Shown: positions 1 to 32,668 of the stretch, piece after piece | How positions within the stretch are numbered: position 1 is the stretch's first letter | Layout: each line of letters starts with the position of its first letter | NCBI GenBank assembly: GCA_934279105.1 | Contig: CAKQWR010000005.1 | Span: forward strand, 1-32,668 | From: an uncultured Oribacterium sp. | GTDB taxonomy: Bacteria; Bacillota; Clostridia; Lachnospirales; Lachnospiraceae | Length of the DNA stretch: 32,668 nt | Direction of reading: 5' to 3' | Program-made: the position numbers and the translations under genes | The notes under the pieces: model-generated | Databases searched by the model: none | The model's input: only the letters and a program-made list of their open reading frames with translations | Told to the model about the DNA's origin: nothing

Positions 1-13
1 ATCCGATGGGACG

Positions 14-43
14 ATGACAAATTCGCTTCCGTTTTCGTATAAT
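14..43 (+). promoter_or_regulatory. Probable sigma-A promoter of fbp
   Basis: The -35 box ATGACA (14-19) lies 18 bases before a perfect -10 box TATAAT (38-43). Transcription would start near 50, about 30 bases before the fbp start codon. This makes the ATG at position 14 untranslated and supports the ATG at 80. Only the sequence match supports it. Confidence 0.7.
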
Positions 44-79
44 AGAAACAACTATAGACTTTTTGAAAAGGGAAGTATT

Positions 80-2041
80 ATGCGTGATCTTGATTATTTG
101 AAGCTGCTCGCGAAGCAGTTTCCGACTGCCACAGCTGCAGGTGCGGAGATTATCAACCTGCGTGCGATCTGTGCACTTCCGAAGGGCACAGAGTATTTCT
201 TTTCAGACCTTCATGGCGAGAGCGAAGCCTTCATCTACCTGATGCGTTCAGCATCCGGTATCGTACGTGATAAAATCGATGAAACCTTCGGAAACCTGCT
301 GCCGGAGAAGGAACAGCTGGAACTGGCCAACCTGATTTATTATCCACGGGATATTCTTTCGAATCCGGCGCATAAGGCGAAGGATACACCGGAGTGGCAA
401 CGCATTACGATCAATCGTCTCGTGAATATCTGCCGTTGCGTAAGCTCGAAGTATACGCGTTCCAAGGTGCGTAAAAAGATGCCGCAGCAGTATGCGTATG
501 CCATCGACGAGCTTCTCCATCTCGACAGTCACGACGAAGATAAGCGCGGCTATCTGCGTGGCATTATGGACGCCATCATTGACATCGACATGGGGGATGA
601 TTTTATCGTTGCGCTGTCGGAGCTGATCCAGAATCTCGTCATCGATAATCTGCATATCATCGGCGATGTCTTCGATCGAGGCCCGCATGCGGATGAAATC
701 ATGGAGGAGCTGATGAGCTTCCATGATGTGGATATCGAGTGGGGAAATCATGACGTTGAGTGGATGGGAGCCGCCTGCGGTAATCCGGCCTGTGTCAGCA
801 GTGTGCTCCGTATCGCAACATCCTATAATTCGTTCGATGTGCTGGAGGATGGATATGGCATCAACCTGCGTCCGCTGTCCATGTTTGCAGAAGAAGTGTA
901 TGGCGATGACCCGTGTGAGTGTTTCCAGCCACATCTTCTGGATACCAATGTCTCCGACTCGGTAGATCCTCGCCTCGCTGCAAAGATGTGCAAGGCGATC
1001 AGTATCATCCTGTTCAAGGAAGAGGGTGCACTGATTCGACGTCATCCGGAGTATAAGCTCGACCATCGTCTGCTTCTGGAAAAAATCGATTATAAGAAGG
1101 GGACCGTGACCATAGATGGAGAGACATATCCGCTGAAGGATACGAATTTCCCAACCATTGACCCGAGAGATCCATACAAGCTGACCGTGAAGGAAAAGGA
1201 ACTGATGAATACGCTGGTCTACAGCTTTACACATTCACAGCGTCTTCAGAAGCACATTCGATTCTTCTTTACCAATGGTGCCATGTATAAGGTAGTCAAT
1301 AATAACATTCTCTTCCATGGCTGTATTCCGATGAATGTGGATGGATCCTTCCTGCAGCTGGAGACCCCGATGGGCAGCTTCTCCGGAAAGGCACTCATGG
1401 ACTATTTCTATGAGCGCGCGATCGATGCCTATTTCCTGAATGGAGAAAATGACCCGAAGGGGAAGATCTATGCAACGGATCTTTTCTGGTATATGTGGTG
1501 CGGTCCGTGCTCGCCGCTTTTCGGGAAAGACAAGATGACGACCTTCGAACACTGTTTCATCGAGAATCCGGACACGCATGTAGAGAAGTTTAACATCTAT
1601 TATGATTTCTCGAAGGAAGAGCGTTATGTGGATCGGATTATCGCAGAATTCGGTGTGGATCCGGAACTGGGCCATGTGGTCAACGGGCATGTGCCGGTGA
1701 AGACGAAGCGTGGAGAATCACCGATCAAGGCGAACGGCAAGCTGTTCGTCATCGACGGTGGTATTTCGAAGGCGTATCACAGCCGAACCGGTATCGCCGG
1801 TTACACCCTGATTTTCAACTCCCGTCACCTGGCACTTGCGGAGCATAAGGGCTTCCAGAAGGGATCGGAAAATACACCGGAGATTCAGATCGTGGAGCAG
1901 ATGAAGCGCCGGGTGCACGTGGGTGAAACGGATAATGGAAAGGAGCTGAAGCACCAGATCGCAGATCTCGAGGAGCTGCTCGCCGCTTATCGCAACGGAG
2001 ACATCCGTGAGAAGGGTGAGATTGTGCAAAAGAGACGTTGA
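80..2041 (+). CDS. fbp: Fructose-1,6-bisphosphatase, class III
   Basis: Cytosolic gluconeogenic enzyme that hydrolyses fructose-1,6-bisphosphate to fructose-6-phosphate. The 653-residue product has the calcineurin-like metallophosphatase motifs of the Firmicute-type class III family in order: SDLHGE (D43, H45), GDVFDR (195-200), GNHD (222-225) and GHVP (H537). The length fits the family (about 640-670 residues). The start at 80 follows AAAAGGGAAG at a good distance; the frame stays open back to position 14, but that part overlaps the promoter. A terminator follows, so it is probably monocistronic. It opposes the phosphofructokinase at 14983-16215. The family assignment is firm; regulation is not visible. 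Confidence 0.96.
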   Translation: MRDLDYLKLLAKQFPTATAAGAEIINLRAICALPKGTEYFFSDLHGESEAFIYLMRSASGIVRDKIDETFGNLLPEKEQLELANLIYYPRDILSNPAHKAKDTPEWQRITINRLVNICRCVSSKYTRSKVRKKMPQQYAYAIDELLHLDSHDEDKRGYLRGIMDAIIDIDMGDDFIVALSELIQNLVIDNLHIIGDVFDRGPHADEIMEELMSFHDVDIEWGNHDVEWMGAACGNPACVSSVLRIATSYNSFDVLEDGYGINLRPLSMFAEEVYGDDPCECFQPHLLDTNVSDSVDPRLAAKMCKAISIILFKEEGALIRRHPEYKLDHRLLLEKIDYKKGTVTIDGETYPLKDTNFPTIDPRDPYKLTVKEKELMNTLVYSFTHSQRLQKHIRFFFTNGAMYKVVNNNILFHGCIPMNVDGSFLQLETPMGSFSGKALMDYFYERAIDAYFLNGENDPKGKIYATDLFWYMWCGPCSPLFGKDKMTTFEHCFIENPDTHVEKFNIYYDFSKEERYVDRIIAEFGVDPELGHVVNGHVPVKTKRGESPIKANGKLFVIDGGISKAYHSRTGIAGYTLIFNSRHLALAEHKGFQKGSENTPEIQIVEQMKRRVHVGETDNGKELKHQIADLEELLAAYRNGDIREKGEIVQKRR

Positions 2042-2063
2042 TTCAAAAAAAGAATGGTGCTAT

Positions 2064-2097
2064 AAAAAACGGGATCAAATAACAGATCTCGTTTTTT
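2064..2097 (+). terminator. Rho-independent terminator after fbp
   Basis: The arms 2064-2076 and 2085-2097 form a 13-bp stem with one G-U pair around an 8-base loop. The stem begins with six A and ends with six T, so it may act on both strands. Confidence 0.8.
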
Positions 2098-2140
2098 GAT
2101 GATTTCATCAAGAACGCTGACAGAAAAGAAGAGGAAACAA

Positions 2141-3505
2141 ATGGATACAAAAAAGACAATCAGGGATATGACATCAGGGAGTCCGATGCGTTTAATTCTC
2201 GGCTTTGCCGTGCCGATGCTTCTAGGCATTCTTTTCCAGCAGCTTTATAGCATGGTGGATACCGTCATGGTCGGACGGTTTCTCGGTGCGGATGCACTTG
2301 CGGCAGTGGGATCTACCGGTGCCATCAATTTTATGGTGAACGGTTTCGTAATCGGTGCGACAGCAGGATTCGCTATTCCGGTCGCGCAGCGATTCGGTGC
2401 GCGTGATTTTGATGGGATGCGGCAGTATGTCGGAAATATCGTATGGCTGACGATATTGTTTTCCGCGGTGATGACGGCGTGCATGAGCGTGCTCGCACAT
2501 CAGGTGCTGGTATGGATGCATACACCGGATGAAATTCTGGAACAGGCGTATAGTTACATCGTTATTATATTTATGGGACTTTCGGCGACCTACCTCTATA
2601 ATATTACGGCTTCCATCGTGCGATCTCTGGGAGATTCGAAATCGCCGGTATATTTCCTGATGATTTCGTCTGTACTGAATATTATTCTTGATTACGTATC
2701 GATTCGAATCGTAGGAATGGGGGTGTGCGGCCCGGCGCTGGCGACGATTATCAGTCAGCTGGTTTCCGGCGTTCTCTGCTTCTTTTATATGGTAAGGCGC
2801 TTCGATATTCTGAAGTTGAAACAGGATGACTTGCGTATGCGGGCAGAATGTGTTCAACGCTTACTGTGGATGGCGATTCCGATGGGACTTCAGTATTCGA
2901 TCACAAGTATCGGAAACATCATTCTGCAGACGGCAGTCAATACACTGGGTGTTATTTCGGTTGCAGCGGTCACGGCAGGTGATCGTATCATCGTTTTATT
3001 TGCATGCGTCTTTGATTCACTGGGTGGCACGATGGCGACCTATCAGGGACAGAATCGAGGCGCGCTTAAATACGACCGTCTGAAAGCAGGCGCAGCATCG
3101 GCGATGAAGATTGGTGCCGTGTATTCTGTGATTGCGGTGGCTGTTCTTGCGGCGATTGGCTGGAAATTACCCCTTCTGTTTGTGACAAATGGAAATGCAG
3201 AGGTTGTTGCCGGCGCACATCAGTATCTGATGACACAGGTGCTGTTTTTTGTTCCGCTCTGTGCAGTAAATGTATTTCGCTTTTCTATTCAAGGCATGGG
3301 ATTTTCCGGTATTGCGATTATCGCGGGCATATGTGAGATGTTCGGTAGAGGGCTGGCTGGATTTCTGGGCGTTCGTTATTTCGGATATACAGCAGCCTGT
3401 CTGGCCGCACCGCTTGCATGGCTTTTTGCCGATGCCTTTTTGATTCCCTGCTTCTACCGCTGTGTGCGTACGCTGGAAAAAGAAGATACAAATACGATGT
3501 CATGA
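2141..3505 (+). CDS. MATE-family multidrug efflux transporter
   Basis: Inner-membrane exporter of the MATE family, which usually exchanges cationic drugs or metabolites for Na+ or H+. The 454-residue product opens with a short polar tail (TIRDMTSGSP), then the family's first helix with LGILFQQLYSMVDTVMVGRFLG. About twelve hydrophobic segments follow in two similar halves; the second half begins near IPMGLQYSITSIGN. The start at 2141 follows GAAGAGGA; upstream in-frame ATGs at 2096 and 2099 lie in the terminator tail and lack a ribosome site. No clear promoter separates it from fbp, so readthrough may contribute. The substrate is unknown. Confidence 0.93.
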   Translation: MDTKKTIRDMTSGSPMRLILGFAVPMLLGILFQQLYSMVDTVMVGRFLGADALAAVGSTGAINFMVNGFVIGATAGFAIPVAQRFGARDFDGMRQYVGNIVWLTILFSAVMTACMSVLAHQVLVWMHTPDEILEQAYSYIVIIFMGLSATYLYNITASIVRSLGDSKSPVYFLMISSVLNIILDYVSIRIVGMGVCGPALATIISQLVSGVLCFFYMVRRFDILKLKQDDLRMRAECVQRLLWMAIPMGLQYSITSIGNIILQTAVNTLGVISVAAVTAGDRIIVLFACVFDSLGGTMATYQGQNRGALKYDRLKAGAASAMKIGAVYSVIAVAVLAAIGWKLPLLFVTNGNAEVVAGAHQYLMTQVLFFVPLCAVNVFRFSIQGMGFSGIAIIAGICEMFGRGLAGFLGVRYFGYTAACLAAPLAWLFADAFLIPCFYRCVRTLEKEDTNTMS

Positions 3506-3543
3506 CTCTAAAATGTCTGATTACATTTTCACTGCCTGAAAAG

Positions 3544-3560
3544 ATGAAAATAATTTTCAT
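3544..3560. repeat. Fur-family-like 7-1-7 inverted repeat
   Basis: A perfect 17-base inverted repeat with a single central base, of the form TGAAAAT-A-ATTTTCA flanked by A and T. It matches the known Fur box TGATAAT-N-ATTATCA at 12 of 14 positions. It lies between a possible -35 (CTGAAA, 3536-3541) and a possible -10 (TAAAAT, 3560-3565). AT-rich palindromes of this size can occur by chance. Confidence 0.4.
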
Positions 3561-3571
3561 AAAATACAAAT

Positions 3572-3689
3572 TTTTGACAAGTTATCAGAGTGAAGGTGTG
3601 AATTTAGATGATGCGATATTCGTTTGAAACACGGAAATCGGACATGCCGGTGTGGCTTTCGCGGAAAAAACGCGGAAGCCACTTTTTTT
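3572..3689 (+). ncRNA. Candidate short terminated transcript (orphan terminator)
   Basis: The 373 bases between the MATE gene and the next regulator hold no convincing gene. They do hold the inverted repeat at 3544-3560, a TTGACA at 3574-3579 and a strong terminator at 3652-3689. That terminator is 147 bases past the MATE stop codon, so it may simply end that gene's mRNA. Alternatively it ends a short RNA of about 90-120 bases started at either possible promoter. The ATG frame at 3608 runs through the terminator stem and is not a credible gene. This is inference only. Confidence 0.25.
3652..3689 (+). terminator. Strong Rho-independent terminator
   Basis: The arms 3652-3663 and 3671-3682 form a 12-bp stem with one G-U pair and a 7-base loop, followed by seven T. 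Confidence 0.85.
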
Positions 3690-3810
3690 GTATAACCAAG
3701 CCTGCTAAAAGGTCATACATATACAGGACAAAAACTGCGGACAATGACACAAAAAGCACGAAAGGTTGTGGAAAAAACAATAAAAATAAGTAATAATGCA
3801 TAAAAATTGT

Positions 3811-3839
3811 TTTACAAAAGTCGGACAAGGTGTTATCAT
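3811..3839 (+). promoter_or_regulatory. Promoter of the regulator / ABC transporter operon
   Basis: TTTACA (3811-3816) and TATCAT (3834-3839) are separated by exactly 17 bases, and each matches consensus at five of six positions. The start codon of the regulator is 40 bases downstream of the -10. Confidence 0.65.
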
Positions 3840-3878
3840 AATCACATACAAATTAGAACGGCTTGGAGAGGAAAAGAT

Positions 3879-4583
3879 ATGCAGGATGTAATAATGAGCC
3901 CTCAAGATTCTGTTCTCCATATGTCTGTTGCGCAGCAGTTGAAAGCAGTGATTATCAAGCGCAAGATGCAACCGGGTGATAAGCTTCCGACGGAAAAAGA
4001 ACTTATGAAAGAATTTGGTATTTCACGTTCGACTTTACGTGAAGCTATGAAAATTCTGAAGGCGGAAAATGTTATTGTTTCCCGTCAGGGTTCCGGAACG
4101 TTCATCAGCCAGGAAACAGGCATCGGAGAAGACCCGTTGGGACTTCATTTTACGAATCAGGACAAACTTCTTTACAATCTTCTGGAAACAAGGATGATGA
4201 TTGAACCGCAGATCGCAGAGCTTGCAACGCACAGGGCGACAGAATCGGATATTCAAAAACTGAAGACGATTGTGGATGCCATGTATGCGTCGGATTCCAA
4301 TGACTCTTATACGGAGGAGATGGATATACGTTTTCATACTGCGATTGCAGAGTGTACCCATAATGATGTGCTGACAAGAGTGGTTCCGATCATCAACGAA
4401 TCTATCCGGCGGGGACATGTGGAAACCCATGATGACACGGCCAGCTTCTATAGAGCGAAACGAAGCCATCTCGGCATCTACAGAGCCATCGCAGAACGGG
4501 ATTATATGGAAGCGAAGTTTCTGGTGGAACGCCATATCTGGGAAACTCTGAACGACATTAAATCCAAGGAGGACAAATCATGA
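3879..4583 (+). CDS. FadR-subfamily GntR transcriptional regulator
   Basis: DNA-binding regulator of 234 residues. A winged helix-turn-helix spans about residues 15-76, with the GntR signature LPTEKELMKEFGISRSTLRE. A helical FCD effector domain follows, with likely metal/ligand residues D149, H153, H197 and H219. FCD regulators usually sense sugar acids or other organic acids and repress adjacent genes. The ATG at 3879 follows GGAGAGG; the frame extends to 3807, but that overlaps the promoter. It overlaps the next gene by four bases (ATGA), so it is co-translated with the ABC transporter and probably controls it and itself. The effector cannot be read from sequence. Confidence 0.93.
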   Translation: MQDVIMSPQDSVLHMSVAQQLKAVIIKRKMQPGDKLPTEKELMKEFGISRSTLREAMKILKAENVIVSRQGSGTFISQETGIGEDPLGLHFTNQDKLLYNLLETRMMIEPQIAELATHRATESDIQKLKTIVDAMYASDSNDSYTEEMDIRFHTAIAECTHNDVLTRVVPIINESIRRGHVETHDDTASFYRAKRSHLGIYRAIAERDYMEAKFLVERHIWETLNDIKSKEDKS

Positions 4584-5923
4584 AAAAAAGACTTCTGGCA
4601 AAGAAAGTGACCGCAATTGCTGCGACGACAGCCATGGCTGTAAGCATGCTTGCGGGCTGCGGATCATCGAAGACAGAGACGACGGCAGCCGCAACACAGG
4701 CGGCGGCAGAGACGAAGGCGGCAGAGACCGAGGCTGCGAAGGAAGAAAGCACAGAGCCGGTGACCATCAAGTTTCAGTACTGGGCAGATAATACAGACTA
4801 TTCTGCACTGATGCAGGACATCATCAAAAAGTTTAACGATGAAAACGGTAAGGGCATTACGGTTGTCGGTGAAGAGCAGCCATGGGATGGCGGCGCGTAT
4901 GCGGAAAACCTGTTCAATGCAAAGATGGGTGGATCCGATGTCGATGTTTCTACATGGAAGCTGACTTCCACACCGCTTTTTGCAAACAATGATCTCCTTC
5001 TGGATCTCACACCGTATGTCGATGCGATGGATACCAAGGCGGATATCGATGACAATATCTACAGCGTTATGAGAGAAGCTGGCGGTGACGACACAAAGAT
5101 GTTCGTTATGCCATGGAACATCCAGGTGCTGTATGTTTACTATAGACCATCTATTTTTGAGAAGGCCGGAATTACAGATGTTCCGAAGACTTATGAAGAG
5201 TTCCTTGAGGATGTGAAGAAGTGCACACTGGATACGGATGGTGATGGCAAGACCGATGTATATGGCTTCGGTATGAGAGGCGCCAAGGGTGGTCAGGAGC
5301 CATGGGGTTCTTTCATTTATGGCGAGGGTGGTTCCTTCGAAGATCTTACTTCTGCAGAATCTGTAAAGGGTATGCAGGATTTCATCGATCTTTATCAGAA
5401 TGGATATGTTCCGCCTACAGCAACATCGGATGGATTTAATGAGATTATCGCAAACTTCCAGTCCGGCCTTACGGCGATGACCATTCATCACACCGGTTCT
5501 TCTGCGAAGATGGAAGAGATTTTCGGTGATGATGTATCTGCATTTGCTTTCCCGGCAGGTAAGGGCCAGTGGACATCCATGGGCGATACCGAGACCGTTA
5601 TCTTCAGTTCCTGCAAGAACCCGGATGCTGCCTTTGAGTGGTGTAAGTATCTCGCAACTGGTGAAGGTCAGAAGATGTGGTGCGAGGGTACAGGTAATGT
5701 TCCTGTTTCTAAGACCGTAGCACAGGGTGACTACTTCCAGAACAACCGTTTCATGAAGGCATCGATTGAAGGTGAGGGTTATGCTGGTATCCTTCCGATT
5801 CGCGATACGACAACGGAGTGGATCAGTAATCTCTGGCCGAATACCGTTTCACAGGCTCTGACAGGTGCCATTTCTGCAGAGGATGCCATGAAGACACTCC
5901 AGAGTGGCCTTTGGGAGAATTAA
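4580..5923 (+). CDS. ABC sugar-transporter substrate-binding lipoprotein
   Basis: Extracytoplasmic sugar-binding protein (family 1 fold) of 447 residues. The signal peptide ends in lipobox LAGC, with C27 the probable lipidated cysteine. A linker of about 30 residues rich in Ala, Thr and Glu follows, then the binding domain from about residue 60 (VTIKFQYWADNTD). The typical MalE/UgpB-like features are present: the FNDENGKGITV segment, an inter-lobe region with TYEEFLEDVKKC, and a C-terminal EGQKMWCEGTGNVPVSK segment. It is the second gene of its operon, coupled to the regulator upstream. A strong hairpin separates it from the permease genes. The substrate is presumably a mono- or oligosaccharide; no finer prediction is supportable. 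Confidence 0.92.
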   Translation: MKKRLLAKKVTAIAATTAMAVSMLAGCGSSKTETTAAATQAAAETKAAETEAAKEESTEPVTIKFQYWADNTDYSALMQDIIKKFNDENGKGITVVGEEQPWDGGAYAENLFNAKMGGSDVDVSTWKLTSTPLFANNDLLLDLTPYVDAMDTKADIDDNIYSVMREAGGDDTKMFVMPWNIQVLYVYYRPSIFEKAGITDVPKTYEEFLEDVKKCTLDTDGDGKTDVYGFGMRGAKGGQEPWGSFIYGEGGSFEDLTSAESVKGMQDFIDLYQNGYVPPTATSDGFNEIIANFQSGLTAMTIHHTGSSAKMEEIFGDDVSAFAFPAGKGQWTSMGDTETVIFSSCKNPDAAFEWCKYLATGEGQKMWCEGTGNVPVSKTVAQGDYFQNNRFMKASIEGEGYAGILPIRDTTTEWISNLWPNTVSQALTGAISAEDAMKTLQSGLWEN

Positions 5924-5983
5924 TACTTTTGCATGTTCTTTTGACCTCGTTTGTTACTTAAATATGTAGACTTGCAAATTACG

Positions 5984-6017
5984 GATTTGTGAGAATGCAT
6001 TTGCATTCTCACAAATC
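5984..6017. repeat. 16-bp inverted repeat between binding protein and permease genes
   Basis: The arms 5984-5999 and 6002-6017 are perfectly complementary over 16 bases with a 2-base centre. No T-run follows, so this is more likely an mRNA-stabilising or partial-attenuation hairpin than a full terminator. Such hairpins often raise binding-protein expression above that of the permeases. Confidence 0.8.
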
Positions 6018-6045
6018 ATGTAAAGATAAATAGGAGAAGATGGAC

Positions 6046-6918
6046 ATGAGTAAAAAACGTTCAATATGGCCATATTTGCTGGTCGCACCGGCAACACTGA
6101 TCATCCTTTGCGTTGTGTTTGTGCCGGTTATAAACGCCATTATGATGAGCTTTCAGAGCTATGATCTCAGAAGACCGAAACAGATTGCGTTTATCGGGCT
6201 GGCAAACTACATTCAGGCATTCGGTGATCCACAGTTCCTGAATGCCGTCATCCGAACGATTATCTGGGTCGTATTCGGTGTCGGACTTCAGTTCCTGTTT
6301 GGATTCATGCTGGCACTTATATTGAACTCGCACTTCAGCGGACGTGGAGTTGTCAGAGCAATCAGTATGGTTCCTTGGGTGACTCCAGGTGTGTTGATCG
6401 GCCTCATGTGGCGATGGATCTATGATGGAAACTCCGGCGTGCTGAATGATATTCTTATGAAGCTGCATTTGACCGACGGAAAAATTGCATTCCTGAGTCA
6501 GACAACGACGGCATTTCCGTCCGTTATCGTGACCATCATCTGGCAGGGGATTCCGTTCTTCGCACTGATGCTTCTCGCGGCGCTACAGGGCGTTTCGACG
6601 GATATGTACGAGGCTGCGGAAATCGATGGCGCAACGAGGGCGCAGAAGCTCTTCTATATTACGATTCCGTCGATTAAGAATACGATTTTTATTACCGGCC
6701 TTCTTCGCATCATCTGGGTGGCGAATTCCGTTGATGTCATCTTTAATATGACGGAGGGTGGTCCGGCGTACAGCACGCAGACATTGTCTGTATACATCTA
6801 TAATAAGGCCAATGCTTTGAACCTGGGCTATGCATCCGCCATGGCGATCAGCCTCGCCATCATGCTTCTGGTGGTCGTTATCCCGTATCTGAAATCAAGC
6901 TTTAAGGAGGAGAAGTGA
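6046..6918 (+). CDS. ABC sugar-transporter permease (MalF/UgpA type)
   Basis: Inner-membrane permease of 290 residues with about six transmembrane segments; the first spans roughly WPYLLVAPATLIILCVVFVPV. The cytoplasmic EAA loop that docks the ATPase reads EAAEIDGATRAQKLFYITIP. Together with the next gene it forms the translocation pore for the lipoprotein upstream. I chose the ATG at 6046 because it sits nine bases after GGAG. The ATG at 6040 is only three bases from it and would add two residues. No ATPase gene is nearby. Confidence 0.93.
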   Translation: MSKKRSIWPYLLVAPATLIILCVVFVPVINAIMMSFQSYDLRRPKQIAFIGLANYIQAFGDPQFLNAVIRTIIWVVFGVGLQFLFGFMLALILNSHFSGRGVVRAISMVPWVTPGVLIGLMWRWIYDGNSGVLNDILMKLHLTDGKIAFLSQTTTAFPSVIVTIIWQGIPFFALMLLAALQGVSTDMYEAAEIDGATRAQKLFYITIPSIKNTIFITGLLRIIWVANSVDVIFNMTEGGPAYSTQTLSVYIYNKANALNLGYASAMAISLAIMLLVVVIPYLKSSFKEEK

Positions 6919-7751
6919 TGAGACGTGAATCGATGAGTATCCGCATCCTCCGGACCGTGCTTCTGGCGCTTATGCTTTTGTTCCTGCTCTTTCCGTTTTA
7001 CTGGACGTTCCTTACATCGATCAAACCGGAAAATGAGCTATATGGAAAGGTTGTGACGTACTGGACAGCACATCCGACCTTTGAAGCGTATAAAAAGCTG
7101 TTTACCAGTACGGTAGATTTCCTGTCAGCGATGAAAAACAGTCTTCTGGTTGCGGTATGTACCACATTGCTGACACTGGTTGTGGCAACGATGGCAGCAT
7201 ATGCGTTTTCGAGATACGATTTTGTGGGACGTAAGGTGCTGATGAGTATCTTCCTGTGCAACAACATGTTCCCGACCGTACTGCTTCTGATTCCGCTGTA
7301 CTCTATCATGCGAAAGCTTCAGCTCCTGTTTACACCGGTATCGCTGATCCTTTCCTATACCACCTTTACGATTCCATTCTCTGTATGGCTTCTGATCGGA
7401 TTTATCAACGATCTGCCGGCTTCGCTGGAGGAAGCAGCGATGGTGGATGGATGTAACCGTGGGCAGGCATTTATGAAAATTATCTTCCCGTTACTTCGAC
7501 CGAGTATCATTGCGACCGGCGTATATATCTTCATGCAGTCCTGGAATGAGTATACCTTTGCGATGATGTTTACGAATACGTCGACCAGAACGATTCCGGT
7601 TGCACTGAAGTCGCTGATCGGTCAGTTGGGTGTTCAGTGGGATCTGTTGACGGCGGGAGGTATCCTTACAATCATTCCGGTATGTATCATGTTCTTCTTC
7701 GCACAGAAGAGACTGGTAGAAGGATTGACTGCGGGTGCTGTAAAGGGATAA
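6918..7751 (+). CDS. ABC sugar-transporter permease (MalG/UgpE type)
   Basis: Second permease of the sugar importer, 277 residues, about six transmembrane segments. The EAA loop reads EEAAMVDGCNRGQAFMKIIFP, and the C-terminus ends with the typical FFFAQKRLVEGLTAGAVKG. The stop of the previous gene and this start overlap by one base, and AAGGAGG lies seven bases before the ATG. A GTG at 6915 is a less likely start because it is too close to that site. It is the last gene of the regulator/ABC operon; no clear terminator is visible before the transketolase promoter. Confidence 0.93.
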   Translation: MRRESMSIRILRTVLLALMLLFLLFPFYWTFLTSIKPENELYGKVVTYWTAHPTFEAYKKLFTSTVDFLSAMKNSLLVAVCTTLLTLVVATMAAYAFSRYDFVGRKVLMSIFLCNNMFPTVLLLIPLYSIMRKLQLLFTPVSLILSYTTFTIPFSVWLLIGFINDLPASLEEAAMVDGCNRGQAFMKIIFPLLRPSIIATGVYIFMQSWNEYTFAMMFTNTSTRTIPVALKSLIGQLGVQWDLLTAGGILTIIPVCIMFFFAQKRLVEGLTAGAVKG

Positions 7752-7797
7752 TATCCTACAATTTGTAAAATTATAATAATGAATCTGGGAAAACACA

Positions 7798-7826
7798 TTG
7801 ATTGTCATACATTTCATAAGTACAAT
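7798..7826 (+). promoter_or_regulatory. Probable promoter of the split transketolase genes, with embedded motif
   Basis: TTGATT (7798-7803) and TACAAT (7821-7826) are 17 bases apart. The 11-base motif ATTGTCATACA (7801-7811) covers the -35 and spacer and recurs upstream of the TRAP operon. This position would suit a repressor. Confidence 0.5.
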
Positions 7827-7871
7827 ATGATCATGTCGTAGAAGGACGGCTGATAAAAAGGAGGAATTTTT

Positions 7872-8672
7872 ATGGATTACGAGAAGAAGGCGAAAGAAAT
7901 CCGCGCAGAAATTTTAAAAATGCTGTATGCGTGTCAGTCAGGACATCCGGGCGGATCTCTTTCATGTGTTGAGATGCTGATGGCACTCTATTATGACACG
8001 ATGAAGAATCTGGATCCGAAGAATCCGAAGAAAGAAGACCGAGATCGTTTTGTATTAAGTAAGGGTCATGCTTGCCCGACACTCTATGCGATTCTTGCAG
8101 ACCTTGGTTACTTCCCGAAGGAGGATCTCGCAAATCTTCGTAAGCTTCACTGCCATCTTCAGGGTCATCCGGACTGCAAGAAGACACCGGGAGTGGACGT
8201 GAATACCGGATCTCTCGGTCAGGGTGCATCGATTTCAATCGGCCTTGCACTGGGTGCGAAGCTGAAGAAGGCAAGCTGGCAGACCTATGCGGTACTCGGC
8301 GATGGTGAGTGCCAGGAGGGTCTTGTATGGGAAGCTGCGATGTCTGCCGCACACTACAAGCTTGATAATCTGACTTGGATGCTCGACTTCAACCATCTTC
8401 AGATCGATGGTTCAAACGACCAGGTTATGAGCCTCGGCGATGTGAATGCGAAGTTCCGTGCATTTGGCTGGGAAGTATATGATGTAGATGGTCATGATAT
8501 CAAGGCGATCGATGAGGCACTTGCTGCTCCGCATAACGGAAAGCCGAAGTTTATCTGCTGCCATACCATCAAGGGCAAGGGCGTTGATTTCATGGAGGAT
8601 CAGTTCCAGTGGCACGGAAGTCCGATGAATCAGGAACAGTTTGAGAAGGCACTTGCACAGCAGGAGGTTTGA
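7872..8672 (+). CDS. Transketolase, N-terminal (TPP-binding) subunit
   Basis: Subunit A of a two-gene transketolase, 266 residues, cytosolic. It carries the diphosphate-binding half of the thiamine diphosphate site: H25 in GHPGGS, H66 in SKGHA, and GDGECQEG (143-150) followed by the Asn of the Mg2+/TPP motif (N174). Transketolases move two-carbon ketol units between sugar phosphates. AGGAGG precedes the ATG, and the partner subunit follows after five bases. Split transketolases serve the ordinary pentose phosphate pathway, but some are specialised, such as apulose-4-phosphate transketolase AptAB and sulfofructose transketolase SqwGH. The sequence alone does not decide between these roles. Confidence 0.95.
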   Translation: MDYEKKAKEIRAEILKMLYACQSGHPGGSLSCVEMLMALYYDTMKNLDPKNPKKEDRDRFVLSKGHACPTLYAILADLGYFPKEDLANLRKLHCHLQGHPDCKKTPGVDVNTGSLGQGASISIGLALGAKLKKASWQTYAVLGDGECQEGLVWEAAMSAAHYKLDNLTWMLDFNHLQIDGSNDQVMSLGDVNAKFRAFGWEVYDVDGHDIKAIDEALAAPHNGKPKFICCHTIKGKGVDFMEDQFQWHGSPMNQEQFEKALAQQEV

Positions 8673-8677
8673 GAATT

Positions 8678-9610
8678 ATGGGAAAGTCATTAAGAGTCGC
8701 ATTTGGCGAGACACTGGCACAGTTAGGTGCTGAAAATGATAAGATCGTCGCACTGGATGCCGATCTTGCAAATGCAACACAGTCAAAGTTCTTCAGAGAT
8801 GCATTCCCTGAGAGATTCTTCGATATGGGTATCGCAGAGGCAAACATGGTAGATACAGCAGCTGGTCTTGCACATGATGGATTTATTCCGTTTGTATCGA
8901 CCTTCGCTTTATTCGGTGCCGGTCGTGCGTATGAGCAGATTCGTAACTCGGTTGCATACGAGAACCTGAATGTGAAGTTCGCTTTATCTCACTCCGGACT
9001 CTCTGTAGGTGAGGATGGCGGTTCACACCAGTCTGTAGAGGATATCGCACTTATGAGAGTGATGCCGAACATGAACGTTATCGTGCCGGCAGATCCGAAG
9101 GAGACAGAAAAGGCGATTCGAGCAGCGGTTGAGATCGATGGACCGGTATATGTGCGTGTCGGAAGACCGGTGGTAGAGGACGTTCCGGAGCTGGATGACA
9201 AGCCATTCGAGTTCGGTAAGGCAACGATCGTGAAGGATGGCAGCGATGCTGCGATCATCGCCTGCGGTCTTATGCTGACGAGAGCACTGGAAGCTGCGAA
9301 ACAGCTCGAGGCAGAGGGCATCAGCACTGCCGTTATCAATATGCATACCATCAAGCCGATCGATGCCGATACGATTCTGAAGTATAACGATAAGGTCAAG
9401 GCGATAGTGACGATGGAAGAGCATTCTATCATCGGTGGACTCGGTTCTGCAGTGGCAGAGGTTTTGGCTGGCCATGCAGGCGCAAAGTTCAGTCGCATCG
9501 GAATCAACGATGTATTTGGTCAGTCCGGTACACCGGATGGCCTCTTCGAGGAGTATGGCTTAACTGCAGAGCATGCAGTTACAGATATTAAGAATCTGCT
9601 TTCTAAGTAA
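8678..9610 (+). CDS. Transketolase, C-terminal (pyrimidine-binding) subunit
   Basis: Subunit B of the split transketolase, 310 residues. The pyrimidine-binding domain holds the catalytic glutamate E54 in FDMGIAEANM, followed by VSTFALFGAGRAYEQIRN. The C-terminal swivelling domain includes the EEHSIIGGLGSAVAE segment. AGGAGG lies ten bases before the ATG at 8678; a TTG at 8669 in the same frame overlaps the previous stop and is less likely. The tight spacing implies equimolar expression with subunit A. A hairpin follows. Confidence 0.95.
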   Translation: MGKSLRVAFGETLAQLGAENDKIVALDADLANATQSKFFRDAFPERFFDMGIAEANMVDTAAGLAHDGFIPFVSTFALFGAGRAYEQIRNSVAYENLNVKFALSHSGLSVGEDGGSHQSVEDIALMRVMPNMNVIVPADPKETEKAIRAAVEIDGPVYVRVGRPVVEDVPELDDKPFEFGKATIVKDGSDAAIIACGLMLTRALEAAKQLEAEGISTAVINMHTIKPIDADTILKYNDKVKAIVTMEEHSIIGGLGSAVAEVLAGHAGAKFSRIGINDVFGQSGTPDGLFEEYGLTAEHAVTDIKNLLSK

Positions 9611-9630
9611 GACCATAATAAATTCCTGTA

Positions 9631-9660
9631 CCTGTGCTGTCTGTCATAGGACAGCGCAGG
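9631..9660 (+). terminator. Hairpin after the transketolase genes (weak terminator)
   Basis: The arms 9631-9641 and 9650-9660 form an 11-bp stem with one G-U pair. The following bases are ATTTCCT, a poor T-run, so termination is probably partial and the cupin gene may be co-transcribed. Confidence 0.45.
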
Positions 9661-9721
9661 ATTTCCTGAAGCCGTGAGCGACTTCATATCAGATGACTTC
9701 TATAAAAGGAGAATAGGAACG

Positions 9722-10123
9722 ATGGATATTCAGAATTTTGAATTCACAGGCGAAGGTATGCACCGCGTATACGAGAATGAAAAGTGGTGTGTAGGTATTA
9801 AGAACTGGAAGCCGGCCAATGATGTGACGGGCATCAGCAATCTCGAACGTCATAATACGACGGATGAGATGTTTGTGCTGGTGGAGGGTCACTGTACACT
9901 GATTCAGGCCGATGAGCAGGCAGACGGAAGTCTGAAGTTTAAGCCGGTCTATATGGAGAAGGGTAAGCTTTATGTGATTCCTCGCTCTGAGTGGCATAAT
10001 ACCATTACGGAGAAGGATACCAAGATGTTCCTGATTGAAGATTCGAACTGTTCCGGTGACAACAGTGATGTGCGCGATCTTACACCGGAGGAGATTAAGG
10101 AAGTACAGTCGCTCGCGAAATAA
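9722..10123 (+). CDS. Small cupin-domain protein
   Basis: Single-domain cupin of 133 residues. The first motif has H44 and E49 (ERHNTTDEMFVLVEG), with Asn where the usual second histidine of HxH would be. The second motif (LYVIPRSEWHNT) supplies H92, so a metal site of two His and one Glu is plausible. The ATG at 9722 has AAGGAGA and AGGAAC upstream; an earlier GTG at 9674 lies within the linker and lacks a site. Its position after transketolase suggests a sugar isomerase, epimerase or binding role in the same pathway, but that is inference. The substrate is not recognised. Confidence 0.8.
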   Translation: MDIQNFEFTGEGMHRVYENEKWCVGIKNWKPANDVTGISNLERHNTTDEMFVLVEGHCTLIQADEQADGSLKFKPVYMEKGKLYVIPRSEWHNTITEKDTKMFLIEDSNCSGDNSDVRDLTPEEIKEVQSLAK

Positions 10124-10150
10124 CAGGCGATATATGCGTTTAGCGCTCTG

Positions 10151-10192
10151 AAATGGGCAGATTTCATTCGAATGAAATCTGTCCATTTTTTT
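10151..10192 (+). terminator. Strong Rho-independent terminator after the cupin gene
   Basis: The arms 10151-10168 and 10171-10188 form an 18-bp stem with one G-U pair around a CG centre; the T-run extends to 10192. It closes the transketolase/cupin unit. Confidence 0.88.
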
Positions 10193-10237
10193 GTAGGACA
10201 GCATTTGTGCAAATGAAACAAAATAATATTTAAAAAA

Positions 10238-10308
10238 TTTACACAAATAGTGTTGAATTACTATAAATTGTATGTTAATTTATAACCAACAAAGATAATT
10301 GTCATACA
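10238..10308 (+). promoter_or_regulatory. Probable promoter and operator region of the TRAP operon
   Basis: TTTACA (10238-10243) and TATAAA (10262-10267) are 18 bases apart. The 11-base motif ATTGTCATACA recurs at 10298-10308, about 30 bases past the -10, where a bound repressor could block elongation. The short core TTGTCATACA resembles the T-GT-N3-AC half-site pattern known for FadR-type regulators. The promoter call is moderate and the operator call is inference. Confidence 0.5.
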
Positions 10309-10351
10309 CTTTTGACGAAAGTAATGGCAGAATTCATGGAGGAATGTAACT

Positions 10352-11461
10352 ATGAAAAAAAGAGCACTTTCACTGGTTCTCGCAACTGCGATGGTAGCAT
10401 CATTAGCAGCTTGCGGAAACTCTGCTAAGCCGGCAGAGACCACGGCAGCCGCGAAGGCGGAGGAGACCACGGCAGCAGCAGAGAAGGCAGAGGGAGAGAC
10501 AGAAGCTGCAGCATCTGATCTGGATGCACTGGATCCTGTAACCCTTACCATTTATTCACCTGGAAATGAGAACTCTGTTCCGACCAAGACCATCATCGAG
10601 TATGCAGACCTCGTAAAGAAAGCTTCGGATGGAAAGATCACCCTGGAGGTTCATCACTCCAACGAGTTAGGTAATGACTCAGAGGCACTTGCTTCTACAC
10701 GTCTTGGCACTATCGACATCATTTTTGCAGGAACATCCGGTTATACCGAGTTCTACGATAAAGCAAAGCTTCTCGACCTTCCGTTCCTTTTCAAGGATGC
10801 AGATCAGGCTTATGAAGCAACCAACGGTGAAGTTGGTGAGCAGATTTTCGCAAATCTCGAGGATACAGGCCTGGTATTCCTGTCCGAGGGTGATAATGGT
10901 ATGCGTCAGATCTCTACCACAGAAGCTGGTGGTCCGGTTCATGAGGCTGCGGATGTTGAAGGTCTGAAGATCCGTGTACCGACCAGCCAGATCTACCTCG
11001 ATGTATGGCAGACACTGGGTGCAAACCCTGTAGCACTCGCTCTTCCGGAGCTTGCAATCGCACTTTCAAACGGTACTGCTGAAGGTCAGGACAATGCAAC
11101 CTACCATCTGGTAGCAAATGCAACCTATGACTCCATCAAGTACTTCAGCTTTATCAACTACATGTGGATGGGCTGCACGATGTCTGCAAACAAGGATAAG
11201 TGGGATTCCCTTCCTGAGCAGTATCAGCAGATTCTGAAGGATCAGGCGAAGGTAGCTGCGAAGTATTCTTTCGATACCATCAAGGCTGATAACGAGACGG
11301 CAAGAAAGACCCTTGAGGACGCAGGTGTTCAGTTTGATGATAATCCTGACGTTCAGTCCTTCAAGGATAAGCTCGGCGGAACCGATTTCTATAAGAAGTA
11401 TGAGAACGAGACCTGGTACGATCAGAGCATTGTAGATGCATTAGTAGCGCTTAACCAGTAA
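10352..11461 (+). CDS. TRAP transporter substrate-binding lipoprotein (DctP family)
   Basis: Extracytoplasmic solute receptor of a tripartite ATP-independent periplasmic transporter, 369 residues. Lipobox LAAC places the lipidated cysteine at C21, followed by an Ala/Thr/Glu linker to about residue 60. The DctP core has the ligand carboxylate-binding arginine in GLKIRVP (R208) and the ELAIALSNGTAEGQDN segment. TRAP receptors with this arginine usually bind organic or sugar acids, so uronate- or aldonate-type ligands are plausible. GGAGGAATGTAACT precedes the ATG. A hairpin separates it from the small permease. Confidence 0.94.
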   Translation: MKKRALSLVLATAMVASLAACGNSAKPAETTAAAKAEETTAAAEKAEGETEAAASDLDALDPVTLTIYSPGNENSVPTKTIIEYADLVKKASDGKITLEVHHSNELGNDSEALASTRLGTIDIIFAGTSGYTEFYDKAKLLDLPFLFKDADQAYEATNGEVGEQIFANLEDTGLVFLSEGDNGMRQISTTEAGGPVHEAADVEGLKIRVPTSQIYLDVWQTLGANPVALALPELAIALSNGTAEGQDNATYHLVANATYDSIKYFSFINYMWMGCTMSANKDKWDSLPEQYQQILKDQAKVAAKYSFDTIKADNETARKTLEDAGVQFDDNPDVQSFKDKLGGTDFYKKYENETWYDQSIVDALVALNQ

Positions 11462-11480
11462 TGTAATTGCGCTTTCCATG

Positions 11481-11504
11481 AGCAGGGTGCAAGCGCACCC
11501 TGCT
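11481..11504. repeat. 10-bp inverted repeat between TRAP receptor and permease genes
   Basis: The arms 11481-11490 and 11495-11504 are perfectly complementary with a 4-base loop. No T-run follows. It occupies the same relative place as the hairpin in the ABC operon and probably protects the receptor mRNA or lowers permease expression. Confidence 0.75.
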
Positions 11505-11537
11505 ATTTAAATGGAATCGCGAGAAAAGGAGATTGAT

Positions 11538-12041
11538 TTGACAGCATATCGTAAATTACTTGATCTTTTAAAGAAGCTATCATCGCTCATCGTGCTAGTG
11601 TGCATTCTGAGCATCGTGACAATTATGCTGGCGGAGCTGATTGCGCGAAATACGATCAACAGCTCATTCCGCTGGTCGACAGAGCTGAATGGCTTTTTGT
11701 TTATGTGGATGGCATTTATGGGATTAATCAGCTTGATTGATGAAGATCGAATGATCAATCTCGACATGGTATATTCTCGCGTTCCGAAGAGTGTACAGAC
11801 GATTTTCTGGATTCTGATTCGTGCTGCCGTTATTTTCCTCGGTGTCATCATGGTTGTATCCTATAAGGATATGTATCCGATTCTGAAAACCAGTAAATAC
11901 TCCACGATGCAGTGGCTCAGTAAGGCATGGTTATACCTTCCGAGTGCCGTTACCGGTGTATACTTCGTGCTGGTTTCGGTATATGGTATACTGAACCATT
12001 TCCTCGGTGAGAAGAAGGACAGTGAAGGAGGAAATGCATAA
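11538..12041 (+). CDS. TRAP transporter small permease (DctQ family)
   Basis: Four-helix small membrane subunit, 167 residues, that joins the receptor-binding large permease. The family signature lies in helices 1-2 (ELIARNTINSSFRWSTELNGFLFMWMAF). I chose a TTG start at 11538 because GGAG lies six bases before it. The in-frame ATG at 11511 would add nine residues but lacks a ribosome site and abuts the hairpin. The end overlaps the large permease by one base. Confidence 0.88.
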   Translation: MTAYRKLLDLLKKLSSLIVLVCILSIVTIMLAELIARNTINSSFRWSTELNGFLFMWMAFMGLISLIDEDRMINLDMVYSRVPKSVQTIFWILIRAAVIFLGVIMVVSYKDMYPILKTSKYSTMQWLSKAWLYLPSAVTGVYFVLVSVYGILNHFLGEKKDSEGGNA

Positions 12042-13309
12042 TGGCTATATTTCTTATATTTTTCGTAGTGCTGTTACTGATTGGTGCGCCGATCAGTATC
12101 GCGATTGGTGCCGGTGCAACCGCAGGCTGCATCGCGCTTGGGTATCCGCTTCAGATCGTCGGACAGAAGATGGTAACGGGTGTGGATTCGTATCTTCTGA
12201 TTGCGGTTCCGCTGTTTATCTTCGCCGGAAACCTTATGAATGAAGGAAAGATTACGACGAAGATCTTCGATTTCGCACAGTCGCTGGTTGGATGGATTCC
12301 GGGTGGTCTCGGCCATGCCAATATTGTCGCAAGTATCATTTTCGCAGGTATGTCCGGATCCGCGGCAGCAGATGCCGGTGGACTCGGCGTCATCGAGATG
12401 AAGGCGATGCGTGATAATGGTTATGATGATGCCTTCTCTGCTGCGGTTACGTCCGCTTCCTCGGTTATCGGACCGATCTTCCCACCAAGTATTCCGCTTA
12501 TCATTTATGGATCCGTTGCATCGGTATCCGTTGCGAAGCTCTTTATGGGAGGTGTGCTTCCTGGTCTTCTGATGGGACTTGCACTGATGATTCTCGTATT
12601 CATCTTCGCTGTGAAGAGAGGATATGAGCGTACTCCGTTCCGTCTCAAGGTTTTATGGGAGAGCTTTAAGGGCTCGATTTTATCTTTGATTACACCGTTG
12701 ATTATCCTTGCCGGATTTACAACCGGATGGGTTACACCAACCGAGGCTTCCTGTATCGCCGTAGTGTATTCCCTGGTGATTTCAGCATTTGTATATCGTT
12801 CTCTGGGCCTTAAGAAGTTCCTGGAGTGTGCAAAGGAATCCGCATTAGGTGCGGCCAATACACTGTTTATCATTGGAACATCCACACTTTTTACCTATGT
12901 CATGGTTAAGGAAGGCATCTCGAAGGATATCGCAAACTTTATCCTCGGCATCAGTTCGAATCCGGCGATCATTCTTCTGGTAATCAACATCATCCTTCTG
13001 GTACTTGGTATGTTTATGGAGCCAGGTGCGATTCTGACCCTGATGCTCCCGGTACTGGTACCGATCGCACAGGCCATCGGACTGGACCTCGTTCATTTCG
13101 GTGTTGTGATGGTTCTGAACCTGATGATCGGTCAGGTTACACCACCGTTTGGTGTCTGCCTGTTCATTATCTCGGATCTTGCACGCGTGAAGCTCGAAGT
13201 TCTCTATAAGAGCATCCTGCCGTTTATCATTCCGCTGATCGTAACCCTCCTTATGTGCACGTATATTCCGGGCATCGTGACATGGCTTCCGAATATGCTG
13301 ATTAAGTAA
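12041..13309 (+). CDS. TRAP transporter large permease (DctM family)
   Basis: Large membrane subunit of 422 residues that carries out Na+-coupled transport. Family segments are visible in order: VPLFIFAGNLMNEG, HANIVASIIFAGMSGSAAAD, GPIFPPSIPLIIYG, a mid-protein TPTEAS motif and a C-terminal QVTPPFGVCLF motif. These match the two structural repeats of DctM, with about eleven transmembrane segments. Translation is coupled to the small permease (stop and start share one base, GAAGGAGG upstream). Confidence 0.95.
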   Translation: MAIFLIFFVVLLLIGAPISIAIGAGATAGCIALGYPLQIVGQKMVTGVDSYLLIAVPLFIFAGNLMNEGKITTKIFDFAQSLVGWIPGGLGHANIVASIIFAGMSGSAAADAGGLGVIEMKAMRDNGYDDAFSAAVTSASSVIGPIFPPSIPLIIYGSVASVSVAKLFMGGVLPGLLMGLALMILVFIFAVKRGYERTPFRLKVLWESFKGSILSLITPLIILAGFTTGWVTPTEASCIAVVYSLVISAFVYRSLGLKKFLECAKESALGAANTLFIIGTSTLFTYVMVKEGISKDIANFILGISSNPAIILLVINIILLVLGMFMEPGAILTLMLPVLVPIAQAIGLDLVHFGVVMVLNLMIGQVTPPFGVCLFIISDLARVKLEVLYKSILPFIIPLIVTLLMCTYIPGIVTWLPNMLIK

Positions 13310-13324
13310 GTTGAGAAGAAAAGA

Positions 13325-14002
13325 ATGTCTCAAAAGATATCTGTAACAGAAAAAACAATCGAATATCTGAAAGAAAAAATCCTGCAACCGGAAACGAAGA
13401 TCGGTGATAAGCTTGCGACAGAGCATGAAGTCTGTGAAAAGCTGAATGTAGGCAGAGGCTCTGTTCGTGAGGCGTTTCGAAACCTGGAAGCGCAGGGATA
13501 CATCGAAATCAAACCGGGACGTGGCGCGTTTGTGGTGAGAAAAACCGGAGATGATGAAGTATCTCTTAGCGAGTGGTTTGATCGAAACCGTCTGAAGCTG
13601 AATGATTACACTGAAGTGCGTGAAATCGTCGAGCCGAAGGCGGCCCGCCTCGCTGCAGAACGTAGCACTGAAGCAGAGCTGGAACACCTGACGGCGATTC
13701 ATACGCAGTTTGTGGCGGAGGTGCATGGAAAGGCAAGAGCGAAAGAACTTGCCCGTCTGGATGAACTTTTTCATCAGGAAATCATCAGTATGACGAAAAA
13801 TGAAATGCTGATTTTTATCAATGATCGAATTCGAGAACGTCTGGTTCCGTTCCGTTTAAAAACGTTTCAGATTAAACATAACATTGAAAATGCGATTCCT
13901 GCGCATGAGAAGATACTGAGCGCACTGCGAGAGCATGATATGGAAATCGCAGAAGTGTATATGCGGAGACACATTGATCTGATAACGGAAGATATGCTGT
14001 AG
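13325..14002 (+). CDS. FadR-subfamily GntR transcriptional regulator (second copy)
   Basis: 225-residue regulator with an N-terminal winged helix-turn-helix (LATEHEVCEKLNVGRGSVRE, about residues 30-49) and an FCD domain with likely metal ligands D146, H150, H194 and H216. It starts 15 bases after the TRAP large permease, so it is probably expressed with the TRAP operon and controls it. It differs clearly from the regulator at 3879 in sequence, so the two transporters may answer to different effectors. The ribosome site (GAGAAGAAAAGA) is weak, consistent with low expression. Confidence 0.92.
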   Translation: MSQKISVTEKTIEYLKEKILQPETKIGDKLATEHEVCEKLNVGRGSVREAFRNLEAQGYIEIKPGRGAFVVRKTGDDEVSLSEWFDRNRLKLNDYTEVREIVEPKAARLAAERSTEAELEHLTAIHTQFVAEVHGKARAKELARLDELFHQEIISMTKNEMLIFINDRIRERLVPFRLKTFQIKHNIENAIPAHEKILSALREHDMEIAEVYMRRHIDLITEDML

Positions 14003-14153
14003 TCTGAGTGAAAAAACTGCAGTACGAGGCAGTAAAAGACAAAGTAAATATGCTGAAATGATTGTTTATATAGCGCGAATTTATTAGGCTTTGCGCTGAA
14101 AAAGAGGTACACTATATGCAGTTGTTCAGCCGATATTTTAGGAGGAAAAATAT

Positions 14154-14816
14154 ATGAGATTCTTTATTGATACGGCAAATGTAGATGAGATTCGTGAAGC
14201 GAATGATATGGGTATCATCGCGGGTGTAACCACCAACCCTTCCCTGATTGCAAAGGAAGGAAGAGATTACATGGAGACCCTGAAGGAAATCACAGAGATC
14301 GTGGATGGTCCGATTTCCGGTGAGGTAAAGGCCAGCACAACCGATGCAGAAGGCATGATTGCTGAGGGACGTGAGATTGCGAAGCTTCACAAGAACATGG
14401 TTGTCAAGATTCCGATGACTGCAGAGGGCCTCAAGGCGGTCAAGGTTCTTTCCGCGGAGGGTATTCATACGAATGTAACCCTTGTATTCTCTGCATCCCA
14501 GGCACTTCTTGCAGCCAGAGCAGGTGCAACCTATGTATCCCCGTTCTTGGGCCGTCTGGATGATATTTCGACCGATGGTATCGCACTCATCCAGGATATC
14601 GAGGATATCTTCCAGATGTATCCGGATATCGAGACCGAGGTCATCTGTGCATCCGTTCGTCATCCGATGCATATCGTAGAGTGTGCGAAGACCGGTGCGG
14701 ACATCGCAACCGTTCCGTATAAGGTTCTTCTCCAGATGGTGAAGCATCCGCTGACCGATATCGGTATCGAGCGTTTCCGGAAGGACTACGAAGCTGTATT
14801 CGGCAAGCAGAACTAA
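14154..14816 (+). CDS. Transaldolase / fructose-6-phosphate aldolase family (TalC/Fsa type)
   Basis: Cytosolic class I aldolase of the small transaldolase family, 220 residues. It contains the signature [12 protein letters not shown] (residues 24-35) and the Schiff-base lysine K85 in VVKIPMT. The family either transfers dihydroxyacetone units between sugar phosphates or cleaves fructose-6-phosphate; sequence does not separate these reliably. TTAGGAGGAAAAAT precedes the ATG. It sits at the end of the cluster with the split transketolase, together giving both non-oxidative pentose phosphate reactions. No clear promoter was found in the 151 bases upstream, which hold only an imperfect inverted repeat near 14072-14096. 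Confidence 0.93.
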
Positions 14817-14847
14817 TTCGATTTTCGGATTATTCCAGAACAGAATG

Positions 14848-14889
14848 AAAACACCGGCGCGGAGGGATTTCCTTAAGCGCCGGTGTTTT
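14848..14889 (+). terminator. Terminator after transaldolase
   Basis: The arms 14848-14860 and 14877-14889 form a perfect 13-bp stem with a 16-base loop. The stem ends in TTTT and starts with AAAA, so it could also act on the opposite strand. Confidence 0.8.
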
Positions 14890-14934
14890 ATGATGCTTCG
14901 ATATGGCTCTTAACGTAGATGGTACATAGGTATG

Positions 14935-14972
14935 AAAAAGGACATTCAAACCACATCGGCTTGAATGCCCTT
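14935..14972 (-). terminator. Terminator of the phosphofructokinase gene
   Basis: Read on the minus strand, the arms 14972-14961 and 14949-14938 form a 12-bp stem with one G-U pair, followed by T residues. On the plus strand that pair is an A-C mismatch, so the structure favours the minus strand. Confidence 0.7.
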
Positions 14973-14982
14973 GTGCTATTCA

Positions 14983-16215
14983 TCACTTGTCAAATACGAC
15001 ATATTTCGGAATGCCATTCTCAAATTCGCAGGAATGCTCGCCCTGTACCAGCGGTCGGAGGTACTCGATCATATCGTCGGTCACACCATTACCTTCGGAG
15101 TTGATCCAGCTATCCGGAACCTTCTTTTCCTGATCAGCGATGTCTGCGATATCCGCAGCGCCATAGCGCACGGCGTATGGATGATTGGAGGTGCGTGTCA
15201 GTGTGGACATCATGCCGTTCTGTCCGCTTACAGCGAGGTGGACGGCGTTTCGGCCGAGCTGGCGGGATTCGGTGATATCCGTCTGTGAGAGAAGATGACC
15301 GGCACAGCGCTGCAGGAGATTCAGCTCGATGTAGCGTACTTTGCATCCGATATTATTGCGAACAGCGTTCTCGAGCACTTTACCGGCACCGGTTGCGATC
15401 GTATGGCCGAAGGCATCCTTCGTCTGATCACGATCTGAATAGTCACAGATCATCTTACCGCTGCGGTCGCGGATACCTTCACTGATCGCCACGATGACAT
15501 CCTTTCCGACGGCAAGCTCACCACGGAGATCAGAGATGAAGTCGTTCAGATCAAACGGCCGCTCCTCGAGGTAAATCAGGTATGGAACAGTACTGTTTGC
15601 ATTTTCTGCAAGGGCAGCCGCGGCCGTCAGCCAGCCTGCATTGCGCCCCATCATTTCGACGATGATAACGTACGGTGTGTCGTATACCTCGAGTTCACGC
15701 TCTAGCTCGGAGATCGAGGTTGCGATGTACTTGGCAGCAGAACCGAAGCCTGGGCAGTGATCGATGCCGAAGAGATCGTTATCGATGGTTTTCGGTGCGC
15801 CGACCACGACGATATCCGGAATATGATGCTCCTTAATATAATCGGAGAGCTTCCAGACGGTATCCATCGAGTCGTTGCCGCCGATATAGATGAAGTAGCC
15901 GATGTCGTGTTTCTGGAAGATACGAATCAGCTCCTCAAATTCCGATGGGTCCTGTGCCGGATCCTTCAGCTTAAAACGGCAGGAACCGAGGGCAGCCGCT
16001 GGTGTTACCGCCAGGGTGTCCAGCATCTCTTCGATCTGGTTGATACCGCTCAGATTCAGAAACTGCTCACGGAGTACGCCCTGGATGCCGTAGCGGGCAC
16101 CGAGGACATCGCTTACCTCCGGATTCTTGATGGCAGCTTCGATGATGCCGGCCAGCGTAGCGTTGATTGCAGCAGTCGGTCCACCGGACTGCGCGACTAA
16201 AAGCTTCTTTCCCAT
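14983..16215 (-). CDS. 6-phosphofructokinase, probably PPi-dependent
   Basis: Glycolytic enzyme of the PFK-A family, 410 residues, phosphorylating fructose-6-phosphate. The nucleotide-site motif reads GGNDS (112-116), where ATP enzymes have GGDGS. D115 replaces the ATP-type glycine, and K142 in PKTIDND is the lysine of PPi-type enzymes. Both residues are known to block ATP and favour pyrophosphate. Asn at 114 replaces the usual Asp. The substrate motif TIDND and the EMMGRNAGW segment are intact. The start at 16215 follows AAAGGAGAGC; an upstream frame to 16242 lacks a site. PPi use would make the step reversible and overlap with fbp. Co-substrate is inference. Confidence 0.9.
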   Translation of the reverse strand: MGKKLLVAQSGGPTAAINATLAGIIEAAIKNPEVSDVLGARYGIQGVLREQFLNLSGINQIEEMLDTLAVTPAAALGSCRFKLKDPAQDPSEFEELIRIFQKHDIGYFIYIGGNDSMDTVWKLSDYIKEHHIPDIVVVGAPKTIDNDLFGIDHCPGFGSAAKYIATSISELERELEVYDTPYVIIVEMMGRNAGWLTAAAALAENANSTVPYLIYLEERPFDLNDFISDLRGELAVGKDVIVAISEGIRDRSGKMICDYSDRDQTKDAFGHTIATGAGKVLENAVRNNIGCKVRYIELNLLQRCAGHLLSQTDITESRQLGRNAVHLAVSGQNGMMSTLTRTSNHPYAVRYGAADIADIADQEKKVPDSWINSEGNGVTDDMIEYLRPLVQGEHSCEFENGIPKYVVFDK

Positions 16216-16360
16216 ATGCTCTCCTTTAAAACGCTTATGCATAGCTGTACTGAATGCTATGTATGAAATAAGGTCGTATGATTGCTGTATCGGGCCCGGT
16301 ATCCTGTACCGTTGATTATTCTGCTTGTGCGTTCGATGCAGGCCCTGATTTGACAGTATA

Positions 16361-16650
16361 TCATACTTTTTCGTTCTTTACTGCAAAAGGTACGACCTTT
16401 TCACGCGTATATTTCTCGGCTTCGGTTTTTCCCCAGTTATGAAAACCTGCCGGATGAATCTGCGAACCGAGCCAGGAGTGAAGGATAGCGACGTGAGCGA
16501 AATTCCGCCATGGGCGTCCCAGATAACCGCTGGCATCCGGGCAGTCGGACAGGAAATGGCAGTGGTCGAAGACATATCCATACGCCTGCCCCTCCGGTGT
16601 GGAGGCTGCCGTTGCATAGCTTCGAATCAAGATAGGGGCTTGTTTTTCAC
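16361..16650 (-). pseudogene. Remnant of a pectinesterase (pectin methylesterase, CE8) gene
   Basis: A minus-strand frame encodes about 80 residues that match only the C-terminal part of bacterial pectinesterases: SYATAASTPEGQAYGYVF, then DCPDASGYLGRPWRNFAH with the active-site RPW, then HPAGFHNWGKTEAEKY. The upstream part with the catalytic Asp motifs is absent, and a stop near 16688 closes the frame. The last 15 or so residues no longer resemble the family. No start codon with a ribosome site is visible. It is a decayed fragment left of a larger gene; full-length enzymes have more than 300 residues. Confidence 0.75.
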
Positions 16651-16799
16651 TGCGCTTTGCGATATTGTGAATAGATAAGTGCCTATGTTAGATTCGTTTG
16701 AGAGTGAGACGAAAACATGCTGGATAAAAACGACATAAATCGGGCGTGAGGCACCGGAACATAGTGTTGATTACCACGTGGAGGGTGGTAGATAAGTTT

Positions 16800-18122
16800 A
16801 TGGTTGGACGATTGTTACTGCTGGTTGTGTTGATTTTGATTAATGGACTTTTTTCCTGCGCAGAGATAGCCGTGCTGCAGGTCGGTGATGCGAAGCTTCG
16901 TAAGCTGAGTGAGGATGGCAATAAACGTGCAGATAAGCTGCTTCGACTGACGGTCGAACCGGCGAAGTTTCTCTCCACGATCCAGGTGGCGATTACCCTG
17001 GCCGGCTTTCTGTCCTCTGCGTTTGCCGCAGACAGCTTTGCAAAGCCACTCACAGAAGTGGTACTGATGACTGGGCTTCCGGTTGCACGCGATGTGGTCG
17101 AGAATATCGCGATTATCCTGATCACGATGATTCTTTCCTATGTCAGCATCGTTTTCGGTGAACTGGTTCCGAAGCGATTGGCGCAGGCATATACTGAAAA
17201 AATTGCGCTCAGCATCGCCGGAATTCTCGATTTCGCATCGACGATTTTTGCGCCGTTTGTATGGCTCCTTACGGCATCCACGAATCATGTGTTGCGTATG
17301 ATGGGAATCAAACCGGAGGATGTCGAGGATAAGGTGTCCGAAGAGGATATCAAACTGATGCTGGATGAGGGCACGGAAAAGGGAACGATCGAAACCGTCG
17401 AAAACGAGATGATTCAGAACGTTTTTGAGTTCAACGATCTGACGGTAGAAGATGTATGCACGCACCGTCCGGATGTGGCGATGCTCTATCTTGAGGATAC
17501 GGATCGCCAGTGGCGAAAGACGATTTACAGTCACCGTTATGCCATCTATCCGATTTGCGGAGAGGATGACGATGATATCGTCGGTGTACTTGATACGAAG
17601 GATTATTTCCGTCTGCCGGATCAGTCTCGCGGTAATGTCATGAAGAACGCGGTCGATAAGCCGTTCTTTGTGTCACAGAATATGAAGGTTTCTGATCTTT
17701 TTGCGACGATGAAGCGTACGCGTAAGTATTATGCCATCGTCATCGATGAGTATGGTGGTATGACCGGTATCGTTACGGTTCATGACCTGATCGAAGCGCT
17801 CGTAGGTGATCTTCAGGATGCGGATGAAGTTCCGGAGCCGGAGCCGATCGAAGCCATCGGAGAGAATGAGTGGATCGTACTCGGTACGGCAGATATCGAA
17901 GATGTAAATGAAAAATTAAAGGTAAATATCCCGACGGAGGATGCAGATACCTTCGGCGGCTATCTGATGGGCATCATCGGCACCGTGCCGGATGACGGAA
18001 GCTCTTTTCATCTCGAGACAGACGAACTGAATGTCGATGTTGCGTATATTAAGAACCGACGTATCGGAAAAACGATCGTCCGGAAAAAGGTGAAGGAAGA
18101 CGAAGCTGCGGAAGAGAAATAA
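16800..18122 (+). CDS. CNNM/CorC-HlyC family membrane protein with CBS pair
   Basis: Membrane protein of 440 residues with three modules in order. A DUF21/CNNM transmembrane domain (about residues 1-190) contains GLFSCAEIAVL and GELVPKRLA. A CBS pair follows (about 205-330, with YAIYPICGEDDDDIVGVLDTKDYF and YYAIVIDEYGGMTGIVTVHDLIEALVGD). A C-terminal CorC_HlyC domain ends the protein. The family is linked to Mg2+/Co2+ efflux or homeostasis, and the older name haemolysin is misleading. The ATG at 16800 is 14 bases after GGAGG; an in-frame GTG at 16785 is a possible alternative. No clear promoter or terminator was seen. Confidence 0.92.
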   Translation: MVGRLLLLVVLILINGLFSCAEIAVLQVGDAKLRKLSEDGNKRADKLLRLTVEPAKFLSTIQVAITLAGFLSSAFAADSFAKPLTEVVLMTGLPVARDVVENIAIILITMILSYVSIVFGELVPKRLAQAYTEKIALSIAGILDFASTIFAPFVWLLTASTNHVLRMMGIKPEDVEDKVSEEDIKLMLDEGTEKGTIETVENEMIQNVFEFNDLTVEDVCTHRPDVAMLYLEDTDRQWRKTIYSHRYAIYPICGEDDDDIVGVLDTKDYFRLPDQSRGNVMKNAVDKPFFVSQNMKVSDLFATMKRTRKYYAIVIDEYGGMTGIVTVHDLIEALVGDLQDADEVPEPEPIEAIGENEWIVLGTADIEDVNEKLKVNIPTEDADTFGGYLMGIIGTVPDDGSSFHLETDELNVDVAYIKNRRIGKTIVRKKVKEDEAAEEK

Positions 18123-18212
18123 ACTCTGATTCGATTTTTGGGCGAAGTGGAGCGCATGCAGGGGCTGCAGAGCGTTCGGACTCCTCCCCTTTTAATGGGA
18201 AATTATGATCAT

Positions 18213-18237
18213 CTTTTTCATAGAGATATGCTATACT
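18213..18237 (+). promoter_or_regulatory. Extended -10 promoter of the NUDIX gene
   Basis: The TGC-TATACT element (18229-18237) is an extended -10 box. The -35 region is poor. The start codon lies 35 bases downstream. Confidence 0.55.
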
Positions 18238-18272
18238 ATCCTCGTGTGCGTAAAGCACAGGAGGATAGTGTT

Positions 18273-18830
18273 ATGTTAAATGAAAATAATGCAGAGAAGC
18301 CGGTAAAACTAATTGAGCGGAAGCTTGCTTACCAGGGGAAAGTGATTACAGTCTATGATGACTATGTGGATGTAGGCGGTCATAAGACGCACTGGGATTT
18401 CATCCATCATAAGGGAGCAGCTGCGGTTCTCCCTGTTCTTCCGGATGGACGGATCCTGATGGTACGTCAGTTCCGTCATGCACTGGACCGTTATACGCTG
18501 GAGATTCCGGCAGGTAAACGCGATCGGGAGGATGAACCATTTGAGGAGTGCGCGATGCGTGAACTGGAGGAGGAGACCGGATATAAGACGGATCACCTCG
18601 ACTTCCTTCTGTATGTCAATACAACCATTGCATTTCTGGATGAGAAAATCGGCATCTATGTTGCAGACCATCTGGAAAAAGGAAACGTTCACTGGGATGA
18701 GGATGAGGAACTCGGCGTGGAGGCCTGGGAACTCAAGGATCTTCAGCAGCTGATTTATGAGGGCAAGATGACCGATGGAAAAACGGTTGCTGCGATCATG
18801 ACCTATGCTGCGAAATATCATAAGAATTAA
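18273..18830 (+). CDS. NUDIX hydrolase, ADP-ribose pyrophosphatase-like
   Basis: Cytosolic hydrolase of 185 residues that likely cleaves ADP-ribose or related nucleoside diphosphates to AMP and a phosphate ester. The Nudix box spans about 81-104 with RELEEETGY (96-104) and E88. The first spacer is one residue longer than the textbook GX5E. The preceding LEIPAGK and the VRQFRHALDRYTLE segment are typical of the NudF group. AGGAGG precedes the ATG at 18273. The frame extends to 18138, but that part overlaps the promoter. Confidence 0.9.
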   Translation: MLNENNAEKPVKLIERKLAYQGKVITVYDDYVDVGGHKTHWDFIHHKGAAAVLPVLPDGRILMVRQFRHALDRYTLEIPAGKRDREDEPFEECAMRELEEETGYKTDHLDFLLYVNTTIAFLDEKIGIYVADHLEKGNVHWDEDEELGVEAWELKDLQQLIYEGKMTDGKTVAAIMTYAAKYHKN

Positions 18831-18839
18831 TGTACTTAA

Positions 18840-18870
18840 CGGGGCTTTCGAATATAAGCCCCGATTGGTT
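18840..18870 (+). terminator. Probable terminator after the NUDIX gene
   Basis: CGGGGCTT (18840-18847) and AAGCCCCG (18856-18863) form a perfect 8-bp GC-rich stem with an 8-base loop. The following ATTGGTTT is a modest T-run. Confidence 0.55.
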
Positions 18871-18935
18871 TGGATACGGATATCATAGTTTGAGATAAAA
18901 ACGATAGAGATAGAAGCGACAAGAGAGGAAACGTT

Positions 18936-19466
18936 ATGAAGAGAGAGCATTTGGAAGATTATGTACTGACCATTCCGGATTTCCCACAGAAGGGCATCAT
19001 GTTCCGTGATATCACATCTCTGGTGCAGGATCCGGATGGACTGCAGGATGCAGTCGATGGTTTGATCAAGGCCCTGGAAGGTATTGACTTCGACGTTGTG
19101 CTGGGTCTGGAGTCCAGAGGATTCATTTTCGGAACCGCCATCGCCTATGCGATGCATAAGGGCTTCGTACCGGTACGGAAGAAGGGCAAACTTCCGAGAG
19201 AAACCGTTTCCGCGAAGTATGACCTGGAGTATGGTCAGGCTGAAATCGAGATTCACAAGGATGCAATCAAGCCGGGAGAGAAGGTTGTCATCGTAGATGA
19301 TCTGATTGCAACCGGTGGTACACTGGCAGCGGCTTGTAAACTGGTAGAGCAGCTGCAGGGCGAGGTTGCACAGATTGCCGTAGTGATGGAGCTTGCCGGC
19401 TTACATGGTCGTGATCAGCTTCGGAAGTATCCGCTGACCTCTCTGATTACCTACGAGGGAAAATAA
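18936..19466 (+). CDS. apt: Adenine phosphoribosyltransferase
   Basis: Purine-salvage enzyme making AMP from adenine and PRPP, 176 residues. The PRPP-binding loop VVIVDDLIATGGT is at 117-129. The N-terminal IPDFPQKGIMFRDIT and the LGLESRGFIFG segment are diagnostic of Apt. GAGAGGAAACGTT precedes the ATG. Its stop codon shares one base with the start of the next gene, implying translational coupling. Apt near rel is a common arrangement in Clostridia. Confidence 0.97.
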   Translation: MKREHLEDYVLTIPDFPQKGIMFRDITSLVQDPDGLQDAVDGLIKALEGIDFDVVLGLESRGFIFGTAIAYAMHKGFVPVRKKGKLPRETVSAKYDLEYGQAEIEIHKDAIKPGEKVVIVDDLIATGGTLAAACKLVEQLQGEVAQIAVVMELAGLHGRDQLRKYPLTSLITYEGK

Positions 19467-19969
19467 TGGGACAGGAACTTACGAAGTCGGATGTAGAGAA
19501 AATCCAGGCCGAGATCGACCATCGAAAGCTGGTGTTACGTCCGCAGATTACGAAGGAAATTGCAGAGGCGGCAGCGCAGGGCGACCGTTCAGAGAATTTC
19601 GAATATTACGCTGCGAAAAAGGCCAATCGTGAGAATAACGGCCGCATCAACTATTTGGAGCGTGTACTTCGCTTCGGCCGTATCATCGATGATTCTTCGA
19701 AGGACGATGAAGTCGGGCTCAATAATACGGTCACCTTATATTTCGAAGAAGACGATGAGGAAGAGATTTACCGTATCGTGACGTCCATTCGTGGAAACAG
19801 TATTCATGGACTGATTTCAAACGAGTCTCCGATCGGGCGTGCCATCATGGGACATAAGGTGGGTGACCGCTGCGAGGTCCGGATGGATAATGGGATGAGC
19901 TATTACGTTGTGATTCGAAATATCGAAAACACCGGCGAAGCAGAGGACGACCAGATCAAGGCATTCTGA
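19466..19969 (+). CDS. GreA/GreB-family transcription elongation factor
   Basis: 167-residue factor that rescues backtracked RNA polymerase by stimulating transcript cleavage. An N-terminal antiparallel coiled coil (about 1-80) has the acidic tip GDRSENFEYYAA (39-50), with D40 and E43 at the catalytic positions. The C-terminal FKBP-like domain contains SPIGRAIMGHKVGDRCEV. It diverges from standard GreA, so the genome may also hold a canonical copy; I give no symbol for that reason. It is translationally coupled to apt. Confidence 0.9.
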   Translation: MGQELTKSDVEKIQAEIDHRKLVLRPQITKEIAEAAAQGDRSENFEYYAAKKANRENNGRINYLERVLRFGRIIDDSSKDDEVGLNNTVTLYFEEDDEEEIYRIVTSIRGNSIHGLISNESPIGRAIMGHKVGDRCEVRMDNGMSYYVVIRNIENTGEAEDDQIKAF

Positions 19970-19999
19970 CAGGTCGTACAGAGAAGAAAAGAGATAAGC

Positions 20000-20086
20000 A
20001 AAGAGGCTGTTGAGAGGAACAGAAGGAGCGGTATCCGATATACATCGGAAGCGCTGCCGGTCGGGTTCCTGCAACAGCCTCTTTTT
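20000..20086 (+). terminator. Long structured terminator between convergent genes
   Basis: The outer arms 20000-20012 and 20072-20084 form a perfect 13-bp stem followed by a T-run. Inside, 20016-20020 pairs with 20065-20069, AGCG (20027-20030) pairs with CGCT (20052-20055), and CCGAT/ATCGG (20035-20048) closes a 4-base loop. It is longer than a normal terminator and separates the Gre gene from the convergent CBS gene. It could also be processed into a stable RNA. Confidence 0.75.
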
Positions 20087-20093
20087 ATAAGAT

Positions 20094-20534
20094 TTAGATG
20101 ACTTTTTTAACGGCTTCGAGAAGCGCATTCTTGATATCCGAATGTTCGTAAAGGTAATTGATCAGTTCCTTTCGGCGAATCATACCGATGAAATGATCGG
20201 AATCATCGACGACCGGAACGAAATTCTGCCGGGAAGCCCGCTTCATGAGATCTTCCATGGTGGCGTTGATTTTTACCGGCTCATAATGATTTTTCATAGG
20301 AATATCGACGACTCGGATTTTTTCTGTGTTTTTCAGATCCATGTTGAGGTGATTCTTGATCTCCCAGAGGAGATCACCCTCGGTCATGGTGCCGAAGTAT
20401 TTGCCATCCTTCGTAAGGATGGGAATGGTTGAGTAACGATGGAACTCCATTTTTTCGAGTGCCTGTCGTAAGGTGTTATCTTCCTCGAGATATGCGACAT
20501 CACATTTCGGTGTCAGGAAGAATAATATATTCAT
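20094..20534 (-). CDS. CBS-pair domain protein
   Basis: Stand-alone CBS pair of 146 residues. CBS1 spans about 8-60 (RQALEKMEFHRYSTIPILTKDGKYFGTMTEGDLLWEI), and CBS2 about 75-130 (ASRQNFVPVVDDSDHFIGMIRRKELINYL). Such proteins bind adenine nucleotides and act as energy or signal sensors for partners that cannot be named here. CCTCC on the plus strand at 20541-20545 is its GGAGG ribosome site. It is monocistronic on the minus strand, convergent with the Gre gene and divergent from rel. Confidence 0.88.
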   Translation of the reverse strand: MNILFFLTPKCDVAYLEEDNTLRQALEKMEFHRYSTIPILTKDGKYFGTMTEGDLLWEIKNHLNMDLKNTEKIRVVDIPMKNHYEPVKINATMEDLMKRASRQNFVPVVDDSDHFIGMIRRKELINYLYEHSDIKNALLEAVKKVI

Positions 20535-20676
20535 GAAACGTCCTCCATATATTTTCGATACTATGTTTATTTTAATCGAAAGGTATGTACAAGCTATGAC
20601 TGAATAGTTAAAAATTCATAAAGATTGTATGGATATTTGTACATAATGGGGCAAAAATGAAAAGATGACACTTTTT

Positions 20677-20705
20677 TTGACATTATTACGTTCAAATAGT
20701 AAAAT
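20677..20705 (+). promoter_or_regulatory. Strong promoter of rel
   Basis: A perfect TTGACA (20677-20682) and TAAAAT (20700-20705) are separated by 17 bases. The leader is about 50 bases long. Confidence 0.8.
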
Positions 20706-20764
20706 TTAGTATTGACTATAACTTTAAAAGTAGAATTCTGTGCGATCCTGTCAGGAGGGTGCCG

Positions 20765-23050
20765 GTGTTAGTCTACTGTGAGGATAAAGCTATGATGACA
20801 GAGGAAGAAGTAGTACTGGAACGTCCAGCGGATAATACGCCGCCGGAGGAATTATATCAGGAGCTGATCAAGGCGATCCGTGCCTATCATCCATCAGATG
20901 ATCTCAGCATGATCGAGAAGGCCTATAAGGTGGCCAGAGAACAGCATAAGGATCAGAAACGTAAATCGGGTGAACCATATATTATTCACCCTCTTTGTGT
21001 TGCCATCATTCTCGCAGATCTCCAGATGGATAAGGAAACCATCGCAGCGGGACTTCTGCACGATGTTGTAGAAGATACCGGCATGACGCTGGATGAAATT
21101 ACGAAGGAATTCAATTCGGATGTTGCACTGCTGGTGGATGGCGTCACGAAGCTGACGCAGTTAAATCTCAATACCGATAAGGTCGAGATGCAGGCAGAGA
21201 ATCTTCGTAAGATGTTTGTTTCGATGGCGAAGGATATTCGTGTCATCATCATTAAGCTCGCGGACCGCCTTCATAATCTTCGTACCCTGGAATACCAGAC
21301 ACCGGCGAAGCAGAAGGAGAAGGCACGCGAGTCCCTCGAAATTTATTCACCACTCGCAGAGCGTCTCGGTATCAGTAAGATTAAAATCGAGATGGATGAT
21401 CTGTCACTGAAGTATCTCGAGCCGGATATCTACTATGATCTTGCGGCGAAGGTCAACCTGAAGAAGGAAGCCAGAGAGGCGCGTATCCGGAGCATTGTCA
21501 GCGAAGTCTCGAAGCATATCAAGGAGTCGGGCATCGATGCTGAAATCAGTGGTCGTGTGAAGCACTTCTTCTCCATCTATCGTAAGATGGTGAATCAGAA
21601 TAAGACCATCGACCAGATCTATGATCTGTTCGCGATCCGTATCATCGTGGAGACGGTGCGTGACTGTTATGCAGCGCTCGGTGTGATCCATGAGATGTAT
21701 ACGCCGATTCCGGGCCGATTCAAGGACTATATTGCGAGGCCGAAGCCGAACATGTACCAGTCACTGCATACGACGGTCATCGGCTCCGATGGTGTGCCGT
21801 TCGAGATTCAGATCCGTACCTTCGAGATGCATCGTACGGCGGAGTTTGGTATCGCGGCGCACTGGAAGTATAAGGAATCCGGCGGATCGAAGGAAAAGGC
21901 CAGTGAACAGGAAGACGTGAAGATGAACTGGCTGCATGAGATCCTCGAGTGGCAGAAGGACGAGTCCGATTCGAAGGAATTCATGAACATGGTCAAGTCC
22001 GACCTCAATCTCTTTAACGAGAATGTTTTCTGCTTTACCCCAACCGGTGATGTTAAGAACCTGCCGGCTGGTTCCTGCCCGATCGATTTCGCTTATGCTA
22101 TTCACTCGGCGGTTGGCAACAAGATGGTCGGCGCGAAGGTCAACGATAAGCTGGTGCCGGTCACCTATCAGCTGAAAAATGGTGACCGTGTCGATATCAT
22201 TACCTCGCAGAACTCCAGAGGCCCGAGCCGTGACTGGCTGAAGATCTGTAAGTCGACACAGGCGAAGAATAAGATCAATCAGTGGTTTAAGCATGAGCAG
22301 AAGGATGAAAACATCGAGCGTGGTAAAGATCTTCTCACGAGCTATGCGAAGTCGAAGGGTTATAACCTCGGCGAGCTGACGAAGCCGGAGTATGTGGAGG
22401 GTGTGATCCGACGCTACAGCTATACCGACTGGGAGTCCATGCTGGCATCGGTGGGTCGCGGCGGTCTCAAGGAGTCACAGGTCATCGCAAAGCTCATCGA
22501 GCTGAAGCATAAGCAGGATGAGGCCAATGTTTCGGACGAGGATATCCTGCATAACATCGAGGGCATGACGAAGAAGCCGGAGGTTATCCGGAAGTCGAAA
22601 TCCGGTATCGTGGTGAAGGGAATTCATGACCTGGCAGTGCGCTATGCGAAGTGCTGTTCGCCGGTGCCGGGCGATGAAATCGTCGGTTTCGTCACCCGTG
22701 GTCGTGGTATCACGATCCATCGTACGGACTGCATCAATATGATGAACCTGCCGGAGGACGAGAAGGCACGTCTTATCGAGGCGGAGTGGCAGTCTGATAA
22801 TACACAGGAAACCTATGCAACCGAGCTCGAGATTTTTACGACGAATCGTGTCGGACTTCTCGTAGATGTATCGAAGGTGCTGACGGATGCAAACATCGAC
22901 ATCAAGTCCCTGACCTCTCGCGTCGGCAAGAATGAAAAGGCGACCATCACACTTTCCTTCGACATTCACAACAAGGAAGAACTCACGTCGCTGGTCTCCA
23001 AGCTTCGTAAGATCCATGGCATTTTAGACATCGAAAGAGCACAAGGTTAA
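20765..23050 (+). CDS. rel: Bifunctional (p)ppGpp synthetase/hydrolase
   Basis: Stringent-response enzyme of 761 residues that makes and degrades (p)ppGpp. The modules in order are: HD hydrolase with HPLCVAIIL and AGLLHDVVEDT (HD pair at about 99-100); synthetase with DLFAIRIIV and YIARPKPNMYQSLHT; TGS with FTPTGDVKNLPAGSCPIDFAYAIHS; a zinc-finger/helical region with AVRYAKCCSPVPGDEIVGF; and a C-terminal ACT domain. An intact HD motif suggests hydrolysis is active. I chose the GTG at 20765, six bases after AGGAGG. An ATG at 20792 after GAGG is an alternative that would shorten the N-terminus by nine residues. Confidence 0.95.
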   Translation: MLVYCEDKAMMTEEEVVLERPADNTPPEELYQELIKAIRAYHPSDDLSMIEKAYKVAREQHKDQKRKSGEPYIIHPLCVAIILADLQMDKETIAAGLLHDVVEDTGMTLDEITKEFNSDVALLVDGVTKLTQLNLNTDKVEMQAENLRKMFVSMAKDIRVIIIKLADRLHNLRTLEYQTPAKQKEKARESLEIYSPLAERLGISKIKIEMDDLSLKYLEPDIYYDLAAKVNLKKEAREARIRSIVSEVSKHIKESGIDAEISGRVKHFFSIYRKMVNQNKTIDQIYDLFAIRIIVETVRDCYAALGVIHEMYTPIPGRFKDYIARPKPNMYQSLHTTVIGSDGVPFEIQIRTFEMHRTAEFGIAAHWKYKESGGSKEKASEQEDVKMNWLHEILEWQKDESDSKEFMNMVKSDLNLFNENVFCFTPTGDVKNLPAGSCPIDFAYAIHSAVGNKMVGAKVNDKLVPVTYQLKNGDRVDIITSQNSRGPSRDWLKICKSTQAKNKINQWFKHEQKDENIERGKDLLTSYAKSKGYNLGELTKPEYVEGVIRRYSYTDWESMLASVGRGGLKESQVIAKLIELKHKQDEANVSDEDILHNIEGMTKKPEVIRKSKSGIVVKGIHDLAVRYAKCCSPVPGDEIVGFVTRGRGITIHRTDCINMMNLPEDEKARLIEAEWQSDNTQETYATELEIFTTNRVGLLVDVSKVLTDANIDIKSLTSRVGKNEKATITLSFDIHNKEELTSLVSKLRKIHGILDIERAQG

Positions 23051-23132
23051 TCAGCAGAGAGCACCGGAGGCGAAGGCAGGGGATTCCTGCGTATCACCGC
23101 TGTACTCTCCGTATGGTCTCTTCGGAGGAAGT

Positions 23133-23828
23133 ATGTTAAAAGTATCGAAATATGTAACGGGTGTGGTGCAGACAAATGTTTATTTCTGCTACGATGACGA
23201 GACGCGTGAATGTGTCATCATCGATCCGGCAGCCAACGCACCGCGTATTATAAAAATCGCAGAGGAGGAGCTCCACCTTACACCGGTGGCGATTCTTCTC
23301 ACGCATGGTCATTTCGACCATATTATGGCAGCGAAGGATGTCGCCACACATTTCGCGGTGAAGATGTTCGCCTGTGAAGATGAGGCAGAGACGCTTGCGG
23401 ATCCGAAGCGGAATCTGAGTGGGAATTTTGGTGTCGAAATCGCACTGAAGCCTGGGGAGTATGAGACGTTCCGGGATGGAGATGTGCTTCATTATCTTGG
23501 AAGAGAGTGGAAGGTGCTGGAAACGCCGGGCCATACGCCGGGCTCCTGCTGCTTCTATATCGCAGATGGCTTATCGTTCCGGAAAGAAGGCGAAGCGGAA
23601 CCGAAGATCTATCCGGTACTATTTTCCGGCGACACCCTATTTAAGGAGTCTTTCGGACGCACGGATTTTCCGGGCGGATCGCAGGATGCCATCGTGAAGA
23701 ACATCGTGCAGAAGCTGCTGGTACTGCCGGCGGATACGAGTGTGTTCCCGGGGCATGAGGCGCAGAGCTCAATCGGAAATGAGCAGAAGTATAATCCGGC
23801 CGTTTTCTTAGGCAAGGTAAATCTTTAA
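23133..23828 (+). CDS. MBL-fold metallo-hydrolase (glyoxalase II-like)
   Basis: Metallo-beta-lactamase-fold hydrolase of 231 residues. It has the dinuclear metal motif THGHFDH (H58, H60, D62, H63), then H134 in GHTPGS, D167 in SGDTLF and H208 in PGH. It resembles hydroxyacylglutathione hydrolases but lacks their long C-terminal domain, so a thioesterase or generic hydrolase role is likely; the substrate is not known. TCGGAGGAAGT precedes the ATG. The 82-base gap to rel has no strong terminator, so co-transcription is likely. Confidence 0.92.
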   Translation: MLKVSKYVTGVVQTNVYFCYDDETRECVIIDPAANAPRIIKIAEEELHLTPVAILLTHGHFDHIMAAKDVATHFAVKMFACEDEAETLADPKRNLSGNFGVEIALKPGEYETFRDGDVLHYLGREWKVLETPGHTPGSCCFYIADGLSFRKEGEAEPKIYPVLFSGDTLFKESFGRTDFPGGSQDAIVKNIVQKLLVLPADTSVFPGHEAQSSIGNEQKYNPAVFLGKVNL

Positions 23829-23834
23829 ATGGAG

Positions 23835-23871
23835 AAGGGCAGGCGCTGACATAACCGCACCTGTCCTTTTT
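23835..23871 (+). terminator. Terminator after the MBL-fold gene
   Basis: The arms 23835-23843 and 23860-23868 form a 9-bp stem with one G-U pair, followed by five T. Two further base pairs are possible inside the loop. Confidence 0.7.
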
Positions 23872-23901
23872 ACGAGTATATAAAATAAAGAGGTAGAAAC
23901 A

Positions 23902-25704
23902 TTGATTCGATTCGTTTTAGATAGCGTCGCCGCCAGCTATGAGCAGGATATCCGGGAGCTGGTGCAGGCCTTCTATCCGGGGGAAGAATTCGAAATTCGG
24001 ACACCGGAGGGGGTGCATTTCTCGAATACCACGCAGGAGGAGAAAAATGCGCTGAAGCAGGCGCAGGCTACCGGTGAGGTGACGGCAGTAAACAAAAAGT
24101 CGACGAAAAATCGCGCCCGCATGGCCTCTGAGGTCACTCCGGATGGTATGGAGGATGAGAGCATCCGTCTGACCTTTACGGTCGAAGCGGCCGAGCTTCC
24201 ACTGCGCGGCGTTCGAAAGGAAGACAAGTCGGTGATTAAGGCCGAGCTCTATGATACCCTGGTCGGGATGACCGGTAAGGAGCTTCCGTGGGGAGATCTC
24301 ACCGGTATTCGTCCGGTGTCTCTCGTGAGCCCGCTGCTGGATGCGATCCCAGGTCATGTTTTTTCGGATGAAATGCTGGCGAAGATCAAGGAGAATATAC
24401 AGAAAGAGTACTGCATTCGTGGCGAGAAGCTCGATCTGATGGTGGACATCGCGGTGCGCGAGCAGCGTATCCTCGACCGGATCCGCCAGACGACCGGCCG
24501 AAGCTACAAGGACGGCTGGAGTCTGTACATCGGCATTCCGTTCTGTCCGACGCGTTGTCTCTACTGCTCGTTCCTGAGCAATACAATTGATTTCTGGGAG
24601 AAGCGTCTTGGTGAATATATGGAGAATCTTCGGAAGGAGCTGTACTTTACGGTACATCGTATGTGTGGAGAGCTTCATCGTCCGCTGCAGACCATTTACA
24701 TCGGCGGCGGAACGCCGACGGCGCTCGATGAGCATTGGCTGCAGGTTCTGATGGATCTCGTTCACGAAATCTGCGGGGAGGCCAATGTCTCCATTCTGCG
24801 TGACAGCCTTACATCTTCTGAAAATGGAAGGTCGTGTGCGAGTGCCACGTCAGAAGTCTGGACAGACGATGCTGCGTGGATGCATACCGTGACAGGCATG
24901 CCGGGCATCGTTGAGTTTACGGTCGAAGCGGGACGACCGGATTCGATCACGCGGGAGAAGCTGGAAATTCTGAAGGCGGCAGGTGTGGATCGTATTTCGG
25001 TGAATCCGCAAACGTTCTGCCAGAAGACGCTCGATTTAATCGGTCGAAAGCATAGTGTCGAGGAGGTCATCGAGAAGTATCGGCTCGCGCGGGAGCTCGG
25101 ATTCGACAACATCAACATGGACATCATCCTGGGACTGCCGGGGGAGAAGCTGCCGGAGGTGACGCATACACTTTGTGAAATCGGACGGCTGAAGCCGGAC
25201 AGCCTGACGGTACACAGCCTCGCGATCAAACGAGCGGCGCGACTGACACTGGAACGTGATTTCTGGGCAGGTGTATACCGTGCCGGAGATGAACATGAGA
25301 TTCTCGAGGAAACACGACAGCAGGAGAAGGCGGACGAAGCGGACTTCCGCTATCCGGAGATCACGCGCATGATGCTGGCGTCGGAGTATACGGCGGAGCT
25401 TCTGGAGATGAAGCCATACTATCTCTATCGTCAGAAGAACATGGCGGGAAATCTGGAGAATGTCGGCTACTGTGAAGAGGGCAAGGAATGCCTGTATAAT
25501 ATCCTGATGATGGAGGAGAAGCACACCGTGGTCGGCTGTGGCGCCGGCACGAGTACGAAGGTGGTGTTGCCATCCCGCGATGGTGATCTCTACCATAAAC
25601 GGGTGGAGCGTTGTGATAACGGAAAGTCGATTCCGGAGTATCTCGACCATATCGATAAGTTTATCGGACGAAAAGAAAGGATATTTGCCTTATTTGAGGA
25701 TTGA
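23902..25704 (+). CDS. hemZ: Radical-SAM coproporphyrinogen dehydrogenase, HemZ type
   Basis: Radical-SAM enzyme of 600 residues in the HemN/HemZ group, annotated as oxygen-independent oxidation of coproporphyrinogen III in haem synthesis. The 4Fe-4S motif is CPTRCLYC (C215, C219, C222), followed by GGGTPTALD (268-276), VEAGRPDSIT and NMDIILGLPGE. It is about 100 residues longer than usual HemZ (near 490-500). Extra stretches seem to lie at about residues 41-85 and 292-335. The TTG start follows AAAGAGG by eight bases. No other haem gene is nearby. The stop codon overlaps the next promoter's -35 box. Confidence 0.88.
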   Translation: MIRFVLDSVAASYEQDIRELVQAFYPGEEFEIRTPEGVHFSNTTQEEKNALKQAQATGEVTAVNKKSTKNRARMASEVTPDGMEDESIRLTFTVEAAELPLRGVRKEDKSVIKAELYDTLVGMTGKELPWGDLTGIRPVSLVSPLLDAIPGHVFSDEMLAKIKENIQKEYCIRGEKLDLMVDIAVREQRILDRIRQTTGRSYKDGWSLYIGIPFCPTRCLYCSFLSNTIDFWEKRLGEYMENLRKELYFTVHRMCGELHRPLQTIYIGGGTPTALDEHWLQVLMDLVHEICGEANVSILRDSLTSSENGRSCASATSEVWTDDAAWMHTVTGMPGIVEFTVEAGRPDSITREKLEILKAAGVDRISVNPQTFCQKTLDLIGRKHSVEEVIEKYRLARELGFDNINMDIILGLPGEKLPEVTHTLCEIGRLKPDSLTVHSLAIKRAARLTLERDFWAGVYRAGDEHEILEETRQQEKADEADFRYPEITRMMLASEYTAELLEMKPYYLYRQKNMAGNLENVGYCEEGKECLYNILMMEEKHTVVGCGAGTSTKVVLPSRDGDLYHKRVERCDNGKSIPEYLDHIDKFIGRKERIFALFED

Positions 25705-25729
25705 CGGATATAACGAGAAGGCATATAAT
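25701..25729 (+). promoter_or_regulatory. Promoter of the lysine-riboswitch transcript
   Basis: TTGACG (25701-25706) and a perfect TATAAT (25724-25729) are 17 bases apart. The -35 box contains the hemZ stop codon (25702-25704). The leader to the carrier gene is then about 460 bases. Confidence 0.8.
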
Positions 25730-25815
25730 GCTAGGCATGTATCGGACGCTTGGACGAAGAAAGCTGCATACAGCGCTCGAAGGCTGATGCTGACGGTACA
25801 GAAGAAAATTTAACA

Positions 25816-25989
25816 GGTCGACAATAGAGGCGCGTTGATTATCAGTAACTGCATGGAGATTGCATAGTCCATGATATGCAGTGAAAGGATGAGACGCCGA
25901 AACCGGAGCGTGATGCACGCGCACCGAGTTGGGCTGCAGTTTAAGAGATTGCAGACTCTCACAGAAATGTGTTGGAGCTATTGTTTCAT
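25816..25989 (+). ncRNA. Lysine riboswitch aptamer (L box)
   Basis: The conserved L-box elements occur in order. P1 pairs ACAATAG (25821-25827) with CTATTGT (25978-25984). Then come AGAGGCGCG, the internal-loop CAGTAACT, and a P2b hairpin with CATGGA/TCCATG. Next are GAAAGGATGAGACGCCGAAACC, a P3 hairpin GCGTG/CACGC and a P4 hairpin CTGCA/TGCAG. The end is ACTCTCACAGAAATGTGTTGGAGC, with P5 CACA/TGTG. The five-way junction core GAGGCGC...GACGCCGAA...TTGGAG matches the family. Lysine binding should stabilise P1. Confidence 0.95.
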
Positions 25990-26012
25990 AGAATGCATAT
26001 TTATGAGGCAGT
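25980..26012 (+). promoter_or_regulatory. Antiterminator of the lysine riboswitch
   Basis: ATTGTTTCAT (25980-25989) can pair at all ten positions, counting three G-U pairs, with ATGAGGCAGT (26003-26012). The left arm overlaps the 3' strand of P1 and the right arm overlaps the terminator's 5' arm. Hence P1 formation with lysine allows termination, and without lysine the antiterminator forms. Confidence 0.75.
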
Positions 26013-26043
26013 GGTTCGTGTAGAATCACTGCCTTTTATGTTT
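26006..26043 (+). terminator. Riboswitch-controlled terminator
   Basis: The arms 26006-26017 and 26023-26034 form a 12-bp stem with one G-U pair and a 5-base loop, followed by a T-run. The 150 bases from here to the carrier gene hold only small palindromes, CTCCCGGGAG (26147-26156) and GGGCG/CGCCC (26167-26181), the latter just before the ribosome site. Confidence 0.85.
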
Positions 26044-26195
26044 ACGATGGCAGCGACGCGGCGACGTACGCTGACCCCACATGCGGATGTGCATAAGGGA
26101 AAAATCGGAATCTGTTCTGCGAAACGGCTATTGTCTACCAGCGATTCTCCCGGGAGGGAGCAGAAGGGGCGAACTACGCCCGGTAAGGAGATTAT

Positions 26196-27815
26196 ATGCA
26201 GTTTAAAGACAGAGAGCATCGAAGCAATCGCTTCGCATCGCTGACCGCCATCGCCGTCGTCATCGTGTTTATCGTGATCGCCGGCTTCATCACCACTGCT
26301 GACAGCGTGCAGCAGACCGCATGGGCACTGGTTCCACCAGTCATCGCCATCGCACTGGCACTGATTACCAAGGAGGTATACAGCTCCCTTTTCTTCGGTA
26401 TTCTGACCGGCGCACTGCTGTTTTCCGGTTATCACTTCGAGGGAACCATCAACCATATCTTCGTCGATGGTATTATCTCGGTATTGTCCGACAGCTATAA
26501 TGTCGGCATCCTCTGCTTCCTCGTCATCCTCGGTGCGATGGTACAGCTTATGAACCGTAGTGGAGGATCCGCTGCGTTCGGTAACTGGGCATCGAAGCAC
26601 ATTAAGACGAGAGCCGGCGCGCAGCTCGCTACGATCGCTCTCGGCTGTCTCATCTTCATCGATGACTACTTCAACTGCCTGACCGTCGGATCCGTTATGC
26701 GTCCGGTGACAGATAAGCATAAGATCAGTCGTGCGAAACTCGCATACCTCATCGACTCTACAGCAGCACCGATCTGCATCATCGCTCCGATTTCTTCCTG
26801 GGCAGCAGCTGTATCCGGCTTCGTCGAGGGCGAGAACGGTATGAGCCTGTTCCTTCAGACCATCCCGTACAACTTCTACGCACTGCTCACCGTCGCGATG
26901 ATGATTCTGATGGTGATCCTGAAGGTGGACTTCGGTCCGATGCATCAGCATGAGGTCAATGCCATCGAACATAACGATCTCTATACCACGCCGGAGCGTC
27001 CGTTCGAGAATGCAGCCGATGAAGCGAAGCGAGAGGGTGGACACCTCATCGACATGCTGGTTCCGATTTTCTCCCTTGTGGTCTGCTGTATCATCGGCAT
27101 GATCTACACAGGTGGTTTCTTCAGTGGCGCCAGCTTCATCGATTCCTTCGCCGGTTCGGATGCCTCGGTTGGCCTCGTATTTGGTTCCTTCTGCGCACTG
27201 GTGATCACCCTTGCATTCTATCTGATTCGTAACGTGCTCAGCTTCAACGAGTGCATGGACTGCCTGCCGGAGGGCTTCAAGCAGATGGTACCTGCCATCC
27301 TGATTCTTACCCTCGCATGGTCCCTGAAGGCCATGACCGATAGTCTCGGTGCGAAGGAATTCGTCGCTGGTGTCGTACAGGGTTCTGCGAAGAACTTCCT
27401 GCAGTTCCTGCCGGTCATCATCTTCCTGATCGCCATCGGTCTCAGCTTTGCGACCGGTACCTCATGGGGTACCTTCGGTATCCTGATTCCGATTGTCGTT
27501 GCCTGCTTCCAGGGCATCGACCATAACATGATGATTCTTTCCATGTCCGCATGTATGGCAGGTGCAGTCTGCGGTGACCATTGCTCACCGATTTCGGATA
27601 CCACGATCATGTCGAGTGCCGGTGCGCAGTGTTTGCACATCAATCATGTATCGACACAGATTCCGTATGCGCTGACCGCTGCACTTTCTTCGGCCGTTGC
27701 ATATATCGTTGCTGGTTTCACGAAGCATGCGACATCCGGTCTGATCTGCGGCTTTGCTGTACTTCTGCTTGCGATGCTTGCATTCCGTCACGCAACCGGT
27801 AAGGAAGCAGAATAA
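26196..27815 (+). CDS. NhaC-family Na+/H+ antiporter, predicted lysine transporter (LysW-like)
   Basis: Inner-membrane carrier of 539 residues with about eleven to thirteen transmembrane segments. NhaC-type segments include FIDDYFNCLTVGSVMRPVTD, DSTAAPICIIAPISSW, the FATGTSWGTFGILIPIV motif and GDHCSPISDTTIMSS. NhaC homologues behind lysine riboswitches are a known group predicted to import lysine rather than handle Na+/H+ alone, and the aptamer upstream places this gene there. Direction and substrate are inferred from that context. GGTAAGGAG precedes the ATG, and a terminator follows directly, so the gene is monocistronic. Confidence 0.92.
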   Translation: MQFKDREHRSNRFASLTAIAVVIVFIVIAGFITTADSVQQTAWALVPPVIAIALALITKEVYSSLFFGILTGALLFSGYHFEGTINHIFVDGIISVLSDSYNVGILCFLVILGAMVQLMNRSGGSAAFGNWASKHIKTRAGAQLATIALGCLIFIDDYFNCLTVGSVMRPVTDKHKISRAKLAYLIDSTAAPICIIAPISSWAAAVSGFVEGENGMSLFLQTIPYNFYALLTVAMMILMVILKVDFGPMHQHEVNAIEHNDLYTTPERPFENAADEAKREGGHLIDMLVPIFSLVVCCIIGMIYTGGFFSGASFIDSFAGSDASVGLVFGSFCALVITLAFYLIRNVLSFNECMDCLPEGFKQMVPAILILTLAWSLKAMTDSLGAKEFVAGVVQGSAKNFLQFLPVIIFLIAIGLSFATGTSWGTFGILIPIVVACFQGIDHNMMILSMSACMAGAVCGDHCSPISDTTIMSSAGAQCLHINHVSTQIPYALTAALSSAVAYIVAGFTKHATSGLICGFAVLLLAMLAFRHATGKEAE

Positions 27816-27841
27816 TGATATAGCTGTATAAGATTTCGTCG

Positions 27842-27874
27842 AGCTGCTCTCTGTTCACAGAGGGCAGCTTTTTC
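27842..27874 (+). terminator. Terminator after the NhaC-family carrier
   Basis: The arms 27842-27853 and 27858-27869 form a 12-bp stem with one G-U pair and a 4-base loop, followed by five T. Confidence 0.88.
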
Positions 27875-27892
27875 TATATGCAATAATGAAAT

Positions 27893-27917
27893 GAATGTCC
27901 GCGCTGTGCGGACATTC
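27893..27917. repeat. 10-bp inverted repeat in the intergenic region
   Basis: GAATGTCCGC (27893-27902) and GCGGACATTC (27908-27917) are perfectly complementary around a 5-base loop. The palindrome GTGCGCAC (27918-27925) follows directly. No T-run is present. The role is unknown; an operator or a transcript-end structure are both possible. Confidence 0.6.
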
Positions 27918-27981
27918 GTGCGCACGACACGAAAATAATTAAACAACATCATAAAAGAAATTTATCGTTCATATAAAGCCC

Positions 27982-28009
27982 TTCACAACTGGAAAAAACG
28001 AGTTAAAAT
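27982..28009 (+). promoter_or_regulatory. Promoter of the small membrane protein gene
   Basis: TTCACA (27982-27987) and TAAAAT (28004-28009) are 16 bases apart, and each matches consensus at five of six positions. The leader is about 105 bases long. Confidence 0.6.
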
Positions 28010-28023
28010 ATAAATAGAAGGAA

Positions 28024-28101
28024 TGGGAAGTATTCCCACAGGATGTTTCGCAGGCTATATAGATACAGCAAATGTTTGCTGTGCATGGTCATAAGTGCCA
28101 T
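28024..28101 (+). repeat. Series of inverted repeats in the leader of the small membrane protein gene
   Basis: Three inverted repeats follow each other: TGGGAA/TTCCCA (28024-28038, 3-base centre), ACAGCAAA/TTTGCTGT (28065-28082, 2-base centre, perfect) and CATGG/CCATG (28084-28101). They occupy most of the 5' untranslated region and could be protein-binding sites or RNA hairpins. I do not recognise a known riboswitch class. Confidence 0.6.
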
Positions 28102-28121
28102 GATAGAGAGGAGATGTCTTT

Positions 28122-28343
28122 ATGAACGATACGTCAAGAATCAACGGATTTATGGATTTCGTTTCTGAACTTCTGGTTAATTTCGAGGCAGGAGCCATCG
28201 TGATTGCATGTGTTACACTGCTTCTCAGTGGACTTCTGGTGAGTGCGGGTATTCCGACCGCGGCAGCGTGCTTACAGTATTTCTTTGTTGCGATGGCAGG
28301 CATCGTTGTTTGTGGCATCGTCGTACATCACATAGATGCATGA
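28122..28343 (+). CDS. Small two-helix membrane protein of unknown function
   Basis: 73-residue protein with a polar N-terminus (MNDTSRINGFMDFVSELL) and two hydrophobic helices, about residues 24-43 and 46-68. They are joined by a tight GIPT turn, and the tail is HHIDA. AGAGAGGAG lies eight bases before the ATG. A promoter lies upstream and a strong terminator downstream, so it is a stand-alone transcript. No enzyme motif is seen. I do not recognise the family. Small hydrophobic proteins of this kind may regulate transporters, act as toxins or be stress proteins; nothing here decides. The dedicated promoter, ribosome site and terminator argue that it is real. Confidence 0.7.
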   Translation: MNDTSRINGFMDFVSELLVNFEAGAIVIACVTLLLSGLLVSAGIPTAAACLQYFFVAMAGIVVCGIVVHHIDA

Positions 28344-28400
28344 GGCCACATCTACATAAATATTTGATATTTCCTTAAATTGATAACCCCTATAGATGAT

Positions 28401-28451
28401 TGCTCCGTGTATCTGTTGCAGCAGACAGATACGCGGAGCAGTTTTCTTTTT
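28401..28451 (+). terminator. Strong terminator after the small membrane protein gene
   Basis: The arms 28401-28415 and 28426-28440 form a 15-bp stem with one G-U pair, followed by GTTTTCTTTTT. Confidence 0.9.
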
Positions 28452-28503
28452 GCGAACAGGGCGTTTGAAAAATATGACATTGCTTGCGTTTCGGCAGGAA
28501 ACT

Positions 28504-28560
28504 CCGGAGGGGAGGAAACAGAACCATGGTCGTTCTGCTTCCTCTCCTCCGGCAGTTTTA
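28504..28560 (+). terminator. Second long hairpin (terminator-like) before the pst operon
   Basis: The arms 28504-28524 and 28532-28552 form a 21-bp stem with one G-U pair and one A-C mismatch around a 7-base loop. AACT/AGTT extend it across a bulged C. TTTT follows. The 50 bases between this and the previous terminator hold no gene. The T-run overlaps the first TTTACA repeat of the pst promoter. Confidence 0.75.
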
Positions 28561-28611
28561 CACAAAATTTACAGAAGGGTGAGGGACGACTTTACAAACA
28601 TCCTCTAGTAT
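28557..28611 (+). promoter_or_regulatory. PhoP-box-like direct repeats and probable pst promoter
   Basis: TTTACA occurs at 28557-28562 and 28568-28573 (11-base period), and again at 28591-28596 (23 bases further, about two periods). Bacillus PhoP binds TT(A/C/T)ACA-type repeats spaced about five bases apart, so this suits phosphate-starvation activation. A possible -10 is TAGTAT (28606-28611), with no good -35, as expected for an activated promoter. The 130 bases from there to the start codon hold no other recognised element. Confidence 0.6.
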
Positions 28612-28742
28612 GTAGGCGTAGTCAAGAAAAACAAATATTAAGTAAAAAGAAAACAAAAGGAATCGACGGGGATGAAAAAACATACAGAAGCCGATGAAAG
28701 GCTGCCCAGACGATTCGCAACTTTCAGGAGGATGAAAAAATT

Positions 28743-29711
28743 ATGAAGAAGTCAATCAAGCTTGCAATTGCCGGTGTAATGGCAATGTCCATGATTACAG
28801 CATGTGGTGCGGGTGCTACCGAGACCGCCACAACAGCCGCTGCCACAACCGCTGCAGCAGCCGATAAGACCGCAGCCGATACGGAAGTAGCAACCACCGA
28901 GGCGCAGGCAGAAGCAGCCGGTGGTTCCATGGAGGGTGCCATCGATGTAATTTCCCGTGAGGATGGTTCCGGCACCAGAGGCGCATTTATCGAGCTGTTC
29001 GGTGTAGAGCAGAAGGATGCTTCCGGTGAGAAGGTTGATTATACTACCGATGATGCAGAAATCACCAACTCTACCGAGGTTATGATTACTTCCGTTGCAG
29101 GTGACAAGCAGGCCATCGGTTATATCTCCCTTGGTTCTCTGAACGATTCCGTAAAGGCTGTAAAGATCGATGGTGCAGCAGCAACCGTAGATGATATCAA
29201 GGACGGCAGCTATAAGATCGCTCGTCCGTTCAACATCGTCACCACTGGTGAGGTTTCCGATGTAGCACAGGATTTCATCAATTTCATCTTCTCTGAGGAA
29301 GGTCAGAAGGTGGTTGAGGATAACGGTTATATCTCCCAGGGCAATCAGGGTGCGTACACGGCTTCCGGCAAGAGCGGTAAGGTAACCGTTGCAGGCTCAA
29401 GCTCCGTCACACCGGTTATGGAGAAGCTTGCAGAGGCATATAAAGCACTGAACAGCGATGTAACGGTTGAGGTTCAGCAGTCGGATTCTACGACCGGTGT
29501 AACTTCTTCCATCGAGGGTGTATGTGATATCGGTATGGCTTCTCGTGATCTGAAGGAAGAGGAGACAGCAAAGGGCGCACAGGGTCAGGTAATCGCAATG
29601 GATGGTATCGCGGTTGTTGTTAACAACGAGAACCCGATCGATGACCTTACAGCAGAGCAGGTAAAGGATATCTATGTAGGCGACACTACAGACTGGTCTG
29701 AGATAGCGTAA
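28743..29711 (+). CDS. pstS: Phosphate-binding lipoprotein PstS, circularly permuted
   Basis: Extracytoplasmic phosphate receptor of the Pst importer, 322 residues. Lipobox ITAC gives C21, then an Ala/Thr linker to about residue 60. Motif order is reversed from usual PstS. ISREDGSGTRGAF (70-82), normally mid-protein, comes first, then AIGYISLGSL and FINFIFSEEGQKVV. The usual N-terminal part comes last: VAGSSSVTPVMEKLAEAY (216-233), QQSDSTTGVTSSIEGVCDIGMASRDL and NPIDDLTAEQVKDIYVGDTTDW. The protein stops at DWSEIA, the usual junction with the REDGSGTR part. All phosphate-site loops are present once, so it should fold as a complete receptor. AGGAGG is 11 bases before the ATG. Confidence 0.93.
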   Translation: MKKSIKLAIAGVMAMSMITACGAGATETATTAAATTAAAADKTAADTEVATTEAQAEAAGGSMEGAIDVISREDGSGTRGAFIELFGVEQKDASGEKVDYTTDDAEITNSTEVMITSVAGDKQAIGYISLGSLNDSVKAVKIDGAAATVDDIKDGSYKIARPFNIVTTGEVSDVAQDFINFIFSEEGQKVVEDNGYISQGNQGAYTASGKSGKVTVAGSSSVTPVMEKLAEAYKALNSDVTVEVQQSDSTTGVTSSIEGVCDIGMASRDLKEEETAKGAQGQVIAMDGIAVVVNNENPIDDLTAEQVKDIYVGDTTDWSEIA

Positions 29712-29730
29712 TTCCTTCCTATGGAAGAAT
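29711..29730. repeat. Short hairpin between pstS and pstC
   Basis: ATTCCTTCC and GGAAGAAT pair with one bulged C around a TAT loop. It is weaker than the hairpins in the ABC and TRAP operons but sits at the matching place. Confidence 0.45.
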
Positions 29731-29764
29731 GAACGTAGAGACTTCACTTAGATAAGGAAATCGT

Positions 29765-30847
29765 ATGGAAAACGAAATTACATTACATCATGTAGTCCAC
29801 GAAGTTCATGAAACAAATACAGAGAGCCCGGCGACGGGCTCCTCTGTATGTATGAACATCGCCGATGATCAGGTACTTGGAAATACACCGGTATCACAGG
29901 GGTTTGCAGGAAGATCGAACGTACAGAAGACAGCAAAAACGGCACGTGCCACTGGTGATCATCCGCTTCGTGGAAGCGGTGCTGCCGCTGTTCGTGAGAG
30001 CATCGCAAAATATGTGTTCATGCTGCTGGCAAGTATGAGTATCTTCCTCGTTATTCTGATTTGTTACTTTCTCTTCTCAAATGGTATTCCGGCGATTCTG
30101 AAGATTGGTGTGAAGCAGTTCCTGACGGGTACCGTCTGGAAGCCGAAGAACAACATCTTCGGAATCCTGCCGATGATCGTGGGCTCGGTATATGTAACCA
30201 TCGGTTCCATCCTCGTCGGTGTGCCGATCGGTATTCTGACAGCGGTCTATCTCTCGAAGTTCTGCTCGAAAAGAATTTATAGAATTGTGAATCCGGCAGT
30301 GGAACTCCTTGCCGGTATCCCATCGGTTGTGTACGGCTTCTTCGGTCTCGTTGTGATCGTTCCGATCATCGCTGCGCTGACCAAACCGTTCGGTGGAAAA
30401 GGAAAGTCGATTCTGACGGCCTCCATCCTGCTCGGCATCATGATTCTGCCGACCATCATCAGCTGTGCGAAAGCCGCCATCGATGCGGTGCCGGAGAGCT
30501 ACTATGAGGGAAGCCTCGCGCTGGGTGCGACGCACGAACGCTCCATCTTCCATGTAATGGTTCCGGCTGCACGCTCCGGCATCTTCGCCGGTATCGTCCT
30601 CGGTGTCGGACGAGCCATCGGTGAGACCATGGCCGTCATCATGATCGCCGGTAATCAGCCACGTATGCCGAAGGGAATCTTTCAGGGGACACGTACCATG
30701 ACCGCAAACATCGTTCTCGAGATGGGATATGCGGTCGGACTTCACCGGGAGGCACTGATTGCCACGGGCGTTGTACTGTTTCTCTTCCTGCTGTGCATTA
30801 ACCTGATCTTCAGTTATATCAAGCACAAGTCGGAATCCAAGTACTAA
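29765..30847 (+). CDS. pstC: Phosphate ABC transporter permease PstC
   Basis: Inner-membrane permease of 360 residues. The conserved part starts near residue 76 (VRESIAKYVFMLLASMSIFLVILICYF) and includes FLTGTVWKPKNNIFGILPMIVGSVYVT, the LAGIPSVVYGFFGL segment and the EAA-type loop EGSLALGATHERSIFHVMVPAA. About 75 residues precede this, hydrophilic and unlike the family. AAGGAAATCGT supports the ATG at 29765. An in-frame ATG at 29852 lacks a ribosome site and follows a strong hairpin. The extension is therefore either translated or a misassigned leader. PstC pairs with PstA. Confidence 0.93.
   Translation: MENEITLHHVVHEVHETNTESPATGSSVCMNIADDQVLGNTPVSQGFAGRSNVQKTAKTARATGDHPLRGSGAAAVRESIAKYVFMLLASMSIFLVILICYFLFSNGIPAILKIGVKQFLTGTVWKPKNNIFGILPMIVGSVYVTIGSILVGVPIGILTAVYLSKFCSKRIYRIVNPAVELLAGIPSVVYGFFGLVVIVPIIAALTKPFGGKGKSILTASILLGIMILPTIISCAKAAIDAVPESYYEGSLALGATHERSIFHVMVPAARSGIFAGIVLGVGRAIGETMAVIMIAGNQPRMPKGIFQGTRTMTANIVLEMGYAVGLHREALIATGVVLFLFLLCINLIFSYIKHKSESKY
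29817..29849. repeat. Strong hairpin inside the 5' part of pstC
   Basis: The arms 29817-29830 and 29835-29849 pair over 14 bases with one bulge around a GCGA tetraloop. It lies in the extra 5' coding region of pstC. Two more perfect palindromes follow within 130 bases: GGCACGTGCC (29941-29950) and CCGCTTC/GAAGCGG (29963-29979). Confidence 0.7.
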
Positions 30848-30858
30848 GAGGGTAGGAC

Positions 30859-31683
30859 ATGAACCAGAAAGTTGAAAGTATTTTATTACGAGCAGTAACA
30901 CTGCTGGCGGCTACATTGACCGTCGGTACCCTGCTGTTTCTCATCATCTATATTCTGATCCGCGGCATCCCGTATTTGCAGCCGAGCCTTTTCGCCTGGG
31001 AGTACAATACGGAAAATGTTTCGTTGATGCCAGCGATGATCAACACCATCGTGATGACGGTGCTGTCTCTCCTGATTGCAATTCCGATGGGGGTCGGCTC
31101 TGCCATCTATCTCGTCGAGTATGCGAAGCGCGGTTCGAAATTTGTTGAGCTGATTCGTCTTACGACCGAGACCCTGTCTGGTATCCCATCGATTATCTAC
31201 GGGCTGTTCGGCTATCTTCTTTTCGTCATTCAGCTGCACTTCGGTTACTCCATCCTGGGGGGCGCACTCACGATCTCCATCATGATCCTGCCGCTCATCA
31301 TGCGCCAGACCGAGGAATCGCTGAAAGCGGTGCCGGATCTGTTCAGAGAAGGCTCTCTGGGCCTCGGTGCCGGTAAGCTTCGCACGATTTTTTCCATCGT
31401 ACTGCCATCCGCAGTGCCGGGTATCCTCGCGGGTATCATCCTGGCCATCGGACGTATCGTCGGTGAGACCGCAGCACTGATTTATACCGCAGGTACCGTC
31501 GCCGGCATTCCGAACTCCATCATGGGCTCCGGACGAACGCTCGCGATTCACATGTACGTTCTGACGAACGAGGGACTCTATACGAACCAGTCCTATGCAA
31601 CCGCGGTGGTATTGCTTCTTGTGGTTACGATGATCAATGCACTCTCATCGATGCTGGCGAAGAAACTTGCATCGAAGGCGTAA
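30859..31683 (+). CDS. pstA: Phosphate ABC transporter permease PstA
   Basis: Second Pst permease, 274 residues, about six transmembrane segments. Family features include MINTIVMTVLSLLIAIPMGVGSAIYLVEYA, LSGIPSIIYGLFGYLLFV, and the ATPase-docking loop REGSLGLGAGKLRTIFSIVLPSA. IGRIVGETAALIYTAG is the typical late segment. It starts 11 bases after pstC, with GAGGGTAGG upstream. Confidence 0.95.
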   Translation: MNQKVESILLRAVTLLAATLTVGTLLFLIIYILIRGIPYLQPSLFAWEYNTENVSLMPAMINTIVMTVLSLLIAIPMGVGSAIYLVEYAKRGSKFVELIRLTTETLSGIPSIIYGLFGYLLFVIQLHFGYSILGGALTISIMILPLIMRQTEESLKAVPDLFREGSLGLGAGKLRTIFSIVLPSAVPGILAGIILAIGRIVGETAALIYTAGTVAGIPNSIMGSGRTLAIHMYVLTNEGLYTNQSYATAVVLLLVVTMINALSSMLAKKLASKA

Positions 31684-31704
31684 GGAGAAGGAATAACAAA
31701 GATT

Positions 31705-32457
31705 ATGGATAAGTTTGAAATCAAAGATGTGAATTTACACTATGGCGCATTTCATGCGCTTCATGACATCAACCTTGATATTGCGCCGAATGAGATCACG
31801 GCCTTCATCGGACCGTCCGGCTGTGGTAAGTCCACACTGCTCAAGTCGCTGAACCGAATGAACGACCTGGTGGAGGGATGCCGCGTGGATGGTCAGATCC
31901 TCCTCGATGGTCAGGACATCTACCGGAAGGATGTCGATGTCAATACACTTCGTAAGCGGGTCGGCATGGTCTTCCAGAAGCCGAATCCGTTTCCTATGTC
32001 GATTTATGACAATGTTGCCTACGGTCCACGTACGCACGGTATTCGCAACAAGAAGGAGCTCGATGAGATCGTCGAGACCTCGCTTCGTGAGACGGCGATC
32101 TGGGATGAGCTGAAGGATCGTCTCGGAAAATCCGCACTCGGTCTGTCCGGTGGACAGCAGCAGCGTCTCTGCATCGCCCGCGCACTGGCCGTCAAGCCGG
32201 ATGTACTGCTTATGGATGAGCCGACCTCCGCACTGGATCCGATTTCAACCTCGAAAATTGAGGATCTGACACTGCAGCTCAAGAAGGATTTCACAATCGT
32301 GATCGTGACCCATAATATGCAGCAGGCAACCCGTATTTCAGATAAGACCGCATTCTTCCTTTTAGGAGAGCTGGTCGAGGCAGACAAGACAGAGAAGCTG
32401 TTCTCGATGCCGAAGGATAAGCGCACAGAAGATTATATCACCGGTCGTTTCGGCTGA
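31705..32457 (+). CDS. pstB: Phosphate ABC transporter ATPase PstB
   Basis: Cytosolic ATPase of the Pst importer, 250 residues. Walker A is GPSGCGKST (36-44), the Q-loop is in [13 protein letters not shown], the signature LSGGQQQR is at 147-154, Walker B is LLMDEP (168-173), and the switch histidine is H203. The [16 protein letters not shown] segment is characteristic of PstB. It follows pstA by 21 bases with AAGGAGAAGG upstream. phoU, often next, is not recognisable in the remaining 210 bases. Confidence 0.97.
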
Positions 32458-32492
32458 GTCTGGAGGATGCTTCGATGAAGAGAGAAGCAGCT

Positions 32493-32531
32493 GCGGACAG
32501 AAGTCCGTGGAACAGTCGGATATCCGACTGT
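32493..32531. repeat. Two palindromes after pstB
   Basis: CGGAC/GTCCG (32494-32507) with an AGAA loop is followed by a perfect 20-base palindrome with GATATC at its centre (32512-32531). No T-run follows, so this looks like an intercistronic mRNA structure rather than a terminator. Confidence 0.7.
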
Positions 32532-32573
32532 GGCGAGCACGTGCAGAGAGCGAGGCATGGAGGCGAGAATAGA

Positions 32574-32668
32574 ATGAAAAGCTATGATTTGTTTGATCTG
32601 TTCGCTGCATGGTTTACATGGATGGCGAAGCCACGTCGCATCCTGACAGGAAAGCTGCAGGATGTCGG
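32574..32668 (+). CDS. Start of an unidentified gene, cut by the window edge
   Basis: An open frame begins at the ATG at 32574, ten bases after GGAGG, and runs off the window after 31 codons (MKSYDLFDLFAAWFTWMAKP and on). It does not resemble the start of PhoU, the usual next gene. The same frame is open back to an ATG at 32475, which also follows a GGAGG, but that stretch contains the two palindromes and has an unusual composition. The function cannot be judged from this fragment. Confidence 0.4.
   Translation, partial: MKSYDLFDLFAAWFTWMAKPRRILTGKLQDV

What the first reader, a model, noticed from the sequence alone, without database searches (positions are those of the whole stretch)
28743..29711. 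PstS with its two halves in swapped order (circular permutation)
The motif normally in the middle of PstS (REDGSGTRGAF, residues 72-82) comes right after the lipoprotein linker. The normal N-terminal segment (VAGSSSVTPVMEKL, 216-229) comes in the second half. The chain ends at DWSEIA, exactly where an ordinary PstS would continue into the first motif. Each part is present once. In a type-2 periplasmic-binding fold this moves the chain ends to a new place and changes where the lipid anchor attaches relative to the phosphate cleft. I believe similar forms occur in other Lachnospiraceae, so it may be a family trait rather than a single event.
Basis: partly seen in the sequence, partly recalled or inferred. 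Interest (0 to 1): 0.75.

Follow-up and report, generated by a model that had tools for sequence, protein, structure and literature searches.

The report
Phosphate-binding protein with swapped halves
This gene encodes an intact phosphate-catching surface protein whose two halves are joined in the opposite order from the textbook version; the rearranged form is common in some gut bacteria and has a solved but apparently undiscussed crystal structure.

Summary
The ORF at 28743-29711 is a complete circular permutant of PstS: residues 212-321 match residues 4-113 of a canonical Clostridium PstS and residues 62-194 match 115-240, each once. PDB 4H1X (pneumococcal SP_2084) is collinear with it at 49% identity. 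The permuted order occurs in 80 of 80 loci fetched with it, in 60 of 200 Lachnospiraceae genomes, and in some Bacilli, Negativicutes and Actinomycetota. AlphaFold gives one confident two-lobed fold; phosphate-site motifs are as conserved as in canonical PstS. The gene heads a pstCAB operon. The permutation most likely happened once: an all-permuted clade is the better PstS tree, and the PstC+PstA beside permuted PstS form one clade. By topology the cut lies inside lobe 2, so both hinge strands survive while the lipid anchor moves from lobe 1 to lobe 2 (inferred). Ten literature searches showed no description of it. A divergent branch lies away from pstCAB, beside a Na+/Pi cotransporter in 10 of 13 loci (6 of 6 in the discovery set, 4 of 7 new ones).

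The parts
28743..29711 (+). circularly permuted pstS (322 aa plus stop), lipoprotein
28743..28805 (+). signal peptide ending in lipobox ITAC, with Cys21 as the expected lipid site
   Evidence: sequence; Cys21 invariant in 38 of 38 permuted rows
28806..28934 (+). Ala/Thr-rich linker, residues 22-64; pLDDT under 50 for residues 6-57
28935..29336 (+). block A, residues 65-198: the part that comes second in canonical PstS
   Evidence: matches 115-240 of 4q8r and 137-276 of 1twy
28956..28979 (+). phosphate-site motif REDGSGTR, residues 72-79
   Evidence: S76, G77, T78 in 118 of 118 permuted and 61 of 61 canonical sequences; ligand role recalled
29220..29246 (+). predicted strand 160-168, read here as the hinge strand from lobe 2 back to lobe 1
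   Evidence: DSSP; hinge role inferred
29337..29372 (+). junction linker, residues 199-210, joining the old C-terminus to the old N-terminus
   Evidence: gap of 11-19 residues between the profile blocks in 118 permuted proteins, 11-13 in 104 of them
29373..29708 (+). block B, residues 211-322: the part that comes first in canonical PstS
   Evidence: matches 4-113 of 4q8r and 2-117 of 9l8j
29388..29429 (+). motif VAGSSSVTPVMEKL, residues 216-229, the canonical N-terminal phosphate-site motif
   Evidence: G218, S219 in 118 of 118 and 61 of 61; ligand role recalled
29577..29624 (+). predicted long strand 279-294, read here as the other hinge strand
   Evidence: DSSP; hinge role inferred
29765..30847 (+). 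pstC, permease subunit
   Evidence: TIGR02138, 295.7 bits against cut-off 196.45; PF00528
30859..31683 (+). pstA, permease subunit
   Evidence: TIGR00974, 269.1 bits against cut-off 193.45; PF00528
31705..32457 (+). pstB, ATPase
   Evidence: TIGR00972, 423.6 bits against cut-off 343.2; PF00005

Best explanation
The gene encodes a functional, lipid-anchored phosphate receptor of a PstSCAB importer, in circularly permuted form. Shown here: each half occurs once in swapped order, the predicted fold is complete, the conserved PstS residues are kept, the gene heads a pstCAB operon, and a 49%-identical collinear protein has been crystallised. Inferred: a tandem duplication or an equivalent event joined the old C-terminus to the old N-terminus through a short linker and opened the chain in the loop between the first helix and first strand of lobe 2. 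Both hinge strands then remain covalent, so the clamp should still close on phosphate, but both chain ends and the lipid anchor now sit on lobe 2 instead of lobe 1. The event most likely happened once, in an ancestor whose PstC/PstA lineage is still distinct, and the form is now spread unevenly among Clostridia, Negativicutes, Bacilli (the 5 named rows include Streptococcus) and Coriobacteriia.
Against: No binding or transport was measured here. The lobe assignment of the new termini comes from topology and strand lengths, since coordinates could not be read. In the free PstS tree one permuted protein (L105) falls beside the canonical group, and the block B tree alone needs 2 changes. The linker comparison ignores kinship. 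PstC and PstA were found with the window's own proteins as queries, and canonical operons without such hits dropped out. NCBI's TIGR02136 cut-off is missed (191.4 against 206.6).
Confidence: 0.87

Rival explanations
1. The ORF is a truncated or recombined remnant: half of one PstS gene fused to half of another, without a working fold.
For: The two blocks are in the wrong order for the family model, and the family cut-off is missed.
Against: One confident fold, a collinear crystal structure, conserved residues, 60 of 200 family genomes.
Confidence: 0.02
2. PstS was permuted several times independently at the same loop.
For: L105 is slightly nearer canonical sequences in identity (0.45 against 0.42) and in the free tree; the block B tree needs 2 changes; L105 and L123 keep the canonical GGGSGTG motif.
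Against: The all-permuted clade has the better likelihood; L138, the same gene as L105, is the first branch inside the permuted PstCA clade, whose support is 100; junction linkers are of similar length and carry a Tyr or Phe in the 20 of 118 rows printed.
Confidence: 0.08
3. The permutation is neutral: the new ends do not change docking or regulation, and the link with one PstCA clade is only common descent.
For: Both hinge strands are predicted intact; most circular permutants keep their function (statement in PMC2395249, passage seen).
Against: Longer anchors, and no permuted PstS beside a canonical-type PstCA among the 38 rows; neither proves function.
Confidence: 0.45
4. The protein mainly senses phosphate for the neighbouring PhoU and two-component system rather than feeding the permease.
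For: PhoU-like ORFs in 70 of 80 loci, histidine-kinase-like in 63, response-regulator-like in 61; second permuted copies lie beside kinase genes in L127 and L137.
Against: pstC and pstA follow within 6 kb in 80 of 80 loci, the ordinary uptake arrangement.
Confidence: 0.05

Closest known systems
PDB 4H1X, phosphate-binding protein SP_2084 of Streptococcus pneumoniae TIGR4 (released 2012)
   Different: From another class of Bacillota; no paper that names 4H1X is in the searched library.
Canonical PstS of the TIGR02136 type (PDB 4gd5, 4q8r, 1twy)
   Same: Same two blocks, same conserved residues; PstC, PstA and PstB partners as usual.
   Different: Blocks in the opposite order; different anchor lobe (inferred); Asp248 in 114 of 118 permuted against Gly in 61 of 61 canonical.
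TpMglB-2 (Tp0684), circularly permuted type I glucose-binding protein (PMC4990184, passages read)
   Same: Natural permutant of a lipid-tethered binding protein that keeps ligand binding; the authors raise tethering as a possible reason.
   Different: Type I fold, sugar ligand, needs an added fourth crossover; a separate event by fold class.
Glycine betaine-binding proteins (OpuAC, ProX) in the permutation family of CPSARST (PMC2395249, passages read)
   Different: Other ligands, 12% identity; the word phosphate-binding does not occur in that paper's main text.

Membership tests
PstS, canonical (TIGR02136) | score over NCBI's cut-off 206.6 | tested here: not met
   191.4 bits in two swapped stretches
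PstS, canonical (TIGR02136) | block order GSxS first, SGTR second | tested here: not met
PstS, canonical (TIGR02136) | phosphate-site residues (which they are is recalled) | tested here: met
PstS, canonical (TIGR02136) | heads a pstCAB operon | tested here: met
   TIGR02138, TIGR00974, TIGR00972 over their cut-offs directly downstream; for relatives
PBP_like_2 (PF12849) | score over gathering cut-off 27 | tested here: met
   116.1 bits, 2 stretches
Permuted PstS as in 4H1X | collinear over the whole mature domain | tested here: met
Permuted PstS as in 4H1X | binds phosphate | not testable with these tools
   no assay; conserved residues only

The most novel reading that the evidence does not exclude
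One ancient permutation founded a separate class of phosphate receptor with its own permease lineage and a lobe-2 membrane tether. One branch of it has left the ABC transporter: a lipid-anchored permuted PstS now hands phosphate to, or gates, a Na+/Pi cotransporter with PhoU domains, sometimes beside polyphosphate kinase. That would be a binding-protein-dependent secondary phosphate transporter.
Probability: 0.3. Interest if true: 0.78.

Novelty: new variant of a known kind. Interest (0 to 1): 0.52.

Why it matters
PstS is one of the most studied binding proteins (recalled), yet a permuted class present in 60 of 200 Lachnospiraceae genomes seems undescribed in the library searched, and its member here misses the standard family cut-off while PstC, PstA and PstB beside it pass theirs. 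It is a natural experiment on which lobe must be tethered and how a receptor docks on PstC/PstA. The branch beside a Na+/Pi cotransporter raises a testable question about a new kind of phosphate uptake or sensing.

Tried and rejected
Remnant or second copy: rejected. Assembly artefact: rejected by recurrence. Own genome: not held, so I cannot say whether this organism also has a canonical PstS. Intermediates with one and a half copies: none seen; block patterns were AB 142, BA 68, A 2, B 2 among 214 ORFs with hits in 203 sequences (202 loci plus the window; many loci overlap). A tandem pair of canonical pstS exists in L140; its row falls among the canonical rows, not next to the permuted group, so it only illustrates possible raw material. 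L068 had no hit to my first motif but is permuted by profile. A fold of the divergent branch was not obtained.

Literature: the single hit and the three hits use 'permutation' or 'permuted' for phage genomes or statistics (passages). The search 'permuted' plus 'PstS' gave 61 papers, of which 10 were listed and none opened. Four of the five hits, three of the four, twelve of the fourteen, two of the four and all ten were seen as listings only. The paper on pst evolution in Firmicutes that PMC4913102 cites is not held, so a mention there is not excluded.

Rows dropped: 205 block-complete rows, 179 distinct, 120 left at 78% identity, 86 in the tree. In one search, 90 permuted PstC rows were thinned to 22 at 72% identity; 16 canonical operons had both PstC and PstA hits, among them an identical pair from L140 and one very long branch (L095).

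Against the cotransporter link: 6 of the 13 divergent loci were those from which the profile was made, and of the 7 new ones 4 have the cotransporter next door. Two close cotransporters (L255, L257) have no PstS in the stretch held. Cotransporter-like ORFs also lie in 10 of the 80 ordinary permuted loci, so pst and cotransporter genes are neighbours there anyway.

Full report
Observation. The ORF at 28743-29711 (+) encodes 322 residues. Residues 212-321 match residues 4-113 of canonical Clostridium PstS 4q8r, and residues 62-194 match 115-240. The two blocks are single and in swapped order, and the canonical chain runs on from our last residues to our first. TIGR02136 matches in two stretches and reaches 191.4 bits against a cut-off of 206.6, while the three downstream proteins pass the PstC, PstA and PstB cut-offs. 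PF12849 is well over its cut-off.

Where the cut lies. The long strands 160-168 and 279-294 fit the two hinge crossings of a type II binding protein; this is inference from topology, since coordinates were not readable. The new ends then fall in lobe 2, between helix 304-312 and strand 68-72. The old ends, in lobe 1, are joined by residues 199-210. Anchor linkers are longer in permuted proteins: median 22 (lipobox found in 107 of 118) against 16 in canonical ones (49 of 61), Mann-Whitney p 2.6e-6, not corrected for kinship.

Function. Ser76, Gly77, Thr78, Ser219 and Ser249 are present in 118 of 118 permuted and 61 of 61 canonical proteins; Arg268 in 117/118 and 60/61; Asp287 in 118/118 and 60/61. 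That such residues line the phosphate site is recalled knowledge. Asp248 marks the permuted group (114 of 118; canonical Gly in 61 of 61). The gene is followed by pstC, pstA and pstB. In 78 of 80 loci pstC-pstA-pstB follow the permuted gene within 6 kb, and in the other 2 pstC-pstA. PhoU-like ORFs are seen in 70, response-regulator-like in 61 and kinase-like in 63 of 80. The near relative L001 has PhoU-like, response-regulator-like and kinase-like ORFs behind pstB; the window ends 211 bases behind pstB. In pneumococcus, Pst1 or Pst2 alone suffices for growth at low phosphate, and pst1 transcript rises about 200-fold there (PMC4913102, abstract and passages). By recalled locus numbers SP_2084 lies just behind pnpRS and would be the Pst1 of that paper, despite its PDB name PstS 2; the passages read do not confirm this.

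Distribution. All 80 genome-contig loci are permuted: 79 by motif, and L068 by profile. They were fetched with permuted queries, and are the best 80 of 163 confirmed stretches, so this is not a frequency. Whole-genome searches with a permuted profile at E 1e-50 or better, a threshold set after where the best split (canonical) row had 8.7e-46, gave: 60 of 200 genomes in the family of Hungatella hathewayi (Lachnospiraceae; one of the 60, G490, has only a broken copy), 5 of 246 in the phylum of Enteroscipio, 3 of 200 in the class of the S. mitis genome, and 9 of 100 in the class of Phascolarctobacterium. Each count includes the centre genome, which was chosen because it has one. In the phylum of Hungatella 216 of 299 genomes have a match at 1e-5; 10 show the single-span permuted form among the rows listed, and the listing is cut. 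Only the best few first-look candidates per genome were scored, so counts may be low. Of 11 genomes searched by handle, 9 show permuted matches only and 2 (G003, G010) also show canonical halves.

Origin. With the blocks aligned separately, 43 permuted and 43 canonical sequences need 2 label changes in the free tree: 41 permuted rows hold together at 96, L123 joins them at 83, and L105 falls out. Holding all 43 together gives a log-likelihood 57 higher than the free tree, which the short search had missed, with p-AU 0.955. Separate trees need 1 change for block A and 2 for block B. The independent PstC+PstA tree puts all 22 operons with permuted PstS in one clade (support 100, stem 0.99) against 16 canonical ones, with the L105/L138 operon branching first. 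I take one ancient event as most likely, followed by patchy spread. Four bacterial classes on the PstS tree of 80 rows need 5 changes against a least possible 3, so transfer is not shown.

Divergent branch. A profile of 6 divergent proteins found 100 of 348 Lachnospiraceae genomes with a match at 1e-60, of which 13 have a member at 1e-94 or better (the next row is at 2.8e-83). None of the 13 has a pstC hit in the 1.5 kb held on each side; 10 of 13 have a Na+/Pi cotransporter gene next door on the same strand, one more (L213) has polyphosphate kinase, and two (L212, L215) have neither. Six of the 13 supplied the profile and were known to have the cotransporter; of the 7 new ones 4 have it. Pfam confirms Na_Pi_cotrans plus PhoU in 6 of 6 cotransporters tested, and polyphosphate kinase in L125 and L128. 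The link is not general: of 30 cotransporter loci fetched by Pfam family (the best-scoring of several hundred matches in 112 of 120 genomes), one (L260) has a permuted PstS within the stretch held; two further cases (G335, G383) are among the unfetched rows by their coordinates. Cotransporter-like ORFs also occur in 10 of the 80 ordinary permuted loci. This is the most novel lead and lies outside the window.

Literature. Ten searches of the open PMC library (one search was rejected) showed no description of a circularly permuted PstS, and none names 4H1X. Most hits were seen as listings; what was opened is told under Tried and rejected. Subscription papers, preprints and databases of permutations were not searched. 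The search for the cotransporter pairing was one query with one hit, the pneumococcal paper. The permuted treponemal MglB-2 (PMC4990184, passages) is the nearest published parallel seen: a tethered binding protein that keeps ligand binding, whose authors also raise tethering as the reason.

Verdict. A real, intact and widespread permuted PstS; already present as a PDB entry, apparently not described in the library searched; a new variant of a known kind.

Noticed in passing
L203-L211, L214 (G433, G335, G383, G498, G867, G485, G788, G380, G773, G817): Divergent permuted PstS genes without pstC in the stretch held, beside a Na+/Pi cotransporter with PhoU domains on the same strand.
   Followed up: partly
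L205/L125, L128, L213: Polyphosphate kinase genes next to or near the divergent permuted PstS.
   Followed up: partly
L021, L033, L034, L036, L045, L046, L071: Na+/Pi cotransporter-like ORFs inside or beside ordinary permuted pst-phoU regions; Ppk-like ORFs ahead of pstS in L034, L046 and, in part, L071.
   Followed up: no
L127:8487-9440, L130:4964-5734: Permuted PstS copies interrupted by a stop codon; the L127 copy lies beside a kinase and response regulator pair, the L130 copy beside a cotransporter-like ORF.
   Followed up: no
L137:3731-4615 and 10333-11274; L135; L019; L224: Two permuted PstS genes in one locus, tandem in L135, L019 and L224.
   Followed up: no
L140:3898-5844: Tandem pair of canonical pstS genes, possible raw material for permutation by duplication.
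   Followed up: partly
L078:2794-3594: 266-aa ORF with a lipobox-like start ahead of the permuted pstS, matching only block B weakly (44 bits; PF12849 23.7 bits, below cut-off).
   Followed up: no
29765-30847: PstC here is 360 aa, with about 80 residues ahead of the part that matches TIGR02138 (79-355); the near relative L001 has a similarly long ORF.
   Followed up: no
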